Origin: Fodinibius salicampi
GTDB lineage: Bacteria; Bacteroidota; Rhodothermia; Balneolales; Balneolaceae
DNA length: 64,000 nt
Assembly (NCBI RefSeq): GCF_039545095.1
Contig: NZ_BAABRS010000002.1
Span: 558,001-622,000, forward strand
Reading direction: 5' to 3'
The notes under the pieces are model-generated. The model searched no databases. It saw nothing but the letters and a program-made list of their open reading frames with translations, and had not been told where the DNA came from. Numbering within the stretch: position 1 is the stretch's first letter; each line of letters starts with the position of its first letter. The translations under genes and the position numbers were made by a program. Below are positions 1 through 64,000 of this stretch, one piece after another.

Positions 1-558
1 ATTATTGATGCTCTTCAACAGAATCGGGAGGGAGAGGTAAACGAGCTGTTGAAAGAACTTACTTACCGTTTGCGGGACTACATGCGTGTGGTTCTGGATG
101 CCAGTCAGGATGATAGGGAAGAATGTGTCCAGCGAGCGCTTACCATTGCATATGAGCAGATTATACAGGGAAACATCAAGGATGAGAAAAGGATATTTGC
201 TTACCTGTTAAAAATATGCCGCAACGAGTATTTCACGCTTAAAAAAGAAAACCGGCGATTGGAGTCTTTAGATAATCATGATTATGAAGAACAAGATAAT
301 TATGAAGGACACTTTGTGGACCCCGGGGACCAGGTCCAAAACCTGATGGATGAAGACCGGCAGAAAATTTTAGAGGCCTGCCTGGATAACCTAAAAGAAG
401 AATATAGGGAGTTTATCGAATATCTGATGGAGCGGCCAAATATTTCTACTGAAGATGCAAGCAGGCATTTTGGGATTTCACAAGCCAGTATGAGAACCCG
501 GAAATCGCGAATTTTAGAGCGTCTTCATTACTGTTTCCAGCGGAAATGGAATAAATAG
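1..558 (+). CDS. ECF RNA polymerase sigma factor, 5' end outside window
   Basis: This is a sigma-70 family factor of ECF size and layout. The reading frame is open to base 1 and upstream codons read IIDALQQNREGEVNELL, typical of an ECF region-2 start, so the TTG at 49 is not the real start and the gene continues to the left. An acidic linker (about residues 80-105 of the visible part) separates region 2 from a C-terminal helix-turn-helix in which STEDASRHFGISQASMRTRK is the likely -35 recognition part (region 4). No anti-sigma gene follows; the next gene lies 372 bp away and is unrelated. Target genes cannot be told from the window. Confidence 0.75.
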   Translation: MIDALQQNREGEVNELLKELTYRLRDYMRVVLDASQDDREECVQRALTIAYEQIIQGNIKDEKRIFAYLLKICRNEYFTLKKENRRLESLDNHDYEEQDNYEGHFVDPGDQVQNLMDEDRQKILEACLDNLKEEYREFIEYLMERPNISTEDASRHFGISQASMRTRKSRILERLHYCFQRKWNK

Positions 559-930
559 GTCATTGCTTTGATTATTTTCGATGTTCAGGAATGCCTTTCT
601 AAGAACTATCTATTCCTATTATACTCGTCTTTGTGATTAGAAAAAATTGCTTAAAAATTTCCCCAGCCATTTTGCTTCTTGTTCCCATTTTATAGGGCTA
701 CCAGCAGCAATCTTTGATGATCATCCCACGGGTTCGAAAAAAGTTCATAGAGGTTGAGAGAGTATTTGCATTTCACGCCTATATTTATATAGTTACGAAT
801 TAAAATTTTTGAGAATGTTTTCGCTATAGGGATTATAACGGACCATTTATATTAATACTGTCAGATGGATAAATAGATTGTTAAGACAAGCGTATCTTAA
901 CTTCAGTAAGGGATTAAATAATAGGTAGAT
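559..930. other. Gene-free stretch between sigma factor and symporter
   Basis: These 372 bases hold no convincing reading frame. They are AT-rich and presumably contain the promoter of the DUF4212/symporter operon. The only clear structure is a 7-bp inverted repeat (GTTAAGA at 880-886, TCTTAAC at 895-901) about 30 bp before the ATG at 931, which could be an operator or a short leader hairpin. Confidence 0.4.
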
Positions 931-1191
931 ATGGGAAATAAAGAACAAATGGAAGCATATTGGCGGGCCAATCTTCGCTATGTGGGAATACTTTTGGGAA
1001 TTTGGTTTCTGGTTTCTTTTGTATTTGGCATTCTATTGGCAGAACCTCTGAATACCATCCGGATAGGTGGATTTAAACTGGGGTTTTGGTTTGCTCACCA
1101 GGGATCTATCTATGTGTTTGTGATCCTGATTTTTGTGTATGTATGGCTGATGAACCGCCTTGACAGAAAATATGGCGTACGAGAAGACTGA
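931..1191 (+). CDS. DUF4212 small membrane subunit of sodium/solute symporter
   Basis: An 86-residue protein with two predicted membrane spans (about residues 17-37 and 57-75) and a charged C-terminus (NRLDRKYGVRED). Length, topology and position immediately before an acetate-type symporter fit the DUF4212 family, whose members are coded upstream of SSS transporters much as YjcH is upstream of ActP in enterobacteria. It is likely an accessory or assembly subunit of the permease that starts 27 bp downstream. The exact biochemical role of DUF4212 is not known to me. Confidence 0.85.
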   Translation: MGNKEQMEAYWRANLRYVGILLGIWFLVSFVFGILLAEPLNTIRIGGFKLGFWFAHQGSIYVFVILIFVYVWLMNRLDRKYGVRED

Positions 1192-1218
1192 CTTTTAACC
1201 CCGATTTACAGCTTGCTT

Positions 1219-2904
1219 ATGGATATTCAAACGTGGACATATTTACTGGTAGGGCTCACTTTTATCTTATATATAGGTATTGCTATATGGGCGCGGGTAG
1301 GGTCTACAAAAGATTTCTATATAGCCGGCAGTAAAGTCCACCCCCTGGCCAACGGAATGGCTACAGCTGCGGACTGGATGTCAGCAGCATCTTTTATCTC
1401 GATGGCGGGTCTTATTGCCTTTATGGGATATGATGGAGGGGTTTACCTTATGGGTTGGACCGGCGGATATGTACTTTTGGCTCTGTTGTTAGCTCCTTAC
1501 CTTAGAAAATTCGGGAAATTTACTGTTCCTGATTTTATTGGGGACCGTTATTACTCAAATGTAGCACGAACGGTAGCCGTTATTTGTGCAGTCATTGTTT
1601 CGTTTACCTACGTAGCGGGACAGATGAGAGGGGTGGGCGTTGTTTTTGCCCGTTTTCTTGAAGTATCAATCAATACTGGTGTGTATATTGGAATGATCGT
1701 GGTTTTCTTTTATGCCGTATTGGGTGGAATGAAAGGGATTACCTACACGCAGGTTGCCCAGTATTGTATCCTTATTTTTGCCTATATGGTCCCTGCCTTT
1801 TTTATTTCTTTTCAGCTAACGGGCAATGTAATACCCCAAATTGGATTTGGAGGAACTCTTGCCGACGGTTCGGGGACTTATCTGTTGGAGAAGCTGAACC
1901 AACTGCATGTGGAGCTGGGTTTCGCAGAATATACATCAGGAACAAAGTCTACTATTGATGTCTTTGCTATTACTTTGGCACTGATGGTGGGAACAGCAGG
2001 ACTGCCCCATGTCATTGTTCGATTTTTTACGGTTCCCAAAGTTCGGGATGCCCGGATGTCGGTAGGGTATGCTCTTCTATTTATTGCTATTCTTTATACA
2101 ACGGCCCCGGCTATTTCCGCTTTTGCCAAGACCAATCTTATAGAAACCGTTTCCGAGGAAGAGTATTCGGAAGTACCGGCTTGGTTTAATAATTGGGAAA
2201 AAACCGGTCTGTTAAGCTTTGATGACAAAAATGAAGACGGAAAGATTCAGTATGTGGCTAATGAGAAAAGAAATGAACTTACTATTGACCGGGATATTAT
2301 GGTGCTGGCAAATCCGGAGATAGCAAATTTGCCTAACTGGGTTATTGCATTAGTTGCGGCTGGAGGACTGGCCGCGGCCCTTTCTACAGCTGCGGGTCTT
2401 TTGTTGGTTATTTCTACCAGTATATCGCATGATTTGATTAAGAAACAGATTATGCCTGAAATTACGGAAAAAGGAGAGCTTATCTGGGCCCGCGTAGCCG
2501 CCGGATTTGCAGTCGGAGTCGCGGGCTATTTTGGGATTAATCCCCCGGGCTTTGTAGCAGCAACCGTTGCCTTGGCTTTTGGATTGGCCGCTGCTTCTTT
2601 CTTCCCGGCTATCCTGTTAGGAATTTTTGACAAGCGAATGAATCGGCAGGGGGCGATCAGCGGAATGATAGTAGGAATGCTTTTAATGCTATTTTATATG
2701 ATTAAATACAAGCTGGGTGGTTTCGGCGGTGGTGTCGAAGAGGATTGGTGGTTCGGTATTTCTCCGGAAGGATTTGGCTCGGTGGCTATGATGGTCAATT
2801 TAACGGTAGCGATAACCGTATCCCGAATGACTGAGGCGCCTCCCCAAAAAATAAGGGAGTTGGTAGATAAAATCCGATATCCCCAGGAGGCCGTGGAGGA
2901 ATAG
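1219..2904 (+). CDS. Sodium:solute symporter, acetate/short-chain acid type
   Basis: A member of the SSS family, about 561 residues with 13 or so membrane segments. The N-terminal signature YIAGSKVHPLANGMATAADW and the later AALSTAAGLLLVISTSISHD match the ActP-like branch that takes up acetate or other small carboxylates with sodium. A hydrophilic insert (about residues 310-370) between membrane spans is typical of the DUF4212-linked subgroup. The ATG at 1219 is preferred to the TTG at 1213. It is followed, 173 bp downstream, by acetyl-CoA synthetase, which supports acetate as substrate; propionate or lactate remain possible. Confidence 0.85.
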   Translation: MDIQTWTYLLVGLTFILYIGIAIWARVGSTKDFYIAGSKVHPLANGMATAADWMSAASFISMAGLIAFMGYDGGVYLMGWTGGYVLLALLLAPYLRKFGKFTVPDFIGDRYYSNVARTVAVICAVIVSFTYVAGQMRGVGVVFARFLEVSINTGVYIGMIVVFFYAVLGGMKGITYTQVAQYCILIFAYMVPAFFISFQLTGNVIPQIGFGGTLADGSGTYLLEKLNQLHVELGFAEYTSGTKSTIDVFAITLALMVGTAGLPHVIVRFFTVPKVRDARMSVGYALLFIAILYTTAPAISAFAKTNLIETVSEEEYSEVPAWFNNWEKTGLLSFDDKNEDGKIQYVANEKRNELTIDRDIMVLANPEIANLPNWVIALVAAGGLAAALSTAAGLLLVISTSISHDLIKKQIMPEITEKGELIWARVAAGFAVGVAGYFGINPPGFVAATVALAFGLAAASFFPAILLGIFDKRMNRQGAISGMIVGMLLMLFYMIKYKLGGFGGGVEEDWWFGISPEGFGSVAMMVNLTVAITVSRMTEAPPQKIRELVDKIRYPQEAVEE

Positions 2905-3077
2905 GGAAATTGTTTTAGTACGAGAATATATATAAGTATGTATATTTATCCCGAAAAAAATGTTAGGGCAAAAAGAAACGTAAAAAATTATGTAAAACTT
3001 GATTATCTCTCTGAATTATGTAACATACGGCTTAAAGGGAAAATGAATAACTAATTACAATTGAATTGGCAAATATT

Positions 3078-4979
3078 ATGAAGGAGCATACGATTAGTTC
3101 TTTTGAGGATTATAAAAAAGTTTATCAAAAAAGTATTGAGGAGCCAGAAGATTTTTGGGCTGATTATGCAAAGACTTTTGACTGGCATGAGCCCTGGGAT
3201 AAAGTGCAGAGTGGCAGTTTTGAAGAAGGAAATGTTAAGTGGTTTGAAGGCGGTAAACTGAATATTGTTGAGAATTGCCTGGACCGTCATCTCGAAGAAC
3301 GGGGAGATAAGACAGCCTTTATATTTGAGCCCAATCAGCCGGATGCTCTTAAGCGTACTATTTCTTATGAAACACTTCACGAAGAAGTATGCAAATTTGC
3401 GAATGTTTTAGAATCAAAAGGAATAAAGAAAGGCGATCGGGTTGCTATTTATATGGCTATGACACCGGAAATAGCCATTGCTGCTTTGGCCTGCGCTCGT
3501 ATTGGGGCAGTTCACTCTATTGTATTTGCCGGTTTCTCTGCACAGTCGCTGGCTGATCGTATCCAGGATTGCGATGCCAAGATGTTGATTACTAACGATG
3601 GACTTCGGCGCGGAAATAAATTGGTTCCCCTCAAAGAAATTTCTGACGAGGCGTTGGAAAATTGTCCGACTATTGAAAGTGTAATTGTATGCCAGCATGC
3701 CGATAATGAGATTGAATGGGAAGAAGGAAGAGATGAATGGTGGCATTTGTTGATGCGCAATGTTTCTAAGGAGCATGAAGCGGTTGCCATGGATGCCGAA
3801 GATCCACTGTTTATTCTATATACTTCCGGTTCCACGGGCAAGCCCAAGGGGCAGGTTCATACTTGTGGAGGATATATGGTGTATACCAGTTATACTCTTC
3901 GCAATGTATTTCAGATTGAAGAAGATGATGTATACTGGTGTACCGCCGATGCCGGATGGATTACGGGGCATTCGTATATCATTTACGGTCCTTTGTTGAA
4001 TGGAGTGTCCGGGATTATTTTTGAAAGTACGCCTACTTATCCAGATCCAGGCCGGCTTTGGGAAGTTGTTGAAAAATATGATGTTACCCATTTTTACACC
4101 GCTCCAACAGCCATCCGGGCACTGATGAAGGAGGATATTGATTATGTGCACCGCTATGATCTGAGCTCGCTGAAGGTACTGGGTACGGTTGGTGAGCCTA
4201 TCAATGAAGAGGCATGGCACTGGTACGATGAAGAAATAGGCAATGGAGAATGTCCCATTGTGGATACATGGTGGCAGACAGAAACGGCAGGTATTATGAT
4301 TTCTCCATTAGCTGGTGTAACTCCAACCAAACCCGGATTTGCAACATTGCCGCTACCCGGTATAGAGCCCGCCCTGTTAGATGACGAAGGGAACGAGATT
4401 ACCGAAACTAAAGGGCAGGGCAATTTGGTGATTTCTAATCCGTGGCCTGGGGTAACGAGAGGTATCTGGGGGAATCATGAACGCTATATGGATACTTATT
4501 TTAATAAATTCCCGGGATACTATCTCACAGGTGATGGTTGCCGACGTGATGAGGATGGATATTATCGCATTACTGGTAGGGTAGACGATGTGTTGAATGT
4601 ATCCGGGCATCGCTTGGGAACTGCTGAAATTGAAGATGCTATTGACGATCACAAAAAAGTAGTGGAATCGGCTGTAGTTGGTTATCCACACGATGTGAAA
4701 GGAGAAGGTGTTTTTGCATTTACGATCTGTAACCAGGATATCGACGATCCGGAAACATTCAAAGAGGAAATCAACGATTTAATCACGGAGACTATTAGTC
4801 CGATAGCGAAAGCAGGAAAAGTCCAGATTGTATCCGGACTTCCCAAAACGCGGTCGGGCAAGATTATGCGCCGGGTTTTGCGTAAGGTTGCAGCTGGTGA
4901 GGCTGATGATTTGGGAGATATTTCCACCCTTTTAAATCCTGAAGTGGTTGAGGAGATCAGAGCAGGAGAAGCATTCTGA
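3078..4979 (+). CDS. acsA: Acetyl-CoA synthetase (AMP-forming)
   Basis: Converts acetate, ATP and CoA to acetyl-CoA, AMP and PPi in the cytoplasm. The protein (633 residues from the ATG at 3078; a TTG four codons earlier is also open) has the usual family length. Visible are the phosphate loop YTSGSTGKPKG, the acetate-pocket and adenine region VDTWWQTETAGIM, the hinge region ITGRVDDVLNVSGHRLGTAE and the C-terminal PKTRSGKIMRRVLRK, whose SGK lysine is catalytic and the site of regulatory acetylation in studied enzymes. Placement after the DUF4212/SSS pair suggests an acetate scavenging unit. A good intrinsic terminator follows. Confidence 0.95.
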   Translation: MKEHTISSFEDYKKVYQKSIEEPEDFWADYAKTFDWHEPWDKVQSGSFEEGNVKWFEGGKLNIVENCLDRHLEERGDKTAFIFEPNQPDALKRTISYETLHEEVCKFANVLESKGIKKGDRVAIYMAMTPEIAIAALACARIGAVHSIVFAGFSAQSLADRIQDCDAKMLITNDGLRRGNKLVPLKEISDEALENCPTIESVIVCQHADNEIEWEEGRDEWWHLLMRNVSKEHEAVAMDAEDPLFILYTSGSTGKPKGQVHTCGGYMVYTSYTLRNVFQIEEDDVYWCTADAGWITGHSYIIYGPLLNGVSGIIFESTPTYPDPGRLWEVVEKYDVTHFYTAPTAIRALMKEDIDYVHRYDLSSLKVLGTVGEPINEEAWHWYDEEIGNGECPIVDTWWQTETAGIMISPLAGVTPTKPGFATLPLPGIEPALLDDEGNEITETKGQGNLVISNPWPGVTRGIWGNHERYMDTYFNKFPGYYLTGDGCRRDEDGYYRITGRVDDVLNVSGHRLGTAEIEDAIDDHKKVVESAVVGYPHDVKGEGVFAFTICNQDIDDPETFKEEINDLITETISPIAKAGKVQIVSGLPKTRSGKIMRRVLRKVAAGEADDLGDISTLLNPEVVEEIRAGEAF

Positions 4980-5012
4980 ACTGTATAGTTTGATTTTTTA
5001 ACCTTTATGAGA

Positions 5013-5042
5013 GTCGGTACCTAAACAGGTACCGGCTTTTTT
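5013..5042 (+). terminator. Intrinsic terminator of acsA
   Basis: A 10-bp stem (GTCGGTACCT at 5013-5022 with AGGTACCGGC at 5027-5036, one G-T pair) with an AAAC loop is followed by six T. It lies 33 bp after the acsA stop and directly before the convergent gene ending at 5044. Confidence 0.92.
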
Positions 5043-5043
5043 A

Positions 5044-5424
5044 TTATGCTATAACGGAGCCGATAATCAAGAGTATTAGACTTGCCGACAATAAGAAGAG
5101 TCTAAACCGGGTACGTTTTAAAAGGGGATGGAAAAGCAATCCATAGCTATAAGGTTTTGTTTTAAGCCAGCTGTAGTAGTGATGCCTGTGTAATTCTCCG
5201 AGTGCCATAGTTACATGGCCGTGCAAAATAGTTATGGTAAAGGGGAGGGCAAAGAAGAAGGCGCCAGTATAGCTAATATTAGTTGAAATATTTAGAAATT
5301 GAGCGATATAAAAAAAGGGCCAGGCAAAAAGAACTAAAAGGGGAAGGATAAGCAGCCAGTTTATAACACTGATACGCCTGAAATTTTTGGATCTTAATTC
5401 GGGGTGAACCATAGAGAAGACCAA
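5044..5424 (-). CDS. Small integral membrane protein, unknown function
   Basis: A 126-residue protein with about three hydrophobic segments (near residues 20-43, 52-75 and 108-125) and a central basic, histidine-rich stretch (HGHVTMALGELHRHHYYSW). I do not recognise a named family. It begins 11 bp after the stop of alanine dehydrogenase on the same strand, so the two are probably co-transcribed. ATG codons at 5424 and 5412 are both possible starts. Confidence 0.65.
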   Translation of the reverse strand: MVFSMVHPELRSKNFRRISVINWLLILPLLVLFAWPFFYIAQFLNISTNISYTGAFFFALPFTITILHGHVTMALGELHRHHYYSWLKTKPYSYGLLFHPLLKRTRFRLFLLSASLILLIIGSVIA

Positions 5425-5435
5425 ATAATCCTGCT

Positions 5436-6650
5436 TTAAATTTGACTGGCTATAAGCATCTCTATTTCCCGGAAAGGCATGTCAAAAAGTTCAGCCAGCG
5501 ATTTTTTTGTGAGATGTTTTTTATACACATAAGTACCGTTGCGAAGAGCAGTGTTGCTCCATAGGCATTCTTTAATACCCCCCGCATCTCCAATAGCCAA
5601 TAAATAGGGAACAAGTACATTATTGAGTGCGTAGGTAGCTGTCCGGGCAACATTGGATGGAATATTGGGTACACAGTAATGGATAACATCATGGACGGTA
5701 TAGGTAGGCATAGAATGGCTGGTAGCCCTGCTTGTAGCAATGCATCCGCCCTGATCAATAACTGTGTCTACAATTACGCTGCCGGCTTTCATATTGGCCA
5801 CCATAGGTTCACTAACCAGACAGGGAGCCCGTTCCCCTTCCTGCATTGCTGCTCCGATAACCACATCGGCATGCTCAAGAGCAGAAGACAAATATTGGTA
5901 ATTGGCAGTAGCCGTGATAATTCGCCGATCAAGAGCATTTTCAAGATGCCGGAGTCGTGCCAAATCGTTATCCATAACAAAAACCTGGGCACCATATCCT
6001 AGGGCAGTCCGGGCAGCATATTCTGCAGTAATGCCAGCTCCGAGAATGACGACCGTAGCCGGTGGAATACCTGAAATGCCTCCCAGCATGATACCTTGTC
6101 CACCTTCTCCTTTCTCAAGGTAGTGTGCGCCAACTTGAACCGCCATCGAACCAGTAATCTCGTGCATCATCCGTACGATTGGGAATTCTTTATCTTCTCC
6201 TTTAATAAATTCAAAGCCGATAGCGGTAATACATTTATTGATAAGGGTATTAATAAATTTTTCCGTAGCATTGCCCAAATGAAGGGCCGATAGTAATATG
6301 TGATTATTATCAAGCAGTTCAAGTTCTTCTTGGGTGGGCGGAGCTACTTTAGCGATCAAGTTAGCTTTTTTATAAACTTCTTCTATACTATACGCTACTT
6401 CTGCACCTGCATCAGCAAATTCCTGATCAGAGAAGTTGGCTTCTTCTCCCGCCTCCTGTTCCATAAAAACCTCGTGCCCATTTGCTTTTAAAATGGAAAC
6501 ACCACCTGGTGTTAAAGAAATACGCCGTTCATCGTTGGAGACCTCTTTGGGAAGCCCTATTTTAAGAGAGATTTTAGATTCAGACTTCATTAACCGTTTT
6601 TCTAACGTCTGAATGCCAATTTGTTCAGTTTTGAGTGGTTTAATATCCAT
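5436..6650 (-). CDS. ald: Alanine dehydrogenase
   Basis: NAD-dependent interconversion of L-alanine with pyruvate and ammonium. The N-terminal half has the AlaDH/PNT signature KIGLPKEVSNDERRISLTPGG (first residues of the core near residue 35-55 from this start), and the Rossmann part reads VVILGAGITAEYAA. The conserved HDVIHYCVPNIPSNVARTAT follows. The ATG at 6650 was chosen because Bacteroidota homologues carry a short N-terminal leader of this size; an ATG at 6713 would add 21 residues rich in hydrophobics that look untranslated. It is divergent from rsmA and probably forms a two-gene unit with the membrane protein downstream. Confidence 0.92.
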   Translation of the reverse strand: MDIKPLKTEQIGIQTLEKRLMKSESKISLKIGLPKEVSNDERRISLTPGGVSILKANGHEVFMEQEAGEEANFSDQEFADAGAEVAYSIEEVYKKANLIAKVAPPTQEELELLDNNHILLSALHLGNATEKFINTLINKCITAIGFEFIKGEDKEFPIVRMMHEITGSMAVQVGAHYLEKGEGGQGIMLGGISGIPPATVVILGAGITAEYAARTALGYGAQVFVMDNDLARLRHLENALDRRIITATANYQYLSSALEHADVVIGAAMQEGERAPCLVSEPMVANMKAGSVIVDTVIDQGGCIATSRATSHSMPTYTVHDVIHYCVPNIPSNVARTATYALNNVLVPYLLAIGDAGGIKECLWSNTALRNGTYVYKKHLTKKSLAELFDMPFREIEMLIASQI

Positions 6651-6797
6651 AAAATAGGGTTTGGGCAGATATATTAGACCCAATAATTTAATCTTCGTAG
6701 CTACAGTAAGCAAAATATCAATTAAGAATTGAGAATGTGGAATTACGATTTTAAATCCACATCTAAATAAATGTCATAATCCAATTCCTACTTTACA

Positions 6798-7574
6798 ATG
6801 AGTATTAGACCCAAAAAGAGTTTAGGACAGCATTTTCTGAAAGATGAAAATATTATAAATAAAATAGTAGACGCCATTCCGGCCCAAAAAGGTGATCGGG
6901 TTATAGAAGTTGGGGCGGGCACCGGAGCACTTACCCGTGTTTTAAGCGATCGATTTAGTGACCTGCTGGCCGTGGAGCTTGATGAGCGTGCCGTAGAGGT
7001 ATTGCAACAAAGATTTAAGGATGTAGAGATATATCAGCAAAATGTTTTGGATTTGGATTGGGAAGATATTTCTGTGGGTAAAAGCAAAACCCATGTAGTA
7101 GGTAATTTACCTTATTATATTACCAGCCAGATTTTGTTTTCGTTGCTCGAAAATCGTTCGGTACTTGCAGGTGCTATCTTGATGATGCAAAAAGAAGTGG
7201 CAGAGCGATTAATCGCTGATATTCGAACAAAGGATTATGGTATTTTAAGTGTTCAAACCCAACTGATGAGTACCCCGGAGATACTTTTCCCCGTATCCCG
7301 GAACTGCTTTAATCCTCAGCCGAATGTAGACAGTGCAATGGTGAAGCTTACCTTTGATAAGGGTAAGCTGAATTGTAGTGATAAGAATCTTAAAACGGTA
7401 GTACGTACTGCATTTAATCAGCGTCGTAAAAAATTAAGTAATGCCCTAAAGCCGATTATCCCGAAGGATCAGCTGCCTGAGGGATTTGATTTCGATAAAC
7501 GGGCTGAAGCATGGCCACCTTCCATATATGAAAAGTTGACAGACTATTTTGAGCAGAATGGCATTTTGACCTGA
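6798..7574 (+). CDS. rsmA: 16S rRNA (adenine1518-N6/adenine1519-N6)-dimethyltransferase
   Basis: RsmA (KsgA) dimethylates two adjacent adenines in the 3' terminal helix of 16S rRNA during small-subunit assembly. The 258-residue protein begins SIRPKKSLGQHFLKDENI, the family hallmark, has the SAM loop VIEVGAGTGALTRVL and the catalytic motif NLPYYIT (N-L-P-Y), and ends with the small helical domain containing FNQRRKKLSNAL. Length and start are standard. It stands alone between divergent ald and the groESL operon. Confidence 0.97.
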   Translation: MSIRPKKSLGQHFLKDENIINKIVDAIPAQKGDRVIEVGAGTGALTRVLSDRFSDLLAVELDERAVEVLQQRFKDVEIYQQNVLDLDWEDISVGKSKTHVVGNLPYYITSQILFSLLENRSVLAGAILMMQKEVAERLIADIRTKDYGILSVQTQLMSTPEILFPVSRNCFNPQPNVDSAMVKLTFDKGKLNCSDKNLKTVVRTAFNQRRKKLSNALKPIIPKDQLPEGFDFDKRAEAWPPSIYEKLTDYFEQNGILT

Positions 7575-7828
7575 AAAATCGGCTACCCATCCTTTCTATA
7601 AATTTAATTTTTCCTGGGAACCACCCTGAGAGGCTTAAATCTATCATCAGAGGGCAACTTGAAAATTAAATGGCAGTTAATGAGAGTTTGGTATGGTACT
7701 TGCTCCTCTATTAACCTAAAATAAGAAGCATATTTTTAGTACGAGTTTATAAAAAGTATTACCAGCATTTTTATGCTGATGATAAATTTCAACTTCAACT
7801 ATTAACTTAAATTGTAGGAGTCATACTT

Positions 7829-8122
7829 ATGGCTAAATCTAAAATCAAACCGTTAAGTGATCGCGTTTTGGTTCAGCCAGAACCTGCTGAAGAAAAAACC
7901 AGTTCCGGAATTATCATTCCCGATACGGCTAAAGAAAAGCCGCAGGAAGGAACGGTTATTGCTGCAGGTCCCGGTAAAGTAGAAAACGGAACCAAGATTG
8001 ATATGTCGGTAAAAGAAGGTGATAAAGTGCTCTATGGAAAATATTCAGGTACGGAAATTACCCTGGATGGTGAAGAGTATCTGATCATGCGTGAAGCCGA
8101 TATTCTTGGAATCGTTGACTAA
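7829..8122 (+). CDS. groES: Co-chaperonin GroES
   Basis: The 97-residue 10-kDa chaperonin forms the heptameric lid of GroEL. It has the N-terminal [13 protein letters not shown] strand, the mobile loop around [19 protein letters not shown] and the C-terminal [15 protein letters not shown]. An AGGAG-like ribosome site sits about 12 bases before the ATG, one of the few in the window. It is 55 bp before groEL, the usual operon. The 254-bp upstream region has no CIRCE element that I can see, so heat control by HrcA is not supported by the sequence. Confidence 0.97.
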
Positions 8123-8177
8123 GCATTTCCTATTACACAAAATTAAATTACAAAATCTTAAAAATTAATAGACAACT

Positions 8178-9866
8178 ATGTCAGCAAAACTAGTTCATTA
8201 CGATATGGAAGCACGCGATGCTCTCAAGCAGGGTGTTGACAAGCTTGCAAATGCTGTCAAGGTCACCTTGGGACCGCGTGGACGAAACGTAGTAATCGAA
8301 AAATCATTTGGAGCACCAACAGTTACAAAGGATGGTGTTACTGTAGCAAAAGAGATTGAGCTGTCCAACAAACGACAAAATATGGGTGCTCAGATGGTGA
8401 AGGAAGTTGCTTCCAAAACCAGTGATAATGCTGGTGACGGTACAACAACGGCAACGGTACTTGCACAATCCATCATTCAAACCGGTTTGAAAAATGTTAC
8501 AGCCGGTGCTAATCCAATGGAATTGAAGCGTGGTATCGACATTGCCGTTAAAGCTATTGTTGAAGAGCTTCGTAAAACCAGTCAACCTGTTGGTGACAGC
8601 CTTGAAAGTATCAAGCAAATTGGTACCATTTCTGCCAACGGTGATCAAGAGATTGGCCAGAACATTGCCGATGCTATGGAAAAAGTTGGCCAAGACGGTG
8701 TCATTACGGTTGAAGAAGCCAAAGGTACCGAAACCTATCTCGAAACGGTTGAGGGTATGCAATTCGACCGCGGATATCTCTCACCTTATTTCGTGACCGA
8801 TTCCGAAAATATGGTTGCAGAAATGGAAGAGCCTTATATCCTGATCTTCGACAGTAAGATCAGTAATATGAAAGATCTGCTTCCTATTCTGGAAAAAGTC
8901 ATTCAAACTAGCAAGCCACTGTTGATTATCGCTGAAGATATTGAAGGCGAAGCACTGGCTACTCTGGTTGTTAATAAGCTCCGCGGTTCTCTCAAAATTG
9001 CTGCTGTTAAGGCACCTGGATTTGGTGACCGACGCAAGCAGATGTTGGAAGACATAGCTATCCTGACCGGCGGTACGGTTATATCCGAAGAGCGTGGTTA
9101 TAAGCTTGAAAATGCTACACTCGACTTCTTGGGTACAGCTGACCGTGTAAACATCACCAAAGACGATACGACTGTTGTTGGTGGAAAAGGAGATGACAAC
9201 GACATCAAAGGTCGTGTAAATCAGATTAAAGGTCAGATTGAAAATACTTCTTCTGATTACGATCGTGAAAAACTTCAGGAACGTCTGGCTAAGCTCAGTG
9301 GCGGTGTAGCCGTACTGAATATTGGCGCTGCTTCTGAAGTTGAAATGAAAGAGAAAAAAGCTCGTGTCGAAGATGCTCTGCACGCTACCCGCGCCGCAGT
9401 TGAAGAAGGCATTGTAGCTGGTGGTGGCGTTGCGTTGCTTCGTGCTCGAAAAGCACTGGATAAGTTAGAAGCTGAAGTGCCTGATCAGAAAGTTGGCTTT
9501 AACATAGTTCGTCGTGCGCTTGAAGAGCCACTTCGAATTATTGCCAATAACGCTGGTGCTGAAGGTTCAATTGTTGTACAGAAAGTCCTTGAAGGTGAAG
9601 GCGGCTTTGGATACAACGCACGAACCGAGCAGTATGAAGATCTTATCAAAGCAGGTGTAATCGATCCTACAAAAGTTACACGTACGGCACTTGAAAATGC
9701 CGCTTCTGTTGCTGGTCTTATGCTGACAACCGAAGCCCTCATCTCTGATAAGCCTACTAAAGGTGATGATGACGATGATAATGGCGGTCCTGGCGGCGGC
9801 GGTATGCCCGGCGGAATGGGCGGCGGTATGCCCGGCGGCATGGGCGGAATGGGTGGCATGATGTAA
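8178..9866 (+). CDS. groEL: Chaperonin GroEL
   Basis: ATP-driven protein folding chamber, 562 residues. It has the nucleotide-binding [20 protein letters not shown] and [11 protein letters not shown] segments near the start, the apical domain around residues 190-375, and [18 protein letters not shown] near residue 405-422. The C-terminus is an acidic DDDDD stretch followed by a Gly-Met tail (GGM repeats), somewhat longer than the 13-residue tail of E. coli. The only chaperonin in the window; strongly terminated downstream. Confidence 0.98.
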
Positions 9867-9920
9867 ATTGCGCCATTCTTTTAACGCCTTGCGGGATTAA
9901 CCGCACTGCAATTATTAAAA

Positions 9921-9955
9921 GCCTCACTCTCTATTTCGGGAGTGAGGCTTTTTTA
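9921..9955 (+). terminator. Intrinsic terminator of groESL
   Basis: A perfect 9-bp stem (GCCTCACTC at 9921-9929, GAGTGAGGC at 9940-9948) is flanked by AAAA upstream and a run of six T downstream, 55 bp after the groEL stop. Confidence 0.93.
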
Positions 9956-10011
9956 TTCTTATGACCTATTTGGATAGTCATTTTCGTATTAAATACTGAT
10001 TGATATTTAAA

Positions 10012-11898
10012 ATGTATACAAGGAATAAAATGACTATGACAATGAATACGAGAAGCTGTTTTAAAGGGATCATATTAGTGTGTTTAGCGCTGTTATTACA
10101 AAACTGTGCATCCACAAATGAGGCTACAATACCTAGGGGATGGACCTATAACTTGAATTGGGAAAACTATAACAGTGCAGAATCAACGAAATCCGATTAT
10201 CTTATTGTTCAGAGCAAGGAGGATATGGTATTATTGGATGGGAATGACGGGCGCATTGTAGTGGACGATATCCGTGAAAGGGGAGGATTTTTCTCAGAGA
10301 TTAGCCGTGACTTTAAAGAACAGGTTAAAGAAGACTTGCTAGTGAGTCAGCGGGTGAATATCAAATATTTTCACAAGGAACTGCCTCAATTGGGGACGAT
10401 ACTGCTGTTTAACCAGGTAGAGAAAGGAGATCAGGTGCAAAGTTATGACCTCAAAACAGGCGAAGAAAAATGGTCTTCTACTTCATACGTCTGGAATCTG
10501 GACAAATATGAGGATATTGCGAATATCGCTATTAATGAACTCATGGGAGGTAGTTTGGGAGCTAAAGGTATGTCGGCCGTTGCCCTCCAAACCAGGTTAA
10601 TTCAAAGCATGATTCAGGAAGTGCCGGAAAAGGATGCGTTTCTGTTTCGTACGGTTGAGAAACTCTATCTAATTAACCATGAGACGGGAGAAGTACTGTG
10701 GGAAAATGAAGCGATGGTTGGTACGGGTATCGCAGCAGTGAACTACCTGCCACAGAGCAACGAGTTCCTAATTGCAAGCAGTATGTCGGGTCTTCGAGAT
10801 GTACTCGAAAATGTAAATGAGGAGCGAGAGTTAAAGCAACTTATTCTTGTGGATGCGAATACCGGGGACCTCTCATGGAAATCGGAATATCAGGGACGCA
10901 GTGAGCAGGTAAAAAGCATCGCGGTCAAAAATGACAAGGTTCATTTGAATTTTAACGGTGGATCGATGGAAATATTTAACTTTTTGGATGGCGAGCGTAT
11001 TTGGGGTACACGCGACGGATCACTTGAAGGGAATACTAAGTTAGCCAGCTTTACCGGCAACTATAATTTAATGGAAACGATTGAAACAGCTGCTCCTCAA
11101 CTTGATGGGGAGTATTTGTATGCTGTAAATCCCAAAAATATAAAAGCAGTAGGTTTGCCTGATAAGCAGATTCAGAAGTTTGACTATGCAACAGGAGAAG
11201 TACTATGGGATATAGAACTGGAAAAGACCACGGATATTCGGGATATGTTACTGTGGGATAATAACGTAATCGTACGTCTGTCCTCCCAATTACCTGATAC
11301 CATGTCAGGGAATGTTTCAAATATATTAGGTGGTGTAAAGGATTTAGGATTTTATGCTTTTAATCAAGAAGATGGAACACTTAACTGGCAGCTTAGTGAA
11401 CCTTTTAAAAATCATGTAACCAATGTTGTATATGGAGAAAATAAAGCTTGGGCAGCAGGTGGAGAATCCCTATACAAATTCAGTCTGGACGATGGAACCG
11501 TCTTAGTCGACTCTTCTTATGAAGACTATGAGATAGGAGAGATAAAATATATACACGAATCTGGTGATAAGCTTGTTTTAGTTGGTTTTAAAGGTATGGC
11601 AATAGTAGATAAAGGAGATTTGACTATGTTATTCAGTGAGTCACCGAATGGACGATTAACAAGCTATGAGATAAATGATCGTTTTCTTATCGTCAAGATG
11701 AGGCGATTGTTATCCGGGAAAGAAAATATCTATGTATATAATCTTACCGGTGCTTCTCCGATTACGAGCTTTACCTTAACTCCGCCGGAAAAAGATATTG
11801 GAGGAGTGCTTGGTAGTAAAGGATATTATCCAACGAACAATTTTAAACAGCTTATTACGATTACTGAAAGAGGAATAGAAAGCTATGAGGTGTACTGA
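10012..11898 (+). CDS. PQQ-type beta-propeller lipoprotein
   Basis: A probable lipoprotein: basic N-terminus, hydrophobic GIILVCLALLLQNC and a Cys followed by Ala-Ser. The rest (about 600 residues) is made of repeats resembling PQQ-like blades, for example LILVDANTGDLSWKSEY, KFDYATGEVLWDIELE and YAFNQEDGTLNWQLSE, in which a turn D/T-G-x-x-x-W recurs. Such propellers bind partners rather than cofactor in BamB-like proteins; the cellular role here is unknown. Several in-frame ATG codons lie at 10012, 10030, 10036 and 10042; all keep the signal. It stands alone with its own terminator. Confidence 0.72.
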   Translation: MYTRNKMTMTMNTRSCFKGIILVCLALLLQNCASTNEATIPRGWTYNLNWENYNSAESTKSDYLIVQSKEDMVLLDGNDGRIVVDDIRERGGFFSEISRDFKEQVKEDLLVSQRVNIKYFHKELPQLGTILLFNQVEKGDQVQSYDLKTGEEKWSSTSYVWNLDKYEDIANIAINELMGGSLGAKGMSAVALQTRLIQSMIQEVPEKDAFLFRTVEKLYLINHETGEVLWENEAMVGTGIAAVNYLPQSNEFLIASSMSGLRDVLENVNEERELKQLILVDANTGDLSWKSEYQGRSEQVKSIAVKNDKVHLNFNGGSMEIFNFLDGERIWGTRDGSLEGNTKLASFTGNYNLMETIETAAPQLDGEYLYAVNPKNIKAVGLPDKQIQKFDYATGEVLWDIELEKTTDIRDMLLWDNNVIVRLSSQLPDTMSGNVSNILGGVKDLGFYAFNQEDGTLNWQLSEPFKNHVTNVVYGENKAWAAGGESLYKFSLDDGTVLVDSSYEDYEIGEIKYIHESGDKLVLVGFKGMAIVDKGDLTMLFSESPNGRLTSYEINDRFLIVKMRRLLSGKENIYVYNLTGASPITSFTLTPPEKDIGGVLGSKGYYPTNNFKQLITITERGIESYEVY

Positions 11899-11926
11899 CT
11901 ACATCCTCAATAATAGCATTATCATT

Positions 11927-11961
11927 AGAGGAGCCGCTTATACAAAGGCTCCTCTTTTTTT
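11927..11961 (+). terminator. Intrinsic terminator of the propeller lipoprotein gene
   Basis: A perfect 9-bp stem (AGAGGAGCC at 11927-11935, AGGCTCCTCT overlapping 11946-11955) is followed by a run of seven T from 11955, 30 bp after the stop codon. On the opposite strand no T-run follows the stem, so it does not obviously serve the convergent gene. Confidence 0.9.
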
Positions 11962-11970
11962 GGATGGCTA

Positions 11971-12837
11971 TCATCTTGCAGCAGTAGACAGTTGGCGCTG
12001 TTTAATTTCATCCGCTAAAGCTAGTACAGTGTCCGCGTAAAGACCGCTGGGGTTATATCGTAACACTGAAGTTCGCAGATCATTCGTTCGCTTTTGAAAA
12101 TGTGCCAGATAGTTAGCGACCGACATGATATTATTATCCATGTCAAAAATATCGTCTCCCACAAACCATTTATTCAAGGAGTAGGGGATGAATTGGGCGG
12201 AGGACATCGCACCTGCATAACTGGATTTTAGATCAAAGACGTCAATATTGTGACGTTTAGTAAAGTCAAGTAGTTCAATTAGCTGGGCTTTTGCAAAATC
12301 GGCGCGATATCCCACAGCATACATGGATACATAGGCGTTAAAGGGGTTATAACTGCCAATATTCTGACCAAAATCTGATTCAATACCGATAATGGCGGTA
12401 ATAACATATTTGGAAATACCGTATTCTTGTTCGGCCTTTTGCAGTTGGTCGGAATGTTCTTGCATAAAGGTTACAGCCCGTCTTTTCTTTTCTTCAAAGC
12501 CCAGAATCTGTTTATATTCTTCTAAATTTATAGATTTACGTTCTGCGGATCGTTTAAACCGTTGATCAATTTCTCCATAGATTTCAAAACGCTCATCCTG
12601 AAATAAATGGGATGTTTGATATTCTTTTTTGTGAAAAATATCAATGAGTTCTGTCAAGGCTTGACTGTATTTAGAGTGGGCGGAGATGGTATCATCAATG
12701 GTTGGGGAAATTCCGGTATTTGAATTAGGGCCATGCTCATGAACAGAATGGGCTGTACCAATATTGGAATTCCCTAATAACAGGAGAATAATCCCACTCG
12801 AAAGAATATTTTTAAATGTAGTAAGTAAGTTTGTCAT
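11971..12837 (-). CDS. Lytic murein transglycosylase, MltB/GH103 type
   Basis: Cleaves the glycan strands of peptidoglycan with 1,6-anhydro product formation. The 288-residue protein has a short signal-like N-terminus (residues 1-29) and the GH103 core: IIGIESDFGQNIGSYNPFNA with the likely catalytic Glu153, then SYAGAMSSAQFIPYSLNKW, typical of MltB. It is shorter than E. coli MltB (about 360) because the C-terminal part is reduced. It stands alone, convergent with the propeller gene. Function is well supported; whether it is a lipoprotein is not (no lipobox). Confidence 0.85.
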   Translation of the reverse strand: MTNLLTTFKNILSSGIILLLLGNSNIGTAHSVHEHGPNSNTGISPTIDDTISAHSKYSQALTELIDIFHKKEYQTSHLFQDERFEIYGEIDQRFKRSAERKSINLEEYKQILGFEEKKRRAVTFMQEHSDQLQKAEQEYGISKYVITAIIGIESDFGQNIGSYNPFNAYVSMYAVGYRADFAKAQLIELLDFTKRHNIDVFDLKSSYAGAMSSAQFIPYSLNKWFVGDDIFDMDNNIMSVANYLAHFQKRTNDLRTSVLRYNPSGLYADTVLALADEIKQRQLSTAAR

Positions 12838-12868
12838 ATGATTTGTTCCCCGCCTATGTATTTTGTTG

Positions 12869-12913
12869 AGGTTTTTACAAAACCTTGTGTCATCCTGAAT
12901 ACCCTATTCAGGA
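12869..12913. repeat. Two adjacent palindromes, possible dispersed intergenic repeat
   Basis: An AGGTTTT/AAAACCT pair (12869-12885, 3-base spacer) is followed by TCCTGAAT/ATTCAGGA (12893-12913, 5-base loop). The phrase TGTCATCCTGAA is reminiscent of dispersed intergenic palindromes of many Bacteroidota. No second copy was found in this window, so its repeat nature is only a guess. Confidence 0.3.
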
Positions 12914-13021
12914 ACTTTTAAAACCAACGTAATATAGAGCATCTAGAGTCCTTTCTGTGGATACTGAAAGAGGATCAGTATAGCATGAGAATCTCAAGAT
13001 ACTTCTTATAGAATAATAGAA

Positions 13022-14728
13022 TTATTTTTCCGGATTTTCCAGTTCGGGTTGCTTCCCGCGAAAATGTTCTGCCGCATTAATGCCTAATATTTCAAAACGA
13101 TCGAATTGAGTCTGTAATCGTTGCCAGAAATGTTCCCAGTTCCTTTTTTCTTTGGGGGACCAGTTAACCTCTGCCAGTGCCGATGCGCGAGGGTAAGCCA
13201 TATATTCAACTTTTTCAGGAGAGTGCATATATTCAGTCCATACATTTCCCTGGGCTCCCAAAATATACTGAGATTCTTCCTCTGTAAGTTCTTCCGGTAT
13301 GGGTTCATAGGAGTATGTCTTTTCTAATGTGGTAAACCCACCAATAGCCAAGGGCTCAGAATCGGGAGTAGCCTGGTAATGATCCAAATATAGATGGGTG
13401 CCGGGTGTCATAACCACATCATGATGTTGTTTCGCTGCCTCGATTCCTCCTTGAATACCGCGCCAGCTCATTACCGTTGCATTTGGAGCTAAACCACCTT
13501 CCAGTATCTCATCCCAGCCGATAATTTGTCGGCCATGCTCGTTTAAAAATTCCTCAATACGGGTAATAAAATAGCTTTGAAGTTCATGTTCATCTTCGAG
13601 TCCTTCACGTTCAATAACCTGCTGGGCGAGCTCGCTATTTTCCCATTGCGTTTTGGGGGCTTCATCTCCGCCGATATGGATGTATTCGCTGGGAAATAAC
13701 TCCATAACTTCTGTGAGTACATTCTCAAGAAAGGTAAAGGTTTCTTCACTGGGACAGTAAATATCTTCAAATACTCCCCAGGTTGTCTGAACTTTATAAT
13801 TTTTATTTTCCAGGCATCCTAACTCGGGATAAGCTGCTAATGCAGCCGAAGCATGACCCGGAAGTTCAATTTCGGGTATTACCGTAACCTGCTTCTTTTG
13901 TGCATAAGCAACGATCTCGCGCACTTCATCCTGGGTATAGTAACCGCCGTAACGCTCGCCGTCGTAAATATCCGAGCCATAGTGACCGACAAGCGTCGAA
14001 TCTCTCCAGGCACCTATTTCCGTTAATTTGGGATATTGCTTGATTTCAATGCGCCAGCCCTGGTCTTCCGTCAGATGCCAATGGAAACGATTCATTTTAT
14101 GCATCGCAATCAGGTCGATGTAGCGCTTGATAAAATCAACCGGGAACAGATGCCGTCCCACATCCAGATGGAGTCCACGATAGGCGAAGCGCGGGTAATC
14201 CTCAATTTCTACAGCAGGGATCGTCCATTCTGTATCTTGGGGGACTAAAGTATAGTCTGTTTGATAAATCTGTGCAGGCAGAAGTTGCAGCAGCGATTGT
14301 ATCCCGTAAAATAATCCAGTGGATGTGGATGCCTTCAGGGAGATTTCTCCATCCGTTACACTTAATTGGTATCCTTCTTTGTGATCGACAGACTCTTTAT
14401 CAATAGATAAGGAAATAATATTTTCCGGATATTGATCAGCATCTAAGCCTACAAGAGGTAGATCGTAACCAGTGGCAGAATCAATGGCTTTTTTAAGTTG
14501 TTTGACAATACTTTTTATCTCTTCTTGGGAAAGGTCAGCTTTAATAACGGTATTTCGCTCCAGGTGAAAGGACCCTTCCTGTACTTCCATTGAAACTGGT
14601 TCCGGAATAATGGAGATACTGTCACTATTTTGTGCGTGAATGGTATTAACGGAAAAGATGCCAACTAATAAGAGAATGAATATTACTTGTAAACGTTTTA
14701 TAAAGCAGTTGTAGTTACTCATTGTCAT
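13022..14728 (-). CDS. Secreted beta-N-acetylhexosaminidase, GH20
   Basis: Releases terminal GlcNAc/GalNAc from glycans by substrate-assisted catalysis. A signal peptide (hydrophobic VIFILLLVGIFSV, cut after HAQ near residue 33) precedes an N-terminal GH20b-like domain (about 35-175) and the TIM barrel from FAYRGLHLDVGRHLF. The catalytic Asp-Glu pair is in YIHIGGDEAPKTQW (D355, E356). The C-terminus ends soon after the barrel with no extra carbohydrate-binding domain. It lies 50 bp downstream of the GH29 gene on the same strand, so the pair may trim fucosylated N-acetylhexosamine glycans. Confidence 0.93.
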   Translation of the reverse strand: MTMSNYNCFIKRLQVIFILLLVGIFSVNTIHAQNSDSISIIPEPVSMEVQEGSFHLERNTVIKADLSQEEIKSIVKQLKKAIDSATGYDLPLVGLDADQYPENIISLSIDKESVDHKEGYQLSVTDGEISLKASTSTGLFYGIQSLLQLLPAQIYQTDYTLVPQDTEWTIPAVEIEDYPRFAYRGLHLDVGRHLFPVDFIKRYIDLIAMHKMNRFHWHLTEDQGWRIEIKQYPKLTEIGAWRDSTLVGHYGSDIYDGERYGGYYTQDEVREIVAYAQKKQVTVIPEIELPGHASAALAAYPELGCLENKNYKVQTTWGVFEDIYCPSEETFTFLENVLTEVMELFPSEYIHIGGDEAPKTQWENSELAQQVIEREGLEDEHELQSYFITRIEEFLNEHGRQIIGWDEILEGGLAPNATVMSWRGIQGGIEAAKQHHDVVMTPGTHLYLDHYQATPDSEPLAIGGFTTLEKTYSYEPIPEELTEEESQYILGAQGNVWTEYMHSPEKVEYMAYPRASALAEVNWSPKEKRNWEHFWQRLQTQFDRFEILGINAAEHFRGKQPELENPEK

Positions 14729-14778
14729 TGTTTTTTTGGATATGCCTTTAAAAAAATATGAACTTCAATGTTAGCGGC

Positions 14779-16212
14779 TTAGTCAGATTTGTATATACCG
14801 ATTTCGGTGATTGCCGGTCGGGCTAAAAACGCTTCAAGGTCAATTCGAATTGCGCTGGTAGTTGTTTCATCCAGCTGGAGAATGCGCTTATAGCCGATGG
14901 TTGTTTCATCAGCTACTTTCTGCCAACCCCCATTATTTTGCACGGAGACACTGAACCTGGATATGCGTTGCCCAATCGGGATAAACTCTTGCAGAGACAA
15001 CAAATCAAAGGTAATGGGAGTATCAAAATTAAGCATCAATGAAGGCTGATCATCTTCTTCCGAAGCAATCCAGAAATTTTCCCAACTTTCATCGATAACC
15101 AGATCGGCGGGGTATCGTTCACCTGCACTACTGCTTTCCACCGTAGCCTGCGGGGCCAGATTGTCATCGAATAAGGTGTTCAGAGTATCGGAGAAAGCAT
15201 ATAAACGATCGGTGTCCGTTTGGTGAAATTGTCCCGTGGTATCGGGCGGAATATTCAGTAACAGCGTGCAGTTCCTTCCCACTGATTTCATATAGATTTC
15301 AGTAAGCTCCGCTACCGTTTTTACTTCGTCATCTTCTTCCGGATGATAAAACCATCCCGGACGGATAGAGACGTCACATTCTCCTACTACCCAATCGGAC
15401 CCTCCCTGTTCTCCACTGTTAAGATAATCAGTCTGCCCGGCCTGACCGATCTCCACGGAATCCCGATCAATGGTTGACCAGTTGGTACGTCCTGCAAAGC
15501 CGTGTTCGTTTCCAATCCAGCGGATATCGGGACCTTCATCCGAAAAAATAAGCGCATCGGGCTGCAATTCACGTACCATTGACCACCACTCATCAAAGTC
15601 GTAATCCATATCTTTTGCATCTTCTCCTTTAGCTCCGTCAAACCAGATTTCAGAAATAGTGCCATAATTGGTAAGAAGTTCGCGGAGCTGGTTCATATAG
15701 AACTCATTGTATTCGGGCGTACCATAACTTTGCTCGTGCATATCCCAGGGCGAAAGATAGATTCCAAAATCCAATCCATATTTTTTGCAGGCCTCGGAGA
15801 CTTCTTTTACGATATCACCTTCACCGTTTTTATAGGGACTGTTGGCGATATCATGATCGGTATATTCACTGGGCCAAAGGCAAAAACCATCGTGATGCTT
15901 TGCTGTTAGTATCAGCGTTTCAAATCCTGTCTCGCTAAGGGTTTTAGCCCATTGGTCGGCGTCAAAATTGGTAGGGTCGAACAACTCGGGATCTTCATCT
16001 CCGGTACCCCACTCCCGGTTGGTAAAGGTGTTGATTCCAAAGTGTACAAAGGCCACCTTTTCTTTTTGCTGGTATTGAATTTGTTGAGTAGTAGGTCTTA
16101 CCTCATCCGGAGAAATACCCGGCCACTCGGAAGAATGATTTCCATCTTGGCATCCCAGGATTGTAATGAATAATAGGGTTAAAAAAACAAAAAGAAAGCT
16201 CTTTTCTTTCAT
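14779..16212 (-). CDS. Alpha-L-fucosidase, GH29, lipoprotein with C-terminal F5/8-type domain
   Basis: Hydrolyses alpha-L-fucosides. The signal ends in LLFITILGC, a lipobox, so the enzyme is probably anchored to a membrane. The GH29 barrel shows HFGINTFTNREWGTG, LTAKHHDGFCLWPS and the nucleophile region ISEIWFDGAKGED (D192). After about residue 350 a discoidin-like (F5/8 type C) domain runs from APQATVESS to the end. It is upstream of GH20 in a probable operon and divergent from a symporter, pointing to uptake of the released sugar. GH29 subfamily and linkage preference cannot be fixed by eye. Confidence 0.92.
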   Translation of the reverse strand: MKEKSFLFVFLTLLFITILGCQDGNHSSEWPGISPDEVRPTTQQIQYQQKEKVAFVHFGINTFTNREWGTGDEDPELFDPTNFDADQWAKTLSETGFETLILTAKHHDGFCLWPSEYTDHDIANSPYKNGEGDIVKEVSEACKKYGLDFGIYLSPWDMHEQSYGTPEYNEFYMNQLRELLTNYGTISEIWFDGAKGEDAKDMDYDFDEWWSMVRELQPDALIFSDEGPDIRWIGNEHGFAGRTNWSTIDRDSVEIGQAGQTDYLNSGEQGGSDWVVGECDVSIRPGWFYHPEEDDEVKTVAELTEIYMKSVGRNCTLLLNIPPDTTGQFHQTDTDRLYAFSDTLNTLFDDNLAPQATVESSSAGERYPADLVIDESWENFWIASEEDDQPSLMLNFDTPITFDLLSLQEFIPIGQRISRFSVSVQNNGGWQKVADETTIGYKRILQLDETTTSAIRIDLEAFLARPAITEIGIYKSD

Positions 16213-16266
16213 TTCCTAATCAATAATTTGAGGAATTGTTTTATTATTGGCTATTTATAATACTGA

Positions 16267-16286
16267 ATTTGCAGAAGTTTGCAAAT
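16267..16286. promoter_or_regulatory. Candidate operator between GH29 and symporter genes
   Basis: A perfect 7-bp inverted repeat (ATTTGCA, 6-base spacer, TGCAAAT) lies 54 bp before the GH29 start and 95 bp before the symporter start. GTTTGCAAA, its right half, recurs upstream of the SorC-type regulator at 19439-19447. This makes it a candidate SorC binding site; the match is short. Confidence 0.4.
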
Positions 16287-16381
16287 AGGGAGTTGGTTTT
16301 GATTAAAAAAATACGTTTGTTTTTGAAGTTCGGATTTTAAAATCAGTAATCTTAAAGGGATTTTTTACAGATTGTTTAACT

Positions 16382-18193
16382 ATGGAACTTGCAACTATTG
16401 ATTGGGTAATGATTGGAGCGTATATGCTCTTTTCATTAGTGATTGGTATCTATGTAGCCCGGAAGGCAGGGAAAAATTCAACTCAATACTTTGCAGCCGG
16501 TAAAAATATGCCGTGGTGGCTACTGGGTATTTCAATGGTTGCAACGACTTTTTCAACTGATACTCCCAATCTTGTCGCTAATATTGTCCGGACCGATGGC
16601 GTTGCAGGTAACTGGGTTTGGTGGGCTTTTTTGCTTACGGGTATGCTTACGGTATTTGTATATGCCCACCTTTGGAAGCGTTCTGGCGTGCTCACAGATG
16701 TAGAGTTTTATGAGTTGCGCTATAGCGGTAAGATGGCGGCTTTTTTGCGGGGATTTCGAGCTGTATATCTCGGGTTTGTTTTCAATGTAGTTATTATGGC
16801 GACGGTTTCACTGGCTGCCATTAAAATTGCTGGGGTGCTAATGGGGCTTTCGCCCGTGGAAACAGTTGTTATTACGGGAGCGGTAACTGTGATATATAGT
16901 TCGCTTGGTGGTCTGCGGGGGGTTTTACTAACGGACCTTTTCCAGTTTTTCCTAGCTATAGGGGGAAGTTTCATCGCTGCTTATGTGGCTCTTAATCATC
17001 CTGATGTGGGTGGTTTTGAAGGCCTCCTTCAACACAAAGATGTGGTAAGTAAGCTCAATATCTTACCCGACTTTTCCGATCCTTCTCAGGCAATAGGGAT
17101 TTTTATTATTCCACTAGCTGTTCAGTGGTGGAGCGTATACTACCCAGGTGCGGAGCCGGGCGGCGGCGGTTATATTGCTCAGCGTATGTTTGCGGCCAAA
17201 GACGAAAATAATTCCATTGCGGCTGTTTTCTTTTTTAACGCTGCTCATTATGCTTTGCGTCCCTGGCCCTGGATTATTGTTGGACTTTGCTCAATTATCG
17301 TTTTCCCGGATGTGGCTGCTATGAAGGAAGCTTTCCCGGATGCGGCATCGGTAGCGGATGATGATATGGGCTATGCCGCTATGCTGACCTTTATCCCTAC
17401 CGGTTGGCTGGGCGTTGTGGTGGCTTCACTGACAGCGGCCTATATGTCAACAATATCCACACATCTCAACTGGGGATCGTCTTATTTAGTAAATGATTTT
17501 TATCAGCGATTTATCCGACCCGAAAGTTCAGAGAAAGAATTGGTAATGGTGGGGCGACTTTCCACAGTCTTCTTAATGATTGTGGCCGGATTTTTAGCTC
17601 TGGCAATGCAGAATGCATTGGATAGTTTTCAGATTCTTCTCCAGATTGGGGCAGGAACCGGATTGCTCTTTATTCTGCGATGGTTCTGGTGGCGCATTAA
17701 TGCCGGTAGCGAAATTGCAGCGATGGTTATCTCCTTTGTTATTGCTATGTATTTTCAATTTTTTCATGTCCATACCGGACTTCCAGAATTGACGGGCTGG
17801 CAGGAAATTGTCATTGGAGTTATTATAACGACGATTGGTTGGGTTTCGGCCACTTATATGATTCGTCCTACTTCCAAGGAAACACTCTTTCGTTTCTATG
17901 AGATAGCACGACCCGGCGGACCCGGATGGGAGAGAGTATTAAATATGGCGGAGAACGAAGGTAAAAAGGTCAAAAAATATAAGGATGAAGCATGGCGTGT
18001 ACCACAGGGAATTTTCTGTATGGTTTTAGCCTGTGTCGCTGTTTATGGAACGCTTTTCGCTACCGGTTATTGGATTTACGGCAATTGGATTCTTGCAGGC
18101 TTTATTACAGTGGTTTCTATAGTTGCTTCTATGATGCTTTTTAAGGCTTGGCGAAAGCTTATCAATATGAATCCCGATGACTTGTATGAGTAG
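16382..18193 (+). CDS. Sodium/sugar symporter, SSS family
   Basis: A 603-residue membrane carrier with about 14 spans. The opening WVMIGAYMLFSLVIGIYVARKAGKNSTQYFAAGKN-type region and FSTDTPNLVANIVRTDG identify the SSS family, branch distinct from the acetate type at 1219. It has a loop with PGAEPGGGGYIAQRMFAAKDE typical of Bacteroidota sugar symporters. It is divergent from the fucosidase/hexosaminidase operon, so its cargo may be fucose, an N-acetylhexosamine or a small oligosaccharide. No substrate can be assigned from sequence alone. Confidence 0.85.
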   Translation: MELATIDWVMIGAYMLFSLVIGIYVARKAGKNSTQYFAAGKNMPWWLLGISMVATTFSTDTPNLVANIVRTDGVAGNWVWWAFLLTGMLTVFVYAHLWKRSGVLTDVEFYELRYSGKMAAFLRGFRAVYLGFVFNVVIMATVSLAAIKIAGVLMGLSPVETVVITGAVTVIYSSLGGLRGVLLTDLFQFFLAIGGSFIAAYVALNHPDVGGFEGLLQHKDVVSKLNILPDFSDPSQAIGIFIIPLAVQWWSVYYPGAEPGGGGYIAQRMFAAKDENNSIAAVFFFNAAHYALRPWPWIIVGLCSIIVFPDVAAMKEAFPDAASVADDDMGYAAMLTFIPTGWLGVVVASLTAAYMSTISTHLNWGSSYLVNDFYQRFIRPESSEKELVMVGRLSTVFLMIVAGFLALAMQNALDSFQILLQIGAGTGLLFILRWFWWRINAGSEIAAMVISFVIAMYFQFFHVHTGLPELTGWQEIVIGVIITTIGWVSATYMIRPTSKETLFRFYEIARPGGPGWERVLNMAENEGKKVKKYKDEAWRVPQGIFCMVLACVAVYGTLFATGYWIYGNWILAGFITVVSIVASMMLFKAWRKLINMNPDDLYE

Positions 18194-18421
18194 CTGATAA
18201 TGATTCCTTATACAGATGGTTTGGATTAGTTTCCTTCCAAAATGTGATACGCGAAATTCTTTTCGAACGGCGAATTGATCGAATAAAAGCAGATTGAAGA
18301 AGGGATGTTCCTTTATTTGGATGAAGAGTACTTAGAGCGTACAGATACAGTTATTGAACTGGAGTTTTTAAGAATGTATTGGATCCGTTAGTGAGAATAT
18401 TTTTAATTCGGTGATCATGAT

Positions 18422-19381
18422 CTAGACAAGCTTTTGGGCCGTTTGCTGATCGGTAATGAGTACATCAATAAGGTTGTTTTTGAGAGCCCCATGGATTACA
18501 TCTACTTTCTGGGATCCGCCTGCTATTCCTACAACTGTTTTTATTTTTTTCAGTTCTTCTATTGATATTCCAATAACCAGCTCTTTGAGTGGCGAATCGA
18601 TCTCCTTACCGTTTTTATCGAAAAATCGTAAGGCAATATCGCCTACGGCATCGGAATGAGTAATTTTTTCGTATAGTTTGGGAGGTAGTTCTTCGTGGTC
18701 CCGGTCAAGTACCGGGTTCGTTTTGAGTGCTCCGATACCAACGTAAAGTGTATCAATGGTTGAAAATAGATCAAGCGCACCTTTGACTTTTCGGTCGGCA
18801 AGGAGCACCTGTTTGGCTTCTTTACTATCTACAATTCCCGGGGCCGGTAGGAGCGTAAGTTTGCTCTTTAAGAGCTGAGAAAGCCTCCGGGAAATATCCG
18901 TTGCATGTGCCTTTGCTTCCGGAGGACCTACGCCCCCAAGGGCTTGTACGACGTGCGTATTATCCACTTGTTTTGAAGGCATGGCATCAACCATGGCCTG
19001 GAGGGTCGTTCCCCAGGTTACACCAATGGTTTCACCTTCCGATATGGTCCGATGCAAATAATCTGCGGCAGCAGACCCAATCTGTTTTTTGATTATTTTG
19101 TCGGAAATTTCCTCTTCGGAATCAACAATTAACGCTTCTTGTAGATGATAGGTATCCTCTAAAGCGTTTTCCAATTCTACAAAGCTATTGTTAGGTGAGA
19201 GTACGGATATTTGTACGATTCCAATCTCTCTGGCTTGTTTTAGTAGGCGGGATACTTTTGGCCGAGACAGATGTAAGCGGTTAGCAATTTCTTGCTGATT
19301 ATATTTCTGCTCATAGTACATTGAGCTCACTTTGCTTAGAAGGCGGTTCTCAATGGATTTATTAGCTCTTAGCATATACAA
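18422..19381 (-). CDS. SorC-family sugar-responsive transcriptional regulator
   Basis: A DNA-binding protein with an N-terminal helix-turn-helix (about residues 15-55: YEQKYNQQEIANRLHLSRPK) and a C-terminal sugar-phosphate binding domain (about 60-319) with EGETIGVTWGTTLQAMV and VVGIAGGSQKVDVIHGALKN, the SorC/DeoR-like sensor pattern. Members bind a phosphorylated sugar or sugar lactone/acid and release their operators. It is convergent with the symporter gene and probably controls the GH20-GH29/symporter cassette and itself (see the shared GTTTGCAAA). Confidence 0.85.
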   Translation of the reverse strand: MYMLRANKSIENRLLSKVSSMYYEQKYNQQEIANRLHLSRPKVSRLLKQAREIGIVQISVLSPNNSFVELENALEDTYHLQEALIVDSEEEISDKIIKKQIGSAAADYLHRTISEGETIGVTWGTTLQAMVDAMPSKQVDNTHVVQALGGVGPPEAKAHATDISRRLSQLLKSKLTLLPAPGIVDSKEAKQVLLADRKVKGALDLFSTIDTLYVGIGALKTNPVLDRDHEELPPKLYEKITHSDAVGDIALRFFDKNGKEIDSPLKELVIGISIEELKKIKTVVGIAGGSQKVDVIHGALKNNLIDVLITDQQTAQKLV

Positions 19382-19438
19382 AATTTAGCCTTACTTGATA
19401 TCATAATACGTAAATGTCTTTTAGTGCCCGCTACCACT

Positions 19439-19447
19439 GTTTGCAAA
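19439..19447. promoter_or_regulatory. Second copy of the GTTTGCAAA motif, upstream of the SorC gene
   Basis: GTTTGCAAA stands 58 bp upstream of the regulator's ATG and a related GGCAAAACA follows some 15 bases on, giving a loose dyad. It matches the half-site in the divergent GH29/symporter promoter region and fits autoregulation. Nine matching bases in AT-rich DNA are weak evidence alone. Confidence 0.3.
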
Positions 19448-19656
19448 ATAAGTAAAGCTTGGCAAAACAGAAATTTAAAGCTTAATGAATTTTTGTTTCA
19501 TGATTTTAGCTACTGATCTATTAGAAAGGAGGATAGTCGTAATACTTAAATGCAATTCTTGGTTAAATATTCAAAGGCAAAAGATATTCAAAATAAGAAA
19601 TAACAATTAAAAAAAGTTTAGTTGACATTAAAAAATAAAATTGTAAATTAAGAAAA

Positions 19657-19687
19657 GAACAAATATTCATAAGTGAACAAATGTTCA
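19657..19687. promoter_or_regulatory. Tandem dyads upstream of ECF sigma gene
   Basis: GAACAAATATTC (19657-19668) and TGAACAAATGTTCA (19674-19687, a perfect 6-bp palindrome with AA centre) are spaced 18 bp apart centre to centre, so both would face nearly the same side of the helix. They lie about 95-125 bp before the ECF sigma gene in a 399-bp region with no genes. A dimeric regulator binding in tandem is plausible; none is identified. Confidence 0.4.
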
Positions 19688-19713
19688 ATAAACGCTTTTT
19701 GAGAATTGTAGCT

Positions 19714-19733
19714 CAAGTAGATTGCCAGGGATA
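19714..19733 (+). promoter_or_regulatory. Conserved bipartite element, copy 1 (before ECF sigma gene)
   Basis: CAAGTAGA followed by TGCCAGGGATA, ending 47 bp before the ATG of the ECF sigma gene. A nearly identical arrangement ends 51 bp before the GH78 gene. The position suits a promoter, perhaps recognised by the ECF factor itself (autoregulation); this is inference from two copies. Confidence 0.5.
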
Positions 19734-19780
19734 GATTGTTCATTACAACTTGATTCACCTACTGAAAATGGGGATTTGAT

Positions 19781-20374
19781 ATGATTGGAGAAGTTACAAG
19801 ATCACTGTATAGTAGTAGCAAGAACAGAAGCGATTTAGAAGATTACTGGTATGGAATTCGGGAGGGCAATACCGAAGCATTATCCCATCTATATTGCGTT
19901 TCTTATTCCTGGCTTTTCAATTATGGCTATAAGATAATTCCAAGATCAGGCTTTGTTGAGGACGCTATACAGGAACTTTTTTTAATTCTTTGGAAGAAAA
20001 GAACGGATATAAATGAGGCCAAATCAGTCCGCTCTTATCTTTTTGCCTCTCTAAGGAGAATCATTTTTCGGCGGCTGGAAAAACAGAGGAATCGTACCCA
20101 AAGAAATCATGATTATAAGGACTACCAACTGCAAGAGGCCGGGAACATAGAAAAGATGATGATCCATCTTGAAGCTGGCCAAGAGCGCAAGGAGCAATTG
20201 AAAAATGCAATGCAATCGCTTAGTCAGCGCCAGAAGGAAGCCATCTCTCTCAAATATTTTGATGGCTTGTCAAATAAGGAAATTTCGCAGGTAATGAATA
20301 TTAACAGACAGAGTGTATATAACCATGTGTCAACTGCCATTAGTAAGATGCAGGAACAGGTACAGCTAAGGTAA
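19781..20374 (+). CDS. FecI-like ECF sigma factor at head of polysaccharide locus
   Basis: A 197-residue ECF sigma factor of the Bacteroidota FecI/RpoE-like type. Region 2 is seen in LYCVSYSWLFNYGYKI and AIQELFLILWKKR (residues about 40-75), and region 4 in LSQRQKEAISLKYFDGLSNK with EISQVMNINRQSVYNHVS as the -35-reading helix-turn-helix (about 145-190). It is followed, 410 bp downstream, by the GH78 rhamnosidase gene and the long CAZyme run. Such factors in Bacteroidota are normally held by a FecR-type anti-sigma and a TonB transducer; neither is next to it here. The start ATG gives standard length. Confidence 0.9.
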   Translation: MIGEVTRSLYSSSKNRSDLEDYWYGIREGNTEALSHLYCVSYSWLFNYGYKIIPRSGFVEDAIQELFLILWKKRTDINEAKSVRSYLFASLRRIIFRRLEKQRNRTQRNHDYKDYQLQEAGNIEKMMIHLEAGQERKEQLKNAMQSLSQRQKEAISLKYFDGLSNKEISQVMNINRQSVYNHVSTAISKMQEQVQLR

Positions 20375-20534
20375 ATCGATATATTTGAGAATGCGGTGTG
20401 AAAAGGAGAAATAAGATTTATTCATTTTTTTAGCAGTAGGATTACCGTCTGGCCTCCTCTTTATAAATAGAGTTGGGCTATAAAACTAGGCAGGAAGCAG
20501 TTTGATTGAGTTAAGATGATTTTAAAAGAAGATA

Positions 20535-20626
20535 CTATAACCCTATCCCCTTGGTTATAGGTTATATGCCAGGTGTTGCTCTTGTTGTGTGTCTGAGGGC
20601 AGCCCTGGCATTTTTTATTTTTTTTT
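20535..20626 (+). ncRNA. Double-hairpin element A, upstream of GH78 gene
   Basis: Two stems in a row. P1 is a perfect 8-bp stem, CTATAACC (20535-20542) with GGTTATAG (20553-20560) and a 10-base loop. A short GTTAT linker leads to P2, ATGCCAGG (20566-20573) with CCTGGCAT (20604-20611), continued inside by GTTGC/GCAGC pairs. The P2 loop holds CTTGTTGTGT. A long T-rich run (20611-20626, one A) follows, so P2 could end a transcript. It starts 160 bp after the sigma gene stop and ends 158 bp before GH78. A related element occurs at 26303. It may be the 3' end of the sigma transcript, a small RNA or a leader; the sequence does not decide. Confidence 0.5.
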
Positions 20627-20710
20627 GTAAAACTGGTGGGATTTGAGACAAGAATATTTTAAATATGGAAAAGATATACCATATATATTTTAATAACGGT
20701 ATAAATTATA

Positions 20711-20733
20711 CAAGTTAGAGTCTGCCAGGGATA
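20711..20733 (+). promoter_or_regulatory. Conserved bipartite element, copy 2 (before GH78 gene)
   Basis: CAAGTTAGA followed two bases later by CTGCCAGGGATA, ending 51 bp before the GH78 ATG. It repeats the element at 19714 (11 identical bases TGCCAGGGATA plus the CAAGT-AGA part). It lies downstream of hairpin A, so it probably defines the start of the CAZyme transcript. Confidence 0.5.
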
Positions 20734-20784
20734 CTTATTCTTCTGCAATTTTAATATTAAACATAATTCATAAACAGTTGGTGT

Positions 20785-23700
20785 ATGAAAAAATATTTAA
20801 TATTAATTCTCATAATTATAGTTGGAATTTCATCACCTGTTTGTTCTGCTGGTAATGATGGGGAATTAAGTGTTACAAATTTACAAACAGAATATTTTGA
20901 AAATCCTATTGGGATAGATCAAGCCAATCCACGGTTAGCCTGGAAGCTTAAGAATAGTGAGCGAAATACCTTGCAAGCTGCCTATCAAATCCAGGTAGCA
21001 AAAGGAGAAAATGACTTTTCCAGTGGAAATATCATCTGGGACACGGGTAGAGTTGAGTCTGAGTCCTCTATTCACAATGTATATGAGGGACCGGATCTTG
21101 AATCAGGCCAGCGGTATTACTGGAGGGTTCGGGTATGGAATCAAAATGATGGAGTATCAGAATGGAGTAATACCTCCTTTTGGGAAATGGGACTTTTAAA
21201 TACTGATGATTGGCAGTTTGATTGGATTGAGCCGGGATTAGATCAGGATTCCTCTGAACCTCAGCCTGTGCCCATGTTGCGGACGGAGTTTTCTGTTCCT
21301 AAAGCAATTAAAGAAGCCCGGGCCTATGTGACGGCTCACGGATTGTATGAGATGGAGATAAATGGTGAAAAAGTAGGCGATCAGGTCTTCACCCCGGGGT
21401 GGACAAGCTATAATAACCGGCTGCAGTATCAAACATATGATGTTACTGAATACTTACAGTCTGGCGATAATGCCATTGGAGTTATGCTGGGGGATGGATG
21501 GTATCGCGGTTATATCGGATTTAACAATCAGCGGAATTATTATGGAGAAAACCTTGCCTTATTAGCCCAGATAAAGATTACCTATGAGGATGGCACAACA
21601 GAAACTTTTGGTACTGATGATTCCTGGAAAGCCACTACGGGTCCCATATTAAAGTCGGATATCTATAATGGGGAGGCTTATGACGCCCGCCTTGAAAAGG
21701 AGGGATGGGCAAATCCCGGTTATGATGACCGTAATTGGATTGGGGTTCGTGTTGTTTCTGATTCTGAAAGTAAAGAACAACTCGTAGCACCTGAGGGTCC
21801 TCCCGTTCGCAAAATTCAGGAGTTACGTCCGGTTGAAATTCTGAGGACTCCCGAAGGAGATACCGTTGTGGATATGGGACAAAATATGGTTGGTTGGATA
21901 CGGTTGAAGGTGTCGGGATCAGCAGGTACGAAAGTAACTATGGAGCATGCCGAGGTGCTGGACAAAGACGGAAATTTTTATACTGAAAATCTTCGCGCTG
22001 CTAACCAAATTAATACCTACACATTAAAGGGTGAAGGCGAAGAAGTATGGGAGCCGAGATTTACGTTTCAGGGGTTTCGATATGTAAAAGTAGAAGGATA
22101 TCCGGGTGAACTTACCAAAGATGGCGTAACGGGTGTGGTTATTCATTCTGATATGGAGCCTACAGGGCATTTTGAAAGCTCTAATCCCCTAATAAATCAA
22201 TTACAGCATAATATTGTTTGGGGCCAAAAAGGTAATTTCCTGGATGTCCCCACAGATTGCCCGCAACGGGATGAACGATTAGGATGGACCGGCGATATTC
22301 AGGTTTTTGCCGGAACAGCCTGTTTAAATATGGATGCTGCCGGATTTTTAACCAAATGGCTGCGCGATTTAAAGGCCGACCAATTAAGTAATGGAAGTAT
22401 TCCACACGTGGTGCCCAACGTGCTGGGAGAGGATTGGGCTGGTGCTGCCGGCTGGGCTGATGCCGGTGTGATTGTTCCCTGGACAATGTATCAGTCCTAT
22501 GGCGATAAACGCATCCTGGAAACCCAGTATGAAAGCATGAAGGAATGGGTTGAGTTTATGAGAGAGGAAGCCCAAAGTGATGAGACTACCTATTTATGGG
22601 ACAATACTTTTACTTTTGGCGACTGGCTCTCCTTTAACAGTGATGCATCTGATTATCCAGGGGCCTATACCGATAAAGAATTAATTTCAACAGCCTATTT
22701 CGCCCGTTCTACGGATTTACTTCACCGTACGGCAGAAATTCTTGGTAACAATGAAGATGCTAAAGAATACGCAAATCTGTTGGAACAGGTTAAAAAAGCG
22801 TTCCAAAGAGAGTATATAACAGCGAGTGGTAGGGTAATGTCAAATACCCAGACTGCTTATTTATTAGCCCTGAAATTTGGACTTCTACCCGATAGTTTGG
22901 AGCAGGATGCAGTAGGGCATTTAGTCGAAGATATTAATGAACGCGGGCATCTTACGACCGGATTTTTAGGGACGCCACATTTGAATCCTATTCTCAGTGA
23001 ATACGGACATGACAAAGAGGCTTATAAATTACTGAACCGTAAAGAGTATCCCTCATGGCTTTATCCGGTAACAATAGATGCAACTACTATTTGGGAGCGT
23101 TGGGACGGCATAAAGCCGGACAGTAGTTTTCAAAATCCGGGAATGAACTCCTTTAACCATTATGCCTATGGTGCTATTGGCGAGTGGCTTCATAAAAATG
23201 TAGCTGGTATTAAAGCTGAAGCTCCAGGTTATAAAAAGATTACCATTGCACCACAAATAGGTGGAAATTTGACCCATGCACGAAGTCTTTTAAATACAAT
23301 GTATGGAAGGGTGGAATCGGATTGGACGATTGATGGAGACCAATTCTTTCATACCGTTACCATTCCTGCTAACACGCGAGCAACGGTCACTTTTCTCAAT
23401 ACAACGCCAGATAGTATTACTGAAGGAGGTAAGGATTTAACAGATACGGAAGGAATACACGGGATAGAAAAGAAAGGAGATAATGTTGAAGTAAAAATCG
23501 GGTCCGGTACTTATCACTTTATTTATGGCTGGCAACACCTGGAAAAGAAATCGGGAAATAGTGATACAAATAATAAAAGCGGTGAAGAAAAAGACTTAGC
23601 TATAGACCATAAGCTTGCCGCATTAATTGCCGATAAGGATGCCAGGCAGATATTAAATGAAGAGCTGCCAGAATTAATGGACTCTCCCTGGTTGAGTCAG

Positions 23701-23811
23701 GTAATGGGATATCCTCTTGAGCGAGCGGCGCAGAGTCTACCCGGGCAATTCAGTATATCAAACGAAAACCTGCAAGCTATAGATCAAATGCTGAGCAATT
23801 TAAACCAGTGA
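20785..23811 (+). CDS. Secreted alpha-L-rhamnosidase, GH78
   Basis: Removes terminal alpha-L-rhamnose by inversion. Signal peptide (ILILIIIVGISSPVCSAG), then an N-terminal Fn3-like and bacterial rhamnosidase-N domains (about residues 30-330, e.g. WRVRVWNQNDGVSEWS, AYVTAHGLYEMEINGEKVGD), a linker domain, and the (alpha/alpha)6 barrel. The general acid is in CPQRDERLGWTGD (E497) and the likely base in TIWERWDG (E771). After the C-terminal beta domain (IAPQIGG...) an 80-residue charged helical tail containing DKDARQILNEELPELMDSPW is added. First enzyme of the locus, preceded by hairpin A and the bipartite element. Confidence 0.95.
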   Translation: MKKYLILILIIIVGISSPVCSAGNDGELSVTNLQTEYFENPIGIDQANPRLAWKLKNSERNTLQAAYQIQVAKGENDFSSGNIIWDTGRVESESSIHNVYEGPDLESGQRYYWRVRVWNQNDGVSEWSNTSFWEMGLLNTDDWQFDWIEPGLDQDSSEPQPVPMLRTEFSVPKAIKEARAYVTAHGLYEMEINGEKVGDQVFTPGWTSYNNRLQYQTYDVTEYLQSGDNAIGVMLGDGWYRGYIGFNNQRNYYGENLALLAQIKITYEDGTTETFGTDDSWKATTGPILKSDIYNGEAYDARLEKEGWANPGYDDRNWIGVRVVSDSESKEQLVAPEGPPVRKIQELRPVEILRTPEGDTVVDMGQNMVGWIRLKVSGSAGTKVTMEHAEVLDKDGNFYTENLRAANQINTYTLKGEGEEVWEPRFTFQGFRYVKVEGYPGELTKDGVTGVVIHSDMEPTGHFESSNPLINQLQHNIVWGQKGNFLDVPTDCPQRDERLGWTGDIQVFAGTACLNMDAAGFLTKWLRDLKADQLSNGSIPHVVPNVLGEDWAGAAGWADAGVIVPWTMYQSYGDKRILETQYESMKEWVEFMREEAQSDETTYLWDNTFTFGDWLSFNSDASDYPGAYTDKELISTAYFARSTDLLHRTAEILGNNEDAKEYANLLEQVKKAFQREYITASGRVMSNTQTAYLLALKFGLLPDSLEQDAVGHLVEDINERGHLTTGFLGTPHLNPILSEYGHDKEAYKLLNRKEYPSWLYPVTIDATTIWERWDGIKPDSSFQNPGMNSFNHYAYGAIGEWLHKNVAGIKAEAPGYKKITIAPQIGGNLTHARSLLNTMYGRVESDWTIDGDQFFHTVTIPANTRATVTFLNTTPDSITEGGKDLTDTEGIHGIEKKGDNVEVKIGSGTYHFIYGWQHLEKKSGNSDTNNKSGEEKDLAIDHKLAALIADKDARQILNEELPELMDSPWLSQVMGYPLERAAQSLPGQFSISNENLQAIDQMLSNLNQ

Positions 23812-23821
23812 TTATGGATAA

Positions 23822-24001
23822 GAAAATATTTCTGCAAACAACAGCCGCCACCACCCGATCATTTATCCAAATACGGCAGATTTAAAAGGCCCCCAGCTGT
23901 TGATAAATAATGGGAAACCGACGCATCTTTTCCTGGCTACACAGGGAGGGAAATATAAAACCTCATCCGGCTTTGTGTTCAAGATTGAACAAAATGAATA
24001 G
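23822..24001 (+). pseudogene. C-terminal remnant of a secreted glycosidase-like gene
   Basis: An open stretch of 59 codons with no start codon, beginning just after an in-frame TAA. It reads like the end of a beta-propeller type carbohydrate enzyme: HHPIIYPNTADLKGPQLL followed by KPTHLFLATQGGKYKTSSG and FVFKIEQNE then stop. It uses a different frame from both neighbours and fills the gap between the GH78 gene and the next one. No upstream portion is present, so most of the gene has been deleted. The ATG at 23910 of the following gene would lie inside this fragment, another reason to reject that start. Family not identified. Confidence 0.65.
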
Positions 24002-24053
24002 CAGGAGAAAGAATTTCTTTTGCCACTCTATAAAAAAGATCAAATATAGGATT

Positions 24054-26237
24054 ATGAATATTACAAGTAAGAAAATAGTTTTTTTCATTAAACTGGGATT
24101 CCTTATTCCGGTTTTATCAATGTGTTTTATTTTGGGCCTCTGGAATACGGCAGGTGCCCAGGAATCCATTGACCGGCATGCGTTGGTTAACCGTCATAAT
24201 GTAGAAATTACTGAGTTTGATTCTTTGAACTCCCTCTCCGTTGGAAATGGAGAATTTGCTTTTACCGTGGGAGCTACTGGATTGCAATCTTTCCCAGAGT
24301 TCTATGAGAATGGAATGTCGTTGGGGACCCAATCTCAATGGGGCTGGCACAGCTTCCCTAATACCGGGAACTATACAATGGAAGATGTGGCTGAGTATTA
24401 CACCACTGATGATGGCCGGGAGGTACCCTATGCTACCCAACACGATACCGGAAGAGCAGCGGAGGCCACGCACTGGCTGAGAACTAATCCGCAGCGGCTT
24501 CATTTAGGAATTGTGGGACTAGTACTGCTTAAGGAAAATGGCGAAGAAGCAGCTATATCAGATATAAAAAATGTCGATCAGAAACTGAATCTGTGGACAG
24601 GTAAAATACACAGCCGATATACGGTTGATGGGGAGCCGGTAGAGGTGGAGCTATACGGGCATCAGGACAGGGATCAGATATCCGTACGTATTCATTCCCC
24701 GCTCATCGAAGAAGAACGCCTGAAGGTGAAATTTAGATTTCCCTATGGAAGTGACTGCCATGTATGTCCTGGGTATGATTGGAGTAAACCGGAAAAGCAT
24801 GAGACGCTGTTAACAAACAAATCTGAAAACAGGGTTTTTCTTCAGAGAAAACTGGATACAACGAGCTATGTAACTGATGTCAGTTGGGAAGCTAAGGCGC
24901 AAATAAATGAAGAGGAAAAGCATTTATTTCATTTGACGCCGGATGCGGGTGAAGATACTTTTGTATTCAGCGTATTATTTCGCCAAGAAAAATTTGAAGA
25001 GGCTCCGGATGGATTTGAGGCAACCCGCCAAAACAGCCAGCAGCAATGGGAGAAATTTTGGTCGGAAGGAGGAGCAATAGATTTCTCCGGTTCCACCGAT
25101 CCCAGGGCCAATGAGCTGGAGCGAAGGGTCGTACTGTCCCAATACCTAACGAAGATCCAGACGAGCGGTTCTCTTCCCCCGCAAGAGACCGGTTTAACCA
25201 TGAATAGCTGGTACGGAAAATTTCACTTAGAAATGCACTGGTGGCATGGGGTGCATTATTCTCTCTGGGATCGCACTCATTTACTGGAAAATAGTTTAGA
25301 TTGGTATAGCAAAGCAATGTCAGGGGCACGGAAAACCGCCCAGTGGCAGGGTTATGAGGGAGTACGGTGGCAGAAGATGACCGGTCCGGGCGGTAGGAAA
25401 AGTCCCTCGGGTGTAGGAGAGGTATTAGTTTGGCAGCAGCCTCATCCCATATATTTTGCAGAGGAGATTTATCGTCAAAATCCTACACAGAAAGTTTTAG
25501 ATGAATATAAGGAACGGGTCTTCGAGACTGCCGAATTTATGGCTTCTTTTGCAACCTACGATTCAACGGATGGCCATTACCATCTGACGCGTCCCATTAA
25601 ACCTGCCCAAGAACTGTTTGAAACGATGAATACGAAAAACCCTCCTTTTGAGCTCGCATATTGGCATTATGGACTCTCTGTTGCCCAAAAATGGAAAGAG
25701 CGATTAGACCTGCCGATCAATAAAAAATGGCAAGAAGTTGCGAATAACCTTGCCCCGTTGCCCAAAAAGGACAATTTATATCTTCCAAATGCCCTTACTC
25801 CGGATGCCTATACAAACGACAAATACCGTCATGACCATCCAATGGTGGTGGGAGCGTATGGACTAATTCCCTCGGCAGAATTAGTGGATGAGCAGATCAT
25901 GAAAAATACTTTCAATGAAATTGAAAACCATTGGATATGGGAAAGTACCTGGGGGTGGGATTATCCCATGATGGCAATGGCTGCCGCAAGGCTCAATATG
26001 CCGGAAAAAGCGGTGGACGCACTTTTTATGGATGTTCAAAAGAATACGTACTTAAAAAATGGCCATAATTATCAGGATGAACGTCTCAGACTTTATTTGC
26101 CGGGCAATGGCGGACTGCTAACGGCGGTGGCCATGATGGCGGCCGGATGGGAGGATGGTCCTGATATTGATACCCCTGGTTTCCCTGATAATGGGAAATG
26201 GGATATCAAGTGGGAAGGCCTGCGAAAAATGCAGTAA
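24054..26237 (+). CDS. Secreted (alpha/alpha)-barrel glycosidase-like protein, family not identified
   Basis: About 727 residues from the ATG at 24054, which gives a clean signal peptide (KIVFFIKLGFLIPVLSMCF, cut near AGAQ); the ATG 48 codons upstream would place a charged tail before the signal. An N-terminal beta-sandwich (up to about residue 300: SVGNGEFAFTVGATGLQSF) precedes a helical barrel with WWHGVHYSLWDRTHLLENS, RWQKMTGPGGRKSPSG, ESTWGWDYPMMAMAAARLN and LPGNGGLLTAVAMMAAGW. This layout resembles GH65/GH95-like six-hairpin enzymes, and a catalytic acid is probably among the conserved Glu/Asp of the barrel, but no family is assigned. It is co-oriented with the rhamnosidases, so a rhamnose- or uronate-linked substrate is likely. 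Confidence 0.6.
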   Translation: MNITSKKIVFFIKLGFLIPVLSMCFILGLWNTAGAQESIDRHALVNRHNVEITEFDSLNSLSVGNGEFAFTVGATGLQSFPEFYENGMSLGTQSQWGWHSFPNTGNYTMEDVAEYYTTDDGREVPYATQHDTGRAAEATHWLRTNPQRLHLGIVGLVLLKENGEEAAISDIKNVDQKLNLWTGKIHSRYTVDGEPVEVELYGHQDRDQISVRIHSPLIEEERLKVKFRFPYGSDCHVCPGYDWSKPEKHETLLTNKSENRVFLQRKLDTTSYVTDVSWEAKAQINEEEKHLFHLTPDAGEDTFVFSVLFRQEKFEEAPDGFEATRQNSQQQWEKFWSEGGAIDFSGSTDPRANELERRVVLSQYLTKIQTSGSLPPQETGLTMNSWYGKFHLEMHWWHGVHYSLWDRTHLLENSLDWYSKAMSGARKTAQWQGYEGVRWQKMTGPGGRKSPSGVGEVLVWQQPHPIYFAEEIYRQNPTQKVLDEYKERVFETAEFMASFATYDSTDGHYHLTRPIKPAQELFETMNTKNPPFELAYWHYGLSVAQKWKERLDLPINKKWQEVANNLAPLPKKDNLYLPNALTPDAYTNDKYRHDHPMVVGAYGLIPSAELVDEQIMKNTFNEIENHWIWESTWGWDYPMMAMAAARLNMPEKAVDALFMDVQKNTYLKNGHNYQDERLRLYLPGNGGLLTAVAMMAAGWEDGPDIDTPGFPDNGKWDIKWEGLRKMQ

Positions 26238-26302
26238 GTCTTCTTTCACTGGCAGTTTAGCTCCATTTTTTAATTTCTAAGAGACAGATAACTCGTTCAC
26301 AT

Positions 26303-26378
26303 CTTTTCCGTGGTGGGAAAGTTATATACCAGTTATGATCCTTGTTGAGTATAGACTGGACAGACCTGGTATTTATTT
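26303..26378 (+). ncRNA. Double-hairpin element B, relative of element A
   Basis: P1 is CTTTTCC (26303-26309) with GGGAAAG (26315-26321), 7 bp and a 5-base loop. The linker TTAT leads to P2, ATACCAG (26326-26332) with CTGGTAT (26366-26372), and the P2 loop contains CTTGTTGAGT. AT-rich ATTTATTT follows. Order, linker, P2 length and loop sequence match element A, while P1 bases are different but still pair, and one P2 pair changes from G-C to A-T. It lies 66 bp after the preceding stop and 244 bp before the CE12 start. Confidence 0.5.
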
Positions 26379-26477
26379 CTGATAGAACTTGTGATTAGAG
26401 TCTCAATAAAAAGGAGTATGTACAATATTTTGGATGTCTCTCAAAAAGATAGTTTCAGATAGCTAAATAAATACCAG

Positions 26478-26547
26478 TTTGCTACTTATAAAGTTGAGTA
26501 GCAAATAAGCACCTCATTCCTGATAGGAATACCCGGTATGGGGTGCT
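26478..26547 (+). ncRNA. Structured leader C before the CE12 esterase gene
   Basis: A perfect 9-bp stem, TTTGCTACT (26478-26486) with AGTAGCAAA (26497-26505), is followed two bases later by a nested hairpin: AGCACCTC (26508-26515) with GGGGTGCT (26540-26547), enclosing ATTCC/GGAAT (26516-26530) and a 9-base bulge ACCCGGTAT. No T-run follows, so this is not a terminator. Located 75 bp before the ATG at 26622, it could control translation or mRNA stability. Confidence 0.45.
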
Positions 26548-26621
26548 GTTATGTGGTGAACTCAGGATCTAATGTGTATATAGTTTTTAAATGAACTTTA
26601 ACGTTACAGTTGATAACATTT

Positions 26622-28268
26622 ATGAATCATGTGAATAGATACTTGATGTATTTTGGAGGGATACTCCTTACAATCAGCCTGTTTATGGCTAATTCGGTCG
26701 AGGCGCAAAACGCTAATGAAAGAAATATCCAGCTTCCTGTTCCAACAAATTCCGAATTACCGTCCCTCTATTTGATTGGGGATTCAACTGTTCGAAACGG
26801 ATCTGGTGACGGGGCAAATGGACAATGGGGATGGGGAAGCGTTTTGTCCTCTTATTTTGATACTGACAGAGTAAATGTAGTAAATCGAGCATTAGGAGGG
26901 CGTAGCAGCCGAACATATATTACTCAGGGATACTGGAGTCAACAAAAAGAGTTGTTAAAACCCGGAGATGTAGTGCTAATTCAATTTGGACATAACGATG
27001 CCAGTCCCATTAACGACACAAGTCGTGCAAGAGGAGTTCTCGATGGTATTGGTGAAGAAAAAAAGGATATCTTTAATAAGTTAACCAAAAAGGTAGAAAC
27101 CGTATATACCTATGGTTCTTATTTAAGAACCTATATTTCAGACATTAAGAACAAGGGAGCTACGCCAATCATCTGTTCGCTGGTGCCCACTAATGGGAAA
27201 GTGATAGATAAAGAAGACCAATTTGCGAAATGGGCGGAACAAGTGGCGGTGACTGAAGGAGTTCGCTTCCTCGATTTAAATAAAATAATAGCTCGCGAAT
27301 ATGAAAAAGTAGGACGGGATAAAGTTCAGGACTTTTTTGTTGATGACAACGTGCATACAACACGGGAAGGAGCTGAGTTTAGTGCAGAAATGGTTGTCGC
27401 GACTTTAAAAGGGCTAGAACAAAATCCGGTTGAGCCTTGGTTTTCTAAAAAAGCGGAAACTGTAGAAATGCGAAATAAAGATACCAAAGAGATGAACGGC
27501 CCGGTCGTGACCGGATACGGCGAAGGACGCTTTGAAGTTGGGGAACTTTTATATCGTGACGATTTTACAAACCCAGATGAATGGGTACCGCAAGTTGAAG
27601 AAACCGATGCGCAGACAGAACCACGCATAGATTTCTGGAATGGTTTTCTTGAGGTGGTAGTGCCCGGTCGGGGCGCAACTATTTGGAACCGAAATAAGTT
27701 CAGTGGTAATGTGGCTATTACATATAAAGTGAAAGCCCCCTCAACCTATGTGGAGGAATTGGGAATAGTAGTGCGGGATATCAATACGTTTTGGCATGCA
27801 TCTGATCCGAATGTCCCAGACGATATTTTTAATCCCGATAAGTACACAGGAGCATTCAGTTCCTATCATAAACAACAGGGATATTACGCAAGTATGGGAG
27901 GCAGAGATAATACCACTACCCGCTTCAGGCGATACCCGCGCATTCGCAACGGGGAACCGGTTGAACATATCGCTTTATCGGAAAGAGATGGCCGCAAAAA
28001 GTTTCTGATCCGGCCGGACCACACCCATACTATTCAACTAGTTACTTATGACGATGTAATTCAATATATCGTAGATGGGAATGTATACTATGAAATACAG
28101 GAAGGAGACACTGTAACCGTTTTCCGGCCGGATGGCACACAGGAACAGGTGGTTTATACCCCGGAACGTTTTCCATCATATAATGAAGGATGGTTTGGCT
28201 TTCGCCTGGTAAATACCCATCATATTTATTCTGATTTTAGGGTTTGTCGTCTTGAATCAGTCGAGTAA
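26622..28268 (+). CDS. CE12-like rhamnogalacturonan acetylesterase with C-terminal DUF6250-like domain
   Basis: An SGNH-type esterase predicted to remove acetyl groups from pectic rhamnogalacturonan. A signal peptide (GGILLTISLFMANSVEAQ) precedes block I YLIGDSTVRNGSGDG (Ser55), block III IQFGHNDAS, and block V DDNVHTT (Asp242, His245). From about residue 300 a second beta-sandwich domain (YRDDFTNPDEWVPQVE ... GATIWNRNKFSGNVAITYKV) resembles the DUF6250 module often fused to pectin enzymes. The ATG at 26622 is preferred to the TTG at 26610. It fits PL11 and the rhamnosidases as accessory deacetylase; other acyl esters are possible. Confidence 0.85.
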   Translation: MNHVNRYLMYFGGILLTISLFMANSVEAQNANERNIQLPVPTNSELPSLYLIGDSTVRNGSGDGANGQWGWGSVLSSYFDTDRVNVVNRALGGRSSRTYITQGYWSQQKELLKPGDVVLIQFGHNDASPINDTSRARGVLDGIGEEKKDIFNKLTKKVETVYTYGSYLRTYISDIKNKGATPIICSLVPTNGKVIDKEDQFAKWAEQVAVTEGVRFLDLNKIIAREYEKVGRDKVQDFFVDDNVHTTREGAEFSAEMVVATLKGLEQNPVEPWFSKKAETVEMRNKDTKEMNGPVVTGYGEGRFEVGELLYRDDFTNPDEWVPQVEETDAQTEPRIDFWNGFLEVVVPGRGATIWNRNKFSGNVAITYKVKAPSTYVEELGIVVRDINTFWHASDPNVPDDIFNPDKYTGAFSSYHKQQGYYASMGGRDNTTTRFRRYPRIRNGEPVEHIALSERDGRKKFLIRPDHTHTIQLVTYDDVIQYIVDGNVYYEIQEGDTVTVFRPDGTQEQVVYTPERFPSYNEGWFGFRLVNTHHIYSDFRVCRLESVE

Positions 28269-28604
28269 ATAGAATATTGGACCCAACAAAACTAAAGTTA
28301 AAAAAACCGGGATTGGAAACTAAATATCATTGGCTGGTTTATTCAGTCCGTTTCTAATAAATTTTAACAAGTAGGAACGGAATCTGTATGTCTCTATTAT
28401 GTTTGAGCAGGTATGCAAATCTAGATATTAAGTGAGTACCCTTGTATCCGGATGAAAATGAATATGAGTGAGGTCTAGCAAGATAGGGTAGGTTAATTAA
28501 CTGATTATGGAAGGAATGAATCGCATTAGGATTAAAGCAAATAACTACAGGGTTTAGGATTTATAAGCCCCTTTTACATTTAGGAATCTATAAAACTATT
28601 AATC
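28269..28604. other. Gene-free stretch between CE12 and GH106 genes
   Basis: 336 bases without a supportable gene. One 9-bp stem is clear: TCCGTTTCT (28347-28355) with AGGAACGGA (28373-28381, one G-T pair) and a 17-base AT-rich loop, not followed by a T-run. It resembles the structured leaders upstream of GH78 and CE12 only in being a hairpin; loop and stem sequences differ. The remaining sequence is AT-rich and probably holds the promoter of the GH106 gene. Confidence 0.4.
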
Positions 28605-31600
28605 ATGCATAACTGGTTTAAAATGGGCAAATATATGGCCATAAGTTGTATAACTATTTTGGTTATGCTTATGATGGGCAGTGTTGGACTTGCTCAGGAT
28701 TCGGTTGAATTACTTAAAAAAGAATTTAAAGATCCACCACAATCAGCCCAGCCACGAACCTTTTGGCATTGGACGAATGGGAATATAAATCGCGAGGGTA
28801 TTGAAAAAGATTTAGAGTGGATGAAGCGGGTGGGTATTCAAGGGGTTCAGTTAGCCGACTTAGGTTTTGGGACAGGACAAAGCATTGAACAAAAGGTACC
28901 CTACGGAAGCCCGGAATGGCTTGATCATGTGCGTTTTGCTGCATCAAAAGCCGCTGAGTTAGGATTAGAAATGTCTATATTTAGTTCCCCGGGATGGAGC
29001 CTTGCCGGGGGTCCTTGGGTTAAGCCCAAGGAGGCGATGAAGAAAGTGGTTTGGAGTGATACCAGTATAACAGGCTCCCAGCTATTCAATACCAAATTGC
29101 CGGCTCCCCCCTCTAATAATGGTCCCTTTCAAAATATGTCGCCGGGTGGAAGCCAGGAAGAAACGTATTATCAGAATATTGCGACCTTTGCCTACCGCAC
29201 ATCCTCGACTGAAACAAAACTGAAGGAAACCCATCCGGAAGTTTCTGCAAATACAGGTCCGATAGACGGCAAAGCGCTGATGGATCACGATTACAATAGT
29301 GCCGTCATTATTACTACACCTGAAGGAGACAGTACGGCGTGGATAGAATTTGAGTTCGCTCAACCTTTTAGAGCCCGCGCCATTACAATTTCCGCCCGAG
29401 AGGGGGTCCCCTTTGGTCGTGTTGAGGCCAGTGACAATGGTAGTAGTTATCATACCATAGCAATGCTTCCGGGACCCCAAAATTATCGTGCCGGTAATGT
29501 ACAAACATATTCTTTTCCTGAGACAACGGCGCGGTACTTTAGAGTCGAAATTACGGGAGCATCTATGAGCCCTGAAGAAGTAATGTCTCAGCCGAAACCA
29601 AAGCCTGATAGTGCCTATGCGCTTACAGAGGTCAGGCTAAGTTCAGATGCTTACGTTAATCGTTTTGAGGATAAAGCCGGTTACTACCGGTTTCTGTTCG
29701 ACTATAAATCTTCTTCAATCCCGTCATTTGATTCATCAGCAGTTATCAAACAATCAGACATTATTAATCTGACGTCCAGAGTTGATGACAATGGCAGGCT
29801 GGAATGGCAGGTACCTGAAGGTAACTGGACGATTTTACGGATGGGATATTCTCTAACAGGTGCAAGAAACAGACCTCCCCGTCCCAATGGTTCGGGTTAC
29901 GAAGTGGATAAGTTAAATCCGCAGTATGTCAAAAGCTATCTTCATGGTTATTTAGATCCTATTGCTGATACTTTGGGCTCGCTTTTTGGGAATAGTTTGA
30001 ACCATGTGACTTTAGACAGCTGGGAAGCTGGAATGCAAAACTGGACGGGAGGTATGATAGAGGCGTTTCAGAAACGGTGCGGATATGATCCAAGGCCCTA
30101 CTTACCGGTATTAGCAGGTCATGTCGTGGAAAGTTCGGAAATAAGTGACCGGTTTCTCTGGGATTTCAGGCGTACACTGGCAGATATGTTTGCCGAAAAT
30201 TTCTATGGTGTGGTAACGGATTATTTGAATCAACGGGGATTAAAGACGTATGGAGAGGCCTCGGGTGTATCGTTGGAAATTCTGGAAGATGCCCTGCTGA
30301 CCAAGAAGAATGTTGACATCCCGATGGGGGAGTTCTGGGTAAATGATCTTCATCCCCGCTCTATGTACTATGTTGATGTGCGGGGTGCGGCATCGGCCGC
30401 TCATGTATATGGTAAACCCTATGTGGCCACAGAATCTTTTACGGGAGGGGATTATGAGGCTCCTTATACACTGAAAAAAGTGGCCGATTATTGGTTTGCC
30501 CAGGGCGTAAATCGTATTGTCTTCCACAGTACTGCCCTGCAACCCCTGGACACAAAGCCCGGAAATACTATGGTAGGGACGCATATAAATCGAAACATAA
30601 CTTGGGCAGAGCTGGCAGAACCTTTTACTTCATATTTGAGCAGAATATCATTTATGTTGCAACAGGGGCAATATATAGCAGATGTAGCTTATCTGTTGAA
30701 AGAAGGAGCCCCTTCAACAATGCCTTTCTGGGGGGATGGGCTTACACCGAAGTTACCTGATGGATACGATTATGACTATGTCAATACAGATATCCTGCTC
30801 AATTATATGTCTGTTGATTCCGGCGGACAGATTGTTCTGCCAAGTGGGATGAAGTACCGTGTGCTTGTATTACCGGAAACAAGTAAAATGACATTGCCTG
30901 TAATTCGAAAAATTCGTGAGTTAGCTGAGAAGGGCGCAACAGTTCTCGGACCCAAACCAGAAAAATCACCAAGCCTGAAGGGATATCCGGATACGGATCA
31001 CGAAGTACAGGAACTTGCTGCCGAAATCTGGGGGGACCTTGATGGTATCAACCGAACGATAAACTATTATGGAGAGGGAATGGTTGTTTGGGGACTTTCG
31101 CTTTCCGATGTTTTACCAATGATTGAGGTCCAGAAGGATGTTGCATACGATCAACTTATTAACTCAAGCCTGGAATGGATTCACCGTCGTGTAGGCAATT
31201 CAGATATTTACTATGTGTCCAATAGCAATGATCATTCCCAGGAGGTAAATGTTCGGTTCCGTGTAAGTGGCAAGAAGGCAGAGATCTGGCATCCCGATGA
31301 AGGAACAATCGAGCCTGCAGAGTACCGGATGTCGAGTAGCTTTACGACCATTCCCCTAAATTTATCTGAACGTGAATCAGTCTTCGTAGTTTTTTCAGGG
31401 ACAGCTTCCGATTCTTCATATAGCATTCCCGATAGCCAAATAGAATCGGTTACAACAATAGAGGGACCTTGGGAAGTTAGTTTTTCGCCTGATTTGGGGG
31501 CTCCCGAAAAAGTTCAATTTGACCAATTGGAGTCTTGGACCAAAAATGATAATGAGGGAATAAAGTATTTCTCTGGTACCGCTACTTATAAGCAGTCCTT

Positions 31601-31955
31601 TCAGAGCCAAGCGAGCTGGCTTAATTCAGAGGGAAAAGTGGTACTTGATCTTGGCAATGTTAAGGATATAGCTCAAATTTCGCTTAATGGTAAGCCACTG
31701 GACATACTATGGAAACCCCCGTATCAGATTAATATTACTGATGAGCTAGAACCAGACACTAATAATTTGGAAGTGAGCGTAACCAACCAATGGACAAATA
31801 GATTGATTGGAGATCAGTCTGCTCCTGATGGGAAGAAAATACTTTCTACGAGTATTCCCCGATTTGGCGCGCCACGTACCCTGAAAGATTCTGGACTGCT
31901 TGGACCCGTCACAATTAAGGTTTTGACAACAAAAAACCAACAAGATTATGAATAA
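28605..31955 (+). CDS. Secreted alpha-L-rhamnosidase, GH106 (copy 1)
   Basis: A 1116-residue enzyme with a signal peptide ending GLAQD. The GH106 opening PRTFWHWTNGNINREGIEKD, the barrel motif VTLDSWEAGMQNW (Glu474, likely acid) and YVATESFTGGDYEAPYTLKK (Glu610, likely base) are present. A beta-sandwich insert (about residues 210-360: AWIEFEFAQPFRARAITISA) and C-terminal galactose-binding-like domains (SLNGKPLDILWKPPYQINI, NQWTNRLIGD) complete the usual GH106 layout. It overlaps the next gene by 8 bp, so the two are translationally coupled. Confidence 0.95.
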   Translation: MHNWFKMGKYMAISCITILVMLMMGSVGLAQDSVELLKKEFKDPPQSAQPRTFWHWTNGNINREGIEKDLEWMKRVGIQGVQLADLGFGTGQSIEQKVPYGSPEWLDHVRFAASKAAELGLEMSIFSSPGWSLAGGPWVKPKEAMKKVVWSDTSITGSQLFNTKLPAPPSNNGPFQNMSPGGSQEETYYQNIATFAYRTSSTETKLKETHPEVSANTGPIDGKALMDHDYNSAVIITTPEGDSTAWIEFEFAQPFRARAITISAREGVPFGRVEASDNGSSYHTIAMLPGPQNYRAGNVQTYSFPETTARYFRVEITGASMSPEEVMSQPKPKPDSAYALTEVRLSSDAYVNRFEDKAGYYRFLFDYKSSSIPSFDSSAVIKQSDIINLTSRVDDNGRLEWQVPEGNWTILRMGYSLTGARNRPPRPNGSGYEVDKLNPQYVKSYLHGYLDPIADTLGSLFGNSLNHVTLDSWEAGMQNWTGGMIEAFQKRCGYDPRPYLPVLAGHVVESSEISDRFLWDFRRTLADMFAENFYGVVTDYLNQRGLKTYGEASGVSLEILEDALLTKKNVDIPMGEFWVNDLHPRSMYYVDVRGAASAAHVYGKPYVATESFTGGDYEAPYTLKKVADYWFAQGVNRIVFHSTALQPLDTKPGNTMVGTHINRNITWAELAEPFTSYLSRISFMLQQGQYIADVAYLLKEGAPSTMPFWGDGLTPKLPDGYDYDYVNTDILLNYMSVDSGGQIVLPSGMKYRVLVLPETSKMTLPVIRKIRELAEKGATVLGPKPEKSPSLKGYPDTDHEVQELAAEIWGDLDGINRTINYYGEGMVVWGLSLSDVLPMIEVQKDVAYDQLINSSLEWIHRRVGNSDIYYVSNSNDHSQEVNVRFRVSGKKAEIWHPDEGTIEPAEYRMSSSFTTIPLNLSERESVFVVFSGTASDSSYSIPDSQIESVTTIEGPWEVSFSPDLGAPEKVQFDQLESWTKNDNEGIKYFSGTATYKQSFQSQASWLNSEGKVVLDLGNVKDIAQISLNGKPLDILWKPPYQINITDELEPDTNNLEVSVTNQWTNRLIGDQSAPDGKKILSTSIPRFGAPRTLKDSGLLGPVTIKVLTTKNQQDYE

Positions 31956-33270
31956 ATCAGGGATTGTATCTGAAATATGCAGGAAGCAGTGTAAGTGCTT
32001 TTATGCTCCGTTAACTCTTCTTTTGGTGGTATTGGTTTCTTATCCAGTAAAGGGCCAGGCACCTGACACAGTAGCGGGGATTCCGGTTAATTATGATGAG
32101 GAGAAAGTAGGTAAATACCAGCTTCCCGATCCGCTAAAGCTTGCTAATGGAGAGTCCGTAGATAATGCTGACACATGGTTTGAAAAACGACGTCCAGAGA
32201 TTCTTGAACTGTTCAAGGAGTTCCAGTATGGGCATACACCCGGTCCTCTTGATGATTTGGATTATAACCTTTTTGACGATGGGACCCCGGCATATGATGG
32301 AACTGCTGTTCGCAAACAGGTTACAATATATTTTTCTGATGACAAAGAAGGTCCCAAAATGGATCTGTTAATTTATTTACCGGCCGATACAATGGACCCA
32401 GCACCGGTATTGTTAATGCCAGGTTTCTTTCCGAATTATAGCAGGGTAGATGATCCCGGTGTCAAGCGCGGACAAATATGGAACCGGGAAAATGAAAGAG
32501 CTCCTGCTCCTGGAGATAGTCCATTTGGAAAATTAGACGTTCCACTTCTTATTTCTAACGGCGTTGGGGTAGCCACAGTTTATTATGAAGATATTGAGCC
32601 GGATTTTGATGGGGGTTCTAAATATGGTGTTACAGGACTTTATCGGGAAGAAGGACAGGAAAAACGAAAATCGGATGAGTGGGGCGCTATTTCTGCCTGG
32701 GCATGGGGACTGAGCCGGGCAATGGATTATATTGAAAAGGATAAGAATATTGATTCAGATCGGGTAGCTCTGATGGGTATTTCACGACTTGGAAAAACCG
32801 TATTATGGACTGCTGCCCGGGATAAGCGTTTTGCTGCGGTCATTGCCAGTTGTTCAGGTGAGGGAGGGGCGGCTATAAGTCGTCGTGATTTTGGGGAGAC
32901 CGTTGCTCATTTGACGGCACCTTCCCGCTATCCGTATCAGTTTGCTCCAAACTACCACGTGTTTGCTAAACATGTCAATCAGCTCCCAGTAGACGGCAAT
33001 TTGCTACTTTCCCTTATTGCACCTCGTCCGGTGCTTCTGCAAACAGGAGATGAAGATCTATGGTCTGATCCGAAGGGCGAATTTCTGGCAGCCGTCGATG
33101 CCGGACGGGTTTACCGGTTATTGGGTAAACAGGGACTGGGTACTGATCAATGGCCTTCACCCGGGGAGCCGGTTTTGGGCACAATTAGTTATTACATGCA
33201 TGATGGCGGCCATGGTACCATCCCTTCTGATTGGGATATATTCCTGAATTTTTTGCAGAAATATTTGTAG
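31948..33270 (+). CDS. CE15-like carbohydrate esterase (glucuronoyl esterase family)
   Basis: An alpha/beta-hydrolase with a signal peptide-like start (APLTLLLVVLVSYPVKGQA) and a DUF-like N-terminal segment ILELFKEFQYGHTPG. The nucleophile sits in VALMGISRLGKTVLWTAA (Ser279; CE15 enzymes have G-x-S-R-x-G-K), with a Glu in ASCSGEGGAA and the catalytic His in YYMHDGGHGT (His422). Characterised CE15 members cut esters of glucuronic or galacturonic acid with lignin alcohols or methyl; here a uronic-acid methyl ester of a pectin-like glycan is an attractive guess. Start ATG overlaps the GH106 stop. Confidence 0.82.
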   Translation: MNKSGIVSEICRKQCKCFYAPLTLLLVVLVSYPVKGQAPDTVAGIPVNYDEEKVGKYQLPDPLKLANGESVDNADTWFEKRRPEILELFKEFQYGHTPGPLDDLDYNLFDDGTPAYDGTAVRKQVTIYFSDDKEGPKMDLLIYLPADTMDPAPVLLMPGFFPNYSRVDDPGVKRGQIWNRENERAPAPGDSPFGKLDVPLLISNGVGVATVYYEDIEPDFDGGSKYGVTGLYREEGQEKRKSDEWGAISAWAWGLSRAMDYIEKDKNIDSDRVALMGISRLGKTVLWTAARDKRFAAVIASCSGEGGAAISRRDFGETVAHLTAPSRYPYQFAPNYHVFAKHVNQLPVDGNLLLSLIAPRPVLLQTGDEDLWSDPKGEFLAAVDAGRVYRLLGKQGLGTDQWPSPGEPVLGTISYYMHDGGHGTIPSDWDIFLNFLQKYL

Positions 33271-33381
33271 ATAAGTATGTAAAAGAAGTAACCGCCTTAA
33301 ATTGTTGAAATGTTATATATGGGGCATCAGCAGTCTCGAATTTTTTAATTCTAAATTAATTAGCAGTCAACATATATCGCT

Positions 33382-35874
33382 ATGAATAATTGTCAACACT
33401 ACTTTTTTGTCCTTGTTTTTTTCTTGATCTCCATGGCCATTCCTGTTGTGGGGCAGGCACAGGAATCGATAGGAACACTCCAGTCGGATATTGAACAAAA
33501 GGGTAATATTATAATGATGTCAGCTACTAACGCTGAAGTACAGCTTGAATTCTGTACCCCTTCAATGGTTCGTGTACGCAGTAGCTGGGATCGGGAATTC
33601 AATGAGGAAAAATCTTTGGGATTGATGGTTACAAAACATGATTGGCCACCGGTAGATATCCAATCGACAGAAGAGGAAGACTTTTTGGATTTTGAAACCG
33701 AATATCTAAAAGTCCGGGTTTATAAATCACCGTTACTTGTAGAATTCTATTCAGCTGACGGAAAGTTATTGTCGACCGAAAAATTTGATCAAGATGCCCG
33801 AGGAATAACCCAAGAAGATGAAGGTGTTTCGGTTCGGAAGAAACTATTTAGGGATGAGCAGTTCTTTGGCTTTGGCGAACGCATGGATTTTGTAAATCAG
33901 CGGGGCAAAAAGTTAAACCTAACTGTTGGTCGTGGTATCGGTCGACCTCATATTGTAGGAGCTTATAATATTCTGGAAGCGAATTACAGTCCGGTACCCT
34001 TTTTCATGAGTACTCGCGGCTATGGTATTTTCTTCAATACACCATACACGACCGAATGGGATATGGGGCATTCCAATCCGGATGCCTATTCCTTCAAAGC
34101 CGAGGGAGGCGAAATGGATTACTATTTCATGTACGGCCCTGATTTCCCCTCTATTTTAGATGATTATACTTCGGTTACCGGTAAATCTCCTCTCTTGCCA
34201 AAATTTACTCATGGTTTGCATGTAGGAACTTATAGTGGTGGTACCTGGGGCTATGAGGAGCATACATCTACCGATTATGTCGTTAATTTAGGACGTAAGT
34301 TCCGTGAAAAAGAAATTCCAGCCGACCTTTTACATCTGGATTCTACCTGGAGAATGTTTGGTGAGCATGGGGGAAGTGGTGCTACTACTTTTGAATGGCG
34401 CAAAACTTTTAACAATCCGGAAGCGATGTTCGACAGTCTCTATGCCATGGGATATGATATGGTTGGGGTCCACGTACGTCCTCGTTATGATAATGGTGAG
34501 AAATATAATTTGTTAGACCGTGCACGAGAAGAGGGAATGGTTTATCCGGAACCGAATAATTCTGGTGAGTTTGTCAACTTTTTTGATTCTACTGCCGTTG
34601 ACTGGTGGTGGGAAAACGGAGCAATGAAGGTTGTTTCCCAGGGCGCAATGTTTTTTAAAACCGATGAAGGCAGTGCATTCGGACGAAAGGCCAATGAGAG
34701 TGATAAAACTGGTCCAACCGGAGAAGAAGCAGCTCGTTTACACAACCTGTTTCCGCTTGCATATGCCAAAGCCCCATTTGAGCGATTCAGTGATCACAAC
34801 GAAATGCGTGGTTTTAACCTGACGCGCGAGGGCTATGCCGGTATTCAGCGCTATCCATATATTTGGGCGGGCGACTGGCCCAGCGAATGGCAATACTTTA
34901 AACCCGTTATTCGGGCCGGACTTAATATAGGGCTCTCCGGCGTTGGCTATTGGTCCCATAATATGGGAGGATTTGAACATGAGGCTGATCCGGAGCTTTA
35001 TATCCGGTGGACCCAATTCGGATTGTTTAGTCCCATGGCTCACCTTTTTGGGATGGACCATCCCGGGTATAAAGAACCTTGGAATTACGGAGAGGAAGCC
35101 GAACGTATTTTTAAAAAGTATGACCGCATGCGGTATCGGTTTATTCCCTATATCTATAGTGAGGCTTATAAAATGCATAAAACCGGTATGCCTATAATGC
35201 GGGCACTGGTATTGGAATACCAAAATGATGAAAATGTATACGGCATTGATGATCAGTATCTGTTCGGCAGCAACCTGCTCATTGCTCCCGTTACTACTAA
35301 AGGTGCCCAAACCCGGGTGGTGTATCTACCCGAAGGTACCTGGTACGATTACTGGAATGGAGAATCCTATGAGGGTAAACAGTACTATAATATCGTAACC
35401 CCACTGGAAAAACTGCCGATTTTTGTGAAGGCCGGTGGTATCCTTCCAAAGCAAAGAGTTTTAAACCTGGGACAGGAAACTGCCGATACGCTTACCCTGG
35501 AAATTTTTCCGGATGGAGAGTCCTCTTATGAGATATACGATGATGATGGCAAGAGTAAAAATTATGAGGATGGAGAATATGCGATTACAGAAGTAACGGC
35601 CAACGATGATAGTGGGCAGACGGTGATCAAAATACAGGCGCCTCAGGGTGAATACCAAGTGCCGGAGCGTTCTTATAAGCTGAATGTTCACAGCGATACG
35701 GCGCCCCAATCTGTACAGGAAGGATCGAAACAGCTCAACTCCTTTTCTTCTGGATCTGAGTACGAAGAAAACCAGCAGCAAGCAGGATGGTATTTTGATG
35801 AAGAAGCAGGAGAGCTTCATATAAGGCTCTCAGAAAGTAGTGAAGAGGATATTACCGTAGTCGTCTCTAAATGA
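33382..35874 (+). CDS. Secreted alpha-glycosidase, GH31 (canonical type)
   Basis: An 830-residue retaining enzyme, signal peptide to about GQAQ. N-terminal beta domain with FGFGERMDFVNQRGKKLNLT (about residue 165-185), barrel with LHVGTYSGGTWGYEEHTST, the likely nucleophile in AMFFKTDEGSAFGRK (Asp428) and the acid/base in IWAGDWPSEWQ (Asp498). After the barrel a GH31 proximal beta domain (IAPVTTKGAQTRVVYLPEG TWYDYWNGE) and a C-terminal DUF5110-like domain follow. Known specificities include alpha-glucose, alpha-xylose and others; the Trp-rich active site does not settle it. It overlaps the sulfatase gene by 4 bp. Confidence 0.92.
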   Translation: MNNCQHYFFVLVFFLISMAIPVVGQAQESIGTLQSDIEQKGNIIMMSATNAEVQLEFCTPSMVRVRSSWDREFNEEKSLGLMVTKHDWPPVDIQSTEEEDFLDFETEYLKVRVYKSPLLVEFYSADGKLLSTEKFDQDARGITQEDEGVSVRKKLFRDEQFFGFGERMDFVNQRGKKLNLTVGRGIGRPHIVGAYNILEANYSPVPFFMSTRGYGIFFNTPYTTEWDMGHSNPDAYSFKAEGGEMDYYFMYGPDFPSILDDYTSVTGKSPLLPKFTHGLHVGTYSGGTWGYEEHTSTDYVVNLGRKFREKEIPADLLHLDSTWRMFGEHGGSGATTFEWRKTFNNPEAMFDSLYAMGYDMVGVHVRPRYDNGEKYNLLDRAREEGMVYPEPNNSGEFVNFFDSTAVDWWWENGAMKVVSQGAMFFKTDEGSAFGRKANESDKTGPTGEEAARLHNLFPLAYAKAPFERFSDHNEMRGFNLTREGYAGIQRYPYIWAGDWPSEWQYFKPVIRAGLNIGLSGVGYWSHNMGGFEHEADPELYIRWTQFGLFSPMAHLFGMDHPGYKEPWNYGEEAERIFKKYDRMRYRFIPYIYSEAYKMHKTGMPIMRALVLEYQNDENVYGIDDQYLFGSNLLIAPVTTKGAQTRVVYLPEGTWYDYWNGESYEGKQYYNIVTPLEKLPIFVKAGGILPKQRVLNLGQETADTLTLEIFPDGESSYEIYDDDGKSKNYEDGEYAITEVTANDDSGQTVIKIQAPQGEYQVPERSYKLNVHSDTAPQSVQEGSKQLNSFSSGSEYEENQQQAGWYFDEEAGELHIRLSESSEEDITVVVSK

Positions 35875-35891
35875 CACAAGGGAATCATTTT

Positions 35892-37247
35892 ATGAAATGC
35901 CATGCATCAATATCAATATTTTTCCTTATCGTTTCTGTTTTCTGCCTTTCGTGTTCCAGCGAGGTGCAGAAGCCCAATATTTTGGTTATCATCGCTGATG
36001 ATGCGGGATGGAATGACGTAGGATACAACGGGTCTGAAATAGAAACACCCAATATTGATGCTCTGGCGCAGGGCGGCGTAAAGCTCAATCGTTTCTATGC
36101 CACTCCAACCTGTTCGCCATCCCGTGCAGCTTTCCTTACCGGGATACCAGCCAGTAGAATGGGGATAGTGGCCCCTATAAGTGGAAGGAGTGAAAAGGCA
36201 TTGCCCGATTCTCTTATTACCCTTCCCCAGGCACTGAAGGAAGCTGGCTATGAGACGGCACTCATGGGTAAATGGCATTTGGGTCTCAAGCCTGAAAGTG
36301 GACCTATGGCCTATGGTTTTGATTATTCTTATGGATTTTTACATGGACAAATTGATCATTATGCCCATACCTACAAAAATGGAGATCAAAGCTGGCATCG
36401 AAACGGCAATTTTATTGAAGAAGAAGGTCATGCTACGGATTTGATTACTGAGGAAACAATTAACTGGCTGACCGAGAAAAGGAGTGCGGACAAAAGGTTT
36501 TTCCTGCAGGTGGCTTATAGTGCTCCCCATGTTCCATTGCAGGAGGAAGAGAAGTGGAAAGAAATGTACAACGGAGTTATCAGTGATACTTCTCGTCGAC
36601 ATTATGCCGCGGCTATGACCCATATGGATTTTGGAATTGGAAAGATTCTTGGGACCCTGAAAAAGGAAGAACTGGAGCAGAATACATTGGTACTTTTTAT
36701 GAGCGACAACGGGGCACAAAAGGAATGGTATCCCGATCAGCAGTATGATGGGAAATATGGACCCAACCCGACGCTCGGAAGTAATAGTCCCTTGCGAGGC
36801 TGGAAAACCTCGAACTATGAAGGTGGAATCAGAGTCCCGACTGTTCTTTCTTGGAAAGGTCAGTTAGAGCAAGGAACGTTTGAAAATCCGGTAAGTATTA
36901 CCGATTGGATGCCCACATTTTTAGAAATTGCTAACACGGAAAAGAGACCGGCACATGTTGAAGGAAAAAGCATTGCCAGCTTGCTTTATGGAGAAGAAAA
37001 ACGGCAAAACCGTATGATTTATGTCAGGGGCCATCTGCAGGAAAGTCTCATAACCAGGAAGTGGAAACTTATTAGAACCAGACATGCAGAAGGAGAAACA
37101 GAGTATGAGTTATATCAGCTTGAGAAAGATCCCGAAGAAGAAAAAAATGTGATTACTGAATATACGGAAATAGTTTCTAAACTGAAGCAGAAGCTTGAGG
37201 AAGAGTTCCAAAAAGATGTGGATGAAGTGAACTACACCCTGGAATGA
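35892..37247 (+). CDS. Sulfatase, S1 family (formylglycine type), lipoprotein
   Basis: A 451-residue sulfatase from the ATG at 35892; an ATG at 35871, overlapping the GH31 stop by 4 bp, would add seven residues before the same signal (SIFFLIVSVFCLSC, lipobox). The metal site NILVIIADDAGWNDVGYNG, the sulfatase signature CSPSRAAFLTG with the Cys to be converted to formylglycine (Cys74 from 35892), GKWHLG and NGAQKEWYP are all in place. It should remove sulfate from a sugar. Its setting among rhamnosidases suggests a sulfated rhamnose- or uronate-containing glycan. No maturase gene is seen in the window. Confidence 0.93.
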   Translation: MKCHASISIFFLIVSVFCLSCSSEVQKPNILVIIADDAGWNDVGYNGSEIETPNIDALAQGGVKLNRFYATPTCSPSRAAFLTGIPASRMGIVAPISGRSEKALPDSLITLPQALKEAGYETALMGKWHLGLKPESGPMAYGFDYSYGFLHGQIDHYAHTYKNGDQSWHRNGNFIEEEGHATDLITEETINWLTEKRSADKRFFLQVAYSAPHVPLQEEEKWKEMYNGVISDTSRRHYAAAMTHMDFGIGKILGTLKKEELEQNTLVLFMSDNGAQKEWYPDQQYDGKYGPNPTLGSNSPLRGWKTSNYEGGIRVPTVLSWKGQLEQGTFENPVSITDWMPTFLEIANTEKRPAHVEGKSIASLLYGEEKRQNRMIYVRGHLQESLITRKWKLIRTRHAEGETEYELYQLEKDPEEEKNVITEYTEIVSKLKQKLEEEFQKDVDEVNYTLE

Positions 37248-37283
37248 CAAAATTTATCTTTTAACTACAAATGCTTTAATCTT

Positions 37284-37598
37284 ATGAAACGCCATGCTTT
37301 TACGATGAAATTAAAACCCGGATGCGAAGAAGAGTACAAAAAGCGTCATGATGAAATATGGCCTGAACTTAAAGAAATTCTTTCCGAAGCCGGTATCCAT
37401 GACTACTCTATCTTCCTGGATGAAGATACGCTCACATTATTTGCAGTCCAGAAACTGGAGGACGATTACAACGATGAGGATATTATAGACAATCCCATCG
37501 TTAGAAAGTGGTGGGATTATATGGAAGATATTATGGAAACGAATCCTGATAATTCACCCGTAACGACTCCTCTCAAAGAGGTCTTCCACATGGATTAG
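37284..37598 (+). CDS. rhaM: L-rhamnose mutarotase
   Basis: A 104-residue ferredoxin-fold protein that speeds the interconversion of alpha- and beta-L-rhamnopyranose. Visible are RHAFTMKLKPGCEEEYKKRH and KWWDYMEDIMETNPDNSPV with PLKEVFHMD at the end, typical of RhaM, and the conserved His/Tyr/Trp of the family. No signal peptide; cytoplasmic. It lies 36 bp after the sulfatase stop within the polysaccharide locus and feeds the rhamnose isomerase encoded 10 kb downstream. Confidence 0.93.
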   Translation: MKRHAFTMKLKPGCEEEYKKRHDEIWPELKEILSEAGIHDYSIFLDEDTLTLFAVQKLEDDYNDEDIIDNPIVRKWWDYMEDIMETNPDNSPVTTPLKEVFHMD

Positions 37599-37674
37599 TT
37601 TGTATCTATCAGTAGATATAGGAACCGAAAATTCAGATAAGGTCATTTAAAAAATAACCGGTAGGAATAAGACC

Positions 37675-39567
37675 ATGAAATCATATTTGATAACTTGTAT
37701 TGCATTAGTTGTAACAGTAGGATGCTTGTTACCCATAAAAGTCCAGGCACAGCCACTCATGGAAGATCTTGACCGGGGCCTTGTTGCCGCACCACAAGAA
37801 GATGGTGGAGTATTTATAAGTTGGCGATTGCTGGCCACTGACCCAGAAGGGACAGCCTTTAACCTGTATCGAAAAACAAACAATGGCAAAGCTACTAAAA
37901 TTAATGAACAGCCAATAATCGGGGCAACGAATTTTGTGGATCAGAATGTAAAGCCGGAGAAGGATATAGCGTATGTAGTACGGCCCGTGGTAAATGGTAA
38001 GGAGCGGTCTCAAAGTAAGGCATTTCAGCTGGACTCAGCACATCCTTATCTTTCAGTTCCGCTGGAAACGCCCAGCGGTTATACTCCTAATGATGCCTCT
38101 GTTGGCGATTTGAATGGCGATGGACAATATGAGATTGTCATTCATCATACCGGGGAAAGCCGGGACAATTCCCAAAGCGGTTTTACAGATCCGCCTATTA
38201 TCGATGCCTATACATTGGAAGGCACTCATTTGTGGAGAATTAACCTGGGAATAAATATCCGCGAAGGGGCTCACTATACCCAGTTTATGGTTTACGATTT
38301 GGATAGCGATGGAAAAGCAGAGATCGCTATGAAAACGGCGGATGGTACTGTGGACGGAGAGGGGACGGTAATTGGCGATCCGGATGCGGACTATCGCAAT
38401 GAAGAAGGATATATCCTGGAAGGACCGGAATATCTGACTATTTTTGACGGAGAAACGGGGGGCGAACTGGCAACGACAGACTATATTCCACCCCGTCATC
38501 CGGAGACGCTTGAACCTACTTCAGAGCAGCTGGACGAGATTTGGGGCGACGGCTATGGAAATCGCATGGATCGTTTTTTGGCCGGTGTGGCCTATCTGGA
38601 TGGGGAGCGTCCCAGCCTTATTATGGCCCGCGGGTATTATACCAGAGCCGTGCTGACTGCCTGGAATTGGCGCGATGGAAAGTTATCCCATCAGTGGACC
38701 TTTGATAGTGACGACGGAACCCCGGGAAACAGGGCTTACAGGGGACAGGGAAATCATCAGCTTAGCATTGCTGATGTTGATGAAGATGGGAAGGATGAAA
38801 TTATTTACGGTGCAGCCGCGATAGATCACAATGGTGAAGGATTATATTCTACCGGTTTGGGTCATGGTGATGCACTACATGTTTCAGATCTGGATCCCGG
38901 GCATCCCGGACAAGAGATTTTTAACATCCAGGAACGTTTTGATGATGCGGGTGCCAACTTCAGGGATGCGGCTACTGGAGAAATCCTCTGGAAAAAACCT
39001 TCGGTTAAGGCAGGCGATGATGGAGAGGGACCGGGAAGAGGTAACGCTTTTAATATAGATCCCCGTCACCCCGGGGCAGAGGCTTGGGTACATGGCGCAA
39101 ATATTGATGGGATGTTTAATGCGAAAGGGGAAACGATCAGTAATCAAAAACCCGAATTTTGTAATTTTGGCGTTTGGTGGGATGGCGACCTGTTGCGAGA
39201 GCTTCTCGACGGGAATGTTATTGCCAAATGGGATTGGGAAGCAGAAGAATTAAATTCTGTGCTTGTGGCTGAAGGAGCAACCTCTAATAACGGAACCAAA
39301 GCCACACCCGCTTTAAGTGGAGATATTCTGGGAGATTGGCGGGAAGAGGTAATTCTACGTTCCGAAGATAATGAAGAGCTTCGAATTTACACGACTACTA
39401 TTCCGACCGATCATCGCATGTATACGCTACTGCACGATCGGCAATACCGGCTGGCTTTGGCCTGGCAAAATGTGGCCTATAATCAGCCGCCTCATCCCAG
39501 CTTTTATATGGAAAATTTTATGGAGGAGTACAGTCGTCCGGATATTAAAGTTGTTGAAATAAAATAG
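37675..39567 (+). CDS. Secreted rhamnogalacturonan lyase, PL11
   Basis: Cuts the GalA-Rha bond of the rhamnogalacturonan I backbone by beta-elimination and leaves an unsaturated uronate. The 630-residue protein has a signal (VVTVGCLLPIKVQAQ), the PL11 opening EDLDRGLVAAPQEDGGVFISWR, then an eight-bladed propeller with repeated calcium loops GDLNGDGQYEIV, DLDSDGKAEIAMKTADGT and DVDEDGKDEI. The conserved DGTPGNRAYRGQGNHQ is typical of family YesW/YesX. It is the strongest clue that the locus targets rhamnogalacturonan. An unsaturated rhamnogalacturonyl hydrolase (GH105) to finish the job is not in this window. Confidence 0.94.
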   Translation: MKSYLITCIALVVTVGCLLPIKVQAQPLMEDLDRGLVAAPQEDGGVFISWRLLATDPEGTAFNLYRKTNNGKATKINEQPIIGATNFVDQNVKPEKDIAYVVRPVVNGKERSQSKAFQLDSAHPYLSVPLETPSGYTPNDASVGDLNGDGQYEIVIHHTGESRDNSQSGFTDPPIIDAYTLEGTHLWRINLGINIREGAHYTQFMVYDLDSDGKAEIAMKTADGTVDGEGTVIGDPDADYRNEEGYILEGPEYLTIFDGETGGELATTDYIPPRHPETLEPTSEQLDEIWGDGYGNRMDRFLAGVAYLDGERPSLIMARGYYTRAVLTAWNWRDGKLSHQWTFDSDDGTPGNRAYRGQGNHQLSIADVDEDGKDEIIYGAAAIDHNGEGLYSTGLGHGDALHVSDLDPGHPGQEIFNIQERFDDAGANFRDAATGEILWKKPSVKAGDDGEGPGRGNAFNIDPRHPGAEAWVHGANIDGMFNAKGETISNQKPEFCNFGVWWDGDLLRELLDGNVIAKWDWEAEELNSVLVAEGATSNNGTKATPALSGDILGDWREEVILRSEDNEELRIYTTTIPTDHRMYTLLHDRQYRLALAWQNVAYNQPPHPSFYMENFMEEYSRPDIKVVEIK

Positions 39568-39782
39568 AAATGGTTAGTTCAAACAACCACGACAGGGAAC
39601 AAGAAATTTCGCAGGTCTGAAAACAATATAATGGTAATACATTATTGCGATAGAGGATCTTACAGACTACATTGGTTCAGCAGAGGTATGGGAATCGATT
39701 GGGCCAGGTTTTAAAGAGTATGATACCTGAAAAAATAAGTTCAGGCACTCAGTAATTAATAATCACATATATAATATAAAAG

Positions 39783-42695
39783 ATGTATAGGCAAAGTAAT
39801 CGGACAGTAATTACGATAGGGATATTATTGCTAAGCTTTATGGTTGGGTGTACAACCGAAGAGCCTCCGGAACCACAATGGCCGGAAGTAACGTCAGAAA
39901 ATAAACCTTGGACCCGATGGTGGTGGCAGGGCAGTGCCGTAGATAAAGAAAATCTGACCCTGGAGCTGGAAAGCTTTAAAGAGGCCAATATAGGGGGCGT
40001 CGAAATCACCCCGATCTATGGAGTAGCCGGATATGAAGATGAATTTATTGATTTTCTGTCGCCGGAGTGGATGGAAATGCTAACCCATACCTTGCAGAAA
40101 GGAGACAGCCTGGATATAGGTGTTGATATGGCTACCGGTACGGGATGGCCCTTTGGCGGACCAATGGTAGGCGACGCAAGAGCGGCGAAGTATGTGGCTT
40201 ATGAAACATATGAGCTGCAGGAGGGAGAAAGCCTTTCTACTCCTATTGAATATGTTCAGGAGCCGTTCGTATATGCACTCGGTAATCGTATGTTTGGAGT
40301 GGAAAGCGGTTCTGCTATAGAACCTGGCGAGGAGATTGAACTTGATGATCTGGAAGAACCAGTTTCTGCCAATGATAACTTGCAATCGCTGGCACTGGAA
40401 CAGGTTCGATTTGAAAAATCATTGCCGCTTGTCACTCTGATGGCTTTTTCAAATGAAGGGGAATCCATTGATCTTACAGACAGCGTTGACACGGAAGGGA
40501 ATTTGGCATGGACTGCTCCGGAAGGAAACTGGACGCTATATGCATTTTTTCAGGGAATACATGGAAAAATGGTCGAACGTGCCGGACCCGGAGGAGAAGG
40601 ATTGGCAATTGATCATTTTGATGAAGATGTGCTTACTGATTATTTGACCTATTTCAATGAGGCATTTACGGGTTATGATATTTCAGGATTAAGAAGCTTT
40701 TTTAACGATTCCTATGAGGTAGACGATGCCCGGGGAGAGGCTAACTGGACTCGTTATTTCCTGGAAGAATTTGAGCAGCGCCGCGGATATGATTTAAGAG
40801 AACATCTTCCGGCACTATTAGGCAATAGCTCTGATGAAAAAAACAGTCGTATATTGAGTGATTACCGGCAAACTGTTTCGGATCTGCTGCTGGATGAGTT
40901 TACCCGTCCCTGGAACCAATGGGCTGATGGGAAAGGTGCTCATATACGTAACCAGGCGCACGGGTCGCCTGCCAATATTTTGGATCTCTACGCCGCCAGT
41001 GATATTCCCGAAACTGAAGGGACCGATATCTTCCGGGCTAAGATGGCTTCATCAGCCGCTAATGTGACGGATAAACAGTTGGTGGGCTCAGAGGCCGCCA
41101 CCTGGCTGAATGAGCATTTCAGTTCCTCTCTATCTGACCTTAAGACTGCCGTAGATCGATTTTTCCTTGGTGGTGTTAACCATATTGTGTATCACGGTTC
41201 GGCCTATTCTCCACAGGATGAAGAATGGCCGGGCTGGTTATTTTATGCGGCCGTTCACTTCAATCCGCAGAATCCATTTTGGGATCATTTTAAAGCATTT
41301 AATGAATACGTAGCTCGTACACAGTCATTCTTGCAGCGGGGTAATCCTGATAATGATGTACTTCTCTATTTGCCTATTCATGACCGCTGGGCCGAAACCG
41401 GCCCGGGACTCCTGCAGCATTTTGATGGGGGAATTGAAGATCAATTTGAGGGAACCGCTTTTAAAGAAGCTGCTGAGGAAATGCAAAGTCGGGGCTATGG
41501 CTTCGATTACATCTCAGACCGCCAACTGCAGCAGGTGGCCAGCTCCGGACAGCAAATACAAGCGGGTGACATTAGCTATAAAACCCTGTTAGTTCCGGCC
41601 AGCAAATATATTCCGGTTTCAACTTTTGAAAGAATCGTGGACTTGGCAAACAGTGGAGCGACGGTGCTCTTTTACCAGGATTTGCCGTCTGAGGTAGCAG
41701 GCTGGTCTGACCTGGAAACCAATCGCAAGCGTTTCCAACAGCTGGTAGAAAATATCGACTTCTCTGACTCTGATGAAGGATCAGTGCGAGAAGCAGAGGC
41801 GGGTGAAGGGCGTTTCCTGCTCGGTGACAACCTTGATGAATTATTGGAGGAGGCTTCTGTAGTGCGGGAGTCAATGACCGACCGAGGCATTGAATACCTG
41901 CGCCGAAGCCACGAGGAGGGGAACACCTACTTTATTACAAATTGGGGTAAACAAAGGATTGACGATTGGATTCCTCTCGGCGTATCTGCTGAATCAGCAG
42001 TATTATTTGATCCGATGAAAAAACAGAAAGGGTTTGCTGATTTCAGGTCGAGCGATGCCGGAACTTCAGAAGTGTATCTGCAGCTGGAGCCCGGACAGTC
42101 AATTATAGTACAAACCTATCAGGACGGCCAAAGCGAGGCTACCTACCCCTATGTGCAAGAGGAGGGAGAAGCTACATCCCTGGCGGGAACATGGAGTGTA
42201 GAATTTATCAAAGGGGGACCTGAATTGCCGGAGCCGGTTGAAATTGATACCTTGAAATCCTGGACAGAATTTGGTGGAGACGCGGTTGAAAACTTCTCGG
42301 GAACAGCAAGTTATAGCCTATCCTTTAATGCACCGGATAGCGACAGTGATGGATGGATACTCGATTTGGGAGAAGTGGAGCAAAGTGCCCGAGTTGCGCT
42401 CAACGGACAGGATCTGGGTATATTACCTGGTCCGGTTTTTAAGGTGTATATCGACCAGGACATGATGCAGGAAACCAATGAACTCGAAATAGAGGTGGCT
42501 AACCTGATGGCGAATAGAATTGCATATATGGATCGGGAAGGCATCCCCTGGAAAAAGTTCTACAATATCAATATGTCCGCCCGGCAGGGGCAAAACCGGA
42601 ATGAACATGGAATATTTGATGCGTCGGATTGGGAACCAAGGCCATCGGGTCTTCTGGGGCCGGTAACCTTAACCCCGGTAAATCATTTAAATTAA
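39783..42695 (+). CDS. Alpha-L-rhamnosidase-like, GH106 (copy 2), lipoprotein
   Basis: A 970-residue protein with a lipobox (LLLSFMVGC), so probably surface- or periplasm-anchored unlike copy 1. It has NKPWTRWWWQGSAVDKENL, the equivalent of the GH106 opening, FFNDSYEVDD (Glu312, likely acid) and QLVGSEAATWLNEH (Glu437, likely base), then C-terminal galactose-binding-like domains (SARVALNGQDLGILPGPVF). It differs strongly from copy 1 (short N-terminal part, no inserted sandwich), so a different linkage or sugar partner is expected. It is 22 bp before the hydrolase gene that follows. Confidence 0.85.
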   Translation: MYRQSNRTVITIGILLLSFMVGCTTEEPPEPQWPEVTSENKPWTRWWWQGSAVDKENLTLELESFKEANIGGVEITPIYGVAGYEDEFIDFLSPEWMEMLTHTLQKGDSLDIGVDMATGTGWPFGGPMVGDARAAKYVAYETYELQEGESLSTPIEYVQEPFVYALGNRMFGVESGSAIEPGEEIELDDLEEPVSANDNLQSLALEQVRFEKSLPLVTLMAFSNEGESIDLTDSVDTEGNLAWTAPEGNWTLYAFFQGIHGKMVERAGPGGEGLAIDHFDEDVLTDYLTYFNEAFTGYDISGLRSFFNDSYEVDDARGEANWTRYFLEEFEQRRGYDLREHLPALLGNSSDEKNSRILSDYRQTVSDLLLDEFTRPWNQWADGKGAHIRNQAHGSPANILDLYAASDIPETEGTDIFRAKMASSAANVTDKQLVGSEAATWLNEHFSSSLSDLKTAVDRFFLGGVNHIVYHGSAYSPQDEEWPGWLFYAAVHFNPQNPFWDHFKAFNEYVARTQSFLQRGNPDNDVLLYLPIHDRWAETGPGLLQHFDGGIEDQFEGTAFKEAAEEMQSRGYGFDYISDRQLQQVASSGQQIQAGDISYKTLLVPASKYIPVSTFERIVDLANSGATVLFYQDLPSEVAGWSDLETNRKRFQQLVENIDFSDSDEGSVREAEAGEGRFLLGDNLDELLEEASVVRESMTDRGIEYLRRSHEEGNTYFITNWGKQRIDDWIPLGVSAESAVLFDPMKKQKGFADFRSSDAGTSEVYLQLEPGQSIIVQTYQDGQSEATYPYVQEEGEATSLAGTWSVEFIKGGPELPEPVEIDTLKSWTEFGGDAVENFSGTASYSLSFNAPDSDSDGWILDLGEVEQSARVALNGQDLGILPGPVFKVYIDQDMMQETNELEIEVANLMANRIAYMDREGIPWKKFYNINMSARQGQNRNEHGIFDASDWEPRPSGLLGPVTLTPVNHLN

Positions 42696-42717
42696 TTTTT
42701 AAGGAATACTTAAGGAA

Positions 42718-43605
42718 GTGGTCATGAAGAAATATATTCGTTGTATAATTGTCACAACGGGCATAGTGTTGAGTAGTGTATTGCTGCTCCATGCCCAGGA
42801 AACCTATCCGCTTTGGCCGGAAGAACCTCCCTACGCGGTCGGAGACAGCGAGGATGACGTTCCCACACTAACAATATTTCTTCCGGAAGAGGAAGCAGCT
42901 ACAGGAAGTGGAGTTGTTATTTTTCCTGGTGGTGGCTATGGTCATTTGGCAATGGAGCATGAGGGCTATGATGTGGCGGAGCGATTTAATGAGATGGGAC
43001 TTGCAGCCTTTGTGGTAAAATACCGGCATGGGAAGCAATATGGTCACCCGGTTCCGTTGCGTGATGCCCGGCGGGCCATCCGAATGGTTAAGCATAGATC
43101 GAAGGAATGGAATGTGAATCCTGAAAATATTGGTGTTATTGGGTTTTCAGCGGGTGGGCATTTAGCTTCAACAGCCGGAACACTTTTTGAGGAAGGAAAT
43201 CCTAATGACCAAGATCCGGTTGAGCAAATGAGTTCCCGTCCGGAATTTATGGTACTGGTGTACCCGGTGATTTCTATGACTGACGAAATCACTCATCAGG
43301 GATCCCGGAACAACCTGTTGGGAGAAAATCCCAACTCAGCATTGGTAGATTCACTTTCATCGGAAAAACAGGTTTCATCCAACACGCCCCCTACCTTTTT
43401 AATTCATACCTCCAATGATGGGGCCGTGCCTGTGGAGAATAGTCTTGTTTTTTACCAGGCACTAAAAAAAGTTGGAGTTCCTGCTGAGATGCATATTTTT
43501 GAGGAGGGGCCCCATGGCTTTGGTTTGGGTGAAGATCATCCACTGCTTTCTGGATGGATGAACCAACTTCAATCATGGTTAAAGCATCGCAATATAATCC
43601 ACTGA
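42718..43605 (+). CDS. Secreted alpha/beta-hydrolase, acetyl-esterase-like
   Basis: A 295-residue hydrolase with a signal peptide (CIIVTTGIVLSSVLLLHAQE) and the BD-FAE/xylan-esterase type fold: VVIFPGGGYGHLAMEHEGYD (oxyanion region), nucleophile VIGFSAGGHLAST (Ser144), and the Asp and His of the triad in IHTSNDGAVP and EGPHGFGLG. Substrate is probably an acetylated or otherwise acylated sugar; such enzymes often occur in CAZyme loci. It is 22 bp behind GH106 copy 2, likely in the same operon. Confidence 0.85.
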   Translation: MVMKKYIRCIIVTTGIVLSSVLLLHAQETYPLWPEEPPYAVGDSEDDVPTLTIFLPEEEAATGSGVVIFPGGGYGHLAMEHEGYDVAERFNEMGLAAFVVKYRHGKQYGHPVPLRDARRAIRMVKHRSKEWNVNPENIGVIGFSAGGHLASTAGTLFEEGNPNDQDPVEQMSSRPEFMVLVYPVISMTDEITHQGSRNNLLGENPNSALVDSLSSEKQVSSNTPPTFLIHTSNDGAVPVENSLVFYQALKKVGVPAEMHIFEEGPHGFGLGEDHPLLSGWMNQLQSWLKHRNIIH

Positions 43606-43751
43606 TATTGGGGTATCTGATTTTACCTATAAACAATAATATTAAAAAATAAGAGTAGATACTATTAGTGGTTGTCTCTTATTAATAAAAGCGTGCCACT
43701 ATGGATTTGGTATGTCAAAAAAATAAAAGAAGAAACTTTTGATAATGATTT

Positions 43752-45158
43752 ATGAGTAATTTTCTTCAGCGGTTAGATGCTCGACTTGATTCTATAGATG
43801 AGTATGAACGGGAAGCAGTTCCCGCAAATAAGCGTAAAGGCTGGAAAGGTTTTTTAGGGATGTATGCCGGGGAGCATACCGCGGGTACCGAATTCGTTAT
43901 CGGTCCGCTTTTTGTTGCCCATGGCGTAGCTGCTGTTGACCTTATCTGGGGTTTGATCCTGGGCAATATATTGGCTGTTTTAAGCTGGGCTTTTTTATGT
44001 GCTCCGGTAGCAGTAAAAACAAAACTTACCTTATATTGGCAACTGAGAAAAATTTGTGGATCAAAATTGGCACTGATCTATAACATTGTCAATGCACTGA
44101 TGTTCTGCTTTTTAGCGGGATCGATGATTGCCGTTGCTGCTACAGCAGTAGGTTTACCCTTTGGCATAGATATGCCGGGTCTGGGTGATTGGTTACCTAC
44201 GAGCCTGGGATGGATATTAACGGTCTTTGTAGTGGGTTTGGTTATAACTATTATAGCAATCTTAGGTTATGACTATGTAGCACGTTTTGCTAATATTGCA
44301 TTCCCCTGGATGATTTTGGTATTTATTGCAGCTGCATTGGCCGTATTGCCTGAGTTGGGTGTTACCTCGATCTCTGATTTTTGGCCTGTTGCCAAAGAAA
44401 GTATTTGGACTGGGGTTCCCGCTGAGGGACAAAGCAAGTTTACGTTCTGGCACGTCATGTTTTTCGCTTGGTTTGCCAATATGGCGATGCATATCGGAAT
44501 GTCAGATATGTCTATATTACGATTCGCAGAAAAGTGGCAACATGGATTCTCCTCGGCAACAGGAATGTTTTTTGGACATTTTATTGCCTGGATGGCATCG
44601 GGTATTCTTACCGCTGCCGCAGCAGGTGCTATTGCTCCTGGAATTATTGCCTATAACAGTGCGGGGGTAGCTGGTGCTATTTGTGTGGTTATTGCCGGAT
44701 GGACGACTGCCAATCCGACGATTTATCGGGCCGGATTGGCTTTTCAAGCTGTTACCCCCAACTGGAAGCGATGGAAAGTAACACTGTTTACAGGCTTGGT
44801 CACTACGATCTTTGCATGTTTCCCCGCTCTTGTGATGAAACTGCTGGACTTTGTAGCACTGTATGGGTTAGTGTTGATGCCCATGGGAGCGGTTATCTTT
44901 CTGGATGTGATGGTCTTCCCTAAAATGAATTTGCAAAGCAACCTTGCGGAAGCTGTAGGCCTAAATTTTAACTGGGCAGCGGGTTTGACATGGTTTGTGA
45001 CCCTGCTCTTATGTCTGTTTATTAATTTTTATATGGGCATTGAAATCTTCTTTCTGGGGCTGCCAGGCTGGTTTATCGCTGTATTGCTGTATATTGGTTT
45101 AAGTTACTATTACCAAAAAGATTATCGCCCCGCTGTTGCTAAGAGTTCTGCCAACTGA
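43752..45158 (+). CDS. NCS1-type (purine-cytosine permease family) transporter
   Basis: A 468-residue inner membrane protein with about 12 spans. It begins with a cytoplasmic stretch RLDSIDEYEREAVPANKRKGWKGFLGMYAGEHTAGTEFVIGP, typical of the NCS1 family, whose studied members carry nucleobases, allantoin, hydantoins or thiamin. Located directly upstream of the rhamnose genes on the same strand, with no nucleobase genes nearby, so it may import a rhamnose-locus product instead. This assignment of cargo is inference from context only. Confidence 0.8.
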   Translation: MSNFLQRLDARLDSIDEYEREAVPANKRKGWKGFLGMYAGEHTAGTEFVIGPLFVAHGVAAVDLIWGLILGNILAVLSWAFLCAPVAVKTKLTLYWQLRKICGSKLALIYNIVNALMFCFLAGSMIAVAATAVGLPFGIDMPGLGDWLPTSLGWILTVFVVGLVITIIAILGYDYVARFANIAFPWMILVFIAAALAVLPELGVTSISDFWPVAKESIWTGVPAEGQSKFTFWHVMFFAWFANMAMHIGMSDMSILRFAEKWQHGFSSATGMFFGHFIAWMASGILTAAAAGAIAPGIIAYNSAGVAGAICVVIAGWTTANPTIYRAGLAFQAVTPNWKRWKVTLFTGLVTTIFACFPALVMKLLDFVALYGLVLMPMGAVIFLDVMVFPKMNLQSNLAEAVGLNFNWAAGLTWFVTLLLCLFINFYMGIEIFFLGLPGWFIAVLLYIGLSYYYQKDYRPAVAKSSAN

Positions 45159-45236
45159 TGTTTAAATGATATTTAGAACAATCGAGAATAAAACAGTATA
45201 AAAATGTGAGCAAAAAAAGTGAGTAGATAATATGTC

Positions 45237-45252
45237 ACCTTGAAATCAAGGT
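45237..45252. promoter_or_regulatory. Candidate operator upstream of rhamnulose-phosphate aldolase gene
   Basis: A perfect 6-bp inverted repeat, ACCTTG (45237-45242), AAAT, CAAGGT (45247-45252), lies 56 bp before the ATG at 45309. It could be a regulator site for the rhamnose catabolic genes. No rhamnose regulator gene is recognisable in the window. Confidence 0.35.
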
Positions 45253-45308
45253 TAGTCAAATTTTGGAAATATTAAATCAAATTAGCATTAAATATCGATT
45301 ATAAGAAA

Positions 45309-47507
45309 ATGGCAAAAAGTACTGTTGAATCCTATTTTAGAAAAGTTGAAAGCAAGTGGAACGCGCAAGAGGTTAAGGGTAAAGATCCTTTGGCGCGCTT
45401 GGTGTATCGTTCGAATTTGCTCGGAAGTGATGCCTATATCAATAATACAGGTGGGGGAAATACCTCGAGTAAGGTAATGGAAGAAGATCCTATAACCGGT
45501 GAAGAGGTTGAAGTACTCTGGGTGAAAGGTTCGGGTGGTGATTTGCGTACTGCGACCAAACCTAATTTTGCTTCGTTGTATCAGCAACGCCTGTTGGACC
45601 TCCAGGAGGTGTATGCCAATTTTGAGAATACCGGCCTGAAGACCCCGGCCGAGGATAAGATGACTGAGATGTACCCACACTGTACATTCAATCTGAACCC
45701 TCGCGCTCCGTCCATTGATACCCCGCTGCACAGTTTTATTCCATATAAGTTTGTTGACCATACCCATCCGGTACCTATTATTGCCATTGCCACGGCTGAT
45801 AACGGGGAAGAGCTGATGAAGGAGATCTATGGCGATCGTTTGGCCTGGGTTGACTGGATGCGACCCGGTTTTGAGCTTGGGCTTAAACTAGAGGAAACTA
45901 TTGAAGAAAATCCGGGTATTGAGGGTATCATCCTTGGAGGTCATGGGCTGATAAATTGGTCTAATGATGATAAAGAATGCTATGAACTTAGCCTTGAGCT
46001 GATTAACCAAGCTGCAGATTACCTATCTGAACATGAGTTGGGAGAAGAGTCTTACGGTGGACAATATTATGAATCTCTGCCAAAAGAAGAACGGCGCGGA
46101 GTGCTTTCTGAAATTCTACCCCATATCCGAGGCCAGATAAGCAAAGAAAATAAATTTATTGGTACGATCCAGGATGATGATCTTACCATGCAGTTTATTA
46201 ATTCAAAGGATGCACCTGAACTTGCAGAATTGGGGACCTCCTGCCCCGATCACTTCATTAGAACTAAAATAAAGCCCTTATATATTGGTTGGGATCCGCA
46301 GGATGAAGATATAGATCAATTGAAGGACAAGATTAGTAGCGGACTGAAACAATACAGAGAGGATTATATTGAATACTACGAAAATTGCAGTCCGGAAGAT
46401 CCATTTGATATGAGGGATCCGAATCCCACTGTTATTCTTATTCCGGGTCTTGGAATGATTACTTGGGGTAAAAACAAGAGCGAATCACGCGTAACGGCCG
46501 AATTTTATACTGCTGCTATCGGGGTTATGCGTGGGGCTGAGTCGGTGGGCAATTATACCGCAATTTCCAAGCAGGAAGCCTATGATATTGAGTACTGGGC
46601 TCTTGAAATTGCAAAACTTAAACGTATGCCACCAGAAGATGAGCTCTCTCGACAGGTTATTGCCGTAGTCGGTGCAGGAAGCGGTATTGGCAAAGACCTT
46701 TCCTCTCGTTTAATTGAAGAGGGAGGAACTGTGGCCGCACTTGACCTTGATCAAGAAGCTGCCCAGGAAACAGCCGATGAAATACTGGATGAAATCGGTA
46801 TGGGTATAGGAGTTGCCGGTTCAGATATCAGTGGATCAGGAGACATTATTGGTCTCGGATGCGATATTACGGATCGGGAATCGGTTCAAGAAGCACTGAA
46901 ACAAGTGGTTATCGCTTATGGAGGTGTTGATAATGTTGCCGTAACAGCGGGACTTTATCCCACACCTGATAAAGACGGCACGGTAAGTGATGCCGCCTGG
47001 GATAAAAGTTTTGCTGTCAATGTAAAAGGAAATCACATCGTAGCAGATGAGGTTGCCAATATTTGGGAGGCTCAGGACCTGCAGGGAAGTATGGTGATTA
47101 CCACCAGTGCCAATGCAGTAGTTCCCAAAGCCGGAAGCATGGCCTATGATACTAGTAAATCTGCGGCTAATCATCTGATCCGGGAACTTGCCATTCGACT
47201 GGCACCCAAAGTACGGGTTAACGGTGTTGCACCAGCTACCGTTGTGGAGGGAAGTAGTATGTTCCCAAGAGACCGCGTGATTGCTTCATTAACAAAGTAC
47301 AGACTCGATTTCGATGAAGACGATAGTACTGAAGTATTACGTGATAAACTGGCAGATTTTTATGCCGGACGTACTCTTACGGAAAGACCTATTGAGCTAT
47401 CGCAACAGAGTGAAGCCATTTACTCATTGCTTAGTTCCAGGTTTGAAAACACAACGGGTCATATAATCCCCGTTGATGGTGGACTAACAGACGCCTTTTT
47501 GCGCTAA
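45309..47507 (+). CDS. Bifunctional L-rhamnulose-1-phosphate aldolase / lactaldehyde dehydrogenase (RhaEW type)
   Basis: A two-domain enzyme of 732 residues. The N-terminal class II aldolase (about 1-430) has the metal/phosphate signature NNTGGGNTSSKVM and VKGSGGDLRT, and cleaves rhamnulose-1-phosphate to DHAP and L-lactaldehyde. The C-terminal SDR domain (about 450-732) has GAGSGIGKDLSS for NAD and the YxxxK pair (Tyr613, Lys617) and should oxidise lactaldehyde to L-lactate. This Bacillus/Bacteroidota layout replaces separate RhaD and AldA. L-lactate is then substrate for lutABC 3 kb downstream. Confidence 0.93.
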   Translation: MAKSTVESYFRKVESKWNAQEVKGKDPLARLVYRSNLLGSDAYINNTGGGNTSSKVMEEDPITGEEVEVLWVKGSGGDLRTATKPNFASLYQQRLLDLQEVYANFENTGLKTPAEDKMTEMYPHCTFNLNPRAPSIDTPLHSFIPYKFVDHTHPVPIIAIATADNGEELMKEIYGDRLAWVDWMRPGFELGLKLEETIEENPGIEGIILGGHGLINWSNDDKECYELSLELINQAADYLSEHELGEESYGGQYYESLPKEERRGVLSEILPHIRGQISKENKFIGTIQDDDLTMQFINSKDAPELAELGTSCPDHFIRTKIKPLYIGWDPQDEDIDQLKDKISSGLKQYREDYIEYYENCSPEDPFDMRDPNPTVILIPGLGMITWGKNKSESRVTAEFYTAAIGVMRGAESVGNYTAISKQEAYDIEYWALEIAKLKRMPPEDELSRQVIAVVGAGSGIGKDLSSRLIEEGGTVAALDLDQEAAQETADEILDEIGMGIGVAGSDISGSGDIIGLGCDITDRESVQEALKQVVIAYGGVDNVAVTAGLYPTPDKDGTVSDAAWDKSFAVNVKGNHIVADEVANIWEAQDLQGSMVITTSANAVVPKAGSMAYDTSKSAANHLIRELAIRLAPKVRVNGVAPATVVEGSSMFPRDRVIASLTKYRLDFDEDDSTEVLRDKLADFYAGRTLTERPIELSQQSEAIYSLLSSRFENTTGHIIPVDGGLTDAFLR

Positions 47508-47525
47508 TCTTTAGGATATCCGGTT

Positions 47526-47699
47526 ATGAGAAAAATACTCATCATAATATCGATAATAGGATTAGTACTGACGGTGGTACCGTCAGTACTGGTCTTTATT
47601 CAGGAAATCTCGATGGAAGCCCACAAGCAGTTAATGATTGTAGGCATGTTAATGTGGTTTGGGACCTCACCCTTCTGGATGAAAGAACAAGAACTTTAG
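47526..47699 (+). CDS. Small membrane protein of the rhamnose operon (57 residues)
   Basis: ATG at 47526, stop TAG at 47697-47699. The protein starts MRKILIIISIIGLVLTVVPS, then has a short polar turn FIQEISMEAHKQ and a second hydrophobic segment LMIVGMLMWFGTSPFWM, so it probably spans the membrane twice. It is too short for many gene finders. It lies 18 bp after the aldolase/dehydrogenase stop and before the isomerase gene. I recall no firm function; similar small two-span proteins sit near transporters in Bacteroidota sugar loci, so an accessory transport role is a guess. A strong RNA hairpin lies within it. Confidence 0.7.
   Translation: MRKILIIISIIGLVLTVVPSVLVFIQEISMEAHKQLMIVGMLMWFGTSPFWMKEQEL
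47561..47593 (+). promoter_or_regulatory. Very strong hairpin inside the small membrane-protein gene
   Basis: AGTACTGACGGT (47564-47575) is followed by GGT and its perfect complement ACCGTCAGTACT (47579-47590), a 12-bp palindrome that extends to 15 bp in RNA if U-G pairs are allowed. It lies within the coding sequence of the 57-residue protein and has no T-run. It may stabilise or be the cutting point of the operon mRNA between rhaEW and the isomerase gene, or be a DNA operator. Confidence 0.6.
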
Positions 47700-47814
47700 T
47701 TTGGTTAAAATGAGTTTTGTTATAGCGTGTTAATAGCAAAAAAATGTTGTTTGTTATATAGCTAGTCTGATTTTATGGAACTCTTTTAACCATTATTAAA
47801 AATAGTATGTAATC

Positions 47815-49098
47815 GTGAGAATTACTCAACAACAAATTTCTGAGCATAATAAAAATGCCCGTGATGCACATGAATCCCCTTTTGCGTTTATAGGAGAGGA
47901 ATTAGAAAAAAAAGGAATAGATGTAGACCTATTAATAAACCAAATAGCTATATTTCAGGTGGCTATACCCAGCTGGGCTTTGGGAGCCGGGGGGACACGG
48001 TTTGGTAGATTTCCTATTGGAGGTGAGCCGGGAAATCTCGAAGAAAAGATCAGTGATGTGGGCATCTTACATGCCTTAAATCGTTCCAGTGGCGCTATTT
48101 CTTTGCATATTCCTTGGGATATCCCGGAAGATACCGCAGCAATTAAGGAATTAGCTCGAGAACATGATTTAGTTTTTGATGCGGTCAATTCAAATACATT
48201 TCAGGATCAGGATGATCAGGAATACTCCTATAAATTCGGATCGCTTTCCCATACGGATAAAGCTGTACGCCAACAGGCGATTGAACACAATATAGAAGTG
48301 ATCCAATACGGAGAAGCCCTGGGTTCTAAAGCGTTAACGGTGTGGCTGGCTGATGGCTCGAATTTTCCAGGCCAGCAGAACTTTAGAAAAGCACTGAAAA
48401 GAACTAGCGAATCGCTCCAGGAAATCTATGCTGAATTACCATCGGATTGGGAAATGCTCATTGAATATAAACCGTACGAACCTAATTTTTATTCAATGGT
48501 CATTCCTGACTGGGGGACATCACTCTTATTGGCAAATAAGCTGGGTGATCAGGCACAAACACTGGTAGATCTCGGCCATCATCTTCCCAATACAAATATT
48601 GAGCAGATTGTCGCGACTCTGTTTTTGGAAAAAAAACTGGGAGGATTCCATTTCAATGACTCGAAATATGGGGATGACGACCTTACAACCGGCTCTATTA
48701 AACCCTTCCAGTTGTTCCTGATTTTTAACGAGCTCATTGATGGAACAGATGATTGCGATGACCTTGTGGAAAGTATCGCCTGGATGATTGATGCAAGTCA
48801 TAATGTGAAGGATCCCCTTGAGGACTTATTGCAGTCGGTAGAGGCTATTAAAAAAGCCTATGCAAAAGCGTTACTTGTAGATAGAAAGCGTTTGGAAGAA
48901 GCCCGTGAATCCAATGATCCCACCGGGGCACAATCGATACTGCAAGATGCTTTTCAGACTGATGTACGTCCGCTTCTCCGTGAAGCTCGTATGCGCGACA
49001 AAGCCGCAGCCGATCCCATCGGACTTTATCGGGACCTGGATATTCGAAAGCAGCTAATCGAAGAACGGGGAACCGAGACCATTGCAACCGGACTTTAA
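47815..49098 (+). CDS. rhaI: L-rhamnose isomerase, RhaI type (TIM barrel)
   Basis: Converts L-rhamnose to L-rhamnulose with a divalent metal. The 427-residue protein belongs to the xylose-isomerase-like barrel group (Pseudomonas stutzeri RhaI type), not to E. coli RhaA. Metal and substrate motifs include LTVWLADGSNFPGQ, EMLIEYKPYEPNFY, LVDLGHHLPNTN and GGFHFNDSKYGDDDL. The start is a GTG at 47815 (the nearby ATG at 47807 runs into TAA). It is placed between the small membrane protein and the kinase in the rhamnose run. Confidence 0.92.
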   Translation: MRITQQQISEHNKNARDAHESPFAFIGEELEKKGIDVDLLINQIAIFQVAIPSWALGAGGTRFGRFPIGGEPGNLEEKISDVGILHALNRSSGAISLHIPWDIPEDTAAIKELAREHDLVFDAVNSNTFQDQDDQEYSYKFGSLSHTDKAVRQQAIEHNIEVIQYGEALGSKALTVWLADGSNFPGQQNFRKALKRTSESLQEIYAELPSDWEMLIEYKPYEPNFYSMVIPDWGTSLLLANKLGDQAQTLVDLGHHLPNTNIEQIVATLFLEKKLGGFHFNDSKYGDDDLTTGSIKPFQLFLIFNELIDGTDDCDDLVESIAWMIDASHNVKDPLEDLLQSVEAIKKAYAKALLVDRKRLEEARESNDPTGAQSILQDAFQTDVRPLLREARMRDKAAADPIGLYRDLDIRKQLIEERGTETIATGL

Positions 49099-49122
49099 TT
49101 TTGAATCAATAACTTCATTAAG

Positions 49123-50577
49123 TTGACGGCATCTAATACTATACCGGTAACCGCTGTCTTTGATATCGGAAAGACGAATAAAAAGTTTTTTCTTTTTGAT
49201 GAGGATTTTTCGGTCGTTCGGAAACAGCAAACTTCACTAGAGCAAACGACGGATGAAGACGGAGATCCTTGTGAAGATCTGGAAGTACTATCTCATTGGG
49301 TGAAAAATAAAATTGCAGAAACATTGCAGGATAGGACAATACAGATCCGCAGATTAAATTTTTCTACCTATGGAGCAAGCTTAGTTCATCTGAACAAAAA
49401 TGGTGAGGCGGTAACTCCTCTCTATAATTACTTGAAACCTTATCCGGAGGAGCTGTTTGAGCAGTTTTGTGATACTTATGGTGGAAAGAAAAAATTGTCT
49501 CTGCAAACGGCTTCACCGCCCATGGGTATGCTCAATTCAGGTTTTCAGTTATATTGGTTAAAGCATACGAAACCTCTTGTTTTTCAGGAAATTCGACATA
49601 GCCTTCATTTACCGCAATATTTGAGTTATCTGGTTACAGGGGAAACAAGTACGGAGCTAACCAGTATCGGATGCCATACCGCCCTGTGGGATTATGAGTC
49701 GGAGGAGTACCATGAATGGACCGAGCAGGAAGAAATCCAGCCTTTGTTACCTTCCGTATCTCCTGTTTCTAATGTTTGGAAGTCAAATTACCAGGATAAT
49801 GAATTTAAAACCGGGATTGGTATACATGACAGCTCGGCCGCGCTGGCTCCCTATCTTATTGCGCTTGATGATCCTTTTATGCTGGTTTCAACCGGGACTT
49901 GGAGTATTACATTTAATCCTTTTAATAAGGAGTCCCTGACGTACCAGGAATTAGAACGGGATGCCCTCTGCTATCTTAATATCTATGGTGACCAGGTAAA
50001 GGCTGCTCGATTTTTCCTCGGTAATGAGTATATGCATCAGAGAAAAAAACTGCATGATTACTTTAATGAGGGCTGGCAGAATGATGTTTCACTGAATGTG
50101 GAATTGATCCGGAAACGTATTGAGGAAGATAATTCCCATCAAAAGCTAAAGCTCGAGAAAGCATATAGCTCTGGTCCTTATCCCACTGATGAACCAGAAG
50201 AATGGGAGGTTGAAACATTTGATTCTTACCAAGAAGCTTATCATCAGTTAATGCTCGATTTGGTTGCTATTCAAGCTGAATCTATAAAGCTTGCCCAGGG
50301 ATCGGAAGATGTAAAAAAAATCCTTATTACCGGCGGATTTAGTCAAAATGACTTTTATGTGAGCTTATTGGCATCCTTTTTTCCGGATAAAACCGTCTAT
50401 ACGGCCTCATTGCCTAACGCTTCGGCATTGGGAGCCGCTTTGGTAGTCAATGATATACCAAGCAGGGAAATCGATAAGCTAAATCTCAAATCTAAACTGG
50501 GAATGAAGCGTCATCAACCCGTGGAAGGGTTGAACCTTCAGGGTTATTCATGGGTAAGGCTCGGGCAGGCTAAGTGA
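49123..50577 (+). CDS. L-rhamnulokinase-like sugar kinase (FGGY family)
   Basis: Phosphorylates L-rhamnulose to L-rhamnulose-1-phosphate, the substrate of the aldolase encoded upstream. The 484-residue FGGY kinase has the N-terminal phosphate loop VFDIGKTNKKFFLFD, the middle STGTWSITFNPFN and the C-terminal ATP motif ILITGGFSQNDFYVS. The reading frame has only a TTG start at 49123; the next Met is far inside, so TTG is chosen. It is 24 bp after the isomerase gene. A role on L-fuculose cannot be excluded, but the fucose genes nearby follow the non-phosphorylating route. Confidence 0.88.
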   Translation: MTASNTIPVTAVFDIGKTNKKFFLFDEDFSVVRKQQTSLEQTTDEDGDPCEDLEVLSHWVKNKIAETLQDRTIQIRRLNFSTYGASLVHLNKNGEAVTPLYNYLKPYPEELFEQFCDTYGGKKKLSLQTASPPMGMLNSGFQLYWLKHTKPLVFQEIRHSLHLPQYLSYLVTGETSTELTSIGCHTALWDYESEEYHEWTEQEEIQPLLPSVSPVSNVWKSNYQDNEFKTGIGIHDSSAALAPYLIALDDPFMLVSTGTWSITFNPFNKESLTYQELERDALCYLNIYGDQVKAARFFLGNEYMHQRKKLHDYFNEGWQNDVSLNVELIRKRIEEDNSHQKLKLEKAYSSGPYPTDEPEEWEVETFDSYQEAYHQLMLDLVAIQAESIKLAQGSEDVKKILITGGFSQNDFYVSLLASFFPDKTVYTASLPNASALGAALVVNDIPSREIDKLNLKSKLGMKRHQPVEGLNLQGYSWVRLGQAK

Positions 50578-50768
50578 TGCAAGCCAATAATTTTGCCCTC
50601 ATGCTAAGCAGTTGATAGTTTACTGTGGGTTTTAGAGCATGGGTGAAAGGTAACTTTGATGCTTTGTTTAATCCGTAATTAAGGTTTTCTTTTAGTTTCT
50701 GGCAGACCAGTATCAAATATGCTATAAAGAGTTATTATTGGAACGGTTGATATAAAGAATAATAGAAT

Positions 50769-51497
50769 ATGCAAATTTCCCTTTTCATAACGTGTTTTAA
50801 CGATACGCTTTTCCCCGAGACGGGAAGGGCGATGGTGCAGCTGCTGGAGCGGTTGGGGCACACCGTAACTTTTCCGATGGAACAGACCTGTTGCGGTCAG
50901 ATGCATTATAATACCGGCTACCAGGAAGAAACCATCCCGCTGGTACGCAAGTTTGTGGATGTGTTTGAAGGAGCTGAAGCTATTGTTGCTCCATCCGCTT
51001 CCTGCGTGGGAATGGTTAAGGAATTTTATCCCAAGGTGGCCGATCGAGCTGATGACAAAGTACTGGCCGGGAAGGTAGATAAAATGATTCCCCGTGTTTT
51101 TGAGCTTTCCCAGTTTTTAGTGGAAGAGCTGGGTGTGGAGGATGTGGGAGCGTATTACCCGCATCGGGTGACCTACCATCCGACCTGTCACTCTCTACGT
51201 ATGCTGGATGTCGGAGACGCCCCTGTGCGATTATTGCGTAATGTTCGTGGACTTGAACTTATTGAGCTTCCTGATTCTGAGCAGTGCTGCGGATTTGGGG
51301 GAACTTTTGCTGTTAAAAATGCAGAGACCTCCACAGCTATGCTGGGCGACAAAATGTGTAATATCAAAAGTACAGGTGCGGAGGTCTGTACCGCCGCCGA
51401 TAATTCCTGTCTCATGCATATTGGCGGAGGATTGCAACGGCAGAGTTCTGGAGTGGAAACAGTACACCTGGCAGAAATTTTAGCCTCTACGGAATAA
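50769..51497 (+). CDS. lutA: L-lactate oxidation subunit LutA (iron-sulfur protein)
   Basis: LutABC converts L-lactate to pyruvate. This 242-residue subunit carries two CCG domains: FPMEQTCCGQMHYNTGY near residue 38 and HPTCHSLRMLDV ... DSEQCCGFGGTFAVKN near 140-190, which bind a cluster as in heterodisulfide reductase-type proteins. It is the first gene of a compact lutABC operon (LutB starts 5 bp on). Its location directly after rhamnulokinase links lactate from deoxyhexose breakdown to pyruvate. Confidence 0.93.
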   Translation: MQISLFITCFNDTLFPETGRAMVQLLERLGHTVTFPMEQTCCGQMHYNTGYQEETIPLVRKFVDVFEGAEAIVAPSASCVGMVKEFYPKVADRADDKVLAGKVDKMIPRVFELSQFLVEELGVEDVGAYYPHRVTYHPTCHSLRMLDVGDAPVRLLRNVRGLELIELPDSEQCCGFGGTFAVKNAETSTAMLGDKMCNIKSTGAEVCTAADNSCLMHIGGGLQRQSSGVETVHLAEILASTE

Positions 51498-51502
51498 CGG
51501 AT

Positions 51503-52939
51503 ATGAGTAAAAAAGCGGAACATACGCCAACATTCGAGGAGTCGGCAAAGGCATACCTTGATAATACACAGCTTCGCAGAAATATAGGTCATGCTACCCA
51601 TACCATTCGTGATAAGCGAGAGAATGTCGTTGATGAAATGCCCGACTGGGAAGCGCTCCGTGAAGCCGGAGATGCTATTAAAACACATACCATGCGTCAC
51701 TTGGATGAGTACTTGCTTCAATTAGAAGAGTCGGTGCAAGAAGCTGGGGGGCAGGTGCATTGGGCCCGGGATGCAGAAGAGGCCAATCAAATTATTACCG
51801 GGCTGGTCAAAGGTAAGAAGGTAAACGAGGCCGTAAAGGTAAAGTCAATAACGACGGATGAGATTGGGCTTAACAAGGCACTGGCTGAGGAAGGAATACA
51901 GGCTTTAGAGACCGATCTTGCAGAACTTATCGTACAGCTGGCCGGAGACGAGCCATCTCATATTTTAGTGCCTGCCATCCATAAAAACCGGGCGGAGATA
52001 CGCGAACTTTTTAAGGAGAAATTGAATAAGGATGAATTAAGCGATCGTCCGGAAGATTTGGCTGAGGCGGCGCGCCTTTATCTTCGGAAAAAGTTTTTAA
52101 ATGCCAAGGTGGGGATCAGTGGAGCAAATTTTGCCGTGGCTGAAACCGGAACGGTAGCAGTAGTGGAATCGGAGGGGAACGGACGAATGTGTACAACACT
52201 GCCCGATACCTTGATTACCGTAATGGGAATTGAAAAAGTGATTCCACGCTGGCGCGATTTTGAAGTGTTCATGCAGCTTTTGCCGCGTTCTTCTACTGCC
52301 GAGCGAATGAACCCTTACAATTCTTTTTGGACAGGGGTTACCGAAGGGGATGGCCCGCAGGAATTCCACGTTGTGCTGTTGGATAACGGGCGGACCAAAG
52401 TATTGGCCGACGAGATGGGTCGCCAGACGCTTAATTGTATCAGGTGCAGTGCCTGCCTGAATGTTTGTCCGGTATACGAACGCACCGGGGGACATGCTTA
52501 CAATTCGGTATATCCGGGTCCCATCGGGGCAATTCTTACGCCTCAGCTTAAGGGATTGGATGATGAAGGGGCTGCTTCGCTTCCGTATGCATCCACTCTT
52601 TGCGGAGCATGCTATGAGGTTTGTCCCGTCAAAATTAATATTCCGGATGTACTAGTTCATCTTCGAGGGAAAATTGTTGATGAGCAGAAGCGTAACGGGG
52701 GATTAAAATCAAAATTTGAGCCCGAGCATATCGGAATGAAATTGTTGAGTCGTGCTTTTGCCAATAGCAAACGGTATGAGCGGGCCCAGAAAGTAGCCCG
52801 AAGCGGACAAAAACTTTTTGCCGATGAAGGAGTTATTTCAAAATTGCCGGGCTATTTATCCAAATGGACCAATACACGGGATTTGAAGGCTATTCCCGAT
52901 CAAACATTCAGAGAATGGTGGAGGCAACGCGATGAGTGA
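51503..52939 (+). CDS. lutB: L-lactate oxidation subunit LutB
   Basis: The 478-residue LutB has the LUD domain in its N-terminal two thirds (AETGTVAVVESEGNGRMCTT is the typical stretch) and two [4Fe-4S] motifs: CIRCSACLNVCPVYERTGG near residue 315 and CGACYEVCPVKIN near 365, then a C-terminal helical tail. It passes electrons within the LutABC complex. It overlaps LutC by 8 bp and follows LutA by 5 bp, so the three are co-translated. Confidence 0.95.
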   Translation: MSKKAEHTPTFEESAKAYLDNTQLRRNIGHATHTIRDKRENVVDEMPDWEALREAGDAIKTHTMRHLDEYLLQLEESVQEAGGQVHWARDAEEANQIITGLVKGKKVNEAVKVKSITTDEIGLNKALAEEGIQALETDLAELIVQLAGDEPSHILVPAIHKNRAEIRELFKEKLNKDELSDRPEDLAEAARLYLRKKFLNAKVGISGANFAVAETGTVAVVESEGNGRMCTTLPDTLITVMGIEKVIPRWRDFEVFMQLLPRSSTAERMNPYNSFWTGVTEGDGPQEFHVVLLDNGRTKVLADEMGRQTLNCIRCSACLNVCPVYERTGGHAYNSVYPGPIGAILTPQLKGLDDEGAASLPYASTLCGACYEVCPVKINIPDVLVHLRGKIVDEQKRNGGLKSKFEPEHIGMKLLSRAFANSKRYERAQKVARSGQKLFADEGVISKLPGYLSKWTNTRDLKAIPDQTFREWWRQRDE

Positions 52940-53594
52940 AGCAAAAAAAGAGATATTAAGCAGGATTGAGGGCGCATTAAAGGATGTGCCGGAAACGGAT
53001 CAGAAATCCAATATTCGTTCCGGGCAAGATTACCGGCAACAGGGAGATCGTTCCTCAGAAGAAATTGTGGATCTGTTTGTGGAGCGAGTGGCCGAATACA
53101 AGGCAACTGTTAAGCGTATTAATGAGAGTGAATTGCAGCAAGTAATGGATGCCTCATTTGTAGCCCAGAAAGTCGAGAACTTGGTGGTACCGCCGGGCTT
53201 CCCTGACGACTGGCTCCCCAATACCATTCATCCGCAGTATGACGATCCGGAATCTCCTTTATCCCATGATGAACTGGACCAGTCGGATGGTGTTGTTACG
53301 ACATGTGCACTGGCAGTGGCACAGACGGGGACGATCATTTTGGATGCGGGTGCAGGACAAGGACGCAGGGCCTTAACGCTTTTACCGGATTACCACCTTT
53401 GTATCGTTCGGGCTGATCAAATTGTGGAATTGGTGCCGGAAGGCTTTGCCTATTTTGAAGAGTCCATTAAAAATGATGGACCGCCTATAACGTTTATTTC
53501 CGGCCCCTCTGCTACTTCTGATATTGAACTCAGTCGCGTAGAAGGCGTGCACGGGCCCCGTCGTCTGGAAGTGTTGGTGCTGGATAATAAGTAA
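52932..53594 (+). CDS. lutC: L-lactate oxidation subunit LutC
   Basis: A 220-residue LUD-domain protein. The core motif CALAVAQTGTIILDAGAGQGRRALTLLPDYH and the late ISGPSATSDIELSRVEGVHGP are standard LutC. Start overlaps lutB by 8 bp. It converges with the SDR gene that ends only 12 bp away, with no terminator in between. Confidence 0.94.
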   Translation: MSEAKKEILSRIEGALKDVPETDQKSNIRSGQDYRQQGDRSSEEIVDLFVERVAEYKATVKRINESELQQVMDASFVAQKVENLVVPPGFPDDWLPNTIHPQYDDPESPLSHDELDQSDGVVTTCALAVAQTGTIILDAGAGQGRRALTLLPDYHLCIVRADQIVELVPEGFAYFEESIKNDGPPITFISGPSATSDIELSRVEGVHGPRRLEVLVLDNK

Positions 53595-53606
53595 GGGTAG
53601 TTTGCT

Positions 53607-54392
53607 TTAACTTATAGCCCGGTCCAGATGGACATAACCGCCATCTACATGGATGAATTGACCTGTAGTATGGGATGAGCGTTCGGAGAGCAGGAAGAGG
53701 ATTGTATCCGCAACTTCATTCGGGGTAGTCATTCGCTGTTTAAACGGAATTTTCGATGTAATGGATGCTTTTTTTTGTTCCGGATCATCAAATGTATCGA
53801 GCCATTTCCGATAACCCGGAGTGAATGATTCGGCAATAACAATGGCGTTTACCCTAATCTCATATTCCCTTAGATCGAGAGCCCATTCGCGGGTTAATGC
53901 CAATACCCCACCTTTGGCTGCTGCATAGCCGGAAGTGCCACCCTGGCCTGTCAGAGCCACTTTGGATGCAATGTTAATAATAGGACCTCCCGATTTTTTG
54001 AGATGAGGAAGAGCCCGCTTGGTGACGGCAAAAAAGTGAACTAAATTGAGCTTCAGGGAGTTCATAAATTCTTCATAGGAACTATCTAGTCCCACTCCAT
54101 CATTTATACCCAGGTTATTCACTAACCCTTCAATTCTTCCATACTGTTCGATTGTCTTATCAACGGCTTTTTGACAATCCTCTTCTTGGGTTAAGTCCGC
54201 CTGTATAAAGAAAGCTTCCTTGCCCTTATCTTTGAGGTCATTTTCTAATTCCCTGCCTCGGGAATGTTTGTCAATAATGACCGGAATGGCCCCTTCCTCA
54301 GCGAGATGGCGGACGGTAACTTCGCCGATGCTGCCGGACATTCCTCCCCCGCCGGTAACAATGATAACTTTGTCAGTTAGCTTCAAATCCAT
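53607..54392 (-). CDS. Short-chain dehydrogenase, probable L-fucose dehydrogenase
   Basis: A 261-residue SDR with an N-terminal Rossmann motif VIIVTGGGGMSGSIGEVTV, NNLGIND near residue 90, and the catalytic Ser-Tyr-Lys in NIASKVALTGQGGTSGYAAAKGG. Together with the FAH hydrolase 29 bp upstream on the same strand it forms an operon. In non-phosphorylating fucose pathways a first SDR oxidises L-fucose to the lactone and a second oxidises 2-keto-3-deoxy-L-fuconate; a second SDR starts at 63599, and which one does which is not settled by the sequence. Confidence 0.78.
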   Translation of the reverse strand: MDLKLTDKVIIVTGGGGMSGSIGEVTVRHLAEEGAIPVIIDKHSRGRELENDLKDKGKEAFFIQADLTQEEDCQKAVDKTIEQYGRIEGLVNNLGINDGVGLDSSYEEFMNSLKLNLVHFFAVTKRALPHLKKSGGPIINIASKVALTGQGGTSGYAAAKGGVLALTREWALDLREYEIRVNAIVIAESFTPGYRKWLDTFDDPEQKKASITSKIPFKQRMTTPNEVADTILFLLSERSSHTTGQFIHVDGGYVHLDRAIS

Positions 54393-54421
54393 GCTACTAT
54401 ATAATATTATATCTTCAAGGA

Positions 54422-55267
54422 TTAGGCTTTTACAATTGGATTATTTAATTCTCCAATGCTGCTAATCCGGGTGCGGACAGTATCTCCAGGTGTTAAATAA
54501 ACAGGAGGTTTTCGGCTGAATCCCACTCCCTGAGGTGTTCCCGAAGCAATAACATCCCCGGCTTCCAGGGTAAAGGAATGCGAAAGTTGGGATACCAGAT
54601 CCGCTACACCAAAAATCATATCCCGGGTATTTGCCTGCTGTAAGGTATCGCCATTTACACTACAACTAATTTCTAGGCTTTGGGGATCAGCAACATCATC
54701 GGCCGTAAGAATAACCGGACCCATAGGGCAAAACGTATCCAGTGATTTACCACGAACCCATTGTTCATCACTAAACTGCAGGTCACGGGCGGATATATCA
54801 TTGATAACCGTGTATCCGAAAACGTGGGAAAGGGCCTCTTCCGGGGAAATATTTTTGGCTTTCTTGCCAATAACAATCCCAAGCTCTACTTCATAGTCTA
54901 CTTCCTGTGTGAGATTAACCGGAATTTGGATCTCATCCGTGGGCCCAACAATCGAGCTGGTAAATTTTGTAAAGACAAGCGGAGTATCCGGTACTTCCAT
55001 CTTAGATTCGGATGCATGGTCCAGGTAATTCAATCCGATAGCAACAATTTTTGGGGGACGTGAGATGGGTGCGGCAAACTGGGTTTTATCTACCACTTGC
55101 CCGCTGCCCGAGTATTCTTGTAATTGTTCATTTAATTGATCTAAAGAATCATCCTCAGCTTGGATGAGTTCCATTAACGAGCCGTTAAAACCTAATTTAT
55201 TTAATGCTATAGCTTTATCGTCAGTAATGACAACTGACTGTCCGTCTTTTAGTGTAGTTAATTTCAC
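54422..55267 (-). CDS. FAH-family hydrolase, probable 2,4-diketo-3-deoxy-L-fuconate hydrolase
   Basis: A 281-residue fumarylacetoacetate hydrolase-type enzyme. The family core is clear: KIVAIGLNYLDHASESKMEVP, the metal-binding VDYEVELGIVIGKKAKN, and VIASGTPQGVGFSRKPPVYL near the end. In L-fucose (and related L-rhamnose) pathways of this kind the enzyme splits the diketo acid to pyruvate and L-lactate. It lies 29 bp before the SDR gene and is divergent from the lactonase gene. Other acylpyruvate substrates are possible, but the gene set around makes fuconate most likely. Confidence 0.83.
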   Translation of the reverse strand: MKLTTLKDGQSVVITDDKAIALNKLGFNGSLMELIQAEDDSLDQLNEQLQEYSGSGQVVDKTQFAAPISRPPKIVAIGLNYLDHASESKMEVPDTPLVFTKFTSSIVGPTDEIQIPVNLTQEVDYEVELGIVIGKKAKNISPEEALSHVFGYTVINDISARDLQFSDEQWVRGKSLDTFCPMGPVILTADDVADPQSLEISCSVNGDTLQQANTRDMIFGVADLVSQLSHSFTLEAGDVIASGTPQGVGFSRKPPVYLTPGDTVRTRISSIGELNNPIVKA

Positions 55268-55330
55268 AGATCAAAAAATTTTTGTATTAAAAAGGAGCTT
55301 CATAGTTAATTTTTTGTGAAGAAACATGCA

Positions 55331-55395
55331 AACATTTGTTTTTCTTTCCTTTTTGGTTGTTTGAATTTATTTGGGTTAAATTTTGACCAAATGTT
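55331..55395. promoter_or_regulatory. Inverted pair of CAAATGTT motifs in divergent promoter region
   Basis: AACATTTG (55331-55338) and its complement CAAATGTT (55388-55395) stand 57 bp apart centre to centre between the FAH and lactonase genes. The same core is in the palindrome at 19674. Paired sites for a regulator such as the nearby AraC protein are conceivable; 8-base matches in AT-rich DNA are weak. Confidence 0.25.
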
Positions 55396-55423
55396 GAACC
55401 TATATTAATAATTAAATTTTCAG

Positions 55424-56254
55424 ATGATAAAAAAAATAGACGCCCACCAGCATTTTTGGAATTATGACAAAGAAAAGCACAACTGGATCGATGAAAGTAT
55501 GTCGGTATTGCAACAGGATTTCCTGCCATCCGATCTAAAGTCGCATCTGGATGAGAAAAATATAGACGCTTGTGTGGCGGTACAGGCCGACCAAACGGAA
55601 GAGGAAACAGACTTTTTGCTCAGTCTTGCCGATCGATATTCCTACATAGCGGGAGTTGTTGGCTGGCTGGATATTAAGAGCCCTGATTTCGGGGAGGCAC
55701 TTGAAAATTATAGCTCCTATGAAAAATTAAAAGGATTGCGTCATGTTGTTCAGGATGAACCGGATGATTTTTTGCTTCAGTCCGATTTTTGCCGGGGCAT
55801 AAGTTTGATTAAAGAATATAATCTGACGTATGATATTTTGATTTATGAGCACCAGCTTCCCGCCGCCGTTAAATTTGTTGAAAAATTTCCGGATCAGCCC
55901 TTTGTGCTAGACCATATTGCCAAGCCCAGAATTAAAGAGGGTGAAATGGAGAGCTGGAAGCAGGGAATTATAGAGTTGGCTCAGCATCCTAAAGTGTACT
56001 GTAAAATTTCGGGCATGGTCACCGAAGCGGATTGGAAGAATTGGCAAAAAAAGGATTTCAGACCTTATTTGGATGTTATCTTTGAAGTCTTTGGGGCGGA
56101 TCGGCTTATGTTCGGGTCCGATTGGCCGGTATGTACTCTTGCAGCTGACTATAGCGAGGTATATTCAATAATTCACGAGTATATCTCATCCTATTCTGCT
56201 GAAAAACAGGAAATGATTTTGGGAGGGACTGCCCAGCAGTTTTACGGACTATAG
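55424..56254 (+). CDS. Amidohydrolase-2 family lactonase, probable L-fuconolactonase
   Basis: Opens L-fucono-1,5-lactone to L-fuconate. The 276-residue barrel enzyme has the N-terminal metal/substrate motif KIDAHQHFWNYDKEKHNWID, the middle PFVLDHIAKPRIKEG and KISGMVTEADW, and the C-terminal LMFGSDWPVCTLAADY, all typical of the fuconolactonase/rhamnonolactonase branch. Divergent from the FAH gene and convergent with the AraC regulator gene. Rhamnonolactone is a possible alternative substrate. Confidence 0.87.
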   Translation: MIKKIDAHQHFWNYDKEKHNWIDESMSVLQQDFLPSDLKSHLDEKNIDACVAVQADQTEEETDFLLSLADRYSYIAGVVGWLDIKSPDFGEALENYSSYEKLKGLRHVVQDEPDDFLLQSDFCRGISLIKEYNLTYDILIYEHQLPAAVKFVEKFPDQPFVLDHIAKPRIKEGEMESWKQGIIELAQHPKVYCKISGMVTEADWKNWQKKDFRPYLDVIFEVFGADRLMFGSDWPVCTLAADYSEVYSIIHEYISSYSAEKQEMILGGTAQQFYGL

Positions 56255-56278
56255 TTCGCTTGAAAAACTGGTTAGCTA

Positions 56279-57148
56279 TTACTGACTGTTATGTTTTTTG
56301 ATATAGTCCGTAGGCGTCATGCCCTTGATGTCTTTAAACCTGCGATTAAAATTTGAGACATTATTGAATCCCGACCGGTAGCAGATTTCAGATATATTGA
56401 AGCGTTTCTCAATTAAGAGTTTACAGGCAAATCCGACACGAATTTCATTCAGGAATTGAGTAAATGTTTTTTTATTTGTTCGTTTGAAATATCGGCTAAA
56501 GGACGAAGGGTTCATGTTTACATGAGAAGCAACTTCTTGCAGGCTGATATTCCGGGTGAAGTTTTCCATGACATATTCCAGCACATTCATCATTCGCTTG
56601 TCATCTTTTTTTGCAAAGGTTTGTAGGAAACCCGGACTCGAGAGCAGCTCGTAATCCTGTTGTTCAGCTAGTAACCTTAGCACATCCAGTAACTTGAGGT
56701 ATCGTTCCAGACCTTGAAGGTGGAACATCGCATCTATCATAGCTATTACCTTGTAGTTGGATGCCGGATCCTTAAATTTTATTCCTCTCTTGGCACGATT
56801 AAAGAGTTGAATAATCATTTCCATTTCGGGAAGAGAGGAAAGAACATCCGGAAAATCTTTATTGAAATGAAGGACCTGGGCCCGAGCTTTAAGATCAGAA
56901 TCTTCCGAAAAGTAAACAGGATCATTGAGCCAGAGATGGGGAAGATTCTTACCAATCATTACAATCTCTCCTTCTTCAAATTTTTCAATACTGTCTCCTA
57001 CAAAGCGTGTCCCCGTGCTTTCCCGAACGACCACCAATTCTATTTCCGGATGGTAATGCCATATCTTGAGAAAATTGTCATAGAGGTGTTCTCTGAGCAT
57101 GACCGAACGATCTTCTACAACAGATCTGCTGATAGCTTGCGCTTTCAT
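56279..57148 (-). CDS. AraC-family regulator with cupin sensor
   Basis: A 289-residue activator. The N-terminal cupin-type sensor (about residues 20-90) includes WHYHPEIELVVVRESTGTRF and IGKNLPHLWLNDP; the C-terminal double helix-turn-helix (about 190-289) has ISLQEVASHVNMNPSSFSRY and ISEICYRSGFNNVSNFNRRF. It is divergent from GH95 and convergent with the lactonase gene, so it most likely controls the fucose genes. The 242-bp region before GH95 is AT-rich and contains a symmetrical element at 57221. Confidence 0.88.
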   Translation of the reverse strand: MKAQAISRSVVEDRSVMLREHLYDNFLKIWHYHPEIELVVVRESTGTRFVGDSIEKFEEGEIVMIGKNLPHLWLNDPVYFSEDSDLKARAQVLHFNKDFPDVLSSLPEMEMIIQLFNRAKRGIKFKDPASNYKVIAMIDAMFHLQGLERYLKLLDVLRLLAEQQDYELLSSPGFLQTFAKKDDKRMMNVLEYVMENFTRNISLQEVASHVNMNPSSFSRYFKRTNKKTFTQFLNEIRVGFACKLLIEKRFNISEICYRSGFNNVSNFNRRFKDIKGMTPTDYIKKHNSQ

Positions 57149-57220
57149 ATAGGCACTGGAAGGTTATTTTTTGTAAATAGATACTTTATATATACTTATA
57201 TATAATTTCTGCTATGAAAT

Positions 57221-57243
57221 GCAAAGAAAGTATTACTTTTTGC
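57221..57243. promoter_or_regulatory. Dyad element between AraC and GH95 genes
   Basis: An imperfect palindrome centred on AAAGT-ATT-ACTTT (57227-57239), flanked by GCAAA and TTGC, 73 bp from the AraC start and 166 bp from the GH95 start. Likely a regulator or promoter site; assignment to the AraC protein is only by position. Confidence 0.3.
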
Positions 57244-57408
57244 AAAAATAATAGTAGAATATGAAGGCATTACTTTTAATTTAAATAATTGTATAAGGGA
57301 TTATGGTGAAAAGCATGGCTGTGTTTTCTAGATGTATGAAATAAGAAGTTCAATCTCTCCTGTGAAAAGTTAGAACTTATCACAAGCTAAATGTTTAAAC
57401 GAATCATT

Positions 57409-59772
57409 ATGAAAGTTTTTAAACTCGTATGTTCCTTTTCCATTCTAATGATTGGTTACGCCGTTGGACAGGCCCAAGATACTGATCTGCAGCTTTGGTA
57501 CGAGCAGCCAGCTCAGGAGTGGGTAGAAGCACTTCCTATAGGCAATGGCAGTTTAGGTGCTATGATATTTGGGAAAGCTCATAAAGAACGTATTCAGTTA
57601 AACGAGGAAAGTGTATGGACCGGTCATCCCATTGATCGGGCTAACCCGGAAGCTCCGGCTTATATGGATTCAGTTCGCTCCCTTTTGTTTGCAGAAAAAT
57701 ATATCGAAGCTGAACAGTTGGCCCAGGATAAAATAATGGGAACCCGGCTGGAGCAGGGAGAACACACCTATCAAACACTTGGTAATCTATACCTGAGGTT
57801 TCCAGACTCATCCGCCATTAATAACTATCGAAGGGATCTGAACCTCCATACTGCAGTGGCCTCCGTCAGCTATGAGAAGGAGGGAGTAACTTATAAACGA
57901 GAGTTATTTTCCAGCTATTCGGATCAGCTGATAGCTGTAAAGCTTTCTGCCAATCAGCCGGGCCAGCTTTCATTTAATTTGCAGCTCAACCGGCCAAGTC
58001 CCCATAAAGAGATCGCTGTTTCTGAGAACGAAATAATAATGAAAGAACATACCGGAGATGGGGATGGCGTTCGTTTTACGGCCCGTCTTAAATTAAATAC
58101 AGCGGGAGGGTCAGTGAACACAACCGATTCGACCGTCCATATTTCGGATGCCGATGAAGTGACAATATTTCTGGCTGCCGCTACCGACTATCGTGGTGAA
58201 GATCCTGACAGGCTTACCGATAGGCGCCTTAAAAATGCAGCTCAATTTACTTATGATGAACTTAAGAAGCGACATATTGAGGATTACCAGCAGCTATTTG
58301 ATCGGGTATCTTTAGATTTGACTGATGGACCGGTTGCAGAGATGCCTACCGACCAGCGGCTCCAAAAGGTAAAAGAAGGAGCAGTTGATCCTCATCTTAC
58401 AGAGCTCTATTTCCAATATGGCCGCTACCTGTTGATCAGCAGCTCGCGCCCGGGTTCACTGCCTGCGAACCTTCAGGGCATATGGGCCGAGGGAATGGCA
58501 CCTCCCTGGAATGCTGACTACCATATTAACGTGAATCTGCAGATGAATTATTGGCCGGCAGATCTGACGAATCTTTCGGAGACTTACGAGCCCTTTTTCA
58601 ACTTTGTGGAAAGTTTACGGGAACGTGGGCGGGAAACAGCACGAGAAACCTATAACAGTCGCGGAATGGTGGCCCATCATACGACCGATGTTTGGCATTT
58701 TACGGATCCTATCGGGCGAACCTATTGGGGACTTTGGCCGATGGGTGCGGCCTGGCTGTCAATGCATTTCTGGGATCACTATGAATTCACTCAGGATAAA
58801 ACCTTTTTAGAGAAGCGCGCCTATCCTCAACTGAAAGAAGTATCCACCTTTTTTATGGATTACCTGGTGGTAGATCCTAAAACTGGGCATCTGGTAACAG
58901 GACCTTCCATGTCGCCTGAAAATCAGTATATAGCACCCAATGGAGAAGTGGCCAGCCTTGCCATGGGACCTACAATGGATATGCAAATTTTGCATGAGCT
59001 TTTTGGAGCAACCATCAAATCGGCTAAGCTGCTGGATACGGATGCCGCGTTCCGGGATACGTTACAGAATTTAAAAGATAAGCTTGCACCGGTACAGATA
59101 GGAGATAACGGAACTATCATGGAGTGGAATCGGGATTTTGAAGAAGAAGATCCGGGGCATCGTCATATTTCCCATCTTTACTCCCTGCATCCGGGTAATG
59201 CTATAAACGCTGAGGATACGCCAAAGCTATTCGATGCGGCCAGAAAAACCATTGATCGAAGGCTGGAGCATGGCGGGGGCCATACCGGTTGGAGCAGAGC
59301 TTGGATTATTAACTTTTTTGCTCGTCTCGGCGATGGAGAAAAAGCCCATGAAAATGTTCTGGCACTATTTAGAAAATCCACACTTTCGAATCTTTTTGAT
59401 ACCCATCCCCCCTTCCAGATTGATGGGAATTTTGGAGGAACTGCAGGAATCGCTGAGATGCTCTTGCAATCGCATTCGGGATATATAGAACTGCTGCCGG
59501 CTCTTCCGGATGCATGGTCGGATGGGAGTGTAGAGGGACTTAAAGCACGCGGAAATTATACTGTAGATATGACATGGGAGAAAGGTCAATTGGAGAAAGT
59601 TATTATTTATTCTCATTTAGGTGGACCGTTACGACTTAGAACTCCCATACCGGTTCAAGATTTAGATAACAAGCTTAATAATTTGGGTAAGTCTGCTAAA
59701 GGTTCAACAAAGATGACTTTTAACTATGAGATCCAAACGACTCCGGGAAATGTTATAACATTGGTATTTTGA
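57409..59772 (+). CDS. Secreted alpha-L-fucosidase, GH95
   Basis: An inverting alpha-1,2-type fucosidase family member (some act on L-galactose). From the ATG at 57409 (six codons after an alternative ATG at 57391) the signal peptide ends GQAQ. The N-terminal beta domain begins [22 protein letters not shown] with [13 protein letters not shown], the (alpha/alpha) barrel contains [20 protein letters not shown] and [14 protein letters not shown], then [20 protein letters not shown], and [20 protein letters not shown] with a catalytic-type Asp. The C-terminal beta domain ends at 59772. About 787 residues, standard. It starts the run leading to GH31 and fuconate dehydratase. Confidence 0.93.
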
Positions 59773-59810
59773 TACTCCGAAAAAAATAAATCTCCCAAAG
59801 TTTTTATGAG

Positions 59811-61958
59811 ATGAAATTATATAAATTTTTTATATTCTGTATTATTCTGGGCTTATCTGCAACTGATATAAAGGCCCAAAACCTATCATGGGAAGAGGTG
59901 GAGCCTGGTATCTGGAAAGCGGAAGCAGGCGAGCCAGAAGTATACGATCTTTTATCAGCATCAGGGGCAAAACCTCGAAAAAAAGCACTGGAAAAAATGG
60001 GAAATGTTCCATTTCCTATATCCAAGAAGGATATAAATGTCCAGTTGGTTGATGGAGAGACGTATCTGCGTTTTCCATTGGAACAGGAGGAAGAAGTCTA
60101 CGGTTTCGGACTTAATTTTAAAACCGTACATCAACGTGGACGAATATTGCGACTGCATGTAGATCATTATGGGGACGAGGATAATGGGAGAACACATGCG
60201 CCCACTCCGTTTTATGTTTCTTCAAAGGGATACGGTGTATTTATTAATTCGGCGCGCTACATAGATGTATATGCTGGTACAGCAGTTCGAAAAGATAGTG
60301 AGCATCCCCCGGTTGCCAGAGACCGAAATACCGATCCAGACTGGACCTCGCGACCATATTCGGATAGTGTGGAATTGCTTGTTCCGGCGAAAGGAACTGA
60401 AGTTTATATCTTTGGCGGGCCTACTCCACTTGATGCGGTACGGCGGTATAACTTATTCAACGGAGGTGGCCCGTTACCACCCAGATGGGGATTGGGTTTT
60501 ACACAGCGGGTTCACCGAATGTATTCAGCGGAAGATGTTAGACAGGAGGCAAAAGAATTCGAAGAAAGGGGATACCCGCTTGATTTTATCGGTCTTGAAC
60601 CGGGTTGGCAGAGTAAATCGTACCCCGGGACCTTAGAATGGGATGAAGGCCGATTTCCTGAGCCCCGCAAGTTTACTCAGGAGATGCTCGATAAGGGTAT
60701 CCGGTTAAACCTATGGATCAATCCTTATATATCCCCAGACGCCCAATTTGCAGAATCTATAGAACCATTTACTTCCTCCCACACCGTATGGGCTGGGCTT
60801 GTTCCTGATTTCAACACAGATAAGGGACGAGATATTTTCTTTTCCCAATTGGGTGAAACTCAGGTAGATATCGGGGTGAGTGGATATAAAATTGACGAAG
60901 TGGATGGGTACGATCACTGGCTTTGGCCTGATGTGGCAACGTTTCCCTCTGGATTGACCGGTGAGCAAATGCGCCAGACATATGGGTTGCTAGTACAACG
61001 TTATAGTGAAGATCTATTTGAAGAAAAAAATCGTCGAACTTTTGGGCTTGTGAGAGCTTCAAATGGAGGTGGTACTTCTTTCCCATATGTTATCTACAAC
61101 GATTATTATGATCATCAGAACTTTATAACAGCCCTTATCAACAGCAGTTATGCTGGCGTGCTCTGGACTCCAGAGGTGAGGGCATCTGAAACCGGAGAGG
61201 AATGGCTCCGTAGGGTACAATCGGTAGTATTTTCACCAATGGCTATGATCAATGCATGGTCTAGTGAAACCAAACCATGGTCATTTGATGAAGTAGAACG
61301 TGAAGTTAAGGAGATGTTCCTACTTCGGATGCGGATGATGCCATACTGGTATAGCGAATATGCCAAATATCATTTCAAAGGGATACCTCCATTTCGTGCG
61401 ATGAATTTAGAGGAAGGGTTTCATTCGGAATTGAAGAAGGAAGTGAAAGAGAAGAATCTAGCAAAAAATCCTTATGAAGAAGCAATTAGACAGGAGATCA
61501 AGGATCAATATATGGCAGGCAAATATTTACTGGTAGCTCCTATGTTTGAAGGTCAGAAAAGCCGGGAGGTCGTACTGCCCAAGGGCCGTTGGTATGATTT
61601 CTATACCGGCGATTATGTGGGAAATGGAGAGGTGATTACTGTGACTCCGGGATTGGATAATATTCCCGTTTTTGTAAAAGATGGAGGCATAATTCCAATG
61701 ATGACTCCCAGAATGCATGCACCCAAACTTGGGGAAAAGGTAGATATCGAAGTTCGTCACTATGGGGAAAAAGCGGGAAGATATATGCTTTATGATGATG
61801 ATGGCGAAACCTATGATTATGAAGATGGGGAATATCAATTTAGAGAAATCTGTGTAAAAAAGCTGGAAAACAAACGGTTTGAGGGATCTATTTCACCACC
61901 AGAAAAGAACAAACCCAATACCGTGGGTAATGTCAGCTGGAAATTCATGACGCAGTGA
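59811..61958 (+). CDS. Secreted GH31 glycosidase, divergent type
   Basis: A 715-residue GH31 enzyme with a signal peptide (FFIFCIILGLSATDIKAQ), a short N-terminal beta domain (VYGFGLNFKTVHQRGRILRL), and a barrel whose nucleophile should be in GVSGYKIDEVDGYDHW (Asp362). The usual W-x-G-D acid/base segment seen in the other GH31 of this window is replaced by SFPYVIYNDYYDHQNF, so the acid/base may be one of these Asp residues or absent. Shorter than typical GH31 and with a different proximal domain. It is 38 bp after GH95, so an alpha-fucoside or alpha-galactoside linked side chain is a plausible target, not proven. Confidence 0.85.
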   Translation: MKLYKFFIFCIILGLSATDIKAQNLSWEEVEPGIWKAEAGEPEVYDLLSASGAKPRKKALEKMGNVPFPISKKDINVQLVDGETYLRFPLEQEEEVYGFGLNFKTVHQRGRILRLHVDHYGDEDNGRTHAPTPFYVSSKGYGVFINSARYIDVYAGTAVRKDSEHPPVARDRNTDPDWTSRPYSDSVELLVPAKGTEVYIFGGPTPLDAVRRYNLFNGGGPLPPRWGLGFTQRVHRMYSAEDVRQEAKEFEERGYPLDFIGLEPGWQSKSYPGTLEWDEGRFPEPRKFTQEMLDKGIRLNLWINPYISPDAQFAESIEPFTSSHTVWAGLVPDFNTDKGRDIFFSQLGETQVDIGVSGYKIDEVDGYDHWLWPDVATFPSGLTGEQMRQTYGLLVQRYSEDLFEEKNRRTFGLVRASNGGGTSFPYVIYNDYYDHQNFITALINSSYAGVLWTPEVRASETGEEWLRRVQSVVFSPMAMINAWSSETKPWSFDEVEREVKEMFLLRMRMMPYWYSEYAKYHFKGIPPFRAMNLEEGFHSELKKEVKEKNLAKNPYEEAIRQEIKDQYMAGKYLLVAPMFEGQKSREVVLPKGRWYDFYTGDYVGNGEVITVTPGLDNIPVFVKDGGIIPMMTPRMHAPKLGEKVDIEVRHYGEKAGRYMLYDDDGETYDYEDGEYQFREICVKKLENKRFEGSISPPEKNKPNTVGNVSWKFMTQ

Positions 61959-62048
61959 TGCCATCGCAATTAATAGCTACAGAAACGGGTGCCATAAAGT
62001 AAGTATACTATTTAAGCAGATCAGAATCTGAGAATTAAGCTGATACTC

Positions 62049-62293
62049 ATGTTAAATGAATTCAGATTTACTTCGTATCTAGTCGAAGGATATAGGTCAT
62101 GTAAAAATTACACACTTGACTTTTTTTGGGCTGATGGTACCTTGCGGAAGACAATACTGGCAAATTAGAAAGGACCGATATTTATTTGTGGTATAGAGAT
62201 TATGAAACAGAGTTGAAATTTATTCCGGACGAAAAGAAAATAACGTTCGTAGAATTTTATCACCACCATGAAAACAGTTATAACAGAAGTTGA
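62049..62293 (+). pseudogene. Possible broken small gene before fuconate dehydratase
   Basis: Two short overlapping frames read like protein. The first (ATG 62049, stop 62166-62168) encodes 39 residues with TSYLVEGYRSCKNYTLDFFW, the second, in another frame (62135-62293), contains LERTDIYLWYRDYETELKFI and DEKKITFVEFYHHHENSY. Joining them near 62150 would give one product of about 75-80 residues. The 309-bp gap holds no other feature. Family unknown. Alternatively these are chance frames in a leader region; the second overlaps the FucD start by 26 bases. Confidence 0.35.
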
Positions 62294-63584
62294 AGTTAAG
62301 GATATACGCTTCCCAACCAGCCAGGGTTTGGATGGATCAGATGCGATGAATCCGGATCCAGATTATTCAGCGGCCTATCTCATTTTAAAGACAAATAAGG
62401 AGGTTGAAGGGCACGGTCTCACCTTTACCATTGGGCGGGGGAATAACCTGTGTGTTCAAGCGATTAAAGAGTTTGAGTCTCATGTTCTTGATAAACCATT
62501 TGAAAGTATCGTCAATGATCTCGGTTCCTTTTGGAAGCAGATGGCCCGGGATAGTCAACTGCGTTGGCTGGGTCCCGAAAAGGGAGTTATCCATTTAGCA
62601 CTGGGAGCCTTTGTTAATGCTTTATGGGATTTGTATGCAAAGATAGAGGAGAAACCACTCTGGAAATTGCTGGCAGATATGTCTCCGGAGGAATTAGTGC
62701 GATGCATTGATTTTAGCTATATCACGGATGTCCTGAAGCCTGAAGAGGCATTAGAAATTTTACGGAAACAGGAAGGATCTAAAGCTGAACGAATTCAGAA
62801 ATTGCAGAAGGATGGATATCCGGCCTATACGACTTCTGCCGGATGGTTAGGATATTCTGATGACAAGATACGACGACTCTGTCGGAAAGCAGTGGCAGAA
62901 GGATGGAGTAGTATTAAAATGAAAGTAGGCGGCAACTTAGAGGATGACCTGCGACGTGCTGCGATTATCCGGGAAGAAATCGGTCCCGATCGGCAACTTA
63001 TGATGGATGCCAATCAAAAGTGGGATATTGATGAAGCGATCAAAAATATGGAAGCACTGTCTGAATTTGATCCCTGGTGGATAGAGGAACCCACCAGCCC
63101 CGATGATATCCTGGGGCACGCAACGATCGGAAAAGCAATAAATCCTATCAAAATAGCAACAGGAGAGCATTGCCAGAACCGAATTATATTTAAACAATTG
63201 ATGCAGGCAGGCGCGCTGGATATTTGCCAGATCGACAGCTGTAGGGTAGGGGGCGTCAATGAGAATTTAGCGATTATGTTGATGGCTGCTAAATTTGATA
63301 TTCCGGTTTGTCCCCATGCCGGAGGTGTGGGGCTTTGTGAGTATGTACAGCATCTTTCAATGATCGATTATATTGCCATTAGCGGCAGTCGGGAAGGACG
63401 GATGATTGAATATGTGGACCATCTACACGAACATTTTAAAGATCCGGTTAAAATAGAAAACGGACACTACGTGCTGCCCGAACAACCAGGATTTAGTATT
63501 GAAATAAAAAAGAAGAGTTTAAAGGAATATGCCTATCCCGATGGACCGGTATGGCAGGAAATTAGAAGTAAAACAATAGTATAA
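62268..63584 (+). CDS. L-fuconate dehydratase (enolase superfamily)
   Basis: Dehydrates L-fuconate to 2-keto-3-deoxy-L-fuconate. The 438-residue enzyme shows the mandelate-racemase/FucD residues: the K-x-K base region SSIKMKVGGN (Lys217, Lys219), metal ligands in LMMDANQKWD, WWIEEPTSPDD and IATGEHCQNR, and the second base CPHAGGVGLCEYVQH. N-terminal DGSDAMNPDPDYSAAYLIL is typical of FucD. It lies 15 bp before a second SDR gene and 309 bp after GH31. It is the central enzyme that ties the lactonase, FAH and SDR genes into one fucose pathway. Confidence 0.92.
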   Translation: MKTVITEVEVKDIRFPTSQGLDGSDAMNPDPDYSAAYLILKTNKEVEGHGLTFTIGRGNNLCVQAIKEFESHVLDKPFESIVNDLGSFWKQMARDSQLRWLGPEKGVIHLALGAFVNALWDLYAKIEEKPLWKLLADMSPEELVRCIDFSYITDVLKPEEALEILRKQEGSKAERIQKLQKDGYPAYTTSAGWLGYSDDKIRRLCRKAVAEGWSSIKMKVGGNLEDDLRRAAIIREEIGPDRQLMMDANQKWDIDEAIKNMEALSEFDPWWIEEPTSPDDILGHATIGKAINPIKIATGEHCQNRIIFKQLMQAGALDICQIDSCRVGGVNENLAIMLMAAKFDIPVCPHAGGVGLCEYVQHLSMIDYIAISGSREGRMIEYVDHLHEHFKDPVKIENGHYVLPEQPGFSIEIKKKSLKEYAYPDGPVWQEIRSKTIV

Positions 63585-63598
63585 AAGAGGAGTTATAT

Positions 63599-64000
63599 AT
63601 GGAGATTCGATTTGATGATCAGACCGCAGTTATTACCGGTGGAGGAAGTGGAATAGGAGAGAAAATTAGTCATAAATTCGCAGAATCCGGTGCTCATGTT
63701 TGTATTCTGGATTATGATAAAGAGGCAGGGCAGTCGGTCTGTAAGGAACTGGAAAATAAAGGGTATGCCTGTAGCTTTTTTTACTGTGATGTAGCTGACC
63801 AACAGCAGGTGCAAAAGGTATTTGATGAAATTACGGGACAACTGGAAAAGGTAGATATCCTAATTAATAACGCTGGTATTGCCCATGTAGGAAATCTACA
63901 GGATACGACGGAAGAAGATTTTGACCGAATTTATGATGTCAATGTTAAAGGAGTCTATAACTGCATGTATGCTTCCATTGATCAGATGGTCGAACAGGGC
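63599..64000 (+). CDS. Short-chain dehydrogenase, 3' part outside window; probable 2-keto-3-deoxy-L-fuconate dehydrogenase
   Basis: ATG at 63599, preceded by AGAGGAG about 7 bases upstream, a good ribosome site. The 134 visible codons read as an SDR N-terminal half: AVITGGGSGIGEKISHKFAE (NAD motif), CDVADQQQVQKVF, and LINNAGIAHVGNLQD (structural NNAG), with DVNVKGVYNCMYASID at the edge. The catalytic Tyr-Lys lies beyond the window. Gap to fuconate dehydratase is 14 bp, so an operon. It should oxidise the dehydratase product before cleavage by the FAH enzyme; L-fucose dehydrogenase is the alternative. Confidence 0.82.
   Translation, partial: MEIRFDDQTAVITGGGSGIGEKISHKFAESGAHVCILDYDKEAGQSVCKELENKGYACSFFYCDVADQQQVQKVFDEITGQLEKVDILINNAGIAHVGNLQDTTEEDFDRIYDVNVKGVYNCMYASIDQMVEQG

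Follow-up and report, generated by a model that had tools for sequence, protein, structure and literature searches.

A double hairpin behind an ECF sigma factor gene of Fodinibius salicampi: a probable Rho-independent terminator and its presumed decayed duplicate

The described systems closest to a pair of hairpins between carbohydrate-enzyme genes are Rho-independent terminators, transcription attenuators and small RNAs of the DonS type. A terminator requires pairing, not particular stem letters. Bacteroides polysaccharide utilization loci carry DonS-type RNAs, a family antisense to susC homologues, and B. thetaiotaomicron is known to have many intergenic small RNAs that carry terminators (PMC7366714). 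Here we analysed a 64,000-nt stretch of Fodinibius salicampi DNA (the window) in which two double-hairpin elements, A and B, lie in a cluster encoding a GH78 protein, two GH106-type proteins, a rhamnogalacturonan lyase of family 11, a sulfatase, a GH31 protein and a GDSL esterase, a gene content that identifies it as a rhamnogalacturonan I cluster (pectin digestion).

Like the DonS-type RNAs, the element is non-coding and sits in a glycan-use cluster, but it is a sense element behind a sigma factor gene rather than antisense to a susC homologue: the neighbouring sigma, GH78, 775-aa and esterase genes are all on its own strand. A and its counterpart in a congener resemble Rho-independent terminators more closely, with a stable stem and a U-run at a gene's 3' end on the coding strand, and differ from them in an extra hairpin (P1) 5 nt upstream of the terminal one (P2), conserved stem letters, a large P2 interior (~30 nt) and, in B, a degenerate U-run. 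We read A as a Rho-independent terminator of the sigma transcript with P1 as an accessory hairpin, and B as a decayed duplicate of it, at a probability of roughly 0.7. Such an element was not found described in the literature searched, subscription papers being outside its scope. Rfam gave no match in the window at the gathering score, none at A or B at a relaxed cut-off and none for the congener's copy, which agrees with the first-pass annotation that no known family fits.

Structure and relatedness of the two elements

Both sequences lie where that annotation had placed them, and the long T-run is indeed confined to A (Table 1). Folded whole, A forms P1 and P2 at -34 kcal/mol (z = -5.2 against shuffled sequence, with 0 of 200 shuffles equal), and P2 with its tail reaches -25.8 kcal/mol (z = -5.4); P2 has 8 bp and its inner stem 9 bp, and TTTTTTATTTTTTTTT follows directly. 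B starts 50 nt past the stop codon of the preceding gene. Its P2 folds at -13.1 kcal/mol (z = -2.2) and leads into a weak U-run (TTATTT); against shuffles, B scores z = -2.2 as a short piece, -0.8 to -1.4 in longer pieces and -0.2 with flanks. A further double-hairpin candidate at 62067-62128 was not upheld by its fold.

Table 1. Positions of the elements, promoter-like motifs and neighbouring genes in the window
Feature	Position	Strand	Description and basis
ECF-type RNA polymerase sigma factor gene	19781..20374	+	Directly upstream of A; Pfam Sigma70_r2, r4, ECF; orthologues in G007, G011, G001 and others
ECF-type promoter motif	20435..20462	+	AGTAG-N16-CCTCTTT, between sigma gene and A; exact match to AGTAKN{16,17}YCTCTHW
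Element A	20535-20626	+	Position as in the first-pass annotation
P1 hairpin of A	20535..20560	+	Arms CTATAACC/GGTTATAG, loop 10 nt; fold; same arms in G007
P2 hairpin of A	20566..20611	+	Arms ATGCCAGG/CCTGGCAT, plus inner stem; fold
U-run of A, 3' of P2	20611..20626	+	TTTTTTATTTTTTTTT; sequence; terminator call by script
GH78-type alpha-L-rhamnosidase gene	20785..23811	+	Downstream of A; Pfam
Gene for 775-aa protein	23910..26237	+	Upstream of B; orthologue in G007 cluster, ~76% identity
P1 of B, homologous register	26288..26325	+	ATAACT (26288-26293)/AGTTAT (26320-26325); alignment and fold
Element B as first delimited	26303-26378	+	Sequence
P2 hairpin of B	26326..26372	+	ATACCAG/CTGGTAT; fold; match of A+G007 model
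ECF-type promoter motif	26415..26443	+	After B, before esterase gene; exact match, spacer 17
GDSL/SGNH esterase plus DUF6250 gene	26610..28268	+	Downstream of B; Pfam
ECF-type promoter motif	28370-28397	+	Exact match to consensus
ECF-type promoter motif	43654-43681	+	Exact match to consensus

A and B have in common GTTATAT(G/A)CCAG...CTTGTTG(T/A)GT...CAG(C/A)CCTGG(C/T)ATTT. In a comparison of the window's 25 intergenic regions with one another, the A-B pair ranked first of 600 pair and strand comparisons (z = 6.4 and 6.2 under two scoring schemes). For a covariance model trained on A and the congener's copy, with B left out, B was the top match in the window other than A (24.7 bits, E = 0.0074, against 15.9 bits for the one after it). 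The two elements also share strand and cluster. We therefore accept from their sequences that A and B are homologous, as the first-pass annotation had proposed in calling them related double hairpins. That their similarity arose by chance between two terminators appears very unlikely, even though shuffle tests of the pair alone were of moderate significance (p = 3e-4 to 5e-3) and B was borderline for the same model at whole-genome scale (E = 0.45).

What did not survive is the claim that P1 differs in its bases between the copies and yet pairs fully in both. The CTTTTCC/GGGAAAG helix of B, on which it was founded, does not correspond to P1 in A: the A-B alignment extends upstream (AAGAAGATACTATAACC versus AAGAGACAGATAACT, read by eye) and also downstream beyond the U-run, and since the similarity continues upstream of CTTTTCC, the homologous P1 arms of B are ATAACT/AGTTAT. 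Longer B segments fold with this helix and without the CTTTTCC/GGGAAAG one. This register is our own reading, and the automatic alignment used for covariation (A6) puts the P1 arms of B elsewhere. With ATAACT/AGTTAT as the true arms, the P1 covariation was an alignment artefact. The change noted in P2 is present, as a single covarying pair that is G-C in A, G-U in the congener and A-U in B, but covariation did not exceed that of shuffled alignments (341 of 500 were as high), three sequences being too few for such a test.

A homologue in a congener and the search for others

The key approach was to examine the regions 3' of orthologues of the upstream sigma gene, which revealed a clear homologue in the congener G007, whose sigma factor is 58-61% identical in amino acids to that of the window. 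This copy starts 38 nt past the sigma stop and consists of GCTATAACC...GGTTATAGC, a linker, ATGCCAGGC...GCCTGGTAT and TTTTTT; its fold gives z = -5.3 and -4.7. A aligns with this region at p ~2e-8, and no other sigma-downstream region in the set came near that value. The next gene differs (GH78 in the window, another gene in G007), which suggests that the element travels with the 3' end of the sigma gene.

Conservation is concentrated in the stems. Across the arms of P1 and the outer stem of P2, 31 of 32 positions are identical (all of P1 and 15 of 16 in P2) and the P1 loops share TATCCCC, whereas the P2 loops show no relationship. Between the two genomes, the sigma gene is saturated at its four-fold degenerate sites, with 8 of 34 identical, so that either the stem letters are under selection or the stems were exchanged later than the gene. 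On this comparison the letters appear more conserved than a plain terminator would need, leaving a residue that the terminator reading does not explain. Conserved arms around a differing interior, and two copies in one locus with one in a congener, might also point to a short inverted-repeat cassette that is mobile or recombining and has spread through copying, without selection as RNA. We regard this as highly improbable, because the element occurs only twice in the 3.9-Mb genome and no further in relatives, and stands behind the orthologous sigma gene in both genomes, which points to inheritance in place. The P1 dyad was also considered as a DNA operator and dropped, as the spacer between the same arms is 10 nt in A versus 18 nt in G007.

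Beyond this congener the element was scarce. It is absent 3' of the sigma gene in the congeners G001 and G011, so that two of the four congeneric orthologues are without it. When 196 relatives and 394 members of the phylum (some genomes in both sets) were searched with models, the credible matches were limited to A, B and the copy in G007, although the filters of such large searches can lose weak copies such as B. No full match was obtained in a DNA search of 98 relatives, and a model of P2 only (R1) recovered A and B alone from 59 relatives, with a single weak match within coding sequence. The pattern ATRCCAG...CTGGYATTT, sought in 294 genomes, yielded chance matches and unrelated hairpins, with the double hairpin in G007 only. 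The element was not found at 80 loci with GH78 relatives or in the viral contigs and plasmids searched, nor was a counterpart of B at the esterase and 775-aa orthologues of G007. Weak matches of model R2 in G051, G014, G130, G013 and G032 were inside coding sequence or badly paired.

With only one other searched genome carrying it, the element looks ordinary. The first-pass annotation saw in A and B the pattern of a conserved structured RNA and named the lack of further homologues with compensatory changes as the outcome that would count against this; the searches came close to that outcome, and the description stands weakly, on one clear homologue, one covarying pair and a distribution in which half of the four congeneric orthologues lack the element. 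The form itself is not unique either: in a background scan 3 of 33 candidate terminators had an upstream hairpin, among them an unrelated double-hairpin terminator of G007 (L134, minus strand, 5731) with TTTCGGTT/AACCGAAA, then a 14-bp stem ending GTGGCTT and a U-run.

Promoter-like motifs and their bearing on A

Comparison of the gaps between sigma and anti-sigma genes in relatives yielded the motif AGTAK-N16/17-YCTCTHW, which probably serves as the promoter recognised by the ECF sigma factor of the cluster. The window has four occurrences where 0.26 would be expected (0 of 100 shuffles reached four), always on the plus strand, between genes and in this cluster, an enrichment that is suggestive rather than independent, the motif having been chosen partly from such sites. 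In relatives it is likewise found between genes for sigma and FecR-like proteins, and ahead of other genes (L103, L106, L131, L132 and L173). Many family members of the window's sigma gene are immediately followed by a gene for a FecR-like anti-sigma factor, whereas this one is not. Just 3' of B, at 26418-26466, a short frame (MYNILDVSQKDSFR, by eye) resembles the N-terminus of a FecR-like anti-sigma factor and may be a remnant or chance.

The motif lies 3' of the element at B and in G007 but 5' of it at A, where it precedes P1 by 100 nt, a stretch free of long open reading frames, and it was not found between A and GH78. This order counts against a terminator of the sigma transcript and would suit a regulated leader, in which transcription starting at the ECF promoter at 20435 stops at P2 unless a signal permits read-through into GH78, whose start lies 160 nt beyond a strong predicted terminator. 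At A only, a terminator separates a promoter-like motif from a carbohydrate-enzyme gene, which does recall a transcription attenuator. We nevertheless consider such a leader unlikely: no antiterminator fold or pairing was found, with P1 and P2 both kept when the 315-nt leader is folded; the element is not tied to the gene downstream, as G007 and the GH78-relative loci illustrate; and in G007 the motif follows the element instead of preceding it.

The same promoter motif and strong terminator could instead delimit a trans-acting small RNA of ~155 nt, transcribed from the ECF promoter or released by cleavage of the sigma 3' UTR. The lack of a long open reading frame, the conservation of stem letters at saturation and the small RNAs of Bacteroides glycan loci (PMC7366714) would all be in keeping with this. 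It seems quite unlikely, however, given that A and G007 have unrelated P2 loops, the part in which a seed would be exposed, that such a promoter was not found before the element in G007, and that two other congeners lack the element after the sigma gene. There is also a small chance of a broader arrangement in which the double hairpin, with constrained stem letters, makes up in this genome the 3' half of a leader or small RNA that is driven by the ECF factor and controls rhamnogalacturonan enzymes; a protein or a partner RNA would recognise it, and it would have been duplicated within the cluster.

Transcript ends in the rhamnogalacturonan cluster

Among the roles first suggested for the elements (small RNA, shared transcript end or cis-acting leader), the transcript end is the best supported and the other two less so, because A and its counterpart in G007 resemble canonical terminators 3' of orthologous sigma genes. 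In both, hairpins are followed by T residues (TTTTTTATTTTTTTTT in A, six in G007) that abut a stable stem, and the promoter motif 3' of B and of the G007 copy fits a unit ending at the element. B suits the terminator reading less well, its U-run being poor.

Under the terminator reading, polymerase leaving the sigma gene would allow P2 to fold, and the U-run would then free the transcript; P1 could shield the 3' end or aid folding. B would be a duplicate of the intergenic segment of A, old and partly decayed, placed after the 775-aa gene (a protein without a Pfam match) and ahead of the esterase promoter motif. The elements would in this way mark borders of transcription units, with the cluster's ECF sigma factor restarting the next one.

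If the element is just a terminator, it helps to delimit the transcripts of a rhamnogalacturonan cluster under ECF control and brings with it a testable promoter motif for the sigma factor. If it is true that the stem letters matter beyond pairing, the element would represent a new point of RNA control over the carbohydrate use of these bacteria.
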